64,000 bases of DNA, taken from contig NZ_LMCQ01000012.1 in the NCBI RefSeq assembly GCF_001424835.1, positions 401,829 to 465,828 of the forward strand, written 5' to 3'. The notes below the pieces were generated by a model. That model saw only the letters and a list, made by a program, of their open reading frames with translations. It ran no database searches and was not told where the DNA came from. The position numbers and the translations under genes were made by a program. Source of the stretch: Variovorax sp. Root318D1. GTDB lineage: Bacteria; Pseudomonadota; Gammaproteobacteria; Burkholderiales; Burkholderiaceae_C. Shown here in pieces: positions 1 through 64,000 of this stretch (within the stretch, counting starts at the first letter, position 1; the number at the start of each line of letters is the position of its first letter).

Positions 1-1
1 G

Positions 2-175
2 ACCGGCGCGATCGAGCTGCCTGCGGACAAGGAAATGGTCATGCCTGGCGACAACGTCAGCATCACCGTGAAGCTGATCAACCCGATCGCGATGGAAGAG
101 GGTCTCCGCTTCGCCATCCGTGAAGGCGGCCGTACCGTGGGTTCGGGTGTCGTGGCCAAGATCCTCGACATCTAA
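2..175 (+). CDS. tuf: Elongation factor Tu, C-terminal 57 residues (partial)
   Basis: The window opens inside this gene. The reading frame starting at base 2 encodes the end of EF-Tu domain 3, with the typical block [20 protein letters not shown] and the ending [11 protein letters not shown] before TAA. EF-Tu is the GTPase that delivers aminoacyl-tRNA to the ribosome. The gene is followed 21 nt later by tRNA-Trp and then secE-nusG, the usual order in Burkholderiales, where one tuf copy precedes secE. Confidence 0.96.
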
Positions 176-196
176 GCCGAGCGTAAAGAGTACCGG

Positions 197-272
197 AGGG
201 GTATAGCTCAATTGGCAGAGCGTCGGTCTCCAAAACCGAAGGTTGTAGGTTCGATTCCTACTGCCCCTGCCA
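197..272 (+). tRNA. trpT: tRNA-Trp (anticodon CCA)
   Basis: This is a 76-nt cloverleaf with a 7-bp acceptor stem (AGGGGTA paired with TGCCCCT) and an encoded 3' CCA. The anticodon CCA lies at about 230-232 in the loop CTCCAAA, and the T loop is TTCGATT. It sits between tuf and secE and is probably cotranscribed with them. Confidence 0.96.
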
Positions 273-326
273 CCTAGGTGGCACCTCCGAAAAAGCCCCG
301 TCGGTGACCCGGCGGAAGGCAAAAAA

Positions 327-349
327 AGCCCATCGCGACCCGGTGGGCT
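327..349. other. Hairpin between tRNA-Trp and secE
   Basis: An 8-bp stem (AGCCCATC paired with GGTGGGCT, one G-T) closes a 7-nt loop. On the plus strand the stem is preceded by seven A residues and has no T run after it. On the minus strand the same DNA reads as a stem followed by seven T, the form of an intrinsic terminator. It may separate the tRNA from secE mRNA by processing, or stop antisense transcription. Confidence 0.4.
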
Positions 350-409
350 TCGGCGTCTCAGAAGACGCATTGAATTGAAGGCCGAAAGGCCACAGGAAAT
401 CAGCCGAAC

Positions 410-793
410 ATGGCCACTTCTCAAATCGAAACCGTGAGCACGGGTGCCGACAAAGCCAAATTGGCTGCGGCGGTGGTGCTGGCAGTGGGCGCCATCGTGG
501 CGTTCTACCTGCTGTCGCGCCAAGGTTCACTGGTGCAATGGGCTGCGCTGCTGGTCGGCCTGGCCGCGGCCGTGGGCGCCTTCGGCAGTTCGGAGAATGG
601 CCGTCAGTTGTGGGCCTTTGGCCGCGATTCGTGGCGCGAAGTCAAGAAGGTCGTCTGGCCGACCCGCAAAGAAGCAATGCAGATGACGGCCTATGTGTTT
701 GCCTTCGTGGCAATCATGTCCGTCTTCCTCTGGCTCACCGACAAGACGCTCGAATGGGTGTTTTTCGACCTCATTCTGGGCTGGAGAAAATAA
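410..793 (+). CDS. secE: Preprotein translocase subunit SecE
   Basis: This 127-residue inner-membrane protein stabilises SecY in the SecYEG protein-export channel. Three hydrophobic segments are visible at about residues 18-36, 42-60 and 98-118. Between the second and third lies the conserved SecE cytoplasmic block SWREVKKVVWPTRKEA. Three membrane spans match the longer E. coli-type SecE rather than the single-span form. The gene lies 137 nt after tRNA-Trp and 1 nt before nusG, so the two are almost certainly cotranscribed. Confidence 0.96.
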   Translation: MATSQIETVSTGADKAKLAAAVVLAVGAIVAFYLLSRQGSLVQWAALLVGLAAAVGAFGSSENGRQLWAFGRDSWREVKKVVWPTRKEAMQMTAYVFAFVAIMSVFLWLTDKTLEWVFFDLILGWRK

Positions 794-1405
794 ATGACCG
801 ACGACACAGTTGAAACCACGCCGGCGGGCTCGGAAGAAGAAAACACTTCCGTGCTGGCCCCTGCTGCCAACCCCGATCTGCGTTGGTACGTGGTGCATGC
901 CTATTCGGGCATGGAAAAGGCTGTCGAGCGCAACATCACCGAGCGCATCAACCGCGCCGGCATGCAGGACAAGTTCGGCCGCATCCTGGTTCCGACCGAA
1001 GAAGTGGTCGAAATCAAGAACGGCCAGAAGCGCACCACCGAGCGCCGCTTCTTCCCGGGCTACGTGCTGGTCGAAATGATCATGGACGACGAGAGCTGGC
1101 ACCTGGTGAAACACACCAACAAGGTGACGGGTTTCGTGGGTGGCGCCAAGAACCGTCCAGCCCCGATCTCGCAGAAAGAGGTCGAGGACATCGTCAACCA
1201 GATGCAGCAGGGCACCGAGAAGCCGCGCCACAAGGTCGAATTCACCGTCGGCGAATTCGTGCGCGTCAAGGAAGGCCCGTTCACCGACTTCAACGGCACG
1301 GTCGAAGAAGTCAACTACGAGAAGAGCAAGGTCAGCGTGTCGGTCATGATTTTCGGCCGCGCGACGCCTGTGGAGCTCGAATTCAGCCAGGTCGAAAAGA
1401 CCTGA
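794..1405 (+). CDS. nusG: Transcription termination/antitermination protein NusG
   Basis: This 203-residue protein binds RNA polymerase and links it to Rho or to the ribosome. After a short acidic N-terminal extension, the NGN domain begins near residue 30 ([19 protein letters not shown]) and contains the [10 protein letters not shown] block. A C-terminal KOW domain follows from about residue 150 ([20 protein letters not shown]). Length and domain order are normal for the family. It directly follows secE and precedes the ribosomal stalk genes. Confidence 0.97.
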
Positions 1406-1544
1406 GTTCCTTCCGGTCTTCGGGCCGGAACCATATTTCCGGCTGCGCGTTGTCCGACTCGGCGCGCGGCCTTGATCGAAGAGTCGTTAAACCCCGGGGA
1501 GCTGCGGCGAGAGCCAAGGCGATATCACCCGCAAGGAGCAAAGC
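1406..1544 (+). promoter_or_regulatory. nusG-rplK intergenic leader
   Basis: This 139-nt spacer begins with a small hairpin (TTCCGG and CCGGAA at 1411-1430) just after the nusG stop. It ends with the ribosome-binding site AAGGAG, 8 nt before the rplK ATG. In E. coli the L1 protein represses the L11-L1 operon through a site in the rplK leader; that role is inferred here from position only. The hairpin lacks a T run, so it is not a clear terminator. Confidence 0.4.
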
Positions 1545-1976
1545 ATGGCGAAAAAAATCGTCGGCTTCATCAAGCTGCAAGTGCCAGCTGGTAAGGCCAA
1601 CCCGTCACCACCCATCGGTCCCGCACTGGGCCAGCGTGGTTTGAACATCATGGAGTTCTGCAAGGCGTTCAACGCGCAGACCCAGAGCGTCGAGCCTGGT
1701 CTGCCGCTGCCGGTGGTCATCACCGCGTTCGCTGACAAGAGCTTCACCTTCATCATCAAGACGCCGCCGGCGATCACCTTGATCAAGAAGGCCATCAAGC
1801 TGGACAAGGGCTCGGCCCGTCCGCACACCGACAAGGTCGGCAAGATCACGCGCGCACAGCTCGAGGAAATTGCCAAGGCCAAGATGAAGGACCTGACTGC
1901 AGCCGATCTGGACGCAGCAGTTCGCACCATCGCCGGCTCTGCCCGTTCGATGGGCGTGAATGTGGAGGGCGTGTAA
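1545..1976 (+). CDS. rplK: 50S ribosomal protein L11
   Basis: This 143-residue protein is part of the GTPase-associated centre of the large subunit. The N-terminal block [20 protein letters not shown] with its Pro-rich loop and the C-terminal RNA-binding half ([14 protein letters not shown]) are both present. Length is normal. The stop codon is separated from the rplA ATG by no bases, so L11 and L1 are translationally coupled. Confidence 0.97.
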
Positions 1977-2675
1977 ATGGCCAAGATCACCAAGAAGCAA
2001 AAAGCGCTCGCAGGCAAGGTCGACAGCAACAAGCTGTACCCCCTCGTTGACGCCATCGGCATCGTGAAGGACGCCGCCACCGCCAAGTTCGACGAATCGA
2101 TCGACGTGGCCGTGCAGCTCGGCATCGACGCGAAGAAGTCGGACCAGGTCGTGCGTGGCGCCGTCGTGCTGCCCAACGGCACCGGCAAGACCAAGCGCGT
2201 GGCTGTGTTCGCCCAGGGCGCCAAGGCTGAAGAAGCCAAGGCCGCCGGCGCCGACATCGTCGGCATGGACGACCTGGCTGCCATGGTCAAGGCTGGCGAC
2301 ATGCCTTTCGACGTCGTGATCGCTGCCCCCGACGCAATGCGCGTGGTCGGTACGCTCGGCCAGATCCTCGGCCCGCGCGGCCTGATGCCCAACCCCAAGG
2401 TTGGCACGGTGACCCCGGACGTCGCCACGGCGGTGAAGAACGCCAAGGCTGGCCAGGTTCAGTTCCGCGTCGACAAGGCCGGCATCGTGCACGGCACGAT
2501 CGGCCGCCGTTCGTTCGACACCGACAAGCTGCAGGGCAACCTCGCTGCGCTGATCGACGCTCTGGTCAAGGCCAAGCCGGCGACCAGCAAGGGCGTGTAC
2601 CTGCGCAAGGTGGCTGTGTCGTCGACCATGGGTCTGGGTGTCCGCGTGGACACGCAAACCATCTCGGCGAGCTAA
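1977..2675 (+). CDS. rplA: 50S ribosomal protein L1
   Basis: This 232-residue protein forms the L1 stalk of the 50S subunit and is, in characterised bacteria, the translational repressor of its own operon. The conserved segments [20 protein letters not shown] and the C-terminal [15 protein letters not shown] are intact. It starts immediately after the rplK stop. Confidence 0.97.
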
Positions 2676-2922
2676 AGAGATTTGCCCGGCTCTGAAAAGA
2701 GCAGGGCGAATGTGGTGGGTCGCGGCAGCTTCGGTTGCCGTGAGCCATCCAAGACCGTTGGTGTGCAGGGCGCTGCACTTAATCGCCGGATCGATCCTTC
2801 CGGTATCCAGCGCAGATGGCGACCCCACTGCAAGGAATTTGATTTTTGTTCCGAAACAGTTGGTCGCTGCATGAAGCGCGATCCGAGGCCCCGGCCGAAG
2901 GTCGCATTAAAAGGAGTAGACC
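2676..2922 (+). promoter_or_regulatory. Leader region of the rplJL-rpoBC operon
   Basis: This 247-nt spacer lies between rplA and rplJ. A long untranslated leader at this place is expected, because in E. coli L10 (with L7/L12) binds the rplJ leader mRNA to repress translation. The GC-rich sequence can form several short stems. A strong ribosome-binding site, AAAAGGAG, ends about 8 nt before the rplJ start codon. The exact L10 binding fold was not modelled. Confidence 0.45.
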
Positions 2923-3456
2923 TTGAGTCTGAATCGCAGTGAGAAAGAAGCGGTCATCAGTGATGTGACCAGCCTCGCCGCTAAAGCTCAAACGCTCGTG
3001 ATGGCGGAATACCGTGGCATCACGGTGGCCGACATGACCAAACTGCGCAGCGAAGCTCGCAGCAAGGGTGTGACCCTCAGCGTGTTGAAGAACACGCTGG
3101 CACGCCGTGCTGTTGCTGGTAGCGCATTTGAGATTGTTGGCGACCAGATGACCGGTCCGCTGATCTATGGCTTTTCCGAAGACGCAGTGGCCGCCGCCAA
3201 GGTGGTGGCCGATTTCGCGAAGACCAACGACAAGTTGGTGATTCGCGGTGGCGCATTCGGCGGCAAGGCCCTGGACGTGAACGGCGTGAAGCAACTGGCC
3301 AACATCCCTTCCAAGGAAGTGCTGCTGGCGCAATTGCTGGGCTTGATGCAATCCCCGATCTCTCGTACCGCCCGCGTGCTCGCGGCGCTGGCCGAGAAGC
3401 GCGGTGGTGGCGAAGCTGCACCCGCCGATGCACCGGCAGAAGCGCAGGCTGCTTAA
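2923..3456 (+). CDS. rplJ: 50S ribosomal protein L10
   Basis: This 177-residue protein anchors the L7/L12 dimers to the ribosome and is the autoregulator of its operon in characterised bacteria. The start codon is TTG at 2923, chosen because AAAAGGAG lies just upstream and the protein begins [11 protein letters not shown] as in relatives. The L10 core ([17 protein letters not shown]) is followed by the C-terminal helix that binds L7/L12. The tail is rich in Ala and Pro ([17 protein letters not shown]). Confidence 0.96.
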
Positions 3457-3499
3457 GCCTTGCGTTTGAAATATTCAACCCAATTGTTAGGAAACAAAA

Positions 3500-3874
<375 letters not shown>

Positions 3875-3890
3875 TTCAGACCCCCTAGAG

Positions 3891-3921
3891 GGCTGGAGGT
3901 GCCTGAAAAGGCCCTCCAGCC
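3891..3921 (+). terminator. rplL-rpoB attenuator-like hairpin
   Basis: A perfect 9-bp stem (GGCTGGAGG and CCTCCAGCC) with a 13-nt loop lies 16 nt after the rplL stop and is followed by CTTTG. In E. coli a partial terminator in this same spacer lowers rpoBC transcription relative to the ribosomal genes. The short T run here fits partial termination; an RNase processing site is an alternative. Confidence 0.5.
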
Positions 3922-4124
3922 TTTGCCGCTTTCAGAGCGCACCCAAAAGTCGCCATTCCCATGCGATTTTTGAGTGTCTTCTGACCCCGACTGCAGAAGA
4001 CCCCTTGGTTCGGGCGATGTGCAACGCATCGCTGTCCGCCAACGGCTGGTAGTGGCCAGCCGCCAAGCAGTGGTGCCTCGGCACTGCTGACAAGTCGCTG
4101 AAGATCTCAAGCTCCGGAGCTCTC

Positions 4125-8249
<4,125 letters not shown>

Positions 8250-8269
8250 TCAGAAGAGGAAAGAGTCAC

Positions 8270-12499
<4,230 letters not shown>

Positions 12500-12532
12500 C
12501 TGGTTAGCATCACCGGCCATGACCGGTATCCG

Positions 12533-12568
12533 ACGCCCCCCGACCGAATCCGGTTGGGGGGCGTTTTT
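12533..12568 (+). terminator. Intrinsic terminator of the rpoBC operon
   Basis: A 14-bp GC-rich stem (ACGCCCCCCGACCG with its partner, one G-T pair) closes the tetraloop AATC and is followed by TTTTT. It starts 34 nt after the rpoC stop and is one of the clearest terminators in the window. Confidence 0.93.
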
Positions 12569-12603
12569 CTTTGAGTCGTTTTTTCCATGAAGTGTTTTTG
12601 CCG

Positions 12604-13227
12604 ATGAGCGCATTGCCCGATTCGCTTGCCAGCTGGATCGTTGTCGCGGTGCTGTTGTTCTGGTTCGTGGGGGCCTACAACAGGCTGGTGCGCCTGCGCG
12701 CCGCCGTACTCCAGGCCTACGCCACGCTCGATGCCGCGCTCCGAAAGCAGCTGGACTTCGTCCTGGCCAGCATCGCGGCCGCCGAGCCCGAAAAAGATGC
12801 GCCGTCGCCCGGCCATTCTTCGGCGGTGGCGCCGCTGCAGGCTGCCGCCACCCAACTGGCCACGCTGCTGGGCGCGACCCGGCTGCATCCGCTCGACCCG
12901 GGCGGCATGGCTGCGCTGGCGACGGCGCTGCAGGTGCTGATTTCCGCATGGCAGCGCCAGCACCCGGACGCTGTGACGGTCTTCGACGCTGACGGCACGC
13001 TCTCGCGCCCGGCGCCGCTGCTATCGAGCGGCGCCGGGCCCGATGCCGGATCCGGATGGTCCAGCGCGGTCGAGCCCATGGCCTGGCCCGAACCTTCGGC
13101 CGCAGCGGAAATTGCCCGCAGCCAGTTCAACCTGGCGGTGGAGCAGTACAACGCCGCCATCGTCCAGTTTCCGGCATTGCTGGTGGCATGGATGGTGCGT
13201 TTGCGTCCGGCCGCGCCCTTGCTCTGA
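12604..13227 (+). CDS. LemA-like membrane-anchored protein
   Basis: This 207-residue protein starts with a single N-terminal membrane span (about residues 8-24), followed by FVGAYNRLVRLRAAVLQAYA, which matches the start of LemA family proteins. After the first helix it diverges: the middle is Ala/Pro-rich and low in complexity. The end (ARSQFNLAVEQYNAAIVQFP) again resembles the LemA helical bundle. The ATG at 12604 is preferred over a TTG at 12571, which would sit on the terminator. The cellular role of LemA proteins is not well defined. Confidence 0.7.
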   Translation: MSALPDSLASWIVVAVLLFWFVGAYNRLVRLRAAVLQAYATLDAALRKQLDFVLASIAAAEPEKDAPSPGHSSAVAPLQAAATQLATLLGATRLHPLDPGGMAALATALQVLISAWQRQHPDAVTVFDADGTLSRPAPLLSSGAGPDAGSGWSSAVEPMAWPEPSAAAEIARSQFNLAVEQYNAAIVQFPALLVAWMVRLRPAAPLL

Positions 13228-14693
13228 GGTTTTTTTCGAATCGCCGGCAAACGCCTTCTTCTTTCTTGATCTCCGCGGCTTTGTGCGTATTGCCGGCCCG
13301 TTACCATCGCCTCAACTTGCCAGAACTATCTTCCGATCATCCAGGCGGCAGCAACGCACCGCTGCTGCACCCCCCGCTCTGGCGCCAACTGCAGCTGACT
13401 GCCGCGGCGCTGGCGTCGATTCGCGCCGGCAGCTCGGGCACCGCCGCGTTCGAAGCGGTGGAGCCGGCCATGCGCCCGGGCGTGCAAGCGCTCGGCTTCC
13501 AGGTGCTGCGCTGGCTCGGCCGGGCCGAGGCTTTGCGCCGCCATCTTGCCAAGCGCACGCCGCCGCCGCTGCCAGACGCCTTGCTGTGCACCGCATTGGC
13601 GCTGGCCTGGGATGCTCAGCACGCCCCGTACGAGCCATTCACGCTGGTCGACCAGACGGTCGAGGCTGCAAAGCGCAATCCGGCCACGCGGGCGCAAGCC
13701 AGTTTCATCAATGCCTGCCTACGCCGCTTCCTGCGCGAACGCGATGAGCTCGTGGCCGCCACCGACCATGAGCCGGTGGCGCAGTGGAATCACCCGCGCT
13801 GGTGGATCGAGCGGCTCAAACGCGACCATCCGCGCGATTGGCAGCGCGTTCTCACGGCCGACAACGCCCACGCCCCGATGACCCTGCGTGTCAATTTGCG
13901 GAAGACCACGGTTGCTTCCTACCAATTGGCGCTGGAAGCCGTGGGTTTGGCAGCGGTACGCGTGGGATCCGCCGGCCTGCAGCTGGCGCGCGCCCGGCCG
14001 GTTCAGCAGCTGCCGGGCTTCGCGGACGGCGAATGCTCGGTTCAGGACGCAGCCGCGCAGATGGCGGCGCCCCTGCTGCTCGAAGGGATGCTTCCCGCGG
14101 CAGGCTCCGCGCCGCTGCGCGTGCTCGATGCCTGCGCCGCCCCGGGCGGCAAGACGGCGCACCTGCTGGAGTTTGCCGGTCCGGAGGCCGTCGAGGTCAC
14201 GGCCCTCGAAGTCGACGCGGTACGCAGCCGGCGCATCGACGAGACCCTGGGCCGCCTCAGTCTGGCCGCCAAGGTGGTGGTGGCTGACGCCGCCCGGCCG
14301 TCCGCATGGTGGGACGGCACGCCTTTCGACGCCATCCTGCTCGATGCGCCCTGCACGGCGTCGGGCATCGTCCGGCGGCACCCCGACGTGCGCTGGCTGC
14401 GGCGCGAGAGCGACACGTCGCAGCTCGCGGTCCAGCAGGCGGCCTTGCTCGCGGCGCTCTGGCCGCTGGTCAAGCCCGGCGGCCGGCTGCTTTATTGCAC
14501 CTGTTCGGTGTTCCGGGAAGAGGGCTCGCAACAAATCGATGCGTTTCTTGCGCACAACACCGATGCCCGATTGAAGGCGTCGCCAGGCCATTTGCTTCCC
14601 CAAAGCGGGGCGAATGCCCGCGCCGTCCCGGACAATGCCTCAGGTGACCACGACGGCTTCTTCTACGCCCTGCTTGAAAAACGCCCGCGCTGA
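13188..14693 (+). CDS. rsmB: 16S rRNA (cytosine(967)-C(5))-methyltransferase RsmB
   Basis: RsmB (Sun/Fmu) methylates C967 of 16S rRNA with S-adenosylmethionine. The N-terminal NusB-like RNA-binding domain spans roughly residues 60-190. The Rossmann methyltransferase domain follows, with the SAM site VLDACAAPGGKTAHLLE. The two catalytic-region cysteines lie in LLDAPCTASGIVRRHPD and LLYCTCSVFREEG. The start is uncertain: 13188 is the only nearby ATG and overlaps the previous gene by 40 nt. TTG codons at 13266, 13281 and 13317 would give a protein nearer family length. Confidence 0.9.
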   Translation: MDGAFASGRALALRFFSNRRQTPSSFLISAALCVLPARYHRLNLPELSSDHPGGSNAPLLHPPLWRQLQLTAAALASIRAGSSGTAAFEAVEPAMRPGVQALGFQVLRWLGRAEALRRHLAKRTPPPLPDALLCTALALAWDAQHAPYEPFTLVDQTVEAAKRNPATRAQASFINACLRRFLRERDELVAATDHEPVAQWNHPRWWIERLKRDHPRDWQRVLTADNAHAPMTLRVNLRKTTVASYQLALEAVGLAAVRVGSAGLQLARARPVQQLPGFADGECSVQDAAAQMAAPLLLEGMLPAAGSAPLRVLDACAAPGGKTAHLLEFAGPEAVEVTALEVDAVRSRRIDETLGRLSLAAKVVVADAARPSAWWDGTPFDAILLDAPCTASGIVRRHPDVRWLRRESDTSQLAVQQAALLAALWPLVKPGGRLLYCTCSVFREEGSQQIDAFLAHNTDARLKASPGHLLPQSGANARAVPDNASGDHDGFFYALLEKRPR

Positions 14694-15321
14694 GCGCAGC
14701 GGGCCGCGCGGCGCCACGGTGTTGGCGGCGCTGCTGCTAGCCTGCGTGCTGCTGCTGAGCTGGCTGCCCCTTCCCGCGGCCGCGCAAGGGCGCGCCGCGG
14801 CGTCGGTCACCCAGATGCGCCTGGAGCAGGCCGACGACGGCATCTATCTCACCGCGGCCGTGCAGTTCGAGCTGCCATCGCTGGTCGAGGAGGTGCTCGA
14901 CAAGGGGATTGCCATCTATTTCGTGGCCGAGGCCGAGGTTTTTCACGAGCGCTGGTACTGGACCGACCGCAAGGTGGCACAGGTCACGCGACACATGCGG
15001 CTGGCCTACCAGCCGCTCACGCGCCGCTGGCGGCTCAACGTGTCGCCCGTGCCAATCACCGGCGCAGCGGGCTTCGGCGTCTCGCTGAACCAGAACTTCG
15101 ACAGCCTTGCCGACGCCATGGACGCCGTCAAGCGCATCGGCCGGCTGCGGCTGGGCGATGCGGCCGAGATCGGCGACGAGCCTGCGCAACAGGTGGTGTT
15201 CCGTTTCCGGCTCGACACTTCGCAGCTGCCGCGCCCGTTCCAGATCGGCGTGGTCGGACAGGCCGACTGGAACATCGTCGTCGAACGCAGCGCCAAGCTG
15301 CCCCTGGAGAAACAGCGGTGA
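14635..15321 (+). CDS. DUF4390 family protein
   Basis: This 228-residue protein has a hydrophobic segment near residues 30-50 (LAALLLACVLLLSWLP) ending in a possible signal cleavage site, then a soluble domain that matches my memory of DUF4390. Signs of that family are YFVAEAEVFHERWYWTD and the ending QADWNIVVERS. The function is unknown. Its start lies inside rsmB and its stop overlaps the GTG of the next kinase gene (GTGA), so rsmB, this gene and the kinase form a translationally linked chain. An upstream ATG at 14614 is possible. Confidence 0.8.
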   Translation: MPQVTTTASSTPCLKNARAERSGPRGATVLAALLLACVLLLSWLPLPAAAQGRAAASVTQMRLEQADDGIYLTAAVQFELPSLVEEVLDKGIAIYFVAEAEVFHERWYWTDRKVAQVTRHMRLAYQPLTRRWRLNVSPVPITGAAGFGVSLNQNFDSLADAMDAVKRIGRLRLGDAAEIGDEPAQQVVFRFRLDTSQLPRPFQIGVVGQADWNIVVERSAKLPLEKQR

Positions 15322-17648
15322 GCACCAAACCGCGCAGCGGCGCAGCGGCCACTCCCGCCGCCCGCCGCGCACGCGCCATGCGCTGGGCCGTTGGCGTTGG
15401 CGCCGCGCTGGTCACGGCCATTGGCCTCGTGTTGATGTTCCTGCTGGCGCAAGCCACCAACAACCGCGCCCTGTACGAGCGCTATTACGTACGTCTTTTC
15501 GGCATCAACGTGGTGGTGGCGGTGCTGCTGGTGCTGGTGATCGGCTGGGTCGCGTTCCGCCTGTTGCGGCGCTTGCGCCAGGGCAAGTTCGGCAGCCGGC
15601 TGCTCATCAAGCTGGCCGCCATCTTCGCGCTGGTGGGCGTGGTGCCGGGTGCGCTGGTCTATGTGGTGTCCTACCAGTTCGTCGCGCGGTCGATCGAGAG
15701 CTGGTTCGACGTCAAGGTCGAAGGTGCGCTCGATGCCGGCCTGAACCTGGGCCGAGCCACGCTCGATTCGCTCTCCGACGACCTGGCCGCCAAGACGCGC
15801 GCAGCCAGCGCGCAGCTGGTGCAGGTGCCCGACGCAAGCGCCGGCCTGGTTCTGGAGCGCATCCGCGACCAGCTCCAGGCTTCCGACGTGGTGCTCTGGA
15901 CCGGCACCGGCCAGCTCGTGGCCAGCGCGGGCACTTCGCGATTCCAGCTCAACCCGGAGCGGCCGACCAGCCAGCAGCTGCGGCAGGTGCGGGCCGACCG
16001 TGCCATTGCCCACATCGAAGGCCTGGACGAAACGGCGCCGCCGGGCGCCACCCTGCCTCCTGCCAGCGTCCGCGCGCTGGCCATGGTGCAACGCCCGGGC
16101 TTCGACTTCGACACCGCGCCGCGCTTCCTGCAGGTCACGCAGCCGCTGCCGCCCGCCGTGGTGGCCAATGCGCTCGCCGTGCAGGAGGCCAACCGCGAGT
16201 ACCAGGAGCGGGCCCTGGCGCGCGAAGGCCTCCGGCGGATGTACATCGGCACCCTCACGCTGAGCCTGTTCCTGGCCGTGTTCGGCGCCGTGCTGCTGGC
16301 GGTGCTGTTCGGCAACCAGCTGGCGCGGCCGCTGCTTGTGCTGGCCGACGGCGTGCGCCAGGTGGCCGCCGGCGATCTGCGGCCGACCACCGTTCTGCAG
16401 GGAAAAGACGAGTTGGGCGGCCTCACGCGTTCCTTTGCTGTCATGACGCAGCAGCTGGCCGATGCCCGCGGTGCGGTCGAAAAAACCATGGGTCAGCTCG
16501 ACGCCGCCCGCGCCAACCTGCAGACCATTCTGGACAACCTGACCTCGGGCGTGATCGTGCTCGACGCCAAGGGCACCATACTGTCCACCAACCCCGGCGC
16601 CACCCGCGTGTTGCGCGCCCCGCTGGCAGCTTACGAGGGAATGCCGCTTGCCCAAGTGCCCGGGCTGGCCGATTTCGGCAACAGCGTGCAGCAGCAGTTC
16701 GACGAATTCCAGGTCGAGCGCTTGCAGCACGGCCTCGACCACTGGCAGCACGCCTTCGAGCTGCACGCCACCGGCATCGATCTGCCGCAGCAGGACAGCG
16801 CCATCAACATCGTCGCGCGCGGTGCGGAGCTGCCCGGTGCCGCCCGGCTGCTGGTGTTCGACGACATCTCAGAGATCGTCTCGGCCCAGCGCGCGCAAGC
16901 CTGGGGCGAAGTCGCACGCCGCCTGGCGCACGAAATCAAGAATCCGCTGACACCCATCCAGCTTTCGGCCGAGCGGCTCGAGATGAAGCTCTCCGGCAAG
17001 GTTGCTCCGCCCGAGCAAGCCGTGCTGGTGAAATCGGTCAAGACCATTGTTGACCAGGTCGACGCAATGAAGCGTCTGGTCAACGAGTTCCGCGACTACG
17101 CCCGCCTGCCCGCGGCCGATCTCAAGCCGATCGACCTCAATGCGCTGCTGGTCGACGTGCTCCAGCTCTACGGCGCCGACAACGCCCCCATTGCGCTGCG
17201 CTCCGAGCTGGACGAGCGCTGCCCGCCCATCCGCGGCGACGCCCAGCAGATCCGTCAGGTCATTCACAACCTGCTGCAGAACGCGCAGGACGCCGCCGAG
17301 GCCGCCGCCAGCAGCACCGGTCGGGCTGGCGAAGTCGTCATTCGCACCCGCCTGGGCGATTCGGGCCAGCGCGTGCGCCTTACGGTTCAAGACAGCGGCC
17401 CAGGCTTTGCAGAAAACATCCTCAAGCGCGCCTTCGAGCCCTACGTCACCACCAAGACCAAAGGCACTGGCCTGGGGCTGGCTGTGGTCAAGAAGATCGC
17501 CGACGAACACGGTGCGCGCATCGAGCTTTCCAACCGCGTTGTCGATGGGGCTGTAGCAGGGGCGCAAGTCTCGCTATCATTCGCGCTGGCAGGCGAGTCG
17601 CGGGCAGCGGCCGCTCACACCGAAGATTCGAAGTCTTCCGCCGCCTGA
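15318..17648 (+). CDS. NtrY-like membrane sensor histidine kinase
   Basis: This 776-residue kinase starts with GTG at 15318. Membrane spans are seen near residues 20-43, 55-75, 95-118 and 312-333, with a large extracytoplasmic part between the last two. A HAMP domain (about 334-385), a PAS domain (about 400-510), the phospho-acceptor helix with LAHEIKNPLTPIQ (His near residue 539) and an HATPase domain follow. The N box is HNLLQNAQDAAE, with DSGPGF and GTGLGLAVVKKI. This order is that of NtrY, the sensor for nitrogen or redox signals in other bacteria. The next gene is its likely response regulator. Confidence 0.9.
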   Translation: MSTKPRSGAAATPAARRARAMRWAVGVGAALVTAIGLVLMFLLAQATNNRALYERYYVRLFGINVVVAVLLVLVIGWVAFRLLRRLRQGKFGSRLLIKLAAIFALVGVVPGALVYVVSYQFVARSIESWFDVKVEGALDAGLNLGRATLDSLSDDLAAKTRAASAQLVQVPDASAGLVLERIRDQLQASDVVLWTGTGQLVASAGTSRFQLNPERPTSQQLRQVRADRAIAHIEGLDETAPPGATLPPASVRALAMVQRPGFDFDTAPRFLQVTQPLPPAVVANALAVQEANREYQERALAREGLRRMYIGTLTLSLFLAVFGAVLLAVLFGNQLARPLLVLADGVRQVAAGDLRPTTVLQGKDELGGLTRSFAVMTQQLADARGAVEKTMGQLDAARANLQTILDNLTSGVIVLDAKGTILSTNPGATRVLRAPLAAYEGMPLAQVPGLADFGNSVQQQFDEFQVERLQHGLDHWQHAFELHATGIDLPQQDSAINIVARGAELPGAARLLVFDDISEIVSAQRAQAWGEVARRLAHEIKNPLTPIQLSAERLEMKLSGKVAPPEQAVLVKSVKTIVDQVDAMKRLVNEFRDYARLPAADLKPIDLNALLVDVLQLYGADNAPIALRSELDERCPPIRGDAQQIRQVIHNLLQNAQDAAEAAASSTGRAGEVVIRTRLGDSGQRVRLTVQDSGPGFAENILKRAFEPYVTTKTKGTGLGLAVVKKIADEHGARIELSNRVVDGAVAGAQVSLSFALAGESRAAAAHTEDSKSSAA

Positions 17649-17739
17649 GCGCGAAAGAATCCATCGCGTCCAGGCGATGGAGAGGCCGGCGGACCCATAC
17701 ACATCATTCAGATACCAGCGCACAAGACAAGCAGCACTC

Positions 17740-18441
17740 ATGGCAAACATTCTCGTGGTCGATGACGAGCTGGGTATTAGGGACCTGCTCTTCGAAATTC
17801 TCAATGACGAAGGCCACAACGTGGAGCTCGCCGAAAACGCCGCCGAAGCACGGGCCGCGCGGCAACGCGCACGGCCCGACCTCGTGCTGCTCGACATCTG
17901 GATGCCCGACACTGACGGCGTCACGCTGCTCAAGGAATGGTCCACCGCTGGCCTCCTGAGCATGCCCGTCATCATGATGAGCGGCCACGCCACCATCGAC
18001 ACGGCGGTCGATGCCACGCGTATTGGCGCCTTCGCATTCCTCGAAAAACCCATCACCCTGCAGAAGCTGCTCAAGGCCGTGGAGCAGGGGCTCGCGCGCG
18101 AAAGCGCAAGGCGTGCGGCGGCGGGCGTCGTTCCCCCGCCCGCGGGCGTCAACCCGTCGACCGCCATCACCACCACGGGCGACAGCCTGCTGCTGGCCTC
18201 GCTGGCGGCGGTGCCAGTGCCCGACGCCGGGCCGCAATCGACACAGAGCTTCGACCTGGACCGTCCGCTGCGCGATGCGCGCGACGGCTTCGAGAAGGCC
18301 TACTTTGAATTCCATCTGGCCATGGAGAACGGTTCGATGACGCGCGTGGCCGAGAAGACAGGCCTCGAGCGGACCCATCTTTATCGCAAGCTCAAACAAC
18401 TTGGGGTCGATCTTTCGAGAGGCCGCAGAAGCGCTGTATAA
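17740..18441 (+). CDS. NtrX-like response regulator lacking the AAA+ domain
   Basis: This 233-residue protein has an N-terminal receiver domain (about 1-120; DD at the start, phospho-Asp in LVLLDIWMPDTDG, Lys in FLEKPI) of the NtrC type. A Pro/Ala-rich linker of about 60 residues follows. A C-terminal Fis-type helix-turn-helix then appears (AEKTGLERTHLYRKLKQLGV). The sigma-54-interacting AAA+ ATPase that separates these parts in NtrX is absent. It probably acts as a phosphorylation-controlled DNA-binding protein without sigma-54 activation. The start MANILVVDD at 17740 is chosen because the receiver domain begins there. Confidence 0.88.
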   Translation: MANILVVDDELGIRDLLFEILNDEGHNVELAENAAEARAARQRARPDLVLLDIWMPDTDGVTLLKEWSTAGLLSMPVIMMSGHATIDTAVDATRIGAFAFLEKPITLQKLLKAVEQGLARESARRAAAGVVPPPAGVNPSTAITTTGDSLLLASLAAVPVPDAGPQSTQSFDLDRPLRDARDGFEKAYFEFHLAMENGSMTRVAEKTGLERTHLYRKLKQLGVDLSRGRRSAV

Positions 18442-18442
18442 T
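18414..18442 (+). promoter_or_regulatory. Promoter of tRNA-Phe
   Basis: A perfect -10 box TATAAT lies at 18437-18442, with a moderate -35 box TTCGAG at 18414-18419 and a 17-nt spacer. The -10 box includes the TAA stop codon of the regulator gene, so the promoter is embedded in the 3' end of that gene. The start site would fall about 10 nt before the mature tRNA. Confidence 0.65.
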
Positions 18443-18459
18443 TTAAGGCTGCACACCAA

Positions 18460-18535
18460 GGCCCGGTAGCTCAGTTGGTAGAGCAGCGGATTGAAAATCC
18501 GCGTGTCGGTGGTTCGATTCCGCCCCAGGCCACCA
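18460..18535 (+). tRNA. pheT: tRNA-Phe (anticodon GAA)
   Basis: This 76-nt tRNA has the anticodon GAA at 18493-18495 in the loop TTGAAAA, a TTCGATT T loop and an encoded CCA. The acceptor stem pairs GGCCCGG with CCAGGCC, which leaves a C-A mismatch at the fifth pair. All other stems are sound. Confidence 0.95.
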
Positions 18536-18541
18536 AATTCC

Positions 18542-18575
18542 AAGCCCTTGATCCTCCCCAGGATCAAGGGCTTTT
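18542..18575 (+). terminator. Intrinsic terminator after tRNA-Phe
   Basis: A perfect 14-bp stem (AAGCCCTTGATCCT and AGGATCAAGGGCTT) closes the tetraloop CCCC and ends in a run of five T. It starts 6 nt after the tRNA CCA. Confidence 0.93.
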
Positions 18576-18739
18576 TGCTTTGGCCCTTGCTGTTGCCGTT
18601 CGGCCTTTGCCTTTTTTCAAGATGCAACGGTTCGCTTCACCTACGCCGATGTGAGCATCACCCTACAGAAAGCGTGCGCCTGAAAAATAGAGTGGCTCAT
18701 GTGCGAGGCAAGGTTTGTTTCGCGCACGAGAAAATCGAA

Positions 18740-19423
18740 ATGTCTTCCCAGGCCCGCCCCATCGAACGGCACACGCTTCGAATCCGCGTCCAATCCGTCT
18801 CGCTCGAAGCCGATCTGAGCTTGCCGGGTGCGGCGCGCGGCATCGTGCTGTTTGCGCACGGGAGCGGCAGCAGCCGCTTCAGCCCGCGTAACCGGGAGGT
18901 CGCCGAGCGCCTCAACGAGGCCGAGCTCGCGACGATGCTGGTCGACCTTCTGACCTCCGACGAAGAGGCCGTCGATGAACGTACGCGCGAACTGCGTTTC
19001 GACATCGGCATGCTGGCTGATCGGCTCGTCGGGTTGACCGACTGGCTGCGCGTGCATGAAGAGACCGCGGCGCTCAGGATCGGCTATTTCGGCGCCAGCA
19101 CCGGTGCGGGTGCCGCGCTGGTGGCGGCCGCCGAGCGGCCCGACATGGTCGATGCGGTGGTATCCCGCGGTGGGCGACCGGACCTCGCTGGGCCTTCGCT
19201 GGAGCGCGTGCGCGCACCCACGCTGTTGATCGTCGGTGGCAGCGATGGGCCGGTGATCGACATGAATTGGCAAGCGCTCGCGGCGCTGCACACAGAGAAG
19301 CGGCTGTCGATCGTGCCCGGCGCAACCCACCTGTTCGAGGAGCCCGACGCTCTGGGCGCCGTGTCCGTGTTGGCGCGCGACTGGTTCAAGCGATACCTCG
19401 ACCAACCCAGGAGTGCGAAATGA
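18740..19423 (+). CDS. Alpha/beta hydrolase, dienelactone-hydrolase-like
   Basis: This 227-residue cytosolic protein shows an alpha/beta-hydrolase core: an oxyanion-side strand IVLFAHGSGSSR, the nucleophile elbow GYFGASTGAG (Ser near residue 120), an Asp in LLIVGGSDGP and a His in PGATHLFEE. The substrate cannot be read from sequence. The ATG at 18740 is preferred over an earlier open frame that runs through the tRNA. Its TGA overlaps the ATG of the DUF427 gene, so the two are translationally coupled. Confidence 0.85.
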   Translation: MSSQARPIERHTLRIRVQSVSLEADLSLPGAARGIVLFAHGSGSSRFSPRNREVAERLNEAELATMLVDLLTSDEEAVDERTRELRFDIGMLADRLVGLTDWLRVHEETAALRIGYFGASTGAGAALVAAAERPDMVDAVVSRGGRPDLAGPSLERVRAPTLLIVGGSDGPVIDMNWQALAALHTEKRLSIVPGATHLFEEPDALGAVSVLARDWFKRYLDQPRSAK

Positions 19424-19803
19424 GCAAGTCGCCAGGACACCGTAAATGGCCTGATCACCAGGTGCGGGAAGAACAGCTGCAGCAGCCGGTGGAGGTCGAG
19501 GTCGAAGGGGTTGTCGTCGTCAACTCAGGAGACGTCATCAAGGTGGTCGAAGACAAGTCCCCGGTGCGCTACTACTTTCCACGCACCGACGTTCGCATGG
19601 ACATGCTGAAGCGCTCGGAGACCACTTCCGAATGTCCGTTCAAGGGCCATGCGAACTACTACAGCTTGAGGCTGGGTGAACGGCAGCTCGATGACGTGGT
19701 CTGGACCTATGAAGACCCGTACGACGAACACAAGGCACTGAAAGATCGCATCGCGTTCTACGACGACCGGTTTCCGGAGATCCACATTCGTCCGAAGGGC
19801 TGA
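19420..19803 (+). CDS. DUF427 domain protein
   Basis: This 127-residue protein matches the DUF427 fold, with VVEDKSPVRYYFPRTDVRMD, the cysteine segment SECPFKGHANYYSL and the ending AFYDDRFPEIHI. It has no signal peptide. The role of the family is not established. The ATGA overlap with the hydrolase gene suggests that the two products work together. Confidence 0.85.
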   Translation: MSKSPGHRKWPDHQVREEQLQQPVEVEVEGVVVVNSGDVIKVVEDKSPVRYYFPRTDVRMDMLKRSETTSECPFKGHANYYSLRLGERQLDDVVWTYEDPYDEHKALKDRIAFYDDRFPEIHIRPKG

Positions 19804-19966
19804 GCCTGCGGGGTGCCCGGCATGTGCGCACGCAACGGCGGCGCGTTTACTTACGCGCGATGGGCATGCGGTTGCTAAAAAAACCGATTCGCAAACACAT
19901 GCTTTCAAAAAGGAACGACATGATTGACCACCATCTCGCGCCCGGCGCGAAGAAGGCCGCCGGCGG

Positions 19967-21076
19967 ATGAACGAGACGATTGCCGCCCTCTCCGACAAGA
20001 CGCTGCTGGGGTTGCCCGCGACCGACCTGGCCCTGGCGATGGCAGCCGCACTCGCGGCCTACCTTGCCATGCGGCTCGTGCTGCGCTACGTGATCGATCG
20101 CATGCGAAAAATTGCGCAGCACACCGACAACCGCATAGACGACATGGTGGTCGACGTGCTCGGCAGTACCAACCGCGTGTTTCTGCTGCTCGCGGCGCTG
20201 CTTGTCGGCGTCGGCATGCTCGACCTGGCGGAGCGCTGGAACCAGCGTGTCGGGCAGCTGTGGTTCATTGCACTCGCGCTGCAAACGGGCCTGTGGTTCA
20301 CCAAGGCCATCAGCTTCGGGCTGCGCCGTTACGAGTCGCGCCACAGCTCTGCAGGCATGACGCAGGTGAGTGCGTCGGCCGTGCTGTTGTCGTGGTCGAT
20401 GCGCACGCTGCTCTGGGCGGTGGTGCTGCTCGCGGTGTTGTCGAACCTGGGCGTCAACATCACCGCCTTCGTGGCCAGCCTTGGCGTGGGGGGCATTGCC
20501 ATCGCACTGGCTGTTCAGAACATTTTGGGCGACCTGTTCGCGTCGCTTTCGATCGCGGTCGACAAGCCCTTCGAGGTGGGCGATGCCATCGGCATCGGCG
20601 ACATGTCCGGAACGGTGGAGCACATCGGCCTCAAGACCACGCGCCTGCGCAGCCTGACCGGCGAGCAGATCGTCATCAGCAACACCGACCTGCTCAAGCA
20701 GGTGGTGAAGAACTATCGCCGCATGAACGAGCGGCGCATTGCATTCAAGTTTGGCATGAGCTATCGCAGCGCTCCGGAAAAGCTGGAGGCCATCCCGGGC
20801 ATCGTGAAGCGGCTGATCGAATCGCGGCCCGCGCTGCGCCTGGACCGCGTGCACTTCCAGGCCTTCGGCCAAAGCTCGCTCGACTTCGAGGTCGTCTACT
20901 TCGTGACGAGCGCGGACTACGGTCTCTACATGGACGAGCAGCAACGCCTCAACCTGCAGATGATGCGTGAGTTCGAGCGGCTGGGCGTCGAGCTCGCCAT
21001 TCCGACCCAGGCCCTGTACGTTGCGCCCACCGAGGGCCGCCGCGCCGTGGCGAAGGAACTGGCCACTCAGGATTGA
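19967..21076 (+). CDS. MscS-family mechanosensitive ion channel
   Basis: This 369-residue inner-membrane protein has an N-terminal span (about 18-40), two more around 60-85 and 95-115, and then the pore-lining helix and the adjacent signature (LGVGGIAIALAVQNILGD followed by AVDKPFEVGD). The beta domain and the C-terminal alpha/beta domain follow. MscS channels open on membrane tension and release solutes after osmotic downshock. Length is slightly above E. coli MscS (286). It is a single gene in a 163-nt and convergent setting. Confidence 0.92.
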   Translation: MNETIAALSDKTLLGLPATDLALAMAAALAAYLAMRLVLRYVIDRMRKIAQHTDNRIDDMVVDVLGSTNRVFLLLAALLVGVGMLDLAERWNQRVGQLWFIALALQTGLWFTKAISFGLRRYESRHSSAGMTQVSASAVLLSWSMRTLLWAVVLLAVLSNLGVNITAFVASLGVGGIAIALAVQNILGDLFASLSIAVDKPFEVGDAIGIGDMSGTVEHIGLKTTRLRSLTGEQIVISNTDLLKQVVKNYRRMNERRIAFKFGMSYRSAPEKLEAIPGIVKRLIESRPALRLDRVHFQAFGQSSLDFEVVYFVTSADYGLYMDEQQRLNLQMMREFERLGVELAIPTQALYVAPTEGRRAVAKELATQD

Positions 21077-22470
21077 TCAAGGCTTCGTTCCACGGCCGCC
21101 ACAAGGTCGTCGGGATGCAGCATCGCGGCGCGGGCTTTTGCTGCGGTCTCGTACTGGTGCAGCGCGGCCCGTAACCGCGGCGCGGTTTGGAGTTCATTCC
21201 ATACAGGAGCGAGGGCGGAATGCGGCGGCGATTTCCCGCGCGCCACCTGGAGCGCGAAGGCGAGGCTGGCGGGCTCTGCGAGCAGCACGGCCTTGCTCGC
21301 CGCACTCAACACCTGCGGCGGCGGCTCGGCCGTTGCCGAGCAGCAATAGATCACGTGCGACGGCAGCAAATGGCCCACGGGTTCGAGTTGGCGAAGTGAG
21401 GCTCCGAGAAAGCGTGCCTCGCCATCGGCCGAGGCAAAGGCGTACGCCGTTTCGGCGCTTGCATGCGCGAGCCGCCGCAAGCCTCGCAACAGGCGAGGAA
21501 AATCGGACATCGCCGCAGCAGGCGACGCCTTGATCTCGGCGAGAAGAATCAGCTCGGCGGCAGCGCCTGGTTCACCATGCAAGAGTGCGGCATCCCACTC
21601 TTCCTTGGCCTTGTTCGCCGTTCCCGGAAACCCGCGCGGCGTTCGAAGACTGCGCACCACGCGATAGCCGGCTGCCCCTTCACGATGGCGATTCAGCAGC
21701 TCGGCCAACTTGCCGAACGCTGCGGCGGCCGCCTGCTCGGCCCTCTCGCCCTCGCGCGCCGATGTGCGACCTTTTGCGGCAGCGGCATGGCTGCCCGCCA
21801 GTGGCCCGCGCCGTTCGCAGAGTGCCTGGTAGCGCCGCACTGCATCGAGGCGGAGCAATTCGTCGCCGCGCTGAAGTCGCGTCAGTGCCGGGCTGGAGCG
21901 CATCGCTTCGAGTGGCGCGCGCAATTCCGGTTGTTCGGTAAGGCCCTGCGCAAGCGCGCGTTCGACAGCCTGCGCCAGTGCTGCCCAAGAGCCCGCCGCC
22001 GCCAGCGCATGCAGCCGCGCCAGCGCCTCGCGCACCGCGCCGGCAGGCATGCGCCGCAGCTTGCCCGGATGCGCGATCGAATTGGTTGCGGTTCTCACGG
22101 CACGCTGATCGGCCGCGCGGGCTCTGCGCAGCTGCACGTGTTCGTGAACCGCCGTCTCTTGCGCCTGCAGCACGATCGCCTGAAAGGCCGGGTCGCCGCC
22201 GTCCGTTGCGAGCGCCTGACGGATCAACTGCGCGAGCGCGCAGGTGAACATCTCTTGCGACTGCGCCGATGGCGGAAGACGCCGCTCTTTGGCAAGGCAA
22301 GCGCCTGCTATTGCGAAGGCGAGCGCGACGTCGGCGCCGCTGGCCACGGCTGCTTCAGCGTTGCCTGGCAAAGGTGGCATGCGGTATCGGCGCGGTGCAG
22401 TACGCAGGGCGTCGAGAAGAAGCTCGTCGAGGTGGTGTGGCAAATCGATTCGAACTCGAGACAACAGCAC
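21067..22470 (-). CDS. Uncharacterised protein with a PD-(D/E)XK nuclease-like motif
   Basis: I do not recognise a named family for this 467-residue protein. The N-terminal 230 residues are Ala- and Arg-rich and helical. The C-terminal half contains WDAALL (Asp293), then 18 residues, then LAEIKAS (Glu312, Lys314), the spacing and hydrophobic setting of a PD-(D/E)XK nuclease core. A helix with a conserved-looking Glu (GERAEQAAAAAFGKL) precedes it. No signal peptide or membrane span is seen. It overlaps the end of the convergent MscS gene by 10 nt. A nuclease function is an inference from the motif alone. Confidence 0.6.
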   Translation of the reverse strand: MLLSRVRIDLPHHLDELLLDALRTAPRRYRMPPLPGNAEAAVASGADVALAFAIAGACLAKERRLPPSAQSQEMFTCALAQLIRQALATDGGDPAFQAIVLQAQETAVHEHVQLRRARAADQRAVRTATNSIAHPGKLRRMPAGAVREALARLHALAAAGSWAALAQAVERALAQGLTEQPELRAPLEAMRSSPALTRLQRGDELLRLDAVRRYQALCERRGPLAGSHAAAAKGRTSAREGERAEQAAAAAFGKLAELLNRHREGAAGYRVVRSLRTPRGFPGTANKAKEEWDAALLHGEPGAAAELILLAEIKASPAAAMSDFPRLLRGLRRLAHASAETAYAFASADGEARFLGASLRQLEPVGHLLPSHVIYCCSATAEPPPQVLSAASKAVLLAEPASLAFALQVARGKSPPHSALAPVWNELQTAPRLRAALHQYETAAKARAAMLHPDDLVAAVERSLDQS

Positions 22471-22666
22471 AGGCTCACTCTACCCTGGCTCTGCCAAGTG
22501 ACATTCCTGAGCCCATCGGCGGCTCGATGTGACGCCGATTGTCATTTTTGACGCACCTGCGGCGCGCCGCCGCGCCGACCAAGGCTGATCAATGAATGGG
22601 AAAGGTTTCATCCGCCAATTGGCATGCATGTTGCGGTAACAATTGCTAACCAATCCCAATCCCGAC

Positions 22667-24919
22667 ATGCATCCACAAGACAGCGAAAACAAAATTCCTC
22701 TAGACCGACGTGCTTTCTGCATCAGCGCGGTGAGCCTGGCCGCGCTCGGCACCACCGCATGTGGAGGCGGCGGAGGAGGAGGGGGCGGTGGCATAGCGGC
22801 AGGCGGCTTCGGCACCGTGGCCGCCGCGCCGCAGGACGCCTCGGCCGCGTCGGTTGCTGCGCCCGCTGCGCCTACGGATTCCTCGGCCGAAAACGCACCC
22901 GCTCCGGCACCGTCGCCATCCACGTCGCGAAAGTTCGTGCACCCTGGCCTCTTGCACACCGAGGCCGACTTCGAGCGCATGCGCGCAAAGGTCGCGGCCA
23001 ATGCGCAGCCTTGGCTCGACGGCTGGAACAGGTTGCAAGCCAATGGCCGTTCGCAACTTGGCGCCACGCCGCGGCCACTCGCCACGGTGATTCGCGGCGG
23101 AGACGGCCAGAACTTTGCGCAGATGTACATCGACATCGCTCGAAGCTATCAGCTGGCGCTGCGCTGGAAGGTGTCGCAAGACACGCGCTATGCCGATCTA
23201 GCGGTCGTCTTCCTCAACGCCTGGTCGTCCACGCTGACCTCGATCGAGGGCAACGCGGACCGCTTCCTGGCGGCGGGCATCTACGGTCACCAGTTCGCGA
23301 ACGCGGCCGAGATCATGCGGTCCTATCCGGGCTGGGCGGCAAGCGACTTTGCACGCTTCCAGAACATGATGCTGACGGTGTTCTATCCGCTCAACCACAA
23401 CTTCCTCGTCAACCACAACGGCGCCGAAATCACCAACTATTGGGCCAACTGGGATCAATGCACGCTGGCCTCGATCCTGGCCATCGGCGTGCTGTGCGAC
23501 CGGCCTGACCTCTACGACGAGGCGCTCGGCTACTACAAGACCGGCCAGGGCAACGGCGCCGGCCTGCAGGCCGTCTATCACGTGCATCCGGGCTACCTTG
23601 GCCAGTGGCAGGAGAGCGGCCGCGACCAGGGCCATTGCACCCTGGGCATCGGCTTGGCGGGCGTGTTCTGCGAGATGGCCTGGAACCAGGGCGACGACGT
23701 CTATGGCTACGAAAACAACCGCTTTTTGGCCGGCGCCGAGTACGTGGCCAAGTCCAACCTTCGCGATGTCTCGGGCGACTTCTACACCGTGCCGTTCCTC
23801 ACCAACATCAACAGGCAGGGAACGCAGAGCGTGCTGTCGACCGGCGCCCAAGGGCACCGGCGCGGCGTCTGGGAAAGCGTGTACAACCACTACGCGAACC
23901 GGCTTGGCATCGCGACGCCCTACACGTCGCTGCAGGCCATCCAGATGCGCCCCGAAAACGATGGCAACAACGGCGACCAGTTGGGCTTCGGAACGCTCAC
24001 CTATACGCGCGACCCGATCCCCACGCTCGTGCCGCCGAGCGGGCTCACGGCGCGGGTGCGCGCAGCGCAGGTCGATTTGTCGTGGTGGGGCAGCACCGGT
24101 GCGCTGAGCTACACCGTCAAGCGCGCGGCCAACGCGGGCGGCCCCTACACCACAGTCACCTCGGGCATCACCGATACGCTCACCTTCACTGACAGTACCG
24201 TCAGCGCCGGCGAGGTGTGGCACTACGTGGTGGTGGCGGTGAACGCGGGCGGCGAGAGTACTCCGTCGGCCGAGGCAAGGGCCGCCATCAAAGCCGAGTT
24301 GCTGATGCAGCTCAAGTTCGACGAAGCGCAAGGTACTTTGGCCGCCGATGCGGCGGGCCGCTTTGCTGCCAGCACACTCGCGGGCGGTGCGGCGTGGGTA
24401 GCGGGGCACGAGGGCGGCGCCGTCGGCCTGGCAAGCGCAGCGGACTACGTCAGCCTTCCGGCGGCGCCGGTGAAGAACCTGGCCGACTTCACGATCGCAT
24501 GCTGGGTGTACCTGGACGCCATCTCGACGTGGTCGCGCGTGTTCGATTTCGGCTCCGGCCAACGCCGCTACATGATGCTGACGCCACGCAACGGCGCTGG
24601 CGTGGTGCGCTATGCGATCACCACCGTGCATGGCTACAACAACCAGGTGATCGAGGGCTCGTCGCCGCTGCCCACCGGCCGCTGGGTGCATGTGGCCGTG
24701 ACCCTGTCCGGAGCACTCGGCACACTGTACGTCGATGGCGCGGTGGCCGGCAGCAATGCGCAGATGACGCTGTCCCCGTTCGATCTTGGCGAGACCACGC
24801 AGAACTTTCTCGGCCGCTCGCAGTATTCGAACGATCCATTCCTGCGCGGCCGGCTCGATGACTTCCGCATCTACCACGGTGCGCTGACGGCGTCAGAGAT
24901 CGCGTCGCTGGCCGCGTAG
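22667..24919 (+). CDS. Alginate-lyase-family lipoprotein with FN3 and LamG domains
   Basis: This 750-residue exported protein starts at ATG 22667 (a TTG at 22643 is less likely). The signal has a twin-arginine-like start (DRRAFCIS) and a lipobox-like site ending at the Cys before a run of ten Gly, so it is probably a surface lipoprotein. Residues about 90-400 resemble the alginate lyase (PL5-like) alpha-barrel, with NHNGAEITNYWANWDQC as the likely active-site region. A fibronectin type III domain (about 455-540) and a LamG/concanavalin-like domain (about 545-745) follow. It probably degrades or binds an acidic polysaccharide; the substrate is not shown. Confidence 0.78.
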   Translation: MHPQDSENKIPLDRRAFCISAVSLAALGTTACGGGGGGGGGGIAAGGFGTVAAAPQDASAASVAAPAAPTDSSAENAPAPAPSPSTSRKFVHPGLLHTEADFERMRAKVAANAQPWLDGWNRLQANGRSQLGATPRPLATVIRGGDGQNFAQMYIDIARSYQLALRWKVSQDTRYADLAVVFLNAWSSTLTSIEGNADRFLAAGIYGHQFANAAEIMRSYPGWAASDFARFQNMMLTVFYPLNHNFLVNHNGAEITNYWANWDQCTLASILAIGVLCDRPDLYDEALGYYKTGQGNGAGLQAVYHVHPGYLGQWQESGRDQGHCTLGIGLAGVFCEMAWNQGDDVYGYENNRFLAGAEYVAKSNLRDVSGDFYTVPFLTNINRQGTQSVLSTGAQGHRRGVWESVYNHYANRLGIATPYTSLQAIQMRPENDGNNGDQLGFGTLTYTRDPIPTLVPPSGLTARVRAAQVDLSWWGSTGALSYTVKRAANAGGPYTTVTSGITDTLTFTDSTVSAGEVWHYVVVAVNAGGESTPSAEARAAIKAELLMQLKFDEAQGTLAADAAGRFAASTLAGGAAWVAGHEGGAVGLASAADYVSLPAAPVKNLADFTIACWVYLDAISTWSRVFDFGSGQRRYMMLTPRNGAGVVRYAITTVHGYNNQVIEGSSPLPTGRWVHVAVTLSGALGTLYVDGAVAGSNAQMTLSPFDLGETTQNFLGRSQYSNDPFLRGRLDDFRIYHGALTASEIASLAA

Positions 24920-24940
24920 CGACGCATCGAGCCGATATTG

Positions 24941-26044
24941 CTAAACCGCTCCGTGCGCCTCTACGTAGAGTGCATAGAGCGAATGGCTGCTCGCCATGTA
25001 GAGTCGGTTGCGCTTCGGCCCGCCGAACTCGAGATTGGCGCAGCGCTCCGGAAGCCGGATGAAGCCGATCGGCTTGCCTTGCGGGTTGAAGACCTTCACG
25101 CCGTCGAAATCCTCCGACTTTCCGAGCGGCAGGTGGGCCTTCATACCGCCGCCGATGTCGGTCGGCTCAGGCGCGAACGCGCCGCTGAAGCCCCAGCCGC
25201 ACCAGAGGTTGCCGTCGCGGTCGACGCGAAATCCGTCCAGCGCACCCGGCCCGTCCGCATCGATCAGCTTGGTCTTGTTCGATACGCTGGTGCCGTCGGC
25301 TGACACGTCGTAGCTCCAAATGCTGCGGTGAGGCGTGCCTTTCCACTCGACCACGTAGAGCTTCTTCTCGTCCGGCGAAAACGCGAGGCCGTTCGGGTTC
25401 ACCAGATCGGTGATCACCGCGGTGAGCTTGCCGTCCGTTGCAATGCGATAGACATTGGTCGTCGCCTGTTCCGGCGTGGCCCTGGAGCCTTCCCATTCGC
25501 CGTTGATGCCGAAGGTCGGGTCGGTGAACCACACGGTGTCGTCGGACCTCACCACCACGTCATTGGGCGCATTGAGCTTCTTGCCCTCGAAGCTGTCGGC
25601 CAGCACCGTCATGCGGCCGTCCTTCTCGGTGCGCACCACGCGGCGCGTGACCGAGTGCTCGCAGGTGACGAGGCGGCCCTGGCGATCACGCGTGTTGCCA
25701 TTGGCGAAGTTGGCGTTCTGCTTGTGCACCGAGAACCTGCCCGTCTTCTCGTCGTACTTCATGATCCGGTTGTTGGGGATGTCGCTGCACAGCAGGTAGC
25801 CGCCCTCGGGAAAATACACCGGACCCTCCGCCCAACGCATGCCCGTGCCCACCTGCTCGATGGTGCTGCTGTAGATGCGGTACCTGGCAAAGCTCGGATC
25901 CAGGATCAGCACCGAGGGATCCGGATAGCGCTGGTTGGGCTTGAATTCAAAAGATTGCGCATCGGCCAATCCCGTGAGGGCCGCCAATCCGGAACCTGCG
26001 GCGGTCTTCAGGAACTGGCGGCGATGACGGCTTCCCTTCTGCAT
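24941..26044 (-). CDS. SMP-30/gluconolactonase family protein, Tat-exported
   Basis: This 367-residue protein has a clear twin-arginine signal (RRQFLKTAAG) and ends its leader near ALTGLADAQS. The mature part is a six-bladed beta-propeller of the SMP-30/gluconolactonase family: GMRWAEGPVYFPEGGYLLCS, PNDVVVRSDDTVWFTDP and NPNGLAFSPDEKKLYV carry the usual metal-binding Glu, Asn and Asp. It probably hydrolyses a sugar lactone in the periplasm. It is convergent with the polysaccharide-lyase gene, 21 nt away. Confidence 0.88.
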   Translation of the reverse strand: MQKGSRHRRQFLKTAAGSGLAALTGLADAQSFEFKPNQRYPDPSVLILDPSFARYRIYSSTIEQVGTGMRWAEGPVYFPEGGYLLCSDIPNNRIMKYDEKTGRFSVHKQNANFANGNTRDRQGRLVTCEHSVTRRVVRTEKDGRMTVLADSFEGKKLNAPNDVVVRSDDTVWFTDPTFGINGEWEGSRATPEQATTNVYRIATDGKLTAVITDLVNPNGLAFSPDEKKLYVVEWKGTPHRSIWSYDVSADGTSVSNKTKLIDADGPGALDGFRVDRDGNLWCGWGFSGAFAPEPTDIGGGMKAHLPLGKSEDFDGVKVFNPQGKPIGFIRLPERCANLEFGGPKRNRLYMASSHSLYALYVEAHGAV

Positions 26045-26212
26045 CGGTAGATCTCCTGTGTCGTATGAAAAGGTACGGCTCGCCTGTGCTCACAGGCGAG
26101 GGCGGACCGATCTTACGTACAAGAGGACGCCGGAGACATTGCCCATCTGCGGCGGCAACAAGCCGGTCGGCGCGATGGCCGACCGTGGCAGGCCGTCTGT
26201 AGCCCGCGCGGG

Positions 26213-26428
26213 TCACGCGTTCTGGGGCTGGGCGGACGAAGTGCGTCGTCGAATTTCAGTTTGGAGCGCGCGCTGTCCCGCTGCCAGCGCGGCTTCATAG
26301 GAGTCAGTCGCGTCGAAAGCGTCACGAAGCACTTTGGGGTTTGCCCCCTCCGCATCCGTTTCGAGCAGGCGCCAGACATATGAACCGAGGGCTGGCTCCT
26401 CGATGATGAGTTCGATGGGGTGTGTCAT
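26213..26428 (-). CDS. Small hypothetical protein (71 aa)
   Basis: This 71-residue protein begins THPIELIIEEPALGSYVWRL and has a balanced, acidic composition without signal or membrane span. I do not recognise the family. Codon use is GC-rich like its neighbours and the start is ATG, but the ribosome-binding site is weak. It lies between the SMP-30 gene and the copper-operon remnant. Confidence 0.55.
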   Translation of the reverse strand: MTHPIELIIEEPALGSYVWRLLETDAEGANPKVLRDAFDATDSYEAALAAGQRALQTEIRRRTSSAQPQNA

Positions 26429-26515
26429 GCGCTCAACTTGCCTAAGTGGCGGCGGGATGTCTGTAGGCCGAATTCGAATGCTGCTTGAATTGGCCGTGCG
26501 GTACCCCGGCCAGCG

Positions 26516-26836
26516 CTACTCGACCGGCAGCTTCACAGGCCCGCTCGCCCTCAACCGCAGCGCATTGGTGATGACCGACGCCGAACTCAGGCTCATCGCC
26601 AGTGCCGCAATCATCGGCGACAGCAGCCATCCCGTGAATGGATACAGTGCGCCCGCGGCCAGGGGGACGCCCAGCGCGTTGTAGATGAACGCGAAGCCCA
26701 GGTTCTGCTTCATGTTGGCGATGGTCTGCTCGGAGACGATGCGCGCCTGCGCGATGCCGCGCAGGTCGCCCTTGACCAGCGTGACCTGCGCGCTGTTCAT
26801 GGCCACGTCGGTGCCGGTGCCCATTGCCACGCCCAC
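26516..26836 (-). pseudogene. C-terminal remnant of a copper-exporting P-type ATPase (CopA-like)
   Basis: These 106 codons match only the end of a heavy-metal P1B ATPase. The hinge sequence [20 protein letters not shown] is followed by the last two membrane helices with the family residues [10 protein letters not shown] and [10 protein letters not shown]-type sequence. Everything upstream (metal-binding domains, phosphorylation motif DKTGT, most helices) is gone. The homology stops abruptly near 26836, and a stop codon lies a few codons upstream in the same frame. It is too short to be a working pump. Confidence 0.85.
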
Positions 26837-26918
26837 GGATGTTCGTCGTTCATTCGAATTCTCCAGCGGGAAGAGACTGCGCGCGCCGCGAGGGCGCCAG
26901 GCAGGCGAGGTTCGAGGG

Positions 26919-27032
26919 TCAGCCTCCGGTCAGGTAGGCCTCCAGACAATCGCGCCGGCCTCCGGCGGCTTCGGCGGACAGTCTGCTTGCGCAGTGGCCG
27001 CAAGTCACCGACTGAATCTCGAACTCTTGCAT
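26919..27032 (-). pseudogene. Truncated CopZ-like heavy-metal-binding protein
   Basis: An ATG with a good ribosome-binding site (AAAGGAG) opens a 37-residue frame starting MQEFEIQSVTCGHCASRL, the first strand and metal-binding loop (TCGHC) of a copper chaperone (HMA domain). A normal HMA protein has about 65-70 residues; here the sequence leaves the family after residue 18 and stops at residue 37. With the ATPase remnant downstream and an operator-like site upstream it looks like the front end of a deleted copper operon. Confidence 0.65.
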
Positions 27033-27070
27033 GGCAACTCCTTTGTCGAAAGCGGATTTCAGTTTCAGGG

Positions 27071-27092
27071 TTGACATCGTGGCAAGGTCAAG
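27071..27092 (-). promoter_or_regulatory. CueR/HmrR-type operator remnant
   Basis: Read on the minus strand, this site has arms TTGAC and GTCAA separated by 11 nt and contains ACCTTGCCACGATG, resembling MerR-family copper-regulator sites in which TTGCC faces GGCAA inside a stretched promoter spacer. The right half is imperfect and no good -10 box follows. It lies 39 nt upstream of the CopZ-like start. Confidence 0.45.
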
Positions 27093-27160
27093 CCTGTTCT
27101 CCCCGTCTTTCGCTTGAGGTCTACGGCCTCTCTCACAACTCTTCCCTGGAATCCTTGCCC

Positions 27161-27907
27161 ATGTCCCCAGTTAGTCGCCATCTCCTGAGCGTTGCGCTGC
27201 TCGCGGCTTCAACAGTCCACGCCCAGGCGTTGGACTACGACCATCAGGAAAGCTGGAAGGCGGTTCACGACAGCGCACAGTCGCCCATCGATATCCCCAC
27301 CCGCGAAGCCCGGCCCGGCGACTCGCTCGAGCCCCAGGACATTCGCCTGAGCAACGTTCGCGCAGAGCTCGACGTCGTCGACAACGGACATGCGGTGGAG
27401 GTCGAGGCAAAGGGGCCGGATGCGATCATTCGCGGCCGGCACTTCAAGCTGCTGCAGTTCCACTTCCATGCCGAAAGCGAGCACACGCTGGACGGCAAGC
27501 ACTTCCCGCTCGAAGGGCATTTCGTATTCCGTGCCGCTGACGGCCGCCTGGCCGTGGTGGGCGTCATGTACCGCGAAGGCCCGGCCAATCCGCTGGCGGC
27601 CAAGGTGCTGGGGGCGCTCGAGAAGGAAGGCCGCGGCGAGCTGTCCAAGGCCGATATCTCCGTTCTCCTGCCCAAGGACAAGGCCTACTACCACTACCTG
27701 GGCTCGCTGACCACGCCGCCGCTGACGGAAAACGTCGAGTGGTATGTGCTGCAGGCCCCGGTGTCGTTGGCGCCCTCCCAGATTGCGCAGTTCCGCGCGC
27801 ACTACGCCCACAACAACCGGAAACTGCAGGAACTCAACGGGCGTCCGCTGATCCGCTTTCCGTCGGTGTCCCTGACGGCAAATCGCACAGCCTCCGCCAG
27901 TCGCTGA
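27161..27907 (+). CDS. Alpha-class carbonic anhydrase, periplasmic
   Basis: This 248-residue protein has a signal peptide (residues 1-22, ending VHAQA) and an alpha-carbonic anhydrase domain. The first two zinc ligands lie in LQFHFHAESEH and the third is the His in LEGHFVF. The Thr/Pro segment LTTPPLTENVEWYVL and SPIDI near the N-terminus are also typical. It interconverts CO2 and bicarbonate in the periplasm. The start at 27161 is chosen for the signal peptide. A terminator follows directly. Confidence 0.93.
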   Translation: MSPVSRHLLSVALLAASTVHAQALDYDHQESWKAVHDSAQSPIDIPTREARPGDSLEPQDIRLSNVRAELDVVDNGHAVEVEAKGPDAIIRGRHFKLLQFHFHAESEHTLDGKHFPLEGHFVFRAADGRLAVVGVMYREGPANPLAAKVLGALEKEGRGELSKADISVLLPKDKAYYHYLGSLTTPPLTENVEWYVLQAPVSLAPSQIAQFRAHYAHNNRKLQELNGRPLIRFPSVSLTANRTASASR

Positions 27908-27917
27908 ATGCCAAGCC

Positions 27918-27953
27918 AAAAAGCCCCCGGTTCTTCACGGAGCCGGGGGCTTT
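27918..27953. terminator. Bidirectional terminator between carbonic anhydrase and amidase genes
   Basis: A 12-bp stem (AAAAGCCCCCGG with CCGGGGGCTTTT) closes a 12-nt loop. T runs occur at both ends, so it can serve both convergent genes. Confidence 0.85.
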
Positions 27954-27974
27954 TCAGCTTCTGCGCTGCCTTTC

Positions 27975-29519
27975 TCAGACGGCCGAGACGCTTGCGGCTG
28001 CGGCAGTGGCCGCAGCCGCAGGGGCGCCGCCATGCGGCCCCGGTGGTGTCTTGACGATGGATGTGAGCGCAGGTTGCGCCGCACGCAAAGCCGCGAGATC
28101 GGGCCGGGGGCGGCGCAGTTGCGCATCGGCTGCAAATGACATCTCCATGGCGTGCGCCGCACCCAGCACCTGGTGGTCGGCCCGAAAGCCGCCCACGATC
28201 TGCAGCCCGAACGGCATGCCTGCGTGATCGACACCGCAGGGCAGCGAAAGCGCGGGATGCGTCGTCAGCGTGACGACATACGTCAGCGCGAGCCAGCGAT
28301 AGTAGTTTTCCTGCTTCTCGCCGTTGATGGTGTCCGCATAGAGCTGCGTCCACGGAAACGGTGACACCGGCGTGGTGGGCGAAAGAATCAGGTCGTAGTT
28401 GGCAAAGGTCGACTGGAAGCGCTTGATGAGCCGGGTCTGCTCAGCCTGCGCCCAGGCACTGTCGAGCAGACTCATCTGGGCACCCATCTCGTAGTTGGCA
28501 CGGGAGTTGGGCCCCAGGCTCGCCGGGTCGCGCTGGTACGCCGCGTGCATGCCGGCCACGAAAGCTTCGGCGCGCAGCACGTCGAAGCAGCGGTGCGCTT
28601 CACCCAGGTCGAGCGTCACTTCCTCGCAAGACTTGAACAAGTGCCGCATCGCGCCGATCTTCCGGCGCATCGTGGCGCGGATGTTGTCGTCCACAGCGCA
28701 GACGCCGAAGTCTTCGGTCCACGCCACGCGCAGCTTGCTCAGGTCGAGGTCGATGGGCTTTAAAAAGGACAGCGGGTCCAGCGGATAGCTCAGCGGATCG
28801 CCGGCGTGCATGCCCGCGGAGGCCGCCATTTGCAGGCACGCGTCTTCCACGGTGCGCCCCATGGGGCCGACGACGGAGATGGGTGTCCAGCCCAGCAGCT
28901 TTCGCACGCTGGGCACGATGCCCGGCGAAGGCCGAAAGCCGACCACGCCGCACTTGGCGGCCGGAATGCGCAGCGAACCGCCGGTGTCGGAGCCGGTGCA
29001 CACGGGCAGCATGTCGCAGGCCAGCGCCGCCGCCGAGCCGCCCGAGGAGCCGCCGGCATTCAGGTTCGGGTTGAACGGATTGCCGGTGGCGCCCCACACG
29101 TCATTGCGCGAGTTGGCGCCGGCGCCCATTTCGGGAACGTTGGTCTTGCCGGCCACGATGGCGCCGGCCCTGCGTAGGCGGGCCACCAGTTCGATGTCTT
29201 CCTCGGGCACGTGGTCGCGGAAGATGGCCGAGCCCCAGGTGGTGAGCAGGCCTTCCGTGGGCTCCAGGTCTTTCACGCCGAGTGGGAGACCGTGCAGCAG
29301 GCCCAGCGTATCGCCGCGCATGACGGCCGCTTCGGCCGCCTTGGCTTCGGTTCGCGCGCGGTCGAAGCAGGTCGCGGTCACCGCATTGACGAAGGGGTTC
29401 ACCCGCTCGATGCGCGCGATGCAGGCCTCCAGCAGATCGACCGGCGATACCGCCTTGCTGCCGATGAGGCGCCGCAGTTCGACGGCGGATTTTTCGACCA
29501 ATTCGTTGTGAGTGCTCAT
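27975..29519 (-). CDS. Amidase (amidase-signature family)
   Basis: This 514-residue cytosolic hydrolase shows the Ser-cisSer-Lys triad of the amidase signature family: the Lys in GLPLGVKDLEPT, the Gly/Ser-rich block NAGGSSGGSAAALA and the nucleophile Ser region GSDTGGSLRIPAA. The start MSTHNELVEK is preferred over an upstream extension that reads through a repeat. It follows a Bug-type binding-protein gene on the same strand, which suggests that the imported substrate is an amide or is made into one; the substrate is unknown. It ends in a long Ala-rich tail. Confidence 0.9.
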   Translation of the reverse strand: MSTHNELVEKSAVELRRLIGSKAVSPVDLLEACIARIERVNPFVNAVTATCFDRARTEAKAAEAAVMRGDTLGLLHGLPLGVKDLEPTEGLLTTWGSAIFRDHVPEEDIELVARLRRAGAIVAGKTNVPEMGAGANSRNDVWGATGNPFNPNLNAGGSSGGSAAALACDMLPVCTGSDTGGSLRIPAAKCGVVGFRPSPGIVPSVRKLLGWTPISVVGPMGRTVEDACLQMAASAGMHAGDPLSYPLDPLSFLKPIDLDLSKLRVAWTEDFGVCAVDDNIRATMRRKIGAMRHLFKSCEEVTLDLGEAHRCFDVLRAEAFVAGMHAAYQRDPASLGPNSRANYEMGAQMSLLDSAWAQAEQTRLIKRFQSTFANYDLILSPTTPVSPFPWTQLYADTINGEKQENYYRWLALTYVVTLTTHPALSLPCGVDHAGMPFGLQIVGGFRADHQVLGAAHAMEMSFAADAQLRRPRPDLAALRAAQPALTSIVKTPPGPHGGAPAAAATAAAASVSAV

Positions 29520-29572
29520 GTCGGTTGTTGTTTCGCTAGGCCCAGTCCAGTGCACCCGCGGAACGGGCTTTG

Positions 29573-29626
29573 CCCGGCCGCCGGGTGCGCCCCCCAGTGG
29601 GGGGAGGCGCCGAAGGCGCTTCGGGG
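29573..29626. repeat. GC-rich double-hairpin sequence between the Bug-receptor and amidase genes
   Basis: Two adjacent hairpins, CCCCCC-AGT-GGGGGG and GCGCC-GAA-GGCGC, follow a small CCCGG/CCGGG palindrome. I recall similar sequence as a dispersed repeat in Comamonadaceae, but there is no second copy in this window. It lies in the transcribed spacer of the pair and could affect mRNA stability or read-through into the amidase gene. Confidence 0.5.
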
Positions 29627-29635
29627 AGCGTTCAT

Positions 29636-30619
29636 TCAATCGGAGGTGATGTTGGCGCGCGCGGCAATGGCGCGCATCAAGGGCAGTTCCTTGCTGATCA
29701 GTTCGCTCACGGCGGCCGAATTGCTGTACGCCGGCTCCAGGCCCTGCGCGGTCAGCTTGGCCCGGGTGTCGGCGTCGGCGATGGTTGCGGCCAGCGCCTT
29801 CTCGAGCTTGGCCTTCACGTCGGCAGGCAGGCCCTTTGGCGCAGACACCACCAGCCAGCTGTCCATGTTGATGTCGGGATAACCGCTTTCGGCCAGCGTG
29901 GGCACGTCGGGCAACAGGGTGGAGCGCTTGGCCGTGGTCACCGCAATGGCCTTGATCTTGCCGTTCTTGAGCTGGGGGATGGCGGCGCTCACCGTGTCGA
30001 TGCTGAACGGAACCTGGCCGCCCATCAGGTCCGTCATGGCCGGGGCGCTGCCCTTGTAGGGAACGTGCGTCATCTTGAGGCCGGCGACATGGAGGATGGT
30101 TTCTCCCGCGAACTGGGACGTGGTGCCCGTGCCGTACGAGGCGTACGAATACTTGCCGGGCGATGCCTTCACGTAATCGACGAACTCCTTCACCGTCTTC
30201 ACCGGCACCTCGCTGTTCGCGAGCAGGATGAGGCCGACGCGTCCGACCAGTCCGATCTGGTCGAAGCTCTTGACCGGGTCGTACGGAAGATTCGATCGGA
30301 TGGCCGGGTTGACGGTGAACGTGGTGCCCGAGCTGACCAGCAGCGTGTAGCCGTCTGGCGCCGCCTTGGAGACGTAGCTCGCCCCGATCACCGTGCCGGC
30401 ACCTGCGCGGTTCTCGATGACCACGGGCTGCCCCAGTTCCTTGCCCAGGCGCTGGGCAATCACGCGCCCGTTCACGTCCGTGGCGCCGCCGGGCGGAAAG
30501 GGAATCACCAGGGTGACCGGACGCGTGGGAAATGCGGTTTCCGCGGCAACCGCTGCCAACGACGACAGTGCCAGGCAGGACATCAGCACCATGCGGGCGA
30601 AAGCGGGAATGCGTTTCAT
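29636..30619 (-). CDS. Bug/TctC-type tripartite tricarboxylate transporter substrate-binding protein
   Basis: This 327-residue periplasmic receptor has a signal peptide (cleavage near AAVAAETAFP) and the Bug-family marks: VTLVIPFPPGGATDVNGRVI, GQPVVIENRAGAGTVIGA and YGTGTTSQFAGE. Bug proteins bind carboxylates or related small molecules. No TctA/TctB membrane genes are nearby, as is common for Bug receptors in Burkholderiales. The start MKRIPAF has AGGAG just upstream. It shares its strand with the amidase and is divergent from a LysR gene. Confidence 0.92.
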   Translation of the reverse strand: MKRIPAFARMVLMSCLALSSLAAVAAETAFPTRPVTLVIPFPPGGATDVNGRVIAQRLGKELGQPVVIENRAGAGTVIGASYVSKAAPDGYTLLVSSGTTFTVNPAIRSNLPYDPVKSFDQIGLVGRVGLILLANSEVPVKTVKEFVDYVKASPGKYSYASYGTGTTSQFAGETILHVAGLKMTHVPYKGSAPAMTDLMGGQVPFSIDTVSAAIPQLKNGKIKAIAVTTAKRSTLLPDVPTLAESGYPDINMDSWLVVSAPKGLPADVKAKLEKALAATIADADTRAKLTAQGLEPAYSNSAAVSELISKELPLMRAIAARANITSD

Positions 30620-30744
30620 GAAGAGTTCTCCTGAGGGGACGGGACGCTGCAATAAAAGGCGAGACGGCGAAAGCGTGAAGCGGGGAGGCAGTCTCATCCT
30701 AGGAGCCATAGGCCGCTGCCACAAGCGCAATGTTTAGAATTGTG

Positions 30745-30763
30745 GATTGCCGTTTCGGCAATC
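30745..30763. promoter_or_regulatory. LysR-type operator (T-N11-A) between the Bug-receptor and lysR genes
   Basis: Perfect 8-bp arms GATTGCCG and CGGCAATC with a 3-nt centre contain a T-N11-A core (30748-30760). The site lies 43 nt upstream of the divergent lysR start, the usual place for autoregulation and control of the facing operon. Confidence 0.55.
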
Positions 30764-30805
30764 GACGCGCTGCGGTTTTCAGCAAACGATCGCGAAGGAG
30801 CAACC

Positions 30806-31720
30806 ATGTCGCTTCATGCACTTCAGGAGACGGCGGTCCGGTACTTTCTGGAGGTCGTCCGAACCGGCTCCGTCAAGGAGGCCGCGACCAAGCTCAACGT
30901 GGCTCCCTCCGCGGTCAGCCGGCAGGTGGCGCGCCTGGAGCGCGAGCTTGATACCCTGCTGTTCGAACGGCACGCGCGCGGCATGGTGCCGAATGCGGCC
31001 GGCGAGCTGCTGGCGGCGCATGCCAAGCGGGTGCAGCAGGACATCGAGCGGGTTGCCAGTGACATCGAGGGCTTGCGAGGCCTGCGCAGCGGGCGCGTGC
31101 GGGTGGCCAGCACAGAGGGCTTCGCCTTCGATTTCCTTCCGACGCTGATCTCGCGCTTTCGCAGCAAGCACGAAGGCATCCGCTTTCATCTGGAAGTCTG
31201 CCCGCCCAGTGACATTCCGGGCCGCATCCGCGACGGTGAGGCGGACGTCGGCATCACTTTGAGCGCGCTGCCCGAGCCGGGCATCAAGATCGAGCTGCGC
31301 CACCCGAGCCCGATCCTCGCGGTGATGGCCAACGACCATCCGCTGGCGGCGCAGCGCCAACTCTCGCTGCGACAAGTGGTGGGCTATCCGCTGGGCCTGC
31401 CGCCGCAGGACAGCTCGATCAGGCAACTGCTCGACATCAGCTGCAGCCGGCAAGGGTTGCGCTACATGCAGGCCATGTCCAGCAACCATGCGAATGCGCT
31501 GGTGAGTTTTGCCGCAGCGGGGCGCGGCATCATCGCGTTCTACGGTGAGCTGTCGATCCGAACGCTGCTGAAGTCCAAGGCGCTGGTCGCCATTCCGCTC
31601 AAGGACCGCGAAATGAACGAGCGCCACCTGGAGGTCGAGACATTGGCGGGCCGTTCGTTGCCCGACGCAGGAAAAGCCTTCGTGCGGTTTCTGACGGATG
31701 CCATCAAGGAAGCGGCCTGA
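30806..31720 (+). CDS. LysR-family transcriptional regulator (next to the Bug-receptor/amidase operon)
   Basis: This 304-residue regulator has an N-terminal winged helix-turn-helix (GSVKEAATKLNVAPSAVSRQ) at about residues 20-40 and a LysR substrate-binding domain from about residue 95. The ATG at 30806 follows GAAGGAG. It faces the receptor-amidase operon with 186 nt between starts and a good LysR-type operator there, so it most likely controls that operon in response to its substrate. Confidence 0.92.
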   Translation: MSLHALQETAVRYFLEVVRTGSVKEAATKLNVAPSAVSRQVARLERELDTLLFERHARGMVPNAAGELLAAHAKRVQQDIERVASDIEGLRGLRSGRVRVASTEGFAFDFLPTLISRFRSKHEGIRFHLEVCPPSDIPGRIRDGEADVGITLSALPEPGIKIELRHPSPILAVMANDHPLAAQRQLSLRQVVGYPLGLPPQDSSIRQLLDISCSRQGLRYMQAMSSNHANALVSFAAAGRGIIAFYGELSIRTLLKSKALVAIPLKDREMNERHLEVETLAGRSLPDAGKAFVRFLTDAIKEAA

Positions 31721-31875
31721 AAGCACTCCGCACAAGCGACTTGGCGAAGCCGCAAAAACGCTCGCAAATCCAAGAGGCACGCTGCGTGCGCTACACTCCG
31801 CGCCGCTTGCAGACGGCCTCAGCCGCTGCGCCGTCATTGGCAACATGACGAGAACAATCCTAAGGAAATTTTCAA

Positions 31876-32253
31876 GTGAACCGTATCGAACTGGTCGAAA
31901 AGATCGCCACCGCCCACACCGTCAGCAAGGCTGAAGCCGCACGCATCCTGGAAACCGTCACCGGCTCCATCATTGCCGCAGTGAAGAAGGGCGACCCCGT
32001 GCAGCTCATCGGCTTTGGCACCTTCAAGCAAGTGGCCCGCGCCGCGCGCACCGGCTTCAACCCCCAAGCCGGCGCCAAGATCAAGATCGCCGCGCAGAAG
32101 GTGCCCAAGTTCGTGCCGGGCGCCGCATTCAAGGCCGCCATCGACCCCAAGGCTGCAAAGCGCAAGGCCGACAAGGCAGCCGCCAAGCCCGTCGCCAAGA
32201 AGGCAGCGCCGGCCAAGAAGGCCGCCGCTCCCGCCAAGAAGGCCAAGAAGTAA
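31876..32253 (+). CDS. HU-family DNA-binding protein with a Lys/Ala/Pro histone H1-like tail
   Basis: This 125-residue nucleoid protein starts with GTG at 31876. Residues 1-90 are an HU/IHF fold (MNRIELVEKIATAHTVSKAE, then IGFGTFKQVARAARTGFNPQ). Residues about 95-125 form a tail of AKK and PAKKA repeats that resembles histone H1 C-termini. HU alone has about 90 residues, so the tail is an added DNA-compacting element, a form known in some beta- and deltaproteobacteria. Confidence 0.93.
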   Translation: MNRIELVEKIATAHTVSKAEAARILETVTGSIIAAVKKGDPVQLIGFGTFKQVARAARTGFNPQAGAKIKIAAQKVPKFVPGAAFKAAIDPKAAKRKADKAAAKPVAKKAAPAKKAAAPAKKAKK

Positions 32254-32302
32254 ATCGCGCAACGCGCAAGTTCGCGACAGCTGCAAGGCTGCCGCTGCGA
32301 CG

Positions 32303-32330
32303 ACGGCCCTTCGGGGCCGTTTTCTTTTTC
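32303..32330 (+). terminator. Intrinsic terminator after the HU gene
   Basis: A 7-bp stem (ACGGCCC and GGGCCGT) closes a stable TTCG tetraloop and is followed by a T-rich tract. It begins 50 nt after the HU stop and ends just before the convergent LysR gene. Confidence 0.85.
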
Positions 32331-32336
32331 AGGGCT

Positions 32337-33245
32337 TCAGTTGAGGGTGCCCAGCCGCGCGAGGATCAAGTCGTGCAGCGTCTGGGCCGCGACGGAAAGG
32401 CTTCCTTCCCGCCGCTGAACCAGGTAGATGGTGCGCGTCAGGCCGGGCAGCGGCAGTGGCCGGGTCACGAGGGTGTCGCGCCGGAAGTGAAACAGCGTGA
32501 GCTCCGGCACCACGCTGATGCCGATGCCCGCCTCCACCAGGCCCATGACGGTGGCCAGGTGCTCCACTTCGAACACCGCGTTGAGCCGGAGCGGATGCAG
32601 CGCGACATCGAGCGACTGGCGCACGCTGCTGTTGCGCGCCATCTGGATGAAGGGCCAGGGCGCGAGCTGCTTGGCCGTGAGCCGGGGCACCACGGCCAGG
32701 GGATGGTCCTTGCGGCACACCAGGTGAAAGCGGTCGTCGCAGAGCTTGCGCCCGCGCAGGTCGCTGGCCGCGGCCGCGCCGGCGCCTGTGGCCGCCAGCG
32801 CAAAGTCCGCTTGATGGCTGCGCAACTGGGCAATGCAGGCGTCCGACAGCGCATCGTGCAGCTCGACCGTGATCCCGGGCCAGGTCCGCATGAATTCCGC
32901 CAGGATGGCCGGCAGCCAGCCGGCCGCGAGCGAGGGCAGCGCCGCCACGCTCACGCGGCCCTTGCGCCGTTGGGCGTGGTCGGCCAGGTCGCCGATGGCA
33001 CCCTGCATGTCGTCCAGCAGGCGCCGCGCCGAAGGCTCGAACAGCAGCCCTTCGGGCGTGAGTTGCACGCTGCGGGTGTCGCGGTCGAACAGACGGGCGC
33101 CGAGCGTCTCTTCCAGCGTGCGGATCAGTGCGCTGAATGCGGGCTGCGACAGATGGCAGGTCTCTGCCGCCCGGGTGAAATTGCGCTGCTCGGCCAAGGC
33201 GGTGAACGCACGCAACTGGCGGCTGGAGAGGTCGGGCGCTGGCAT
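32337..33245 (-). CDS. LysR-family transcriptional regulator (divergent from the DctP-like gene)
   Basis: This 302-residue regulator has the helix-turn-helix at about residues 18-40 (RNFTRAAETCHLSQPAFSAL) and a full LysR effector domain, with RKDHPLAVVPRL and VEAGIGISVVPEL. The start MPAPDLSSRQ at 33245 is chosen by the domain start. Its promoter faces the binding-protein/c-di-GMP cluster across a 170-nt spacer that carries a perfect palindrome, so it may control that cluster as well as itself. Confidence 0.9.
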   Translation of the reverse strand: MPAPDLSSRQLRAFTALAEQRNFTRAAETCHLSQPAFSALIRTLEETLGARLFDRDTRSVQLTPEGLLFEPSARRLLDDMQGAIGDLADHAQRRKGRVSVAALPSLAAGWLPAILAEFMRTWPGITVELHDALSDACIAQLRSHQADFALAATGAGAAAASDLRGRKLCDDRFHLVCRKDHPLAVVPRLTAKQLAPWPFIQMARNSSVRQSLDVALHPLRLNAVFEVEHLATVMGLVEAGIGISVVPELTLFHFRRDTLVTRPLPLPGLTRTIYLVQRREGSLSVAAQTLHDLILARLGTLN

Positions 33246-33277
33246 CGGTCTGGAAAGTGGAGAAATGGTCCGCAGTT

Positions 33278-33289
33278 CCGAAATTTCGG
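33278..33289. promoter_or_regulatory. Palindrome CCGAAATTTCGG, possible LysR operator
   Basis: This perfect 12-bp palindrome lies 33 nt upstream of the minus-strand lysR start, in the spacer shared with the plus-strand DctP-like gene. Position and symmetry fit an operator; the exact T-N11-A form is not met. Confidence 0.4.
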
Positions 33290-33415
33290 TTCCCCGGCGC
33301 CTTGAATGGTATTCCTGTGCCCTGTACGCAACGGGCTTCGCGAACATGGACGGACAGGATGCTGGAATCGGGGTCTTGTGTAAAAAATTTGTGACTTCCG
33401 GCGCAATTCGGCATC

Positions 33416-34519
33416 ATGATCCGGGCCATGAAGTCCGGCGAAGCATCTTCTGCTCGGCAACGCGTCCTTTGGATGACGCAGGTTGCCGCTCTTTTTCTGG
33501 CTTTCGCAGCGACAAACAGCGAGGCCCAGCAATCCGCGTCCGCGCAAAGGCTGCGGATTGTGGGCGGCCTGGCCAGTGTGAGCCAGTACACGCTTCAGGA
33601 GGAGCCCTTCTGGAGCAAGGATCTGGCGCGCCTGAGCGGCGGCAAGTACAGCGCGACCATCGTCCCGTTCAACCAGGCCGGCGTGCCCGGACCGGAGATG
33701 CTCAATCTCATGCGGCTTGGCGTCATTCCTTTCGGCACCGCGCTGCTGACCCAGATCAGCAATGAGTACCCTGAACTGGGTACCCCGGACATCGCCGGCT
33801 TGAACCCCGACATGCCCACGCTGCGGCGGGTGATCGGCGCTTTCAGGCCCTACCTGGAAAAAACGCTGCGCGAGCGCCACGGCGTCGAGGTTCTTGCGGT
33901 GTATGTCTATCCGGCCCAGGTCATCTTCTGCAAGCAACCCGTGAAGCAACTCTCGGACATGGCGGGGCGGCGCATCCGCGTTTCGGGCAGCACGCAGGCC
34001 GATTTCGTCCGGGCGCTGAAGGGCGTGCCGGTGTTCACCGAATTCGCCGAACTCATGGCCAACATGAACTCGGAAAACACCGAGTGCGCGATCACGGGTG
34101 CGATGTCCGGCAACACGCTCGGCCTGCACAAGATCACCAGCTCTATCTACACAATGCCCATCAGCTGGGGCATCGCCGTGTTCGGCGCCAACACCGACGC
34201 ATGGAACGCGCTTCCTCAGGACTTGAAGCTCCTGTTGAAAACCGAGCTTCCCAAGCTCGAGGCGGCGGTATGGGCCGAATCGGAGCGCGACACCGGCAAC
34301 GGCATTGCGTGCAACACAGGTGCTTCGACATGCGTGAAGGGCACCAAGGGCGCCATGGTGGAGGCACGTCCTTCGGCGGATGACGAGCGCCGCAGGCGCG
34401 AGATCTTCGCCTCGAGCGTATTGACACGATGGGTACAGCGGTGCGGGGCGGTGTGCGCGGAGGTCTGGAACCAGACCGCGGGCCCCGTGGTGGGCATCAA
34501 GGCTCCCGTCGGACAGTGA
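33416..34519 (+). CDS. DctP-like TRAP-type substrate-binding protein
   Basis: This 367-residue exported protein has a signal peptide (cleavage near NSEAQQSA; the start could also be the ATG at 33428). It shows the DctP/TRAP receptor pattern: LRIVGGLASVSQYTL, GPEMLNLMRLGVIPFGTA, then LSDMAGRRIRVSGSTQADFV with the Arg that contacts a carboxylate in the family. The C-terminal part has four extra cysteines. No TRAP membrane genes are nearby. Its TGA overlaps the GTG start of the next gene, a GGDEF/EAL protein, so it may act as a sensor subunit rather than for uptake. Confidence 0.85.
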   Translation: MIRAMKSGEASSARQRVLWMTQVAALFLAFAATNSEAQQSASAQRLRIVGGLASVSQYTLQEEPFWSKDLARLSGGKYSATIVPFNQAGVPGPEMLNLMRLGVIPFGTALLTQISNEYPELGTPDIAGLNPDMPTLRRVIGAFRPYLEKTLRERHGVEVLAVYVYPAQVIFCKQPVKQLSDMAGRRIRVSGSTQADFVRALKGVPVFTEFAELMANMNSENTECAITGAMSGNTLGLHKITSSIYTMPISWGIAVFGANTDAWNALPQDLKLLLKTELPKLEAAVWAESERDTGNGIACNTGASTCVKGTKGAMVEARPSADDERRRREIFASSVLTRWVQRCGAVCAEVWNQTAGPVVGIKAPVGQ

Positions 34520-37488
34520 ACAAGCCACTGCCCCGCCGAATCACCGCCTTCGTCTATGGGGTTGCGGCGCTGTTTCTCGGCGCCGTCCTGTCGATTGCCG
34601 CCCTCACGATGTGGCAGACCTACCAGAAGGCCATTGCCGAAAGCGAGAGCGAGGCCAAGCGCTTCGTCGGCGCCTCGGAAGCTGCGCTCAACCGCAGTCT
34701 TCTGGCCGTGGACATGCTGCTCGCGGGCATGGGGCAGTTTCTGCGCAAATCCACTGAAGCCAGCGTTGCGTCCGACATTGCGCAACCCGACACCGCACAA
34801 CTCGTCGAGACCATCGTGCGGCAGAGCCTGCTGGTGCGGTATCTGGCGTTCCTGAATCCCGACGGCACCGTCGTCGGGTCTTCCGACCGCCGGGGCGCCG
34901 GGCTGGCGGTACAACTGCCCGACGGATTCCTGAAAGAACTCTTGAACCGGCCCGCGTCCCTGCTGGCGATCAGTGCACCTTCGGTCAGCCTGGCGACATC
35001 GCAGCAGGTGCTGTACTTCGGGCGCGTGCTCCGCCTGGCGGACGGCAGCAGGCTCGTGGCAGTGGCCGAAGTGCAGGTGTCGATGCTCACCACAATTCTT
35101 GCGCAGGGCGCGAGCATCAAGGGGCTCGAGGTCACGCTGGAGCGCGACGCGGGGCCGCTCTTGGCCAGCATGCCGCCACGCGACGATCTTGCCGGACGGG
35201 CCATCAGCCCCGCAGTGACGGACCAGGTCAGCGACGGGCGGCCGCGCCGGATGAATGCGCGGCTCAGCGGCACTCCCGCCATCGTCGTGGCCCGACCCAC
35301 GCTGTACCGCAACCTGCTGATCGTCGCGAGCATCCCGCTGGAGGTCGCGCTCGAGGACTGGCGCAGGGAGCGCGATCTGATCCTGAGTACGGCGCTGGCC
35401 TTCACGCTGATGATTCTGGCCGTCAGCTACTTCGCCCATCTGCAACTGCGCCGGCAGTGGCGTTCCCGCGGCGACCTGCTCCGATCCAAGGCCACGCTGG
35501 ACCAGGCCCTCGAATCGATGGCGGACGGCTTCGTGCTGCTCGATCCGGATGGCCGCATCGTCACGTGGAACCGCCGCTTCGTCGATTACTTTCCCTGGAC
35601 CGAGACATTGCTTTCAACGCGGGCGACGTTCCAGCAGATCGACGACCAGAACGTGCGCCACCTGCAAGCGCAGAACGAGCAGGAACTCACCTTGCCGAAC
35701 GGCCAGGTGATCCTTGCGGTGAAAAGTCCCACGCCGGACGGCGGGCTGGTGTGCGTCTACCGCGACGTGACCGAGAAGCGGCGCCATCTTGCGGACATCC
35801 TCGAAGGCAAGGCACAGCTGCAGGCCACGCTGGACGCCCTGCCCGACGTGCTGCTGGAAGCCGGGATCGATGGCCGGTGCTACCGCTTCCATTCGCCGCG
35901 CCGCCCCAGGTCCTCCATCAGGGTGCGTGAGCCGGTCGGCAAGCTGATGTCCGAGCTGTTGCCGGCCAATGCCGCCGCCGAGGTGATGGTGGCGCTGCGC
36001 GATGCGTTCGAGTTCGGCTTCTCGTCCGGCAGGCAGTTCGAAAGCCGCGGGCCCAAGGGCGCGCTCTGGTTCGAGATTTCGGTGTCGCGCATGGCGGTTG
36101 GCGAAGGCGCCGACGCGCGCTTCATCGTCATCCTGCGCAACATCACGGACAGCAAGCTGGCGGCCCGAGAGATCGAGCACCTGGCTTTCTACGACATCCT
36201 CACGGGCCTGCCCAATCGGCGGCTGCTGCTGCATCGCCTGCAGGCCAGCATCGACTCCAACATCCGGCGTTCCAGGCACGGGGCCTTGCTGTTTCTCGAC
36301 CTGGACGATTTCAAGACGCTCAATGACGCGCTCGGCCATGCCGTTGGCGACGAGCTGCTGAAGCAGGTGGCCGTCCGGCTCCAGGGCAGCCTGGGCGAGG
36401 GCAGCACGGTTGCGCGGCTCGGCGGCGACGAATTCGTGGTGCTGCTCGAGAATCTCAACGAAGACCCCGCCATTGCCGCGATGCAGACGAACGCCAGCGG
36501 CGAGGCCATCCTCACGGGGCTGAACCAGTCGTTCCAACTGGAAAACCACCAGTACCACAGCACGTGCAGCATCGGCGCCGTGGTCTTCAACGCCACGCAT
36601 CAATCGCTCGAAGACCTGCTGAAGCAGGCGGACATTGCCATGTACTACGCCAAGTCGGCGGGAGGCAACGCGCTGCGCTTCTTCGAGACTGCCATGCAGA
36701 CGGCCATCACGGCCCGCGCCACGCTCGAAAGCGAACTGCACGCGGCGCTGGAAGGCGGGCAGTTCTTGCTGCACTACCAAAGCCAGGTCACGTCGGAAGG
36801 CCACATCGTGGGCGCCGAGGTCCTCATCCGCTGGCACCATCCGGAGAAGGGGCTGGTGCAGCCCGGAGGCTTCATCGAGCTGGCCGAGGAAACCGGGCTG
36901 ATCGTGCCGATCGGCATGTGGGTGCTCGAGACGGCCTGCGTGCAGCTCGAGCGCTGGAGCCACGATCCGAGGCGCCGGCACCTCCAGCTCGCAGTCAATG
37001 TCAGTGCGCGGCAGTTCCGCAGCGACGATTTCGTGGACCGGATTTGCGAGGTGATCCGAAGAACCGGCGCCGACCCGACGAGGCTGAAGCTGGAACTCAC
37101 CGAAAGCCTGCTGCAGGACAAGGTGACCGAAACGATCGGCAAGATGCAGTTGCTAGCGGCCATGGGCATCCACTTTTCGATGGACGACTTCGGCACCGGC
37201 TATTCGTCGCTCTCCTACATGACGCAGCTGCCCTTGAACCAGATCAAGGTCGACAAGTTCTTCGTGCAGAACATCGGGATCGATCCGAAGGTCGAGCTGA
37301 TCATCCAGGCCATCATCGGCATGGCGCACAACCTGGACCTCGAGATCGTGGCCGAGGGCGTCGAAACGCACCAGCAGTTCGAGTTTCTACAGGCGCACGG
37401 GGCCATGCTGTGCCAGGGCTACCTGTTCAGCAGGCCGGTGCCGATCGAGCAATTCGAAGCGCAGCTGGATGTCGCGATGGCCGACTGA
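34516..37488 (+). CDS. Membrane GGDEF/EAL protein (c-di-GMP synthesis and breakdown)
   Basis: This 990-residue protein starts with GTG at 34516, overlapping the previous stop. A first span (about 10-32), a periplasmic sensor region of about 255 residues and a second span (about 290-310) precede two PAS-like domains (about 330-425 and 438-550). The GGDEF domain (motif RLGGDEF near residue 636) is intact but has no RxxD inhibitory site. The EAL domain has EVL instead of EAL (GAEVLIRWH) but keeps DDFGTGYSSL, KVDKFFV and AEGVE. Both activities are possible. The periplasmic part probably reads the partner binding protein. Confidence 0.92.
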   Translation: MNKPLPRRITAFVYGVAALFLGAVLSIAALTMWQTYQKAIAESESEAKRFVGASEAALNRSLLAVDMLLAGMGQFLRKSTEASVASDIAQPDTAQLVETIVRQSLLVRYLAFLNPDGTVVGSSDRRGAGLAVQLPDGFLKELLNRPASLLAISAPSVSLATSQQVLYFGRVLRLADGSRLVAVAEVQVSMLTTILAQGASIKGLEVTLERDAGPLLASMPPRDDLAGRAISPAVTDQVSDGRPRRMNARLSGTPAIVVARPTLYRNLLIVASIPLEVALEDWRRERDLILSTALAFTLMILAVSYFAHLQLRRQWRSRGDLLRSKATLDQALESMADGFVLLDPDGRIVTWNRRFVDYFPWTETLLSTRATFQQIDDQNVRHLQAQNEQELTLPNGQVILAVKSPTPDGGLVCVYRDVTEKRRHLADILEGKAQLQATLDALPDVLLEAGIDGRCYRFHSPRRPRSSIRVREPVGKLMSELLPANAAAEVMVALRDAFEFGFSSGRQFESRGPKGALWFEISVSRMAVGEGADARFIVILRNITDSKLAAREIEHLAFYDILTGLPNRRLLLHRLQASIDSNIRRSRHGALLFLDLDDFKTLNDALGHAVGDELLKQVAVRLQGSLGEGSTVARLGGDEFVVLLENLNEDPAIAAMQTNASGEAILTGLNQSFQLENHQYHSTCSIGAVVFNATHQSLEDLLKQADIAMYYAKSAGGNALRFFETAMQTAITARATLESELHAALEGGQFLLHYQSQVTSEGHIVGAEVLIRWHHPEKGLVQPGGFIELAEETGLIVPIGMWVLETACVQLERWSHDPRRRHLQLAVNVSARQFRSDDFVDRICEVIRRTGADPTRLKLELTESLLQDKVTETIGKMQLLAAMGIHFSMDDFGTGYSSLSYMTQLPLNQIKVDKFFVQNIGIDPKVELIIQAIIGMAHNLDLEIVAEGVETHQQFEFLQAHGAMLCQGYLFSRPVPIEQFEAQLDVAMAD

Positions 37489-37517
37489 ACGCATGCCGCG
37501 CTGATCGAGTTCACACG

Positions 37518-39080
37518 ATGATGCGCTTGCCGACCTTCAGCCTGCGCACCCGCCTGACCGCGGGCGTGGTTGCGATCGTTTTCCTGACGACCTTCGGAGT
37601 GACCACCGCTGCGCTCTACTTCGTCAAGCGCAACATGCAAGCCGCCATTGCCAGCGAGCAACTCGAGCGGATATCGGCCATAGCCGACGCGGTGGACCAG
37701 AAGTTCTTGAGCCGGCGCACCTTGCTCAAGACCTTCGGCGACGCCGTCGAGAGCCACGACCTCACCAGCCCCGACGGACTGCAGGACCTGGTCATGCGGC
37801 ACGAGTCGCTGAAAGAGGCCTTCGACAACGTCGCCTTCGTGGACACCGACGGCAAGCTGGTTGCCAACCTGAACGGCGCACACCAGATCGGCCGGGTCAA
37901 CGTCAAGGACCGCGAGTATTTCCAGCGCACGATGGCAGCCAAGGCCGGCGTCATTTCGGCGCCCTACCGCAACCGGCTCAACGGTCTGGCGCAGATCGCC
38001 ATGACCGAACCGGTGCTGGACCGGCAGGGCAACGTCGCCTACGTCATCTCCGCCTCGATCAACCTCAAGGAACAGAACTTCCTCGGCGAACTTGCCAACG
38101 TGAAATTCGGCAAGACCGGGTACATGTTCATCACGAACACCGATGGCATCGTCATCGACCACCCCGACAAGTCCAGGCTGCTCCAGCATGTGGAGGCCAA
38201 TGGCGTGCGCAACGCCGCCACAGCGCGCGCCATCGCCGGCTACGAGGGCACGGCCGAAGCCGTGAACCGCAATGGCGTGCGCGGCCTCTACGCCTTCAAG
38301 CCGATCCGCCAGACCAATTGGGTGCTGGGAGCGATCTATCCGCGCGACGAAGCCTTTGCCCGCATCGAGCAGATCGAGCGCTTCGCGTGGGCGGGCGCAT
38401 TGCTGCTGGCGCTCCTGACCGGCGCGCTCGCCTTCGTGACCACGCGGACGCAGCTCGCGCCCTTGTCCCGTCTGCGCGAGCACATGCAGGTTTCGGGGGC
38501 GGCCGCGGTCTATGCGCCCATGAAGGAAGCGCCGTCCACGGACGAAGTCGGCGATCTGTCGCGCACCTTCGATTCACTGATGCAGGAGCGCCAGGCGTCC
38601 CAGGAGCGGGTGCAGGCCAGCGAAAGATTCCTGCGTGACGTGACGGACAACCTGCCGGCGGTCGTTGCCTATTTCGACAGCGAGCAACGCTGCCTGTTCG
38701 CCAACAAGGCGGGGCTTGGAATGCGCGGCAGATCGCGGGCCGACATCGGGCGCATGACCATGCAGGAGTCGCTGCCCGACGCGGTCTACCGGCAGCTCGT
38801 TCCGCACATCGACAAGGTGCTCGCGGGAACACCGACGCGCGCGGAAGGCACCTACGACCGCAAACGGCAAGGAAGGCTTCTTCGAGTGCCATCTGGCACC
38901 CGACATTCGCGACGACGGCGTGTTGGCCGGCTTCTACGTGATGACCTTCGACATCACGCGCCAGAAGGTGGCCGAGCGCGAGCGCGCGGCCGGCGAGGCC
39001 CGCGTGCGCACCATCACCGACAACCTTCCGGCGCTGGTCTCTCACGTGGATGCGTCGCTGCGCTTCACCTTCGTGAATGA
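37518..39080 (+). CDS. 5' open frame of the broken diguanylate cyclase (Cache-HAMP-PAS part)
   Basis: As it stands this frame encodes 520 residues. The first 448 or so are the true sensor part: two membrane spans, Cache domain, HAMP and most of the first PAS domain. After base 38864 the frame is wrong; the last 70 residues are Arg-rich and match nothing. It carries no output domain. Confidence 0.7.
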   Translation: MMRLPTFSLRTRLTAGVVAIVFLTTFGVTTAALYFVKRNMQAAIASEQLERISAIADAVDQKFLSRRTLLKTFGDAVESHDLTSPDGLQDLVMRHESLKEAFDNVAFVDTDGKLVANLNGAHQIGRVNVKDREYFQRTMAAKAGVISAPYRNRLNGLAQIAMTEPVLDRQGNVAYVISASINLKEQNFLGELANVKFGKTGYMFITNTDGIVIDHPDKSRLLQHVEANGVRNAATARAIAGYEGTAEAVNRNGVRGLYAFKPIRQTNWVLGAIYPRDEAFARIEQIERFAWAGALLLALLTGALAFVTTRTQLAPLSRLREHMQVSGAAAVYAPMKEAPSTDEVGDLSRTFDSLMQERQASQERVQASERFLRDVTDNLPAVVAYFDSEQRCLFANKAGLGMRGRSRADIGRMTMQESLPDAVYRQLVPHIDKVLAGTPTRAEGTYDRKRQGRLLRVPSGTRHSRRRRVGRLLRDDLRHHAPEGGRARARGRRGPRAHHHRQPSGAGLSRGCVAALHLRE

Positions 39081-40284
39081 ACATTTGCGCGCCTTGTTCG
39101 ACGGTGTCGAGCTGGTGGGAAAGCTGCTGCCCGAGGTGCGTGGCGCTGAAGACTTCGAAGTGGTCGAGCCCTACGTCCGGCGTGTGCTCGCCGGCGAAGC
39201 GGTCACCTTCGAGAAGAAGGGCGATCCGGCACGCGGCATCGGGCATAAGTGGCACCAGTCGCACTACATCCCCGATCGCAACGCGGACGGCACCGTGCGC
39301 GGCTTCTACGCCATGACCTTCGACATCACCGAGCGCAAGCAGGCCGAGATGCGAAGCGCCGAGAGCGAGCGCCGCCTGCGGGGCCTGACCGACAACGTGC
39401 CGGCGCTCATGACCGAACTGGACCGCGACGAGCGGGTTGTCTTCTGCAACGGCAGATACCAGACCTGGCTCGGCATCTCGCCGGAAGCGATGATGAACCG
39501 GCCGATCCGCGAGGTGATCGGCGATGCGCACTACGAGATGCGCAAGCCTCTGCTGGCACGCGCGTTTGCCGGCGAGGTGGTGTCTTTCGAACAATCGGCC
39601 CGGCTGCTGATCGGCGAACGAACCCTGCAGACGACCTACCTGCCGCAGAAGAATGCCGAGGGCGAGGTCGTCGGCCTGTACGTGCTGGCGAACGATGTCA
39701 GCGACCTGAAGCAAAAGCAGCTGCAGCTGGATGTGCTTGCGCGCGAAGATGCGCTCACCGGCCTGCCCAACCGGCGGTCGTTCGAAGAGCATGTGCACGA
39801 CGCCATGGCCAGGTCGCGGCGGTCCGGCCTTTCGGTCTGCCTGCTGTTCTTGGACATCGACTACTTCAAGACCATCAACGATTCGCTGGGCCATGCGGCG
39901 GGCGACGCGGTGCTGAAGGAATTCGGCCGCCGGCTCCGGCAGAGCGTGCGCGACACCGACATGGCGGCCCGCTACGCCGGCGACGAATTCGTGATTCTTC
40001 TCGAAGGGGTGGCGGGCGCCGCAGAAGCGCAAATGGTCGCAGGCAAGGTGCTGGCCGCCATGCGGCCGGCCTTCAGCCTGCCCAACCGCACCCTGCACGC
40101 CACGACCAGCATCGGCGTTGCGATGTCGGAAGAAGACGAGGACTTTCCTTCCTTGCTGGTGCGTGCCGACAACGCGCTGTACGCGGCCAAGAAAGAGGGC
40201 AAGAACCGCTTCGTGATGGCGGCGCCCAGGCCCGAAGCCAGCGGCGCTGGCGCGTGGCCGCGGCAGGAGCCCTACAGCGCCTGA
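38920..40284 (+). CDS. 3' open frame of the broken diguanylate cyclase (PAS-PAS-GGDEF part)
   Basis: This frame, opened by a TTG at 38920, encodes 454 residues: the end of one PAS domain, two further PAS domains with similar starts (ITDNLPALVSHVDASL and LTDNVPALMTELDRDE) and a GGDEF domain with YAGDEFVILLEG. The frame is intact, but no ribosome-binding site is evident and its natural start lies in the upstream frame. If translated on its own it would be a soluble cyclase. Confidence 0.7.
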   Translation: MLAGFYVMTFDITRQKVAERERAAGEARVRTITDNLPALVSHVDASLRFTFVNEHLRALFDGVELVGKLLPEVRGAEDFEVVEPYVRRVLAGEAVTFEKKGDPARGIGHKWHQSHYIPDRNADGTVRGFYAMTFDITERKQAEMRSAESERRLRGLTDNVPALMTELDRDERVVFCNGRYQTWLGISPEAMMNRPIREVIGDAHYEMRKPLLARAFAGEVVSFEQSARLLIGERTLQTTYLPQKNAEGEVVGLYVLANDVSDLKQKQLQLDVLAREDALTGLPNRRSFEEHVHDAMARSRRSGLSVCLLFLDIDYFKTINDSLGHAAGDAVLKEFGRRLRQSVRDTDMAARYAGDEFVILLEGVAGAAEAQMVAGKVLAAMRPAFSLPNRTLHATTSIGVAMSEEDEDFPSLLVRADNALYAAKKEGKNRFVMAAPRPEASGAGAWPRQEPYSA

Positions 40285-40386
40285 GGCCGCGGCTTTCGTG
40301 GTGGCCGCCTCCCGCGATCTCGGCCTTGTCCTACGCGGAAAGTACCCGGGGCTGCCCTAAATTGGCGGCAGCACCTTCACGGCCGG

Positions 40387-40412
40387 GCGAACAGGCGCCA
40401 GCGCCTGTTCGC
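40387..40412. other. Perfect 12-bp hairpin between the diguanylate cyclase and hybrid kinase genes
   Basis: Arms GCGAACAGGCGC and GCGCCTGTTCGC are separated by only CA. There is no T run, so it is not a standard intrinsic terminator. It lies 103 nt after the cyclase stop and may be an mRNA processing element, a Rho-independent pause or a protein-binding palindrome. Confidence 0.5.
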
Positions 40413-40525
40413 AGCCTCGTGCGGGGATGTTCGAGCGAAGGAAATTCGGGAGTTCGGCATCAGCCGCTGAAGCGGGGAGCCGCATGCCGCTGCACCGATG
40501 CGCGGCCACTGGAGGGCGAAGAGCA

Positions 40526-42454
40526 ATGGCAGAACACGGCGGTGGGAGTGCACCCCTCAACCAACGTACTCTGACCGACGCCGATTACCGGCTGATGGTC
40601 GACGCAGTCACCGGCTACGCCATCACCGTCCTGGATCCGGGCGGCATCCTCATCAGCTGGAACGACGGGGCAAGAAAGCTCAACGGCTATGAGCCGGCGG
40701 AAGTGCTCGGGCGCCACTTCTCGCTGCTTTACCCGAGCGAACTCATCGACCAGAACCGGCCAGAGCAGGAACTCGCACTGGCCCGCGACCAAGGCCACGT
40801 TGAAGAGGAGGGCTGGCGCCTGCGCAAGGACGGCACCCGCTTCTGGGCCAGTGTCGTCCTCACCCGCATGACCGGTCCGGGTGGCGATATCCGCGGCTAT
40901 TCCATCATTACGCGGGACCTCAGCGAGCGGCGCCGCCAGGACGAGATGCTGCGCATGAGCGAGGAGCGGTTCCGGCTCCTCGTCGAAGGCGTGAAGGACT
41001 ACGCGATCTTCATGCTCGACCCCGGCGGCCACATCGTGAGCTGGAACATGGGCGCGCAGAAAAACAAGGGCTACGAGGCATCCGAAATCATCGGGCAGCA
41101 CTTTTCCAAGTTCTATCCGCCCGACGTGGCCGCCAGCGGCTGGCCGGAACAGGAGTTGCGCTATGCGCTGCGCGATGGGCGTTTCGAGGACGAGGGCTGG
41201 CGCATCCGCAAGGACGGCAGCCGGTTCTGGGCCAGCGTGGTGATCACCGCGCTGCACGACGCCACCGGCAAGCACCGCGGCTTTGCCAAGGTCACGCGCG
41301 ACCTGACCGAGCGGCGCCGCGTCACGGCGCTCGAGGACGAGGGGCGGCGCGTGACCAACTTTCTCGCCATGCTCGGGCATGAGCTGCGCAATCCGCTCGC
41401 GCCGATCTCGAATGCGCTCGAACTCCTCAAGCGCGAAAAGACGGATTCGGGGGTGGTTGCGCATACACGCGACATCATCGGCCGGCAGCTGCGGCAGATG
41501 ACGAGGCTGGTCGACGACCTGCTCGACGTGGGTCGCATCACGAGCGGCAAGATCCATCTGGAGAACAAGCCGGTGCGCCTGCGCGACGCCATTGCCCAGG
41601 CCATCGAGGCAGCGCGGCCGTTGATCGAAAGCAAGTCGCAGACGATTCACCTCGAGGCCCGCGACGCGGACCCCTGGATTTCCGGAGACAGCGCACGGGT
41701 CATCCAGATCGTGAGCAACCTGATCCACAACGCGGCCAAATTCACGCACAACGGCGGCAACATCCACGTCTCGCTTTCGCAGGGCGCCGCCGATGCCGAC
41801 ATCAGCGTGCGCGACGACGGTCCCGGCATCCTGCCCAAGGACCTGCACCGGATCTTCGACCTGTTCGTGCAGGGCGAACAGAACATGGCGCGGACGCAGG
41901 GCGGGCTTGGGCTGGGGCTCAGCCTGGTGCAGCAGCTGACCACGCTGCATGGAGGCCGGGTGAGCGCCTTCAGCACCGGCAGGGCGGGTGAGGGCAGCGA
42001 GTTCGTGGTGCAGTTTCCCACCGTCCAGGCGCCGGTAGCCACGCTCGAGGCGCAGCCCCGGCCCTTGGGAGAGCAGCGCGTGCTGGTGGTGGATGACAAC
42101 ATCGACGCGGCCGAAACCATGGCGTTGCTGCTGGAGGCGCTGGGCTACCAGTCCAGTGTTGCTCACGGCGGGCTCGCGGCCATCGAGGCGGTCAAGGCGC
42201 AAGACCCCGACGCCGTGCTGCTGGACATCGGCCTGCCGGATTTGAGCGGCCACGAGGTTGCCAGGCGCCTCAGGGCCGAGATGATCAACCCGCCGCCGCT
42301 GATCGCCGTGACCGGCTACGGCCAGGCCAGCGACCGCGACACCAGCCTCGAGGCCGGGTTTCGCGCCCACCTGACGAAGCCGGTCGACGTCGACAAGCTC
42401 TCGGCGCTGCTTGAACGCCTGCTGGAGCCGCCGCCACGCTCGAAGGCGGCGTAG
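40526..42454 (+). CDS. Soluble PAS-PAS hybrid histidine kinase with receiver domain
   Basis: This 642-residue protein starts at ATG 40526, 10 nt after GGAGG; an upstream ATG (40427) lacks such a site. Two tandem PAS domains are very similar to each other (about residues 20-135 and 145-260, both with PEQELA/R, EEGW-R-RKDG and RFWASVV). The kinase core has LGHELRNPLAPISNALELL (His near 313), NLIHNAAKFT and GLGLGLSLV. A C-terminal receiver (about 525-640) has the phospho-Asp in AVLLDIGLPDLSG. No membrane span is seen, so it reads a cytoplasmic signal. The output partner is not evident. Confidence 0.92.
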   Translation: MAEHGGGSAPLNQRTLTDADYRLMVDAVTGYAITVLDPGGILISWNDGARKLNGYEPAEVLGRHFSLLYPSELIDQNRPEQELALARDQGHVEEEGWRLRKDGTRFWASVVLTRMTGPGGDIRGYSIITRDLSERRRQDEMLRMSEERFRLLVEGVKDYAIFMLDPGGHIVSWNMGAQKNKGYEASEIIGQHFSKFYPPDVAASGWPEQELRYALRDGRFEDEGWRIRKDGSRFWASVVITALHDATGKHRGFAKVTRDLTERRRVTALEDEGRRVTNFLAMLGHELRNPLAPISNALELLKREKTDSGVVAHTRDIIGRQLRQMTRLVDDLLDVGRITSGKIHLENKPVRLRDAIAQAIEAARPLIESKSQTIHLEARDADPWISGDSARVIQIVSNLIHNAAKFTHNGGNIHVSLSQGAADADISVRDDGPGILPKDLHRIFDLFVQGEQNMARTQGGLGLGLSLVQQLTTLHGGRVSAFSTGRAGEGSEFVVQFPTVQAPVATLEAQPRPLGEQRVLVVDDNIDAAETMALLLEALGYQSSVAHGGLAAIEAVKAQDPDAVLLDIGLPDLSGHEVARRLRAEMINPPPLIAVTGYGQASDRDTSLEAGFRAHLTKPVDVDKLSALLERLLEPPPRSKAA

Positions 42455-42470
42455 CAGGCCCGCGCGCGGG

Positions 42471-43643
42471 CTAGAAGTCCACCAAGCTCAGGCCGATGCT
42501 GAGCACCGTGCGCTTGCGGTTGTAGTCGACCAGCGTGTCGCCGTAGCCATGGAACAGCTGCGTGTGGAAGCGCAAGTTGCTCGCGGTCGAGTCGCCGATG
42601 GCCTTGAGCCATTCGAGCCGGACCGAACCGCGGCCGGTGTCGCGCAGGTTGTTGCGCACCGTGATGCCCAGCGTGTTGTCGCGGTTGAAGTTCCAGCGGC
42701 CCGTGATCTCCGCGCGGCCGATGTAGTTGGAGATGTCCGGGTTGTCGTCCTTCGCTGCGTCTTCCGACAGCCGCTGCCAGATGCGCCCGGTAATGGTGAA
42801 GCGATCGTCGAGCTCGGCGCCGCCCATCAGGTAGACGCGGTTCCAGCTGCGCGACAGGGGCAGGCTCTGGCCATTCGACTGGTGCACCAGGCCCACGCCC
42901 GCATAGCGCCAGCGCCAGCCGCCGGGCAGGTTGAAGTCGAGCGGGTAGACATACATCAGCTCCGGCTCGTGGTCGGTGGTGCGGAACGGCCGCGAGACCG
43001 AGCCGTTGAAGAGCTGCCAGGTCGACTGCTGCGAGTATGCGAACCACAGCGAGTCCTTCTTGGCCGGCTCGTTCTGCGTGAGCAGGCCCTGAGCGACCTT
43101 GGTCCGCACGGAAAGGCCGATGCGCATTTCGTTGGCCTGGTAGGCCACGTCGGACCCGTTGTGGCCGTTGGAGGGCGACGTGGGCGTTTCGGGCTTGCTG
43201 CTGGCGGCCGAAGCCGACACGTTCAGCGGGCGGTAGCCGCGGAACACGAAGGCGCCGCAATCCGTGCCGTTCTCGAGCTCCCAGAAGCGCGACAGGATCG
43301 AATACTGCCGGTCGCGGCAGCCTTCGCTGGTGGCGACCGAAACCACGCGGGTGGCGGGAATGGAGGCGTCCACCGGCGGAGGCGGCTGTGTGCTGGCCAG
43401 CACCGGCGGTGCCACCGGCACCGAGACCGAAGGCAGCGTCTGCTGCTGCGTCCAGCGGTCGAAGCAGGCCAGGCGCGCTTCGTTGTTGTTGCCGAGCGCG
43501 GCGCATTGCTGCCAGGTCAGCTGGGCATCGGCCAGCGGGCTGCGCGGCCTGTCGACCGCCTGTGCCTGCGCCGGCGCCGCAAAGAGGCCGGGAGCCAGCA
43601 GCAGGCCTGCGGCCAGCGTGGTGCGTAGATGGATTGCGTTCAT
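42471..43643 (-). CDS. pldA: Outer membrane phospholipase A (PldA)
   Basis: This 390-residue protein has a signal peptide ending near APAQAQA. A 150-residue N-terminal extension precedes the OMPLA beta-barrel. The active site is clear: GVGLVHQSNGQSLPLSRSWN holds the catalytic His and Ser (HxS) and the Asn that completes the triad. OMPLA dimerises on membrane damage and removes phospholipids from the outer leaflet. Its ATG overlaps the TGA of the preceding lipoprotein gene by 4 nt. Confidence 0.93.
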   Translation of the reverse strand: MNAIHLRTTLAAGLLLAPGLFAAPAQAQAVDRPRSPLADAQLTWQQCAALGNNNEARLACFDRWTQQQTLPSVSVPVAPPVLASTQPPPPVDASIPATRVVSVATSEGCRDRQYSILSRFWELENGTDCGAFVFRGYRPLNVSASAASSKPETPTSPSNGHNGSDVAYQANEMRIGLSVRTKVAQGLLTQNEPAKKDSLWFAYSQQSTWQLFNGSVSRPFRTTDHEPELMYVYPLDFNLPGGWRWRYAGVGLVHQSNGQSLPLSRSWNRVYLMGGAELDDRFTITGRIWQRLSEDAAKDDNPDISNYIGRAEITGRWNFNRDNTLGITVRNNLRDTGRGSVRLEWLKAIGDSTASNLRFHTQLFHGYGDTLVDYNRKRTVLSIGLSLVDF

Positions 43644-44104
43644 TGATCTCGTGTGGGTTCCGTCTTTTTCAGCGTGAAGGGATGTGTGCTGTCGTCGGCG
43701 GCGTTGCGCCATGTGCCCTTGAACTCGCGGCCGCACGAGTCCGGCTGCAGGGAGCCCGACCACACGCCGCTGATACTCCGGCCGTCGAGCGATTCGTCGA
43801 TGGCGAGCTCGCCCTCGTCGTCGACGTCGCCCGCGAGCTGGGCCACGGTGGTGCGCGCCGAAGGTGCGGCCGCCGTGCGCGTGATGGTGCCGCGCACGCC
43901 CGCGTAGTCCGGGTGCTTGCCGAGCCGCACCAGGGCCGCATTGGGCAGGCCGTCGAAGCGCGCCTGCCAGTCGCCATAGAGTGCCTCGACGGGCAGGTCT
44001 TGCGCGGTGGTCGGGCATCCGGCCTTGGCCGCGTTCCGGCCCCCGGGGCCGGCGCAGGCCGTGCAGAGCGCCGCCACGAAAAGAAGGGCGAGCGGTGCTT
44101 TCAT
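43640..44104 (-). CDS. Predicted lipoprotein of unknown function
   Basis: This 154-residue protein has a signal with a lipobox-like end (AALCTAC). The mature part is a beta-rich domain with LYGDWQARFDGLPNAALVRL and the ending SLQPDSCGREFKGTWR; two further cysteines may form a disulfide. I do not recognise the family. It overlaps rep upstream and pldA downstream by 4 nt each, so all three genes are translationally coupled, and a role in the envelope with PldA is likely. Confidence 0.75.
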   Translation of the reverse strand: MKAPLALLFVAALCTACAGPGGRNAAKAGCPTTAQDLPVEALYGDWQARFDGLPNAALVRLGKHPDYAGVRGTITRTAAAPSARTTVAQLAGDVDDEGELAIDESLDGRSISGVWSGSLQPDSCGREFKGTWRNAADDSTHPFTLKKTEPTRDQ

Positions 44105-46206
44105 GGTGCAGAGGCGGCGGCTGCTGCGGCCGCCGCGCTGTCCTGGGCCTTGCGCGCGAACTCAGCGCGCAGTGCCTTGAGTTTTTCGCGCGGATCTTCC
44201 CGCGTGGTGGTCTTGTCCAGGCCCATCTCGGCAATGAATCGGCTCGGTACGCAGGGCACCATCTCGCGGCCCTGCTTGCGCTTCTTGGTCCAGCTCACCG
44301 CAAGGCTGCGCTGCGCGCGGGTGATGCCCACGTACATCAGGCGGCGCTCTTCCTGCAGCCGCTGCAGCGTCTCGTCGCTCACCTTCAGCTGGCGGCCGTT
44401 GTCGTCTTCGAGCTTGAAGGGCAGCAGGCCCTCGGTCACGCCGATCAGCATCACGTGCGGCCATTCGAGGCCCTTGGAGGCATGCAGCGTGGAGAGCGTC
44501 ACCACGTTCTGGTCCTGCTCGCGCTCGCTGATGGTCGAGAGCAGCGAGATGGTCTGCGCCACCTCGAGCAGGCTCTTGCGCTCGCTCTCGATGTTGTTGT
44601 CGGCGCCCGAGGCGTCGTCGATCACGCCGCCGGCGCGCTGCGACATCCAGTCGACGAACTCCAGCACGTTGGTCCAGCGCGCGGCCGCGGCCTGCTCGCT
44701 GTCCTCGCCGTCGTACAGGTGCTTCTCGTAGTCGATCTCCTTCAGCCAGTCGAGCATGAAGGTGCGCGAATCCTCGGCGCCCATGGTGCGGCGCGCGCGG
44801 TATTCCAGGTCGTTGATATAGCGGCCGAACTCGTGGATGCCCTCGAGCGTGCGCTTGGGCATGACGCTCGGCAGCGACGGGCTGAACAGCGCCTCGAACA
44901 GGCTCAGCTTGTACTGGCTGGCAAAGGTGCCGAGGCTCGCGAGCGTGGTGTGGCCGATGCCGCGCTTGGGCGTGGTGATGGCGCGCAGGAACGCCGGATC
45001 GTCGTCATTGTTGACCCACAGGCGGAACCAGCCGCACAGGTCCTTGATTTCGGCGCGGTCGAAGAAGCTCTGGCCGCCCGACACCTTGTAGGGGATCTGC
45101 GCCTTGCGCAATGCCTGTTCGAACACGCGCGCCTGGTGATTGGCGCGGTAAAGAATAGCGAAGTCGCGGAACTCCTTGTACTGCTTGCCTTGCGTGATGG
45201 CATCGCCCGCGCGAAGGCTGACGATGCGCGCCACCGCGCGTTCGGCCTCGTGCGCCTCGGAGTCGGCATCGACGATACGCACCGGCTCGCCTTCGCCCAG
45301 TTCGGAGAACAGCGTCTTCGGAAACAGCTTGGGGTTGGGGCCGATCACGTTGTTGGCCGCACGAAGAATCGCGCTGGTCGACCGGTAGTTCTGCTCCAGC
45401 TTGATGACCTTCAGGCTCGGGAAGTCGACCGGCAGCTTGCGCAGGTTGTCCAGCGTGGCGCCGCGCCAGCCGTAGATCGACTGGTCGTCGTCGCCCACCG
45501 CGGTGAACCGCCCGCGCTCGCCGGTCAGCGCCTTCAGTACTTCATACTGGGTGGCGTTGGTGTCCTGGTATTCGTCCACCAGGATGTGGCCCAGCGCGGC
45601 CTGCCACTTGGCGCGCACCTCGTCGAAGTCGCGCAACAGCTTGAGGGGCATGCCGATGAGATCGTCGAAGTCGACGCTCTGGTAGGCGGTGAGCCGCTCT
45701 TCGTAGCGCGCCATGATGCGCGCGGTGATGCGCTCGTTGTCGTCCGCCGCGGCCGCTTCGGCGTCTGCGGCATTGAGGCCCATGTTCTTCCATTTGCTGA
45801 TGGTCCACTGCCAGATGCGCGCGGTTGCCGTGTCGGTCGTGCCGCCAGCGTCCTTCAGGATCTTGGTGACGTCGTCGCTGTCCAGGATGCTGAAGGCGGG
45901 CTTCAGGCCCAGCACCGCGCCGTCTTCCCGCATCATGCGCACGCCCAGCGCGTGAAAGGTGCAGATCACCACGTGCTTCGCGTCGCGCCCGATCAGGTCC
46001 TTGGCGCGTTCGCGCATTTCGCTGGCGGCCTTGTTGGTAAAGGTAATGGCCGCAATGCGCTTGGGTTCGAGTCCGGCCTGGATGAGCCGGCCGATCTTGT
46101 GCGTGATGACGCGCGTCTTGCCCGATCCCGCGCCCGCCAGCACGAGGCAGGGCCCGTGCAGGTAATTGACCGCTTCTTGCTGTGCGAAGTTGAGACCGGA
46201 GGACAT
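44101..46206 (-). CDS. rep: ATP-dependent DNA helicase Rep
   Basis: This 701-residue superfamily 1A 3'-5' helicase begins SSGLNFAQQEAVNYLHGPCL as Rep proteins do. Motifs in order: Walker A GAGSGKTRVI, motif Ia TFTNKAASEM, Walker B LVDEYQDTN, QxxR-type QNYRST, motif V TLHASKGLEWPHV and motif VI RLMYVGITRA. Rep helps replication forks pass protein blocks. The start at 46206 follows family length; the open frame goes on upstream. An Ala-rich tail ends the protein. Confidence 0.95.
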   Translation of the reverse strand: MSSGLNFAQQEAVNYLHGPCLVLAGAGSGKTRVITHKIGRLIQAGLEPKRIAAITFTNKAASEMRERAKDLIGRDAKHVVICTFHALGVRMMREDGAVLGLKPAFSILDSDDVTKILKDAGGTTDTATARIWQWTISKWKNMGLNAADAEAAAADDNERITARIMARYEERLTAYQSVDFDDLIGMPLKLLRDFDEVRAKWQAALGHILVDEYQDTNATQYEVLKALTGERGRFTAVGDDDQSIYGWRGATLDNLRKLPVDFPSLKVIKLEQNYRSTSAILRAANNVIGPNPKLFPKTLFSELGEGEPVRIVDADSEAHEAERAVARIVSLRAGDAITQGKQYKEFRDFAILYRANHQARVFEQALRKAQIPYKVSGGQSFFDRAEIKDLCGWFRLWVNNDDDPAFLRAITTPKRGIGHTTLASLGTFASQYKLSLFEALFSPSLPSVMPKRTLEGIHEFGRYINDLEYRARRTMGAEDSRTFMLDWLKEIDYEKHLYDGEDSEQAAAARWTNVLEFVDWMSQRAGGVIDDASGADNNIESERKSLLEVAQTISLLSTISEREQDQNVVTLSTLHASKGLEWPHVMLIGVTEGLLPFKLEDDNGRQLKVSDETLQRLQEERRLMYVGITRAQRSLAVSWTKKRKQGREMVPCVPSRFIAEMGLDKTTTREDPREKLKALRAEFARKAQDSAAAAAAAASAP

Positions 46207-46328
46207 GGAGAGTGGGGACGGAAGGGCCCGCAGGGGAACGGCGGACGCAAAGCGCGCAATGATACGGGGCGCATGTATCTGGAAAGGCCGCACGAGTTCA
46301 CGATGCGGGACGCAACGACAATAGCCCC

Positions 46329-47351
46329 GTGCTGCCTGTATTTCTCGTAACTTTTCCTTTCTTCGCATTGATCGCGGCCGGCTACGGCGCCGCGCGCGCC
46401 CGCGTCCTGCCGCTCGATGCGATTCCGGGTCTCAACACCTTCGTTCTGTACTTCGCGCTGCCTTGCATGTTGTTGCGATTTGGCGCCGGCACGCCGATCG
46501 GGCAACTGCTCGACGGGAGCGTTGCGCTTGTCTGGGGCTTGGGCGCCCTGGCGGTGGTGGCTGGCGTGGTCGTCTTCACCCGCAATGCACGCATCGGCTG
46601 GAACGACGCCGCCTTCGGCGCGCTGGTGGCAGCCTTCCCGAACACCGGCTTCATGGGCGTGCCGCTGCTGGTGGCGCTGCTCGGTGCGCAGGCCGCGGGG
46701 CCGATCATCATCACCATAGCCTTCGACCTGATAGTGACCTCTTCGCTGTGCATTGCGCTGTCGCGCCTCGACGGAGTCGACAGCGGCGCTGCGCAGCACG
46801 GCCCTAGGCAGGCGGCGCGCCAGGCCCTGCGCGGCGTGCTGGTCAATCCCATGCCGTGGTCGATTCTGCTGGGCGTGCTGCTGTCGGCCGCGCGCTGGCG
46901 CCTGCCGGGGCCGGTGGAGCGCACCATTGCCATGCTGGCCGATGCGGCTTCGCCGGTGGCGCTCTTCACCATCGGCGCGGTGCTGGCGCGCTCGGCCCTG
47001 CTTGCGCGTGAGCACGGGGCCAGCGCGGCGGTGGCGGCGGCCATGGGCACCCGGTCGGCCGTTCCGCCCAAGGCGCCGCTGGCCGACGTACTGCCGGTGG
47101 TGCTGGTCAAGCTGCTCGCGCATCCCGTGCTGGTCTGGGCCCTGGGGCAGGGCGCCATCGCGCTCGGCCTGCCGCTTTCGTCGTCGGCGCTGATGGTGAT
47201 CGTGCTGGTGGCGGCGCTGCCAAGCGCCAGCAACGTGTCGATGCTGGCCGAACGCTTCGGGGCCGACAACGGCCGCATCGCGCGCATCATCCTGTGGACG
47301 ACGGTCGCAACCTTCTTCAGTTTCCCGCTGGCGGTGGGGCTGCTGCGCTGA
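46329..47351 (+). CDS. AEC-family transporter
   Basis: This 340-residue inner-membrane protein starts with GTG at 46329 and has about ten hydrophobic segments with the family marks LNTFVLYFALPCMLLRF near residue 40 and FPNTGFMGVPLL near residue 110. AEC (auxin efflux carrier) proteins in proteobacteria carry malonate or similar carboxylates; the substrate here is unknown. It is divergent from rep, 122 nt between starts. Confidence 0.9.
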   Translation: MLPVFLVTFPFFALIAAGYGAARARVLPLDAIPGLNTFVLYFALPCMLLRFGAGTPIGQLLDGSVALVWGLGALAVVAGVVVFTRNARIGWNDAAFGALVAAFPNTGFMGVPLLVALLGAQAAGPIIITIAFDLIVTSSLCIALSRLDGVDSGAAQHGPRQAARQALRGVLVNPMPWSILLGVLLSAARWRLPGPVERTIAMLADAASPVALFTIGAVLARSALLAREHGASAAVAAAMGTRSAVPPKAPLADVLPVVLVKLLAHPVLVWALGQGAIALGLPLSSSALMVIVLVAALPSASNVSMLAERFGADNGRIARIILWTTVATFFSFPLAVGLLR

Positions 47352-47375
47352 ACCGGGGCGCCCCGGCCTCAGGCA

Positions 47376-48029
47376 TCAGGGTGTCAGCACGCCAAGCTTG
47401 AAGGGGTCGGCGTCGGGCAGGCGCTCGCACTTGGAAAAATCGCGGCCCTGGCTGCCGTCGCAATAAAACGCGTTGTAGATGAGTCCGAACAGCGTGGGGC
47501 TGGCCGTGAACAGCACGCCATGGTCGGGCTGCCAGTTGTCCTTTGCCGACCCGGCGCTGGCCTCCAGCTCCTTGGCCGGTGCCGCCGCCGCGATGGGCGT
47601 GAAATCCGCCAGCGTCTTGTGGGCTTCGTCGCCGCGCCAGCGCGACGCCAGGTCGGTAGCCGAAGGCCTGGTCGCCACTGGCAGCAGCACGCCGTTCACC
47701 TGCAGGCCGTAGCCGAAGCGGTGTGTCTTGCCGGCCAGAAAGGCATAGGCGCATGCGGCCATGCACTGGCCGCGGACCTCAGTGTCCACGCCGCTCGACC
47801 GGATCGCGTCGGCATAGGCGCCGGCCGCGTCGGCGGTGCCGCCGAACGAATCCTCGAACACCACGGTGCGCACGGTGCCCTTGGCGAGGTACTGCGTGAA
47901 GGTCTTGATGGCGCTGCCATCCAGCATGCCGGACACCACCAGCCGGCTGCCCTGCAGTTCGAGTTCGGCCGCCGGGCATGCGAGGCATGCGAACAAAAGA
48001 GCCGGACCGAGAAGTAAAGGCAGTTTCAC
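47376..48029 (-). CDS. Secreted ClpP/SppA-like protein without the usual serine
   Basis: This 217-residue protein has a signal peptide (about 1-20). The segment RTVVFEDSFGGTADAAGAYA, then VRGQCMAACAYAFLAGKTHR, resembles the ClpP-like fold of periplasmic proteins in which a Ser lies in a C-x-S-x-C turn. Here the turn reads CMAAC, so the nucleophile is missing. Two more cysteines are near the C-terminus. It may be a binding protein rather than a protease. The assignment rests on pattern only. Confidence 0.6.
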   Translation of the reverse strand: MKLPLLLGPALLFACLACPAAELELQGSRLVVSGMLDGSAIKTFTQYLAKGTVRTVVFEDSFGGTADAAGAYADAIRSSGVDTEVRGQCMAACAYAFLAGKTHRFGYGLQVNGVLLPVATRPSATDLASRWRGDEAHKTLADFTPIAAAAPAKELEASAGSAKDNWQPDHGVLFTASPTLFGLIYNAFYCDGSQGRDFSKCERLPDADPFKLGVLTP

Positions 48030-48253
48030 GACAACCCCTGCAAACCAGCGTGCTTGCTGATGCGCGGAGCCGGAACGGGCTTCGCACAGCGACAGCTTGC
48101 GCAGCCAGCCGGGGCTCGGTCAACCTCTTTTTCAGAATATTTCCGGCTTTGCGACCGGCCGTAAGACATACCTACTGGTATTACCGTTATTACTTCAGAT
48201 GAATACTTGTGTTTTCATTGCGCCTGCTAGAGTGTTTGCAAATCAAAGTATGA

Positions 48254-48478
48254 ATGGGTAGCACGATGACAATACTTGTTCGTGTCCTGTTGTGGCTGGC
48301 ATGGATTGCTGGCGTGAGCTGGTTCTGGCACGCCGGGGAGCTCGGCACCGGGACTTCGCTGGCGCTCGGCGCCCTGAGCCTCATGGTGTTTGCATGGCCC
48401 GGCAGCATTGCGCGGCGCCGCAGTACCGAACTGCGCTATATCGACGTGAGCAAGGAGCCTGCAGGCCTGCACCACTGA
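48254..48478 (+). CDS. Small membrane protein (74 aa)
   Basis: This 74-residue protein has two hydrophobic segments (about 6-25 and 34-50) separated by a short loop and a basic cytoplasmic end (IARRRSTELRYIDV). I do not recognise the family. An internal ATG at 48266 is an alternative start. It is convergent with priA and preceded by a 224-nt AT-richer spacer shared with the ClpP-like gene. Confidence 0.6.
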   Translation: MGSTMTILVRVLLWLAWIAGVSWFWHAGELGTGTSLALGALSLMVFAWPGSIARRRSTELRYIDVSKEPAGLHH

Positions 48479-48496
48479 CCGCGCGGTGCGCACGGC

Positions 48497-50665
48497 TCAG
48501 ATGCTGTGCGGATCGACGTCGACGAGCCAACGGATCACGCCCTTGCCTTCGGGCGTACGCCGCAACGCATGCAAGAGCGGCTGCCAACCGGCCAGCAGGC
48601 GCTGCAGCGCGGCGCGCGAAGGGCTCTCGATCAGCATCTGGGCTCGTTCCACATTCGCCACGCGCTGGATGGCGAGCGGCACCGCCGGGTAGCGCACCAC
48701 GCGGTCAGCACCTTCCAGCGCATCGGCGGCCGAACTCGCCGCATTCAGGAAAGCCTGTGCGGCCTCCTGCGTGCGCGCATCGGCCCGCAGCAGCGCCTGA
48801 AACGCGAACGGCGGCATGCCAGCCGCGGCGCGCTCCTCCAACTGCTGCCGCGCGAAAGCGGTGTAGTCGTGCCTGCGCAGCGCGGCAAAGAGGGGATGCT
48901 GCGCATGGTGCGTCTGGATCCACATCTCGGCCGTGGCGCCCTGCGCCGCCAGATACGCGGCATCGCGGCCGGCCCGGCCGGCCGATTGCATCAGCAGGCT
49001 GAACAGCCGCTCGGGCGCGCGAAAGTCGCTGGAAAAAAGCGCGCCGTCGGGGTTCACAGCAGCCACCAGCGTGATGCGCCGGAAGTCGTGTCCCTTGGCG
49101 ATCATCTGCGTGCCGACCAGCACGTCGACCTCGCCGGAATGCACGGCCGCAAGCTGCGATTCGAGCGCGCCCTGCTTCTTGGTGCTGTCGGCGTCGATGC
49201 GCGCGATGCGCACCGCACTGCCGTCCGGCCGCTTGACCGCTGCGAACAGTTCGGCCAGGTGCTCCTCGAGCCGCTCGGTGCCGCGGCCCACGGGTGCGAT
49301 GTCGGGGTTGCCGCAGGACGGACAGGCGCGCGGCACACGCTCGGTAAAGCCGCAGTGGTGGCAGCGGAGGGTGCGGTCGATCTTGTGGAACACGCGATAG
49401 GCGCTGCAATGCGGACATTCGCTCTTCCAGCCGCAATCCGCGCAGGCCAGCACGGGCGCGTACCCGCGCCGGTTGAGGAACACCATGCTCTGCTCGCCGC
49501 GCGCAATCCGCTGGCCGATGGCGTCCAGCAGCGCGCTGGAGAGCACGGTCTTCGGCGGCTGCAGGTTCATGTCCACCAGCCGCACCGCGGGCAGTTCGCC
49601 AGCGCCAATACGCGATGGCATGGCCAGCCGCACATAGCGTCCGCCCGGGTCTTCGCCTTCGGCGGAGCGGCTCTGGTGCCAGCTTTCGAGGGAGGGCGTG
49701 GCCGAGCCGAGGATGACTTTTGCGCCTTCGCGCTGGCCGCGCCACACGGCAAGGTCGCGCGCCGAGTAGCGTGCGCCTTCTTGCTGCTTGTAGCTGGGGT
49801 CGTGCTCCTCGTCGACCACGATGAGCTTGAGCCCTGGTATGGACGCGAACACCGCCATGCGCGTGCCCAGCACGATGCGAGCGGCCCCGCCGTGCGCCGC
49901 GAGCCAGCTCGCGAGCCGCTGCGGGTTGGTCATGCCGCTGTGCAGCGACACCACCGCCTCGTCGCCAAAGCGCGCCTTGAAGCGTGCTTCGAGCTGCGGC
50001 GTCAGGTTGATCTCGGGCACCATCACCAGCGCCTGCGCGGCGGCATCGCGGGCGAGCAGGTCGGCCACGCAGCGCAGGTAGACCTCGGTCTTGCCGCTGC
50101 CGGTGCTGCCGACCAGCAAAAAGGTGCCGGACTCGGCTTCGATGCGGGCCAGCGCGGCCGTCTGCTCGGGGCTCAGCCCGATCGGGTTTGCGGCTTCGGC
50201 GGTATCGGCCACCGGCCCGGTCGTCGCCTTGCGTTTGAGCCGGCGCGCCAGTTGCGTGGTCGTGAGGTCGCGCAGTTGCGGCGGCAGGGCGGCCAAGGCA
50301 ATTTCGCCGATGGAGCGCTGGTAGTAGCGCGCGGCAAAGGCGACCAGGTCACGCCAGGCGTCGCCAAGCGGGGCCAGTGCATCGAGCGCGGCGCCGACGG
50401 GCTTCAGGGCCATGTCGGGCTCGGCGCCGTCGAGCGGGGCCGCGTCGTTCCAGACCACCCCCAGCACCTCGCGCCGTCCCAATGGCACCCGCACCAGGGT
50501 GCCGGGCGTGAGCGGCATCGCACTGGCGTAGCTCAACAGGTCACCGAGGGCCGCGTGCGCCGGCGTCTGCACGGCAATATCGAGCCGCCAAACCGATGCA
50601 ACGGGCGGCGCTGCCTCCGTCGGGAGGTCAAGGCTGGGGATTGGAATGGACGTCCTCGTTGGCAA
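48497..50665 (-). CDS. priA: Primosomal protein N' (replication restart helicase PriA)
   Basis: This 722-residue helicase reloads the replisome at broken forks. It begins with TTG at 50665; no ATG is in frame nearby. The N-terminal DNA-binding domain (RLDIAVQTPAHAALGDLLSY) is followed by helicase motifs: Walker A GSTGSGKTEVYL, DEEH in VVDEEHDPSYKQQEG, and the zinc-binding Cys array CADCGWKSECPHCSAYRVFH to CGFTERVPRACPSCGNPD. Motifs V and VI (GTQMIAKGHDF, QSAGRAGR) are intact. The start codon is weak, and a 372-nt spacer with DnaA boxes lies upstream. Confidence 0.95.
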   Translation of the reverse strand: MPTRTSIPIPSLDLPTEAAPPVASVWRLDIAVQTPAHAALGDLLSYASAMPLTPGTLVRVPLGRREVLGVVWNDAAPLDGAEPDMALKPVGAALDALAPLGDAWRDLVAFAARYYQRSIGEIALAALPPQLRDLTTTQLARRLKRKATTGPVADTAEAANPIGLSPEQTAALARIEAESGTFLLVGSTGSGKTEVYLRCVADLLARDAAAQALVMVPEINLTPQLEARFKARFGDEAVVSLHSGMTNPQRLASWLAAHGGAARIVLGTRMAVFASIPGLKLIVVDEEHDPSYKQQEGARYSARDLAVWRGQREGAKVILGSATPSLESWHQSRSAEGEDPGGRYVRLAMPSRIGAGELPAVRLVDMNLQPPKTVLSSALLDAIGQRIARGEQSMVFLNRRGYAPVLACADCGWKSECPHCSAYRVFHKIDRTLRCHHCGFTERVPRACPSCGNPDIAPVGRGTERLEEHLAELFAAVKRPDGSAVRIARIDADSTKKQGALESQLAAVHSGEVDVLVGTQMIAKGHDFRRITLVAAVNPDGALFSSDFRAPERLFSLLMQSAGRAGRDAAYLAAQGATAEMWIQTHHAQHPLFAALRRHDYTAFARQQLEERAAAGMPPFAFQALLRADARTQEAAQAFLNAASSAADALEGADRVVRYPAVPLAIQRVANVERAQMLIESPSRAALQRLLAGWQPLLHALRRTPEGKGVIRWLVDVDPHSI

Positions 50666-51037
50666 GCATTGTTAATGCAAATTTGAGCAAAATCACTTAA
50701 GTTGTTGATTTTCCAGTGCTTTGGCGGCCATCCAGAGTTTCTGTGGATAACTTTGTTGACAACGCGGCCCGACGGCCCGCCAAGCCTTGTAAATCAAGCG
50801 CCTGACTGGGTTGCCCTCAAAAAAAGCAAAAGTCAATTGCTATATAAATCAACAACTTACGGCTGCTACTAGTTTGTGAGCAAAGCAGGCGGTGCTTCAG
50901 ATGATCTTGCGCACTGCAGCACGTCTTTTGTGCATAAGTCTGGCCTCCTACACCCTTTTTAGGCTTGACAAACCGCTGCGAATTGATTTTCAACGGCTGC
51001 GCCCGTTCTGGGCCGCCCGGCGCGGAAGTTACAAGTC
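50666..51037 (-). promoter_or_regulatory. priA upstream region with DnaA boxes and a 14-bp inverted repeat
   Basis: This 372-nt gene-free stretch is clearly richer in A and T than its surroundings. It holds a perfect DnaA box (TTATCCACA, minus strand, 50742-50750), a second consensus box (TTATGCACA, minus strand, 50929-50937) and a perfect 14-bp inverted repeat, TAAGTTGTTGATTT at 50698-50711 and its complement at 50846-50859. It probably holds the priA promoter. Confidence 0.6.
50698..50859. repeat. 14-bp inverted repeat flanking the proximal DnaA box
   Basis: Arms TAAGTTGTTGATTT (50698-50711) and AAATCAACAACTTA (50846-50859) are exact reverse complements, 134 nt apart. The DnaA box at 50742-50750 lies between them. 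Confidence 0.7.
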
Positions 51038-52147
51038 TCAGCGGCGCAGGGCGCGTGATTGGGCGTCCACCGCCTCCACCAGCGCCGCCACGTGATCCGG
51101 CGGCGTGAACTGGCTGATGCCGTGTCCCAGATTGAAGATGTGGGTTGGCCCCGGCTCGCTGGGGTCGGTGTGCGGTTTGCCAAAAGCATTCAGCACCTTG
51201 GCCACTTCGGCATCGATCTGTGCGGGCGGGGCGAACAGCACGTTGGGATCGATGTTGCCCTGCAGGGCCTTGGCCTTCTCATCGGTGCCTTCGCCGACCA
51301 GACGGCGCGCGGCCGCGAGGTTCACGGTCCAGTCGACGCCGAGCACTTCGCAGTCGAGCGCGCGCATGGCCTCGAGCCACAGGCCACCGCCCTTGGTGAA
51401 CACGATGCGCGGCACGGGCTGGCCGTCGGCGCCGTTGCGCTTGAGGCCGGCCAGCACGCGGGCCGTGTAGGCAAGGCTGAATTCCTGGAACGCGCCGTCA
51501 GCCAGAACGCCGCCCCAGCTGTCGAACACCATCACGGCCTGCGCGCCGGCGTCGATCTGCGCATTGAGGTAGGTGGCCACCGAATCGGCATTGACTGCGA
51601 GCAGCCGGTGCATCAGGTCGGGGCGGCTGTAGAGCATGCTCTTCACGAGCCGGTAGTCGCTGGAGCCCGCGCCTTCGACCATGTAGCAGGCGAGCGTCCA
51701 GGGGCTGCCCGAGAAGCCGATGAGCGGCACCCGGCCGTCCAGCGCCTTGCGGATCGACGCCACGGCGTCGAATACGTAGCGCAGCTTGGCCATGTCGGGC
51801 ACCTCGAGTGCCGCAACGGCTGCTTCGCCCTGCACCGGCCGCGCAAAGCGCGGGCCTTCGCCGGCCTCGAAGGACAGGCCCAGGCCCATGGCGTCAGGCA
51901 CGGTGAGGATGTCGGAAAACAGGATTGCCGCGTCCAGCGGATAGCGCGCGAGCGGCTGCAGCGTGACTTCGGTCGCGTAGTCGACGTTGGTCGCCAGCCC
52001 CATGAAGCTGCCGGCCTTGGCACGCGTGGCCACGTATTCGGGCAGGTAGCGTCCGGCCTGGCGCATGAGCCAAACGGGCGTGTGATCCGTGGCCTGGCGC
52101 CAGCAGGCTCGCAGGAAAGTGTCGTTTTGCAAAGGGGCGAAAGGCAT
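51038..52147 (-). CDS. hemE: Uroporphyrinogen decarboxylase
   Basis: This 369-residue cytosolic enzyme converts uroporphyrinogen III to coproporphyrinogen III in haem synthesis. The substrate-binding signature [15 protein letters not shown] is near residue 25 and [16 protein letters not shown] near residue 145. The catalytic Asp lies in [14 protein letters not shown]. Length is normal. A 245-bp palindromic repeat ends 60 nt upstream of its start, where its promoter should be. Confidence 0.96.
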
Positions 52148-52206
52148 GTCCCGATTGTCGCAGGGGGACTGTGCTTTCTTTTCGAGTGCTGCTGTTCTGC
52201 GCTCTT

Positions 52207-52451
52207 GTTTCAGGGCGCTGGTACTCCCCTCCGCGAATGTCCCCCGCCTTCGGCTCCTCCTTTATTTCGCTGCGGGGAGCACCCGGCGCCCTGTGCACTG
52301 GGGCACGCTGCTGGTGTACCGCTGATCAACGACTGCCCTTTGCAACGCTCCCGCTGGCGGGGTGCCTTGCGCAGCGAAATAAAGGAGGAGCCCGAAGGGC
52401 GGGGGACATTCGCGGAGAAAGGTACCCCGTCGGCGGGAGCGCACCCCGAAC
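52207..52451. repeat. MITE-like palindromic element, copy 1
   Basis: A 245-bp element lies between the MHS transporter and hemE. Its arms (about 52230-52274 and 52370-52415) pair over some 45 bp, with CCGCGAATGTCCCCCG outside and CTCCTTTATTTCGCTGCG inside. The non-palindromic core is about 95 nt. The ends resemble GTTCAGGGCG and its complement. The core matches copy 2 (63576-63837) in reverse complement. No protein is encoded. This accounts for most of the 326-nt gap between the two genes. Confidence 0.88.
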
Positions 52452-52473
52452 AAGGCACTTGAACCAACGAAAC

Positions 52474-53820
52474 TCAGACCACCGGCACGCGCCGCGAATC
52501 GGCTGGGCTCACGTTGCGCCGGTAGAGCATCAGCGTGGCGACGAGCCCGCAAACGGCGGCAGCCGTCATCCACAGGCCCGGCGCGCCCTTGTCGCCGGTC
52601 ATCTCGATCAGCCCGGTCGCAATGGCCGGCGTGAAGCCGCCGAACAGCGCCGTTGCGAGGCTGTAGGCCAGCGAGAAGCCCGCCGTGCGCACGTTGACCG
52701 GCATTACCTCGGTGAGCGCCACCACCATCGCGCCGTTGTAGCTGGCATAGAGGAACGACAGCCACAGCTCGACCTCGAGCATGCGCCCGAAGCTCGGCGC
52801 GCCCACCAGCCATTTGAGCGACGGGTACGCGGTGAAGATGGTCAGCACCGTGAAAATAATCAACAGCGGCTTGCGGCCCACGCGGTCGGACAGCGAGCCC
52901 ATCACCGGCAGCCAGAAAAAGTTGGAGACCGCCACGCACAGCGTGACGATCAGCGCGTCGGTCGTGCTCAGGTGCAGCACCGACTTGCCAAAGGTGGGCG
53001 TGTAGACCGTGATCAGGTAGAACGACACGGTGGTCATCGACACCAGCATCATTCCCGCCACCACGAGGCCCCAGTTGGCCACCATCGACTGGAAGATCTC
53101 GCGTGCGTCCGGCCGGTGCTTGCGCGCCATGAACTCCTCGGTTTCCTGAAGCGAACGGCGAATGATGAAGAGCACCGGCACGATCAGGCAGCCGACGAAG
53201 AAAGGAATGCGCCAGTAGAAGTCGCCGATCTCCTGCGAGGTGAAGGTCACGTTGAGCCAATAGCCGAGCGCCGCCGCCACGACGATCGCTACCTGCTGGC
53301 TGGCCGATTGCCAGCTCACATAAAAGCCCTTGCGCCCCGGCGTGGCCATTTCCGACAGGTAGACCGAAACGCCGCCCAGTTCCACGCCGGCCGAGAAGCC
53401 TTGCAGCAGCCGCCCGATCAGCACCAGCAGCGGCGCGGCGAAGCCGATGGTGGCGTAGGCCGGTACGCAGGCAATCAGCAGCGTTCCGAGCGCCATCAGC
53501 GCGAGCGTGACGATCAGGCCCTTGCGGCGGCCCACGCGGTCGACGTATGCGCCGAGAAAGATTGCGCCCAATGGCCGCATCAGGAAGCCCGCGCCAAAGG
53601 TCATGAAGGTCAGCATCAGCGAGGCGAATTCGTCGCCCGCCGGGAAGAAGGCCTTCGAGATCTGCGTGGCGTAGAAGCCGAACAGGAAGAAGTCGAACAT
53701 CTCCATGAAATTGCCGCCCGTCACGCGCAGGACGGTGGCCAATTTCGAGGAGGAGCCGGTGCTTGAAGCAGAGGCGCGGGCGGCCGTGCCCGGTTGCGCG
53801 CTGGAGTGCGCAGAATTCAT
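52474..53820 (-). CDS. MHS-family MFS transporter, citrate/tricarballylate type
   Basis: This 448-residue inner-membrane protein has 12 predicted spans. The metabolite:H+ symporter marks are present: [15 protein letters not shown] near residue 40, [13 protein letters not shown] in the loop after the second span, and [15 protein letters not shown]. It resembles citrate or tricarballylate proton symporters (CitA/TcuC). The start MNSAHSS is chosen because the upstream extension has no supporting site. It is the first gene after repeat copy 1. Confidence 0.88.
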
Positions 53821-53919
53821 CTCGTTGTCCCCTTGGGCGATGTAATGCACCAAGGGTAGGCCGGGGTTCCCGACCGCTGCCTGACCGCGCGAGTCAGGTA
53901 GCTGTCACTCGCGACTTCT

Positions 53920-54612
53920 TCAGCTCTTGTATTTCACCGAGCAACCATAGGGCCGCGTCGAGGCCGCCGAGATCGGCTTGCCCCCTACGGCTTCGCCCAG
54001 AGCCTGGCTCACATAGTTGGTCGCTGTCTTGATGTCGTCGGGCCGGGCCGACGCGATGCTGTCGATGGCGCCCGCGTACACCAGCATGCCCTTGGGGTCG
54101 ATGATGAAGATGTGCGGCGTGGTGCGTGCGCCGTAGGCCTGGCCGATCACACCGTCTTCGTCCATCAGCACCGCGGTGGGCGACGCCTTTTGCGACTTCA
54201 TCCATGCGTCGAGCGCGGCGGGCTGCAGGTAGTCGCTGGCCGCGCGCTCGGTGGAATTGACCGACAGCCAGACCACGCCCTTGGCCGTGGCGGCCTTCTG
54301 CGTGGCGGGCATGTTGCCGCTGTTGTAGTGCTTGCGCACGAAGGGGCAGCCCGGGTTGGTCCACTCGAGCACCACGAACTTGCCGGCGAAATCGGACAGC
54401 TTGTGCTTGGCCCCGCTGGTGTCCACGGCAACGAAGTCGGGCGCCTGCTGACCCACGGCGGGGGCGGCGAAGGCGTGGTTGCCCATCAGGAAGGTGGCTC
54501 CCAGGGCCACGGCGGCGGCCACGACGGCGCGGCGCGAGGCGCGGCTGAGCGCGGCGCGGGCCTGGCGCGCGGCGCGGATGGAACGCGAGTCGGAAGATGG
54601 CGAAACTGACAT
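53920..54612 (-). CDS. Exported redoxin (AhpC/TSA-like thioredoxin-fold protein)
   Basis: This 230-residue protein has a long signal-type N-terminus with basic residues and a hydrophobic stretch ending GNHAFAAPA. The thioredoxin-fold domain follows: QQAPDFVAVDTSGAKHKLSD, the active-site segment WTNPGCPFVRKHY with one Cys in the peroxidatic position, and a cis-Pro-like TTPHIFIIDP. A second Cys is near the C-terminus (YGCSV). It probably reduces peroxides or disulfides in the periplasm and may be fed by the DsbD protein downstream on the same strand. Confidence 0.85.
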   Translation of the reverse strand: MSVSPSSDSRSIRAARQARAALSRASRRAVVAAAVALGATFLMGNHAFAAPAVGQQAPDFVAVDTSGAKHKLSDFAGKFVVLEWTNPGCPFVRKHYNSGNMPATQKAATAKGVVWLSVNSTERAASDYLQPAALDAWMKSQKASPTAVLMDEDGVIGQAYGARTTPHIFIIDPKGMLVYAGAIDSIASARPDDIKTATNYVSQALGEAVGGKPISAASTRPYGCSVKYKS

Positions 54613-54703
54613 GGCCAGCTAGAACTCCAAAATAAAAACGAACAACGGCGACAGCTTAGAGCGCTTTGCTCATGTGCGTGTGACAACCCATGTCACACCG
54701 GGG

Positions 54704-56926
54704 TCAAAGTGAGGCCAGCGCCGCGCGCACCTCGTTCTTGCCAAGAATTTCGGTCAACACGATCGGCGGCTTGCCGGGTACCTGCAGCACGTACAGCGGG
54801 ACCCCGCTGCGTCCAAGCGAAGTCAGCGCCGCCGTGATGGCAGGATCGCGGCGCGTCCAGTCGGCCCGCAGCATCGCGACCTTCTTGCTGTCGAAATCGG
54901 CCAGTACGTCGGCATCCGCGAGCGTGGCCTTCTTGTTGTATTGGCAAGTCACGCACCACGCGGCCGTGAAGTCGATGAACACCGGCTGCCCCGCGCCCGT
55001 GAGCTCGGTCACGCGCGCGGCAGACCAGGGCTGCCAGCGTTGGCTGGTATTGGATGCAAGCTTGGCGGGTTCCACCGTCTGCAGCACGTTGCGGCCGATG
55101 GCGGCGGTGAGCACCGCAGTGAAGGCGACCAGCACCGTGGCAATGACCAGCCGTGTGCGGCCGCGCAGCGTCAGCGCCCACACGATGGCGGCCATGCACA
55201 CCAGCAGCGCGAGCAGCGTGCCGGCACCGTCGATCCCGCTTTGCTGGCCCAGCACCCAGACCAGCCAGGCCACCGTAGCGAACATGGGAAAAGCCAGCAG
55301 CCGGCGCAGCGTGCCCATCCAGGGACCAGGCTTGGGCAAGAGCCGCGCAACGGCCGGAACGAAGCCGGCCACCAGGTAGGGCAGTGCCAGCCCCAGGCCT
55401 AAAGCGGCGAACAGCAGCAGGGCCTGCGTCGCCGGGAGCCCGATCGCAAAGCCGAGCGAGGCGCCCATGAACGGGGCGGTGCAGGGCGATGCGATCACCA
55501 CCGCCAGTACGCCCGAGAGAAAGTCGTTCGCGATCGGGTGCCTGGCCTGCGCCGAGCACAGCGAAGACGGCGCCGCGCGGCCAAACTCGAACACGCCCAC
55601 GAGGTTGAGGCCCATCAGCGTGAACAGCGCCGCCAGCGCCGCCACCACGGCCGGCGATTGCAGCTGGAAGCCCCAGCCGAGCTGGGCGCCCGCCGCACGC
55701 AGCGCCAGCATGGCGCCGCCCAGAGCGAGAAACGAGAGCATCACGCCCGCGGTGTAGGCCAGCCCCGCCGTGCGGTGCGCGCTGCGGTTGCCGGCCTGCC
55801 GTGCGAAGCCCAGCACCTTGATGGCCAGGATCGGGAACACGCAGGGCATGAGGTTGAGCAGCAGGCCGCCGAGCAGGGCGCCCAGCAACGCGACGGCGAA
55901 GGTGCCCGCAGGCTGCGGTGGCAGCGCGGTGGGGGAGCCCGAGGCGGCCGAGTTTGCCGCTGCATTGGCGGCCAGCGCAGCCTGCAGTGCAGGCGACACT
56001 TCGGCGCGCGGCGCGGCGGCCGCCGGCCAGGTGCCGCTGACCGGCGCCTCGGAGCGCCAGGCCACCGGCTGGCCCGGCTGCCGGTCGGGCTCGGCCAGCG
56101 CCACCACCAGCGGCAGGGTGGTTGGGCTGGCGCTGCGCTGGTCGGCCAGCGGCAGCGTGGCGGTCCAGGTGCTGCCCTGCCAGCTCTGTGTCCAGTCCTT
56201 GCCCGACTCCGCGGCCGTGCGGATCAGCTCGGGCGTCTCGGGGAAGAAACCCAGCGTCTTGCCCTGTGCGGCGGCAGGCAGGCCTTCGAGGCGCACTTGC
56301 AGCTTGTTGCCATCGACCTCGACGGCGCCCGCCTTGGCGAGCGGTTGCGGCTGGGCCGCCTGGGCCGCGTCGAAATCGGCCTTGTGCAGCGCCGTGGAGC
56401 CCTGCAGCGGCAGCGCGAGGGTGAACTCGCCTTCCTCGGGGATGCATTCCTTGCGGCACACCAGCCACGTGGCCTTGAGCCGGATGTCCATCGACGAAGC
56501 CCCCGCGCCCAGGGCCAGCGGCGGCTTGAAATTGCTCGACACCTCGAGCGGCACCGGCAACAGCACCGTGCCCTCGTAGCCGTAGTTGGCCAGCGTGCCG
56601 ACGGGAATTTTCTTGGGCACCGGCCACGCGATCTCGCCGGCCGCAACGCCCGGCGGCAGCGTCCAGTTCAGTTCGGTGGGCAGGCCGGAATCGCCGGCGT
56701 TCTTCCAATAGGTGTGCCACTCGGGCTGGTGGGCGATCTGCAACCCGACCCAGACCGGTGCGCCCGGCATCACGCCTTCCGGCGCGTGCGCGACCAGTTC
56801 GGCGCGCACGTGAGGGGTAGTGACGACGGCACCCGGCTTGGATGACAGTTGGGCCGCAGCCGGCATGCAGGCTGCGGCGGTTGCTACAAGAAACGTAGCC
56901 AGGTGAAAGATGCGGGAAAAGATCAT
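54704..56926 (-). CDS. dsbD: Thiol:disulfide interchange protein, DsbD family
   Basis: This 740-residue protein carries electrons from cytoplasmic thioredoxin to the periplasm. After a signal peptide comes an N-terminal domain of about 300 residues with the Cys pair in WLVCRKECIPEEG. Eight membrane helices follow with the two redox cysteines in LNLMPCVFPILAIK and ASPCTAPFMGASLG. The C-terminal thioredoxin domain has FTAAWCVTCQYNKK. The N-terminal domain is longer than in E. coli DsbD, more like the ScsB-type group. Confidence 0.92.
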   Translation of the reverse strand: MIFSRIFHLATFLVATAAACMPAAAQLSSKPGAVVTTPHVRAELVAHAPEGVMPGAPVWVGLQIAHQPEWHTYWKNAGDSGLPTELNWTLPPGVAAGEIAWPVPKKIPVGTLANYGYEGTVLLPVPLEVSSNFKPPLALGAGASSMDIRLKATWLVCRKECIPEEGEFTLALPLQGSTALHKADFDAAQAAQPQPLAKAGAVEVDGNKLQVRLEGLPAAAQGKTLGFFPETPELIRTAAESGKDWTQSWQGSTWTATLPLADQRSASPTTLPLVVALAEPDRQPGQPVAWRSEAPVSGTWPAAAAPRAEVSPALQAALAANAAANSAASGSPTALPPQPAGTFAVALLGALLGGLLLNLMPCVFPILAIKVLGFARQAGNRSAHRTAGLAYTAGVMLSFLALGGAMLALRAAGAQLGWGFQLQSPAVVAALAALFTLMGLNLVGVFEFGRAAPSSLCSAQARHPIANDFLSGVLAVVIASPCTAPFMGASLGFAIGLPATQALLLFAALGLGLALPYLVAGFVPAVARLLPKPGPWMGTLRRLLAFPMFATVAWLVWVLGQQSGIDGAGTLLALLVCMAAIVWALTLRGRTRLVIATVLVAFTAVLTAAIGRNVLQTVEPAKLASNTSQRWQPWSAARVTELTGAGQPVFIDFTAAWCVTCQYNKKATLADADVLADFDSKKVAMLRADWTRRDPAITAALTSLGRSGVPLYVLQVPGKPPIVLTEILGKNEVRAALASL

Positions 56927-56978
56927 GCCGATAAGTCGGAGCAGGCGGGCGGTGCGAAGTTCCGGGCTTGGAGGGGCT

Positions 56979-57728
56979 TCAAGCGGCCCAGCCCAGCACC
57001 ACGCGGCGGCTGTTGGCGCTCTTTTTCTCGATTTTGGTGACCATCACCGCGCCAATCTCTGCCGTGTTTGCAACATGCGTGCCGCCGCAGGGCTGGAAAT
57101 CGATCTGCGCATCGCCGTCGCCGCCAATGCGGATGGTGCGCACGGTGCCCGTGCCGCGCGGCGGCTGCACGCTCATGCTCTTTACCAGCGCCGGATTCGC
57201 GTCGAGCTCCTCGTCGGTGATGACGCCGACCGTCAGCGGATGCGCCGCCTCCACCAGCCGTGCGAGGCCGGCGGTCAGCGCTTCCTTGTCGAGCGGATCG
57301 GTCATGTGGAAGTCGATGCGCGCGTAGTCGGGCGTGATCGAGCAGCCGTTCACCGGCACCGGCACAAGGTGGCACAGCAGGTGGCTGGCGGTGTGAAAGC
57401 GCATCAGCCTGTGGCGGCGCTCCCAGTCCAGGCGTGCCGTCACCGTGTCGCCGGGATTCAGTGCGGCGAGCAGTTCAGCCTGCCCCGGGGCCGGCACGTG
57501 AACGAATTCGGCGGTGGGCTGGCCTTCTTCGTTTTTTGCCTTGCGGGTGTCGGCAATGGCGATTTCGCGGCCATCGGCCAGCGCCAGCACACCGGTATCT
57601 CCGGCCTGCCCGCCGCCCAGCGGATAGAACACGGTACGGTCCAGCACGACGCCGGTATCGTCGATGCGCAGAATGCGGGCTTCGCAGGCGCGCAGGTAGG
57701 CGTCGGCACGGAACAGGTCGTCGGTCAT
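56979..57728 (-). CDS. Alanyl-tRNA editing protein (AlaX-like)
   Basis: This 249-residue protein is like the editing domain of alanyl-tRNA synthetase: FYPLGGGQAGDTG near residue 35 and zinc-site residues in RFHTASHLLCH (HxxxH) and QPCGGTHVANT (CxxxH). It hydrolyses Ser- or Gly-tRNA(Ala). The start MTDDLFRADAY at 57728 is preferred to an upstream extension that runs into the divergent promoter region. Confidence 0.92.
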   Translation of the reverse strand: MTDDLFRADAYLRACEARILRIDDTGVVLDRTVFYPLGGGQAGDTGVLALADGREIAIADTRKAKNEEGQPTAEFVHVPAPGQAELLAALNPGDTVTARLDWERRHRLMRFHTASHLLCHLVPVPVNGCSITPDYARIDFHMTDPLDKEALTAGLARLVEAAHPLTVGVITDEELDANPALVKSMSVQPPRGTGTVRTIRIGGDGDAQIDFQPCGGTHVANTAEIGAVMVTKIEKKSANSRRVVLGWAA

Positions 57729-57865
57729 GCGGCCGATGGTAGCGGCGATGCGCCGATGGGGTGCGCCCACGCCAGAAAGCGCCCATGACCGACAGCCCAT
57801 CGCGGCGCCGTCCGCATGATCTGTGTCAATGCGGCCCGCCCGCCGCGACACACCAAGGAGCGCGA

Positions 57866-59227
57866 ATGAAGGTTCCGAGCATCGCCGTTTCTTTCCTGGT
57901 CCCCATGGCCGCCGTGACCGCGGCGCTCGCGCTGGCCGGCTGTGGCGAAGCCGCCAAATTGCCGCCCGAAGCCACCATCGGACCGCGGCCCCGCCTTGCC
58001 GAGCCCCACAAGACTGTGATTCCCACCGTCAACGTGGCCACCGCGGTCGGCTGGTCCGACACCGCCGGCCCCAAGGCGGCCCAAGGCTTGCGCGTGAATG
58101 CGCTGGCGCGCGGGCTGGACCATCCACGCTGGGTCTACACGCTGCCCAACGGCGACGTGCTGGTGGCCGAGAGCAACAAGCCGCCCAAGCCCGAGGGCAG
58201 CGGCGACGGCGCCGGCGGGCCGATGGCCAAGTTGCGCAACTGGGTCATGGGAAAAGTCATGACCCGCGCTGGCGCGGGCGTGCCCAGCCCCAATCGCATC
58301 ACGCTGCTGCGCGATGCCGACGGAGACGGCGCGGCCGAGGTGCGGCAGGTGTTCCTGTCGAACCTGGTTTCGCCCTTCGGCATGGTGCTGGTCGGCAACG
58401 AGCTCTTCATTGCCAATGCCGACGCGCTCGTCAAGGTGCCCTATACCGATGGCCAGACCTCGGCCAGCGCCGCGCCTACAGTGGTCACCCCGCTGCCCGC
58501 GGGCATCAACCACCACTGGACCAAGAACGTGATCGCCAATCCTGACGGCACCAAGCTCTACGTCACGGTCGGTTCCAACAGCAACATCGGCGAAAACGGG
58601 CTTGCGGCCGAAGAAGGCCGTGCTGCCATCTGGGAGGTCGACGTGAAGAGCGGCCAGAAGCGCCTGTTCGCCAGCGGCCTGCGCAATCCCAACGGCCTGG
58701 CCTGGCACCCGGAGACCAAGGCGCTGTGGACCGTGGTCAACGAGCGCGACGAAATCGGCAGCGACCTCGTGCCCGACTACCTGACCTCGGTGAAGGACGG
58801 CGCCTTCTACGGCTGGCCCTGGAGCTACTTCGGCAATCACGTGGATGAGCGCGTCAAGCCGCAAAACCCCGATATGGTGGCCAAGTCGGTCGTGCCCGAC
58901 TACGCGCTCGGCTCGCACGTCGCCCCGCTGGGGCTGGCTTTTTCCGACGCGCGTGGCATGCCGGCCCAGTTCGCGAGCGGTGCCTTCATCGGCGAGCACG
59001 GCTCGTGGAACCGAAAGCCCAAGTCGGGCTACAAGGTGGTGTTCGTGCCCTTCGTCAGTGGCCAGCCGAGTGGGCCGCCGGTCGACGTGCTGACCGGTTT
59101 TCTCACGGCGGACGAAAAGGCGCAGGGCCGCCCGGTGGGCGTGGCGCTCGACAAGGCGGGTGCATTGCTGGTGGCCGACGACGTGGGCAATGTGGTCTGG
59201 CGCGTCTCGCCCGCAAAGCCGCAGTAG
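57866..59227 (+). CDS. PQQ-dependent sugar dehydrogenase-like lipoprotein (sorbosone dehydrogenase type)
   Basis: This 453-residue protein starts at 57866 after AAGGAG and has a lipoprotein signal (ALALAGC). The mature domain is a beta-propeller of the glucose/sorbosone dehydrogenase family: [20 protein letters not shown], then [35 protein letters not shown] and [18 protein letters not shown] with the usual PQQ-contacting His and Arg/Lys residues. It would oxidise a sugar or aldose in the periplasm; the substrate is unknown. Confidence 0.9.
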
Positions 59228-59242
59228 GCGCCTCGCCAGCCG

Positions 59243-59809
59243 CTAGCGCCGCGGGCGGCCGATGCGGAACAGCCGGTGCCGGCGCAGCGGGTGCCCTTCG
59301 GGCACGCTCGGGTGATCGAAGGCGCCGGGCACGTCTTCCTGCATGCCGATACGTTCCATCACGGCCGCCGAGCGCAGATTGCCGAGCGCCGTGAACGCCA
59401 CGATCTCGTCGAGCCCGAGCCGCTCGAAGCCGACGTTCAGCGCGCCGCGTGCCGCCTCGGTTGCAAGGCCCTGGCTCCACCACTGGCGCGCGAAGCGCCA
59501 CCCGATCTCCACGCACGGTGAAAAGGGTAGCGCGGCCAGTGGGGCGTTGAGCCCCGTGAAGCCCGCGAACTCGCCCGAATCCTTGTGCTCGACGGCCCAG
59601 AAGCCCCAGCCGTTGGCGGCGATGCGTGCCTTCAAGCTTGCTGCGAGCGCATCGCTGTCAGCCCGCGTGGGGACCGGCAGCAAAAACGCCATGACTTCCG
59701 GATCGGCGGCGAGCGCGGCAAAAGGCGCGAGATCGCTCTCGCGCCACTGGCGCAAACGAAGGCGCGGGGTCTCGAATTCGATCGGTGGCTGGATGATGCG
59801 GTCGGCCAT
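59243..59809 (-). CDS. GNAT-family N-acetyltransferase (RimJ/RimL-like)
   Basis: This 188-residue acetyltransferase shows the RimJ/L-type pattern: ETPRLRLRQWRESDLAPFAA at the start, then EIGWRFARQWWSQGLATEAA where the acetyl-CoA phosphate loop lies, and FTALGNLRSAAVMERIGM. The acceptor is unknown. It is convergent with the sugar dehydrogenase gene. Confidence 0.9.
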   Translation of the reverse strand: MADRIIQPPIEFETPRLRLRQWRESDLAPFAALAADPEVMAFLLPVPTRADSDALAASLKARIAANGWGFWAVEHKDSGEFAGFTGLNAPLAALPFSPCVEIGWRFARQWWSQGLATEAARGALNVGFERLGLDEIVAFTALGNLRSAAVMERIGMQEDVPGAFDHPSVPEGHPLRRHRLFRIGRPRR

Positions 59810-59833
59810 GCGGCCGATTGTGCGCAGAAGCGC

Positions 59834-60844
59834 TCAGAACCCCGCCAGCACCACCTTGCCCTGCGCGGTGCCGCTTTCGATCAGCGCATGCGCCTTCCTT
59901 AGATTGGCCGCGTTGATCGTGCCGAAACTCGCGTTGGCGGTCGTGCGGATACGGCCCGCATCGACCAGCGCAGCCACTTCGGCCAGCAGCGCGCCCTGCT
60001 CGGCGATGTCCGGCGTTTCGAATCGCGAGCGCGCGAACATCATTTCCCAGTGCAGCGAGATGCTCTTGGTCTTGAGCGGCATTGCGTCGAGCGAGGGCAG
60101 GTCGTCGATCACCGCGAGCTGGCCCTGGGGCTTGAGGCTTTCAATGATCTGCGCGTAGTGCTGGCCGGTCTGCGTCAGGCTCGCGACCATGTCGACCTCG
60201 CCGATGCCGGCGGCCTTGAGTTCGGCGGCGAGCGGCTTTGAGTGGTCGATGACCGCGTGCGCGCCGAGCGCCAGGCACCAGGCCCGCGTCTCGGCCCGCG
60301 AGGCGGTGGCCACCACGCGCAACTGCGTGAGCTGGCGCGCAAGCTGGATCAGGATCGAACCCACGCCGCCGGCCCCGCCGGTCACGAGCAGCGTCTGCCC
60401 TGCGCCGCCGTCCTTCGGCACCCTGAGGCGATCGAAGAGCAGCTCGTACGCGGTGATGGTCGTGAGCGGCAGCGCGGCAGCCTGCGCGTCGTCGAGGCTG
60501 CTGGGCGCCAAGGCCGCGATGCGCTCGTCGACCGCATGCAGTTCCGCGTTGGCGCCGGGTCGGACGATTGAGCCGGCGTAGTAGACGCGGTCGCCGACCT
60601 TGAAGTTCTTCACCGCGGTGCCGATGGCCTCGACCGTGCCCGCGGCGTCCCAGCCCAGCACCTTGGCCTGGCCGGCCTCGGGCGCCATGTTCTTGCGCAC
60701 TTTGGTATCGACGGGGTTGACCGAGATCGCCTTGACGCGCACCAGCAGGTCGCGCGGGCTGGCCACGGGCGCGGGCAGTTCGATGTCCTGCAGCGATTCC
60801 GGGTTGTCGATGGGAAGGGCTTGGTAGTAGCCGATGGCTTTCAT
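59834..60844 (-). CDS. Zinc-independent quinone oxidoreductase-like alcohol dehydrogenase
   Basis: This 336-residue NAD(P)H-dependent MDR enzyme has the GroES-like fold (VRVKAISVNPVDTKVRKN, GWDAAGTVEAIG) and a Rossmann fold with VTGGAGGVGSILIQLARQL. The zinc ligands of alcohol dehydrogenases are missing, so it is the quinone-oxidoreductase (ZADH) type. The start MKAIGYYQ has GGTCCTCC-complement AGGA upstream. It is divergent from a LysR gene, which probably controls it. Confidence 0.92.
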   Translation of the reverse strand: MKAIGYYQALPIDNPESLQDIELPAPVASPRDLLVRVKAISVNPVDTKVRKNMAPEAGQAKVLGWDAAGTVEAIGTAVKNFKVGDRVYYAGSIVRPGANAELHAVDERIAALAPSSLDDAQAAALPLTTITAYELLFDRLRVPKDGGAGQTLLVTGGAGGVGSILIQLARQLTQLRVVATASRAETRAWCLALGAHAVIDHSKPLAAELKAAGIGEVDMVASLTQTGQHYAQIIESLKPQGQLAVIDDLPSLDAMPLKTKSISLHWEMMFARSRFETPDIAEQGALLAEVAALVDAGRIRTTANASFGTINAANLRKAHALIESGTAQGKVVLAGF

Positions 60845-60897
60845 GTCGGAGGACCTTTCTTGAATGAGTGGCTCCACTGTAGGATGGCAATCTGAAA

Positions 60898-60913
60898 TTG
60901 ATAAGACCGTCAA
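60898..60913. promoter_or_regulatory. Possible LysR operator between the oxidoreductase and lysR genes
   Basis: The 87-nt spacer between the divergent genes holds the dyad TTGA-N8-TCAA, centred about 26 nt before the lysR start. The spacer is AT-richer than its neighbours. The dyad is short, so the call is tentative. Confidence 0.35.
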
Positions 60914-60931
60914 AATCAGCAACACTTTCAA

Positions 60932-61840
60932 ATGAAAATTGAAAATATGTCGGACCTGCAAGTGCTGGTGCATACCGCGCGCGGCGGCACGCTCACCGCC
61001 GCCGCCCATGCGTTGGGCATGACGCCGGCAGCAGCTAGCGCCACGCTCAAGCGGCTGGAAACGCAGCTCGGCGCGCGCCTGTTCGAGCGCTCGACCCGCG
61101 CCATGCGCCTGACTTCGCAAGGCCAGACCTTGCTCGACTACGCGGTGCGCGCCTTCGAGCTGCTCGACGAAGGCGAGTCGCTGGTCACGGCCGATCGCGG
61201 CGAACTGGTCGGCACCCTGCGCGTGGCCGCTCCGTCAGATCTCACGCGCAGCACGCTGCTGCCCTGGTTCGACGAATTCCTCGAACTGCATCCGGGCGTG
61301 CAGCTCTCTCTTTCCGTCGGCGACCGGTTGCTCGACGTGACCCGCGACGAGGTCGACGTGGCGCTGCGCTACGGTGCGCTGGCCGATTCACGCCTGGTGG
61401 CGCGGCCCTTCGCCCTGACCAATCCGCTGCTCACCGCATCGCCCGGCTACCTGCGCCGCCATGCCGCGCCGAAGACGCCGCAAGACCTGGTGCACCACAA
61501 CTGCCTCACTTTCGACCGCGGCGGGCGCCGCCACCGCACGTGGCGCTTTGCGCAGAACGGGCAGTGGACCGAGGTGCGGGTCAAGGGCGATCGCAGCGTG
61601 GATGACGCCTCGCTGGCGCGCGAGTGGGCCGTGGCGGGGCGCGGCATCACGCTGAAGTCGGCGCTCGACGTGCACAACGACATCGCGAGCGGCCGGCTGG
61701 TGCACCTGCTGCCCGAGTGGGACACCGAGCCGTACCCGCTGCATGCCTTGCTGCCGAGCGGGCGCTTCGTGCCGGCGCGCGTACGGGCGCTGGTCGACTT
61801 TCTGGCCGTGAAGTTCGAGGCGCTGACCGCCGCCGTCTAG
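60932..61840 (+). CDS. LysR-family transcriptional regulator (divergent from the oxidoreductase)
   Basis: This 302-residue regulator has its helix-turn-helix near residues 18-40 (GGTLTAAAHALGMTPAAASA) followed by LKRLETQLGARLFERSTRAM, as in the CrgA-like branch of the family. The effector domain begins near residue 90. It ends 4 nt into the convergent SDR gene. In similar layouts this branch represses the divergent oxidoreductase gene. Confidence 0.92.
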   Translation: MKIENMSDLQVLVHTARGGTLTAAAHALGMTPAAASATLKRLETQLGARLFERSTRAMRLTSQGQTLLDYAVRAFELLDEGESLVTADRGELVGTLRVAAPSDLTRSTLLPWFDEFLELHPGVQLSLSVGDRLLDVTRDEVDVALRYGALADSRLVARPFALTNPLLTASPGYLRRHAAPKTPQDLVHHNCLTFDRGGRRHRTWRFAQNGQWTEVRVKGDRSVDDASLAREWAVAGRGITLKSALDVHNDIASGRLVHLLPEWDTEPYPLHALLPSGRFVPARVRALVDFLAVKFEALTAAV

Positions 61841-62634
61841 ATCATGGGCGTGACCGCGCCATCCATCGCGACGATCGCGCCGGTGATGTAGCTCGCCTTT
61901 GGCGATGCCAGGAACACGACGGCATTGGCAATCTCTTCCGGCGCCGCGATGCGCCCGAGCGGGAGCCGCGCCTTGGCACGCTGCAGCGCCTCGTCGCTGC
62001 CGATGCCCTGCAGCTTTGCATCCGCCTTCAGACCTTCCTGCAGCCGCTCGGTCAGCGTGAGGCCGGGGTTCACGGCGTTCACGCGCACGCCCTTGGCCGC
62101 GTAGGCGGCGGCCATGCCGGCGCTCACCAGCATCAGCGCGGCGTTGGCTGCGCCGCCGGCCATGTGCACCGGGCTCGCCACCTTGCCGCCCTGTCCGATG
62201 ACGTTGACGATGGCGCCGCGGCCGCGCTGGCCCATGCGCTTCACGACCGGATCGATCATGTGGATGTAGGTAAAGTACTTGGCGTCCATGGCGTCGTGCC
62301 AGGCGGCGGCGTTCAGCTCGTCGGGCGGCGTGCGGCGCGCGGCGCCGGCCGAGTTGACCAGCACGTCGACGGGGCCGAAGGCCTGCTCGGCCGCATCCAG
62401 CGCGGCCAGCGCACCTGCCGGGTCCTTGAGGTCGGCGGCATGCACCGAGATCCGGCCTTCGGCCTCGGCAACCGCCTCGACCAGCGTGTTGCGGCCCTGC
62501 TCCAGGTTCTGCAGATCGCGCGACACCAGGCTCACGCGCGCGCCCTCGCGCAGGAAGCCCAGCGCACAAGCCAGGCCGATGCCCTTGCTGCCGCCGGTAA
62601 TGAGAACGTGCCGGTCCTGGAGCTGGAGGTCCAT
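61837..62634 (-). CDS. Short-chain dehydrogenase/reductase-like protein without the YxxxK pair
   Basis: This 265-residue Rossmann-fold protein has the cofactor motif TGGSKGIG and NSAG. In the active-site helix, where SDRs have Tyr-x-x-x-Lys, it reads VHMAGGAANAAL: Tyr is replaced by His and Lys by Gly. The C-terminal end ASPKASYITGAIVAMDGA is normal. Catalysis must therefore differ from classical SDRs, or the protein binds a ligand only. It is divergent from the creatininase gene, 79 nt between starts. Confidence 0.85.
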   Translation of the reverse strand: MDLQLQDRHVLITGGSKGIGLACALGFLREGARVSLVSRDLQNLEQGRNTLVEAVAEAEGRISVHAADLKDPAGALAALDAAEQAFGPVDVLVNSAGAARRTPPDELNAAAWHDAMDAKYFTYIHMIDPVVKRMGQRGRGAIVNVIGQGGKVASPVHMAGGAANAALMLVSAGMAAAYAAKGVRVNAVNPGLTLTERLQEGLKADAKLQGIGSDEALQRAKARLPLGRIAAPEEIANAVVFLASPKASYITGAIVAMDGAVTPMI

Positions 62635-62713
62635 GTGAGAGTCCTTGAGTCGTGAAAAGAAGGCCGCGTGGCGCGGGGTCGCGTGGATTGAATCACCGCT
62701 CTAAGATCGGCGG

Positions 62714-63541
62714 ATGAACGCATCTTCGGTATCCCTGCCCCGCTACTGGTCTCAACTGACGACGCGCGACTTTGCCGCGCTCGATGTGGCAGCCACCGTG
62801 GCAGTACTGCCGCTCGGTGCGACGGAACAGCACGGGCCCCATCTGCCGCTGGGCGTGGACACAGTGCTGGCCGACGGCATCGTGACCGCGGCGCTGCCGT
62901 TGCTGCCGGCGGAACTGCCGGTGCTGTTCTTGCCGACGCAGCAGATCGGCCTGAGCCCCGAGCACGCGCGCTTCGCGGGCACGCTCACGCTGTCGGCCGA
63001 GACGCTGGTCCGCATGTGGAACGAGATCGGCGCCGGGGTGGCGCGTGCCGGCGTGAAGAAGCTGGTGCTGTTCAACGCGCACGGCGGGCACGTGGGCGCA
63101 ATGGACATCGTGGCGCGCGAGCTGCGCGCGGCGCACGGGCTCATCGTCTACAGCGTGAGCTGGTTCAACCTGCCGCTGGGCGATGCGGGCGCGCAGTTCG
63201 GCGCCGACGAACATCGCTTCGGCGTGCATGCCGGCGACATCGAAACGTCGATGATGCTGGCGCTCGCGCCGCAGCAGGTGCGCATGGGCGAGGCGAAGAA
63301 TTTCCGCTCCACCTCCGAGCAGCGCGCGGCCGACTACGCGATTCTTGGCAACGGCAAGAGCGCGAAGCTGGGATGGGCCATGGAGGATTACAACCCGCAA
63401 GGCGCAGCGGGCAATGCGGCCGCGGCGACTGGTGTGCGTGGGCAGGCCGTTGTCGATGCGGCTGCGGAGCAGCTCGCGCTGCTGTTGGCAGAGGTGTCTC
63501 GGCTGCCGTTGGATACGGCCAATACGGGGCCGTTGTCTTAG
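62714..63541 (+). CDS. Creatininase/creatinine amidohydrolase family protein
   Basis: This 275-residue metal-dependent amidohydrolase shows the family motifs LPLGATEQHGPHLPLGVD near residue 35 (Glu and His metal ligands), VLFNAHGGHVGAMD (His near residue 120) and VHAGDIETSMML. Members cleave cyclic or peptide amides (creatinine, formamides, the MftA peptide); the substrate here is unknown. It is followed by repeat copy 2. Confidence 0.9.
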   Translation: MNASSVSLPRYWSQLTTRDFAALDVAATVAVLPLGATEQHGPHLPLGVDTVLADGIVTAALPLLPAELPVLFLPTQQIGLSPEHARFAGTLTLSAETLVRMWNEIGAGVARAGVKKLVLFNAHGGHVGAMDIVARELRAAHGLIVYSVSWFNLPLGDAGAQFGADEHRFGVHAGDIETSMMLALAPQQVRMGEAKNFRSTSEQRAADYAILGNGKSAKLGWAMEDYNPQGAAGNAAAATGVRGQAVVDAAAEQLALLLAEVSRLPLDTANTGPLS

Positions 63542-63575
63542 TCATTGGTTCGGTGGGTGTTTGGTGCCTCGTTCA

Positions 63576-63837
63576 GTTCAGGGCGGCGCACCCGCCGACG
63601 GGTACCTTACTCCGCGAATGTCCCCCGGCCTGCGGCCTCCTCCTTTATTTCGCTGCGCAAGGCACCCCATCGACGGGCGCGTTGCAAACAGCGGTCGTTG
63701 ATCAGGGGTACACCAGAAGCGTGCCCCGGTGCACAGGGCATCGGGTGCTCCGCGCAGCGAAATAAAGGAGGAGGGGCGCAGCCCCCGGGGGACATTCGCG
63801 GAGGGAGTACCCGGTGGCCTTTGCACACGCCCTGAAC
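63576..63837. repeat. MITE-like palindromic element, copy 2
   Basis: A 262-bp element with ends GTTCAGGGCG and CGCCCTGAAC. Long arms (about 63611-63658 and 63752-63802) carry CCGCGAATGTCCCCCG and CTCCTTTATTTCGCTGCG and their complements. The core is about 93 nt. It is inverted relative to copy 1 and differs from it by scattered substitutions and a short insertion near the right end. No protein is encoded. It fills most of the 336-nt gap between the creatininase and dehydratase genes. Confidence 0.9.
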
Positions 63838-63877
63838 AGCAACGCCCTGAACAACAGCGCTAAGAACGCAAGAACCT

Positions 63878-64000
63878 CTAGGTCCGCACTCCACCGCGTC
63901 CCAGCACCTCCGCGAACATGTCTGAATCGACATTGCCGCCGCTCACGCAGATGCCCACCGTCTTGCCGCGCCAGCGCTCCTGCTGCTGGAGCGCACCCGC
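63878..64000 (-). CDS. Serine/threonine dehydratase-like PLP enzyme, C-terminal part (partial)
   Basis: The last 40 codons of a gene that continues beyond the window are read from the minus strand. They contain GKTVGICVSGGNVDSDMFAE, the C-terminal glycine-rich segment of fold-type II PLP enzymes such as threonine dehydratase or serine racemase, and end at TAG (63878-63880). The substrate cannot be told from this part. Confidence 0.85.
   Translation of the reverse strand, partial: AGALQQQERWRGKTVGICVSGGNVDSDMFAEVLGRGGVRT

Follow-up and report, generated by a model that had tools for sequence, protein, structure and literature searches.

Genes and features of the locus

The window, a stretch of 64,000 nucleotides from Variovorax sp. 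Root318D1, contains a gene for a DctP-like solute-binding protein (SBP) of the TRAP family, followed on the same strand by the gene of the membrane protein P0002 with the architecture dCache-PAS-PAS-GGDEF-EAL (from here: the sensor) (Table 1). The GTG start codon of the sensor gene (34516-34518) and the stop codon of the SBP gene (34517-34519) share bases, as read directly from the window sequence, which confirms the GTGA overlap reported in the first-pass annotation. The strict coupling deduced from it fits the window and the usual arrangement, but the four-base overlap is not universal: it was present in 59 of 79 named loci and in 48 of 85 unnamed ones.

Table 1. Coordinates of the features at the locus (positions in the window)
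Feature	Position	Strand	Details
LysR-type regulator gene, neighbour	32337..33347	-	PF00126, PF03466; outside the conserved unit
Conserved block in the LysR/SBP spacer	33304..33333	.	Alignment of 9 spacers
DctP-like (TRAP family) SBP gene	33416..34519	+	367 aa; profile matches, fold, alignment
GTGA overlap, sensor start codon and SBP stop	34516..34519	+
Membrane sensor P0002, whole	34516..37488	+	990 aa
Periplasmic dCache domain, about residues 30-285, flanked by two membrane helices	34603..35370	+	AlphaFold2 model; approximate limits
Two PAS regions, within residues 332-547	35509..36156	+	Pfam PAS_7, PAS_4
GGDEF domain, catalytic motif intact, without RxxD site	36184..36669	+	152 bits
EAL domain, EVL variant, catalytic residues intact	36733..37437	+	226 bits

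The SBP matched the DctP-family profile PF03480 with 47.6 bits (cut-off 23.4) and NCBIfam TRAP_S1 with 68.9 bits (cut-off 50); on the narrower TIGR00787 dctP profile it scored 30.8 bits, far short of the cut-off of 175. Its structural model could be superposed on the solved TRAP SBPs 4n4u (Z 31.8) and 2pfz (Z 30.9), and the 50 structural matches listed, with Z scores of 28.2-31.8 over about 300 residues, were nearly all titled TRAP SBPs. The modelled protein thus has the DctP fold. Residues 1-37 are probably a signal peptide, with a predicted cleavage site at its end.

A conserved ligand-binding arginine in beta-strand 6 of TRAP SBPs is described in PMC5812351. Residue Arg188, located in strand 186-189 of the model, was invariant in the alignment of all 86 sensor-linked SBPs and would correspond to this arginine, an equivalence that comes from sequence alignment, not from coordinates. 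Because of the fold and the invariant Arg188 we propose a small molecule, probably a carboxylate, as ligand of the SBP. Six cysteines were likewise invariant (86/86) and occurred also in 39 to 42 of 42 DctM-linked relatives. Position 237 separated the two groups, with Trp in 42/42 DctM-linked and Leu in 86/86 sensor-linked SBPs, and Lys236 of the DctM-linked relatives is replaced by Gly in the sensor-linked SBP. Two loci with split SBP frames (L151 and L153) were excluded from these residue counts and from the SBP tree.

For residues 1-330 of the sensor, an AlphaFold2 model with a pLDDT of 83.1 was obtained. Its periplasmic part has the dCache fold, with 3lif as best structural match (Z 22.5 over 236 residues), while the Pfam dCache_1 profile gave 28.0 bits, under the cut-off of 45. 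In the cytoplasmic part a motif check found GGDEF, ExLxR, N, E, DD, K, E and Q, positions that we take to be the catalytic ones. Hence, the active-site motifs of both the cyclase and the phosphodiesterase are intact and both activities are predicted. Among 107 distinct GGDEF-EAL partner proteins the checked catalytic positions were kept in 106 or 107, and 102 had the initial G of GGDEF; these proteins had been selected for a length of >840 aa and for carrying ExLxRW or GGDEF, which favours these very motifs in the counts. Three further sensor proteins >840 aa with neither motif were kinase-type. The missing RxxD site had been noted before and is indeed absent in the window (G627 and S630 at the respective positions), but this is a minority state, as R was present in 89 and D in 94 of the 107 relatives. 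Similarly, the EVL variant is real (residues 768-770), but it is not supported as a sign of altered activity, since V occurred in 45/107 relatives and the other checked EAL positions are intact.

The start of the neighbouring LysR gene is probably near 33245. This divergent gene and the palindrome CCGAAATTTCGG at 33278-33289 in the LysR/SBP spacer had been suggested to tie expression to the same ligand. Both are present in the window, but neither belongs to the conserved unit: of 88 sensor-linked loci, nine (L062-L069, L082) have a LysR gene beside the pair, and among the nine spacers the palindrome was imperfect in the two nearest and absent in the other six. LysR and palindrome were therefore rejected as parts of the unit. 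Judging from its alignment, the conserved spacer block is a more promising operator candidate than this palindrome.

TRAP membrane genes and linkage to the sensor

In a genome-wide search, the DctM gene nearest to the SBP gene (C12:435433) was found at C12:545070, about 109 kb away. Judged by DctM, the membrane subunits of a complete TRAP transporter are thus not encoded with the SBP, in agreement with the absence claimed at the outset. Ten DctM loci were detected in this genome. Another DctP of the same genome (C1:61768) likewise had no DctM match on its own contig.

Among 399 genomes of one Burkholderiales family (f1), 72 SBP loci with at least 44% identity were found in 71 genomes. One of them (L135) had a DctM match, 4-5 kb off and on the opposite strand; none of the 80 named loci had DctM within up to 6 kb on each side. 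DctM neighbours were regular only at identities of at most 39%: all 23 such relatives within the family had DctM matched somewhere in the stretch retrieved around them. Relatives outside the family had a match in 17 of the 20 regions fetched, which are a subset of the listed matches; L079 came from a separate retrieval. Regular pairing of SBP orthologs with dctQM, named beforehand as the observation that would speak against the proposed receptor, was not found.

Linkage to the sensor was nearly complete. It was seen in 71/72 of the family loci, the remaining one being at a contig end, and in 79 of the 80 named loci, the 80th having a sensor gene upstream; the two sets have genomes in common. 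Conservation of the pair away from permease genes, as the first-pass annotation had proposed to check, is therefore borne out, with the single DctM match mentioned above. The distribution of the pair is patchy (71/399 family genomes; 17/37 genomes of the same genus, own genome included; 30 of 141 genera sampled, all in the one family). SBPs with at least 44% identity were confined to f1 genomes (3/399 in the order sample, 1/369 in the class sample), as was the sensor in the order sample (3/250 genomes, all f1). Five weak sensor matches (G108, G112, G367, G402, G426; E 2.7e-16 to 4.1e-10) were kept out of the sensor counts. The one that was domain-scanned (G108, L346) is a dCache-PAS-HisKA_3 kinase. 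SBP relatives on alphaproteobacterial plasmid records had 31-36% identity.

Seen from the other side, 79 strong sensor loci were present in the 399 family genomes, and 71 of these adjoin this SBP, while 4 more adjoin an SBP of another family with a four-base overlap. For two sensors (L344, L345) the gene directly upstream does not encode an SBP. In the last two (L342, L343) there is a TctC-type SBP gene ahead of the sensor, but about 330 bp separate its end from the aligned sensor start. In view of these four loci, the dCache domain may also sense alone.

A branch with an SH-aLRT of 100 in the SBP tree had the 86 sensor-linked rows as one of its two sides (quick, unrooted tree; L301, whose two tandem SBPs lie at the end of a contig, was excluded). 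The DctP relatives (35%) adjoining a hybrid kinase in three other genomes (G049, G1166, G1070) formed a separate clade of three. Distance matrices of the SBP correlated with those of the periplasmic domain at r 0.843 versus 0.812 for GGDEF-EAL, the half-sample difference ranging from -0.025 to 0.077; for more distant pairs the values were 0.706 versus 0.720, slightly the reverse of what co-evolution would lead one to expect. The pairing of SBP and periplasmic domain does not stand out by this measure.

Exchange of outputs and inputs

Sorted by the end of the sensor, 86 loci comprised 60 GGDEF-EAL proteins, 23 hybrid histidine kinases and 3 cut sensors. A domain scan of nine sensors found HisKA, HATPase_c and Response_reg in five and GGDEF plus EAL in four. 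The c-di-GMP output initially proposed is consequently frequent but not the sole one. No consistent response regulator was present beside the kinase-type sensors among the 23 loci, and GGDEF or GGDEF-EAL matches were found near them in four of the 23 fetched stretches (L093, L096, L112, L149). The input can differ as well: within one genus, four genomes have an unrelated SBP of the SBP_bac_1/8 type ahead of the sensor, again with a four-base overlap (three of the four genes were domain-scanned).

Interpretation and rival explanations

These data strongly support that the SBP would serve a membrane signalling protein rather than a transporter. Being encoded, in Variovorax and related bacteria, beside such a protein and not beside a transporter, it is most likely not an importer but passes information on a chemical outside the cell to an internal signal that switches lifestyle. 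We consider it likely that the TRAP-type SBP reads the ligand for a signalling receptor that acts via the dCache domain on c-di-GMP or on a kinase. In the proposed mechanism, the SBP would bind a small molecule in the periplasm and, once liganded, dock on the dCache domain of the co-encoded membrane protein. The conformational change of dCache would pass through the second membrane helix and the two PAS domains to GGDEF-EAL, where it would shift c-di-GMP synthesis relative to breakdown, as permitted by the two intact active-site motifs. Sister lineages would use this receptor half to control a hybrid histidine kinase instead. The core of the earlier idea, an SBP that serves the signalling protein and not a transporter, is strongly supported by the SBP-sensor association (71/72 loci); its additional parts, LysR, palindrome and EVL, are not.

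Alternatively, the SBP could be a transport receptor for TRAP membrane subunits encoded elsewhere, with the sensor sensing on its own. The ten DctM loci, the second DctP lacking a DctM match on its contig and the fact that many of the best-matching dCache structures contain a directly bound small ligand are in favour of this. Still, it appears unlikely, as 71/72 family orthologs adjoin the sensor against one DctM match on the opposite strand, the coupling is kept where the SBP belongs to another family, and Trp237 of the DctM-linked relatives is lost. Dual use, in which the SBP would supply a distant transporter and at the same time signal its occupancy to the sensor, has a precedent in Bordetella BctC, a TctC-type SBP needed for transport and signalling (PMC5812351). 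With orthologs not arranged alongside TRAP membrane genes and a linkage to the sensor that is near absolute, we consider this very unlikely. That the SBP binds no small molecule and is a structural or redox-sensing subunit, as its six invariant cysteines (86/86) might suggest, is hardly credible, as these cysteines recur in 39 to 42 of 42 DctM-linked relatives and the ligand arginine is equally invariant.

Returning to the SBP as ligand-reading subunit, transport may have been its ancestral role; the SBP tree is unrooted. It is an even call whether the dCache domain of this sensor family offers periplasmic binding proteins in general a platform to dock on, recombined at both ends within one bacterial family, with DctP-type or SBP_bac_1/8-type (possibly TctC-type) inputs and GGDEF-EAL or hybrid kinase outputs. 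The specificity of c-di-GMP circuits would then evolve by swapping the soluble receptor. An uptake role is not a given for genes annotated as TRAP substrate-binding protein.

Comparison with known systems

SBPs in signal transduction are reportedly the subject of a review by Matilla and others from 2021. A literature search found few described cases of a binding protein controlling a c-di-GMP enzyme, and none of the papers that it listed had a DctP-type SBP as the partner of a GGDEF/EAL protein; an earlier precedent is possible. NspS of Vibrio cholerae belongs to an SBP family other than the DctP type. As described in PMC8967002, the ligand state of this periplasmic SBP sets the balance of the membrane GGDEF-EAL protein MbaA, and its polyamine ligands are imported by a separate system, PotABCD1. 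The pair described here is similar in combining an SBP with a membrane GGDEF-EAL protein, with conserved adjacency. It differs in that NspS binds polyamines, whereas here the SBP is DctP-type and the sensor family occurs also with kinase outputs and with another SBP.

In Salmonella, STM1987 is a c-di-GMP protein with a periplasmic dCACHE_1 domain, and the response to arginine depends on ArtI, a putative binding protein, as well (PMC8846402). A dCache on a c-di-GMP protein and a binding protein are common to both cases, but ArtI is arginine-binding. It is part of an ABC system. In Bordetella, the tripartite carboxylate transporter SBP BctC is needed for two-component signalling with BctDE (PMC5812351); in contrast to the present SBP, BctC is of the TctC family, has transporter genes close by and has a two-component output.

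The SBP shares its fold with the transport SBPs 4n4u, 2pfz and SiaP (2cey), with Z scores of 29.0 to 31.8 across about 300 residues, and it also shares the ligand arginine. It differs from DctP/TRAP transport SBPs in that its orthologs are without DctM neighbours and in the changes Trp237 to Leu and Lys236 to Gly relative to DctM-linked relatives. The hybrid kinases of the three genomes with the separate SBP clade, which presumably resemble TorS, also have a DctP relative beside a membrane signalling protein, but the sensor is unrelated, with HAMP in the one scanned. In the present system both input and output have been exchanged naturally, and these exchanges make it testable how a sensor reads a docked SBP and whether specificity follows the soluble partner.

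The binding protein and its sensor

The DctP-like gene of the window encodes a secreted solute-binding protein (SBP), whose AlphaFold2 model (pLDDT 89.8) was superposed over about 300 residues on solved TRAP SBPs (4n4u, Z 31.8; 2pfz, Z 30.9; SiaP 2cey, Z 29.0). Its stop codon shares bases with the GTG start of the sensor gene, which encodes 990 residues comprising a periplasmic domain, two PAS regions, GGDEF and EAL. The periplasmic domain stayed under the Pfam dCache cut-off and its model shows the dCache fold (pLDDT 83.1; 3lif, Z 22.5 over 236 residues). In the following gene the reading frame is lost, through either a broken gene or a sequencing error; its counterpart is one open frame in four other loci (L063, L064, L066, L069).

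Features in the window and in compared loci
Feature	Location	Strand	Remark
Palindrome, LysR/SBP spacer	33278		
Conserved block, LysR/SBP spacer	33304-33333		
Secreted DctP-family SBP	33416-34519	+	PF03480, 47.6 bits (cut-off 23.4)
GTGA overlap	34516-34519		SBP stop and sensor start
Sensor	34516-37488	+	
Next gene	37518-40284		dCache, PAS, GGDEF domain with AGDEF motif; frame lost near 38870-38920
Second DctP gene, window genome	G000:C1:61768-62616		No DctM match on own contig
GGDEF and EAL matches, kinase-type loci	L093:2383-3636; L096:2348-3607		About 0.85 kb upstream of SBP (SBP set on + strand)
DctP relative and TorS-like kinase	L079:8569-12810		Outside the family

Conservation of the pair and lack of transporter genes

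In a sample of 399 genomes of the window's family, SBP matches at an E-value of 1e-55 or better defined 95 loci, the window included, which fell by identity into 72 loci at 44% or above (71 genomes, 30 genus codes) and 23 at 39% or below. The sensor gene lies directly downstream in 70 of these 72 loci, spaced by −20 to +182 bases except at L151 with its split SBP frame; L101 carries a kinase-type sensor directly upstream of the SBP gene, and at L126 the contig stops after the SBP locus. All 16 further orthologs from a nearest-relatives search (58–96%) had the sensor, two being cut at the contig end and L068 having a broken sensor frame. In a separate collection of 80 named loci, whose genomes partly overlap with the family sample, the sensor was downstream in 79, the 80th being the L101 contig. 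Two of the best three PLSDB plasmid records have a "TRAP transporter substrate-binding protein" annotated beside an "EAL domain-containing protein"; the third is unannotated there. A split SBP frame was also seen at L153.

The genome of the window has 13 DctP matches and 11 DctM (TRAP membrane subunit) matches; the latter represent ten loci, one of them split in two, and the closest DctM is about 109 kb from the SBP gene. Among the fetched stretches, DctM was matched at one of the 72 high-identity loci (L135, opposite strand, 4–5 kb away) versus all 23 low-identity loci, and none was found in flanks of at most 6 kb around the 80 named loci. Judged by DctM, the first-pass annotation was right that the SBP comes without transporter genes nearby; the pair is kept where DctM is not a neighbor, and regular pairing with DctM is confined to the low-identity relatives. 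The strict coupling it proposed is usual, not universal: among unnamed loci 48 of 85 overlap by four bases, among named ones 59 of 79. By output type, and with the sensor downstream, this overlap occurs in 41/60 GGDEF-EAL pairs versus 6/22 kinase-type pairs, the remaining kinase-type pairs having gaps of 2 to 182 bases.

Exchange of outputs and inputs

At the 86 sensor-linked loci in the SBP tree, from which L151 and L153 were omitted because of their split SBP frames, the outputs were GGDEF-EAL (60), hybrid histidine kinase (23) or cut off (3). Pfam scans of nine sensors found HisKA, HATPase_c and Response_reg in five and GGDEF and EAL in four. Sensor-linked SBPs lie on one side of a branch with SH-aLRT 100, and SBPs linked to TorS-like kinases on another (95). 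Two changes between the output types are needed on this tree and two on that of the sensor's first 325 residues, where a single change is also possible; both trees were quick and unrooted, and the program warned of long branches meeting, including between the sensor-linked set and ten DctM-linked rows. The trees being unrooted, it is the wider spread of DctM-linked relatives that suggests transport as the original role of the SBP lineage. Given the GGDEF and EAL matches upstream of the SBP in L093 and L096, kinase-type sensors may nevertheless act on c-di-GMP.

When the 399 family genomes were searched with a profile covering alignment positions 1–335 of the sensor, strong matches came from 79 loci (74 genomes); five weakly matching genomes were excluded from the count. 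A DctP-type SBP gene adjoins 71 of them. At four loci, all from genus g86, an unrelated SBP gene precedes the sensor and overlaps its start by four bases; the three scanned match SBP_bac_1, two of them also SBP_bac_8, and the fourth looks alike by eye. Two g86 genomes (G310, G434) lack an SBP of the window's clade, the best matches being 22–25% identical. At two loci of genus g96 a TctC-type SBP gene (one of two scanned) stops about 330 bp short of where the aligned sensor begins; at two of genus g152 no SBP gene is directly upstream. Of all observations, the exchange of the SBP hints most strongly at a periplasmic domain that reads SBPs. The sensor-family members L344 and L345, directly preceded by a short-chain-dehydrogenase-like gene (named by eye) instead of an SBP gene, are useful negative controls.

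Residues, enzyme domains and the LysR gene

Arg188, in model strand 186–189, aligns with the arginine of TRAP SBPs to which a review assigns a crucial role in contacting the ligand (PMC5812351), and is invariant in sensor-linked (86/86), DctM-linked (42/42) and TorS-linked (3/3) SBPs. Nearly all SBPs compared also share six cysteines. Position 237 is Trp in 42/42 DctM-linked and Leu in 86/86 sensor-linked SBPs, and position 236 is Lys in 39/42 and Gly in 85/86, respectively. Gly-Leu thereby takes the place of the transporter-linked Lys-Trp in 85/86 sensor-linked SBPs; the three TorS-linked SBPs have lost the Trp (Leu, Met or Phe) and keep the Lys.

Enzyme domains were compared in 107 distinct GGDEF-EAL partners above 840 aa, picked by an ExLxRW or GGDEF motif. 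Each catalytic position that was checked is kept in 106 or 107 of them, and 102 retain the first G of GGDEF. Since 45 have V in the EAL motif and the catalytic positions are kept, EVL, noted earlier in the phosphodiesterase domain, gives no reason to expect impairment. The missing I-site was correctly noted: the window protein has neither the R (89/107) nor the D (94/107), judged by these alignments a minority state. A suggested tie to a LysR gene and a palindrome did not hold up, as LysR is beside the pair at 9 of 88 sensor-linked loci and the palindrome is not kept across these nine spacers; a neighboring block is conserved there.

Distribution

In two samples of the order the SBP clade occurred in 3/399 and the sensor in 3/250 genomes, all of the window's family, and in the class sample of 369 the SBP clade was in the window's own genome alone; neither was seen beyond the family in these samples. 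Within it the pair is patchy (71/399 genomes), named carriers including Variovorax, Acidovorax, Rhodoferax, Curvibacter, Simplicispira, Aquabacterium, Rhizobacter and Albitalea. Around 20 extra-family relatives (at most 38% identical), DctM was present in 17 regions, a TorS-like hybrid kinase in two and neither in one, at a contig end; L079 is a third TorS-like case. DctP relatives (35%) adjoin such kinases in three extra-family genomes (L079, L288, L291), perhaps a second recruitment of the SBP subfamily to signaling.

Comparison with known systems

Distance correlations do not set the periplasmic domain apart as the partner of the SBP: r is 0.843 for SBP and periplasmic domain and 0.812 for SBP and output, and for more distant pairs the values are 0.706 and 0.720. 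No DctP-type SBP acting on a GGDEF/EAL protein was found among the papers listed in the literature searched, most subscription papers being outside its coverage. According to reviews, cyclases, kinases and chemoreceptors can all be targets of SBPs (PMC9602780), and the arginine response of the dCACHE_1 protein STM1987 requires ArtI (PMC8846402). In NspS-MbaA the cyclase/phosphodiesterase balance depends on whether the SBP is occupied by its ligand (PMC8967002). Whereas gene order, folds, linkage and exchanges are observed here, the mechanism is proposed by analogy with NspS-MbaA: the SBP, bound to a putative ligand, would dock on the dCache domain of the sensor and would shift the GGDEF-EAL module, presumably changing c-di-GMP in one direction or the other.
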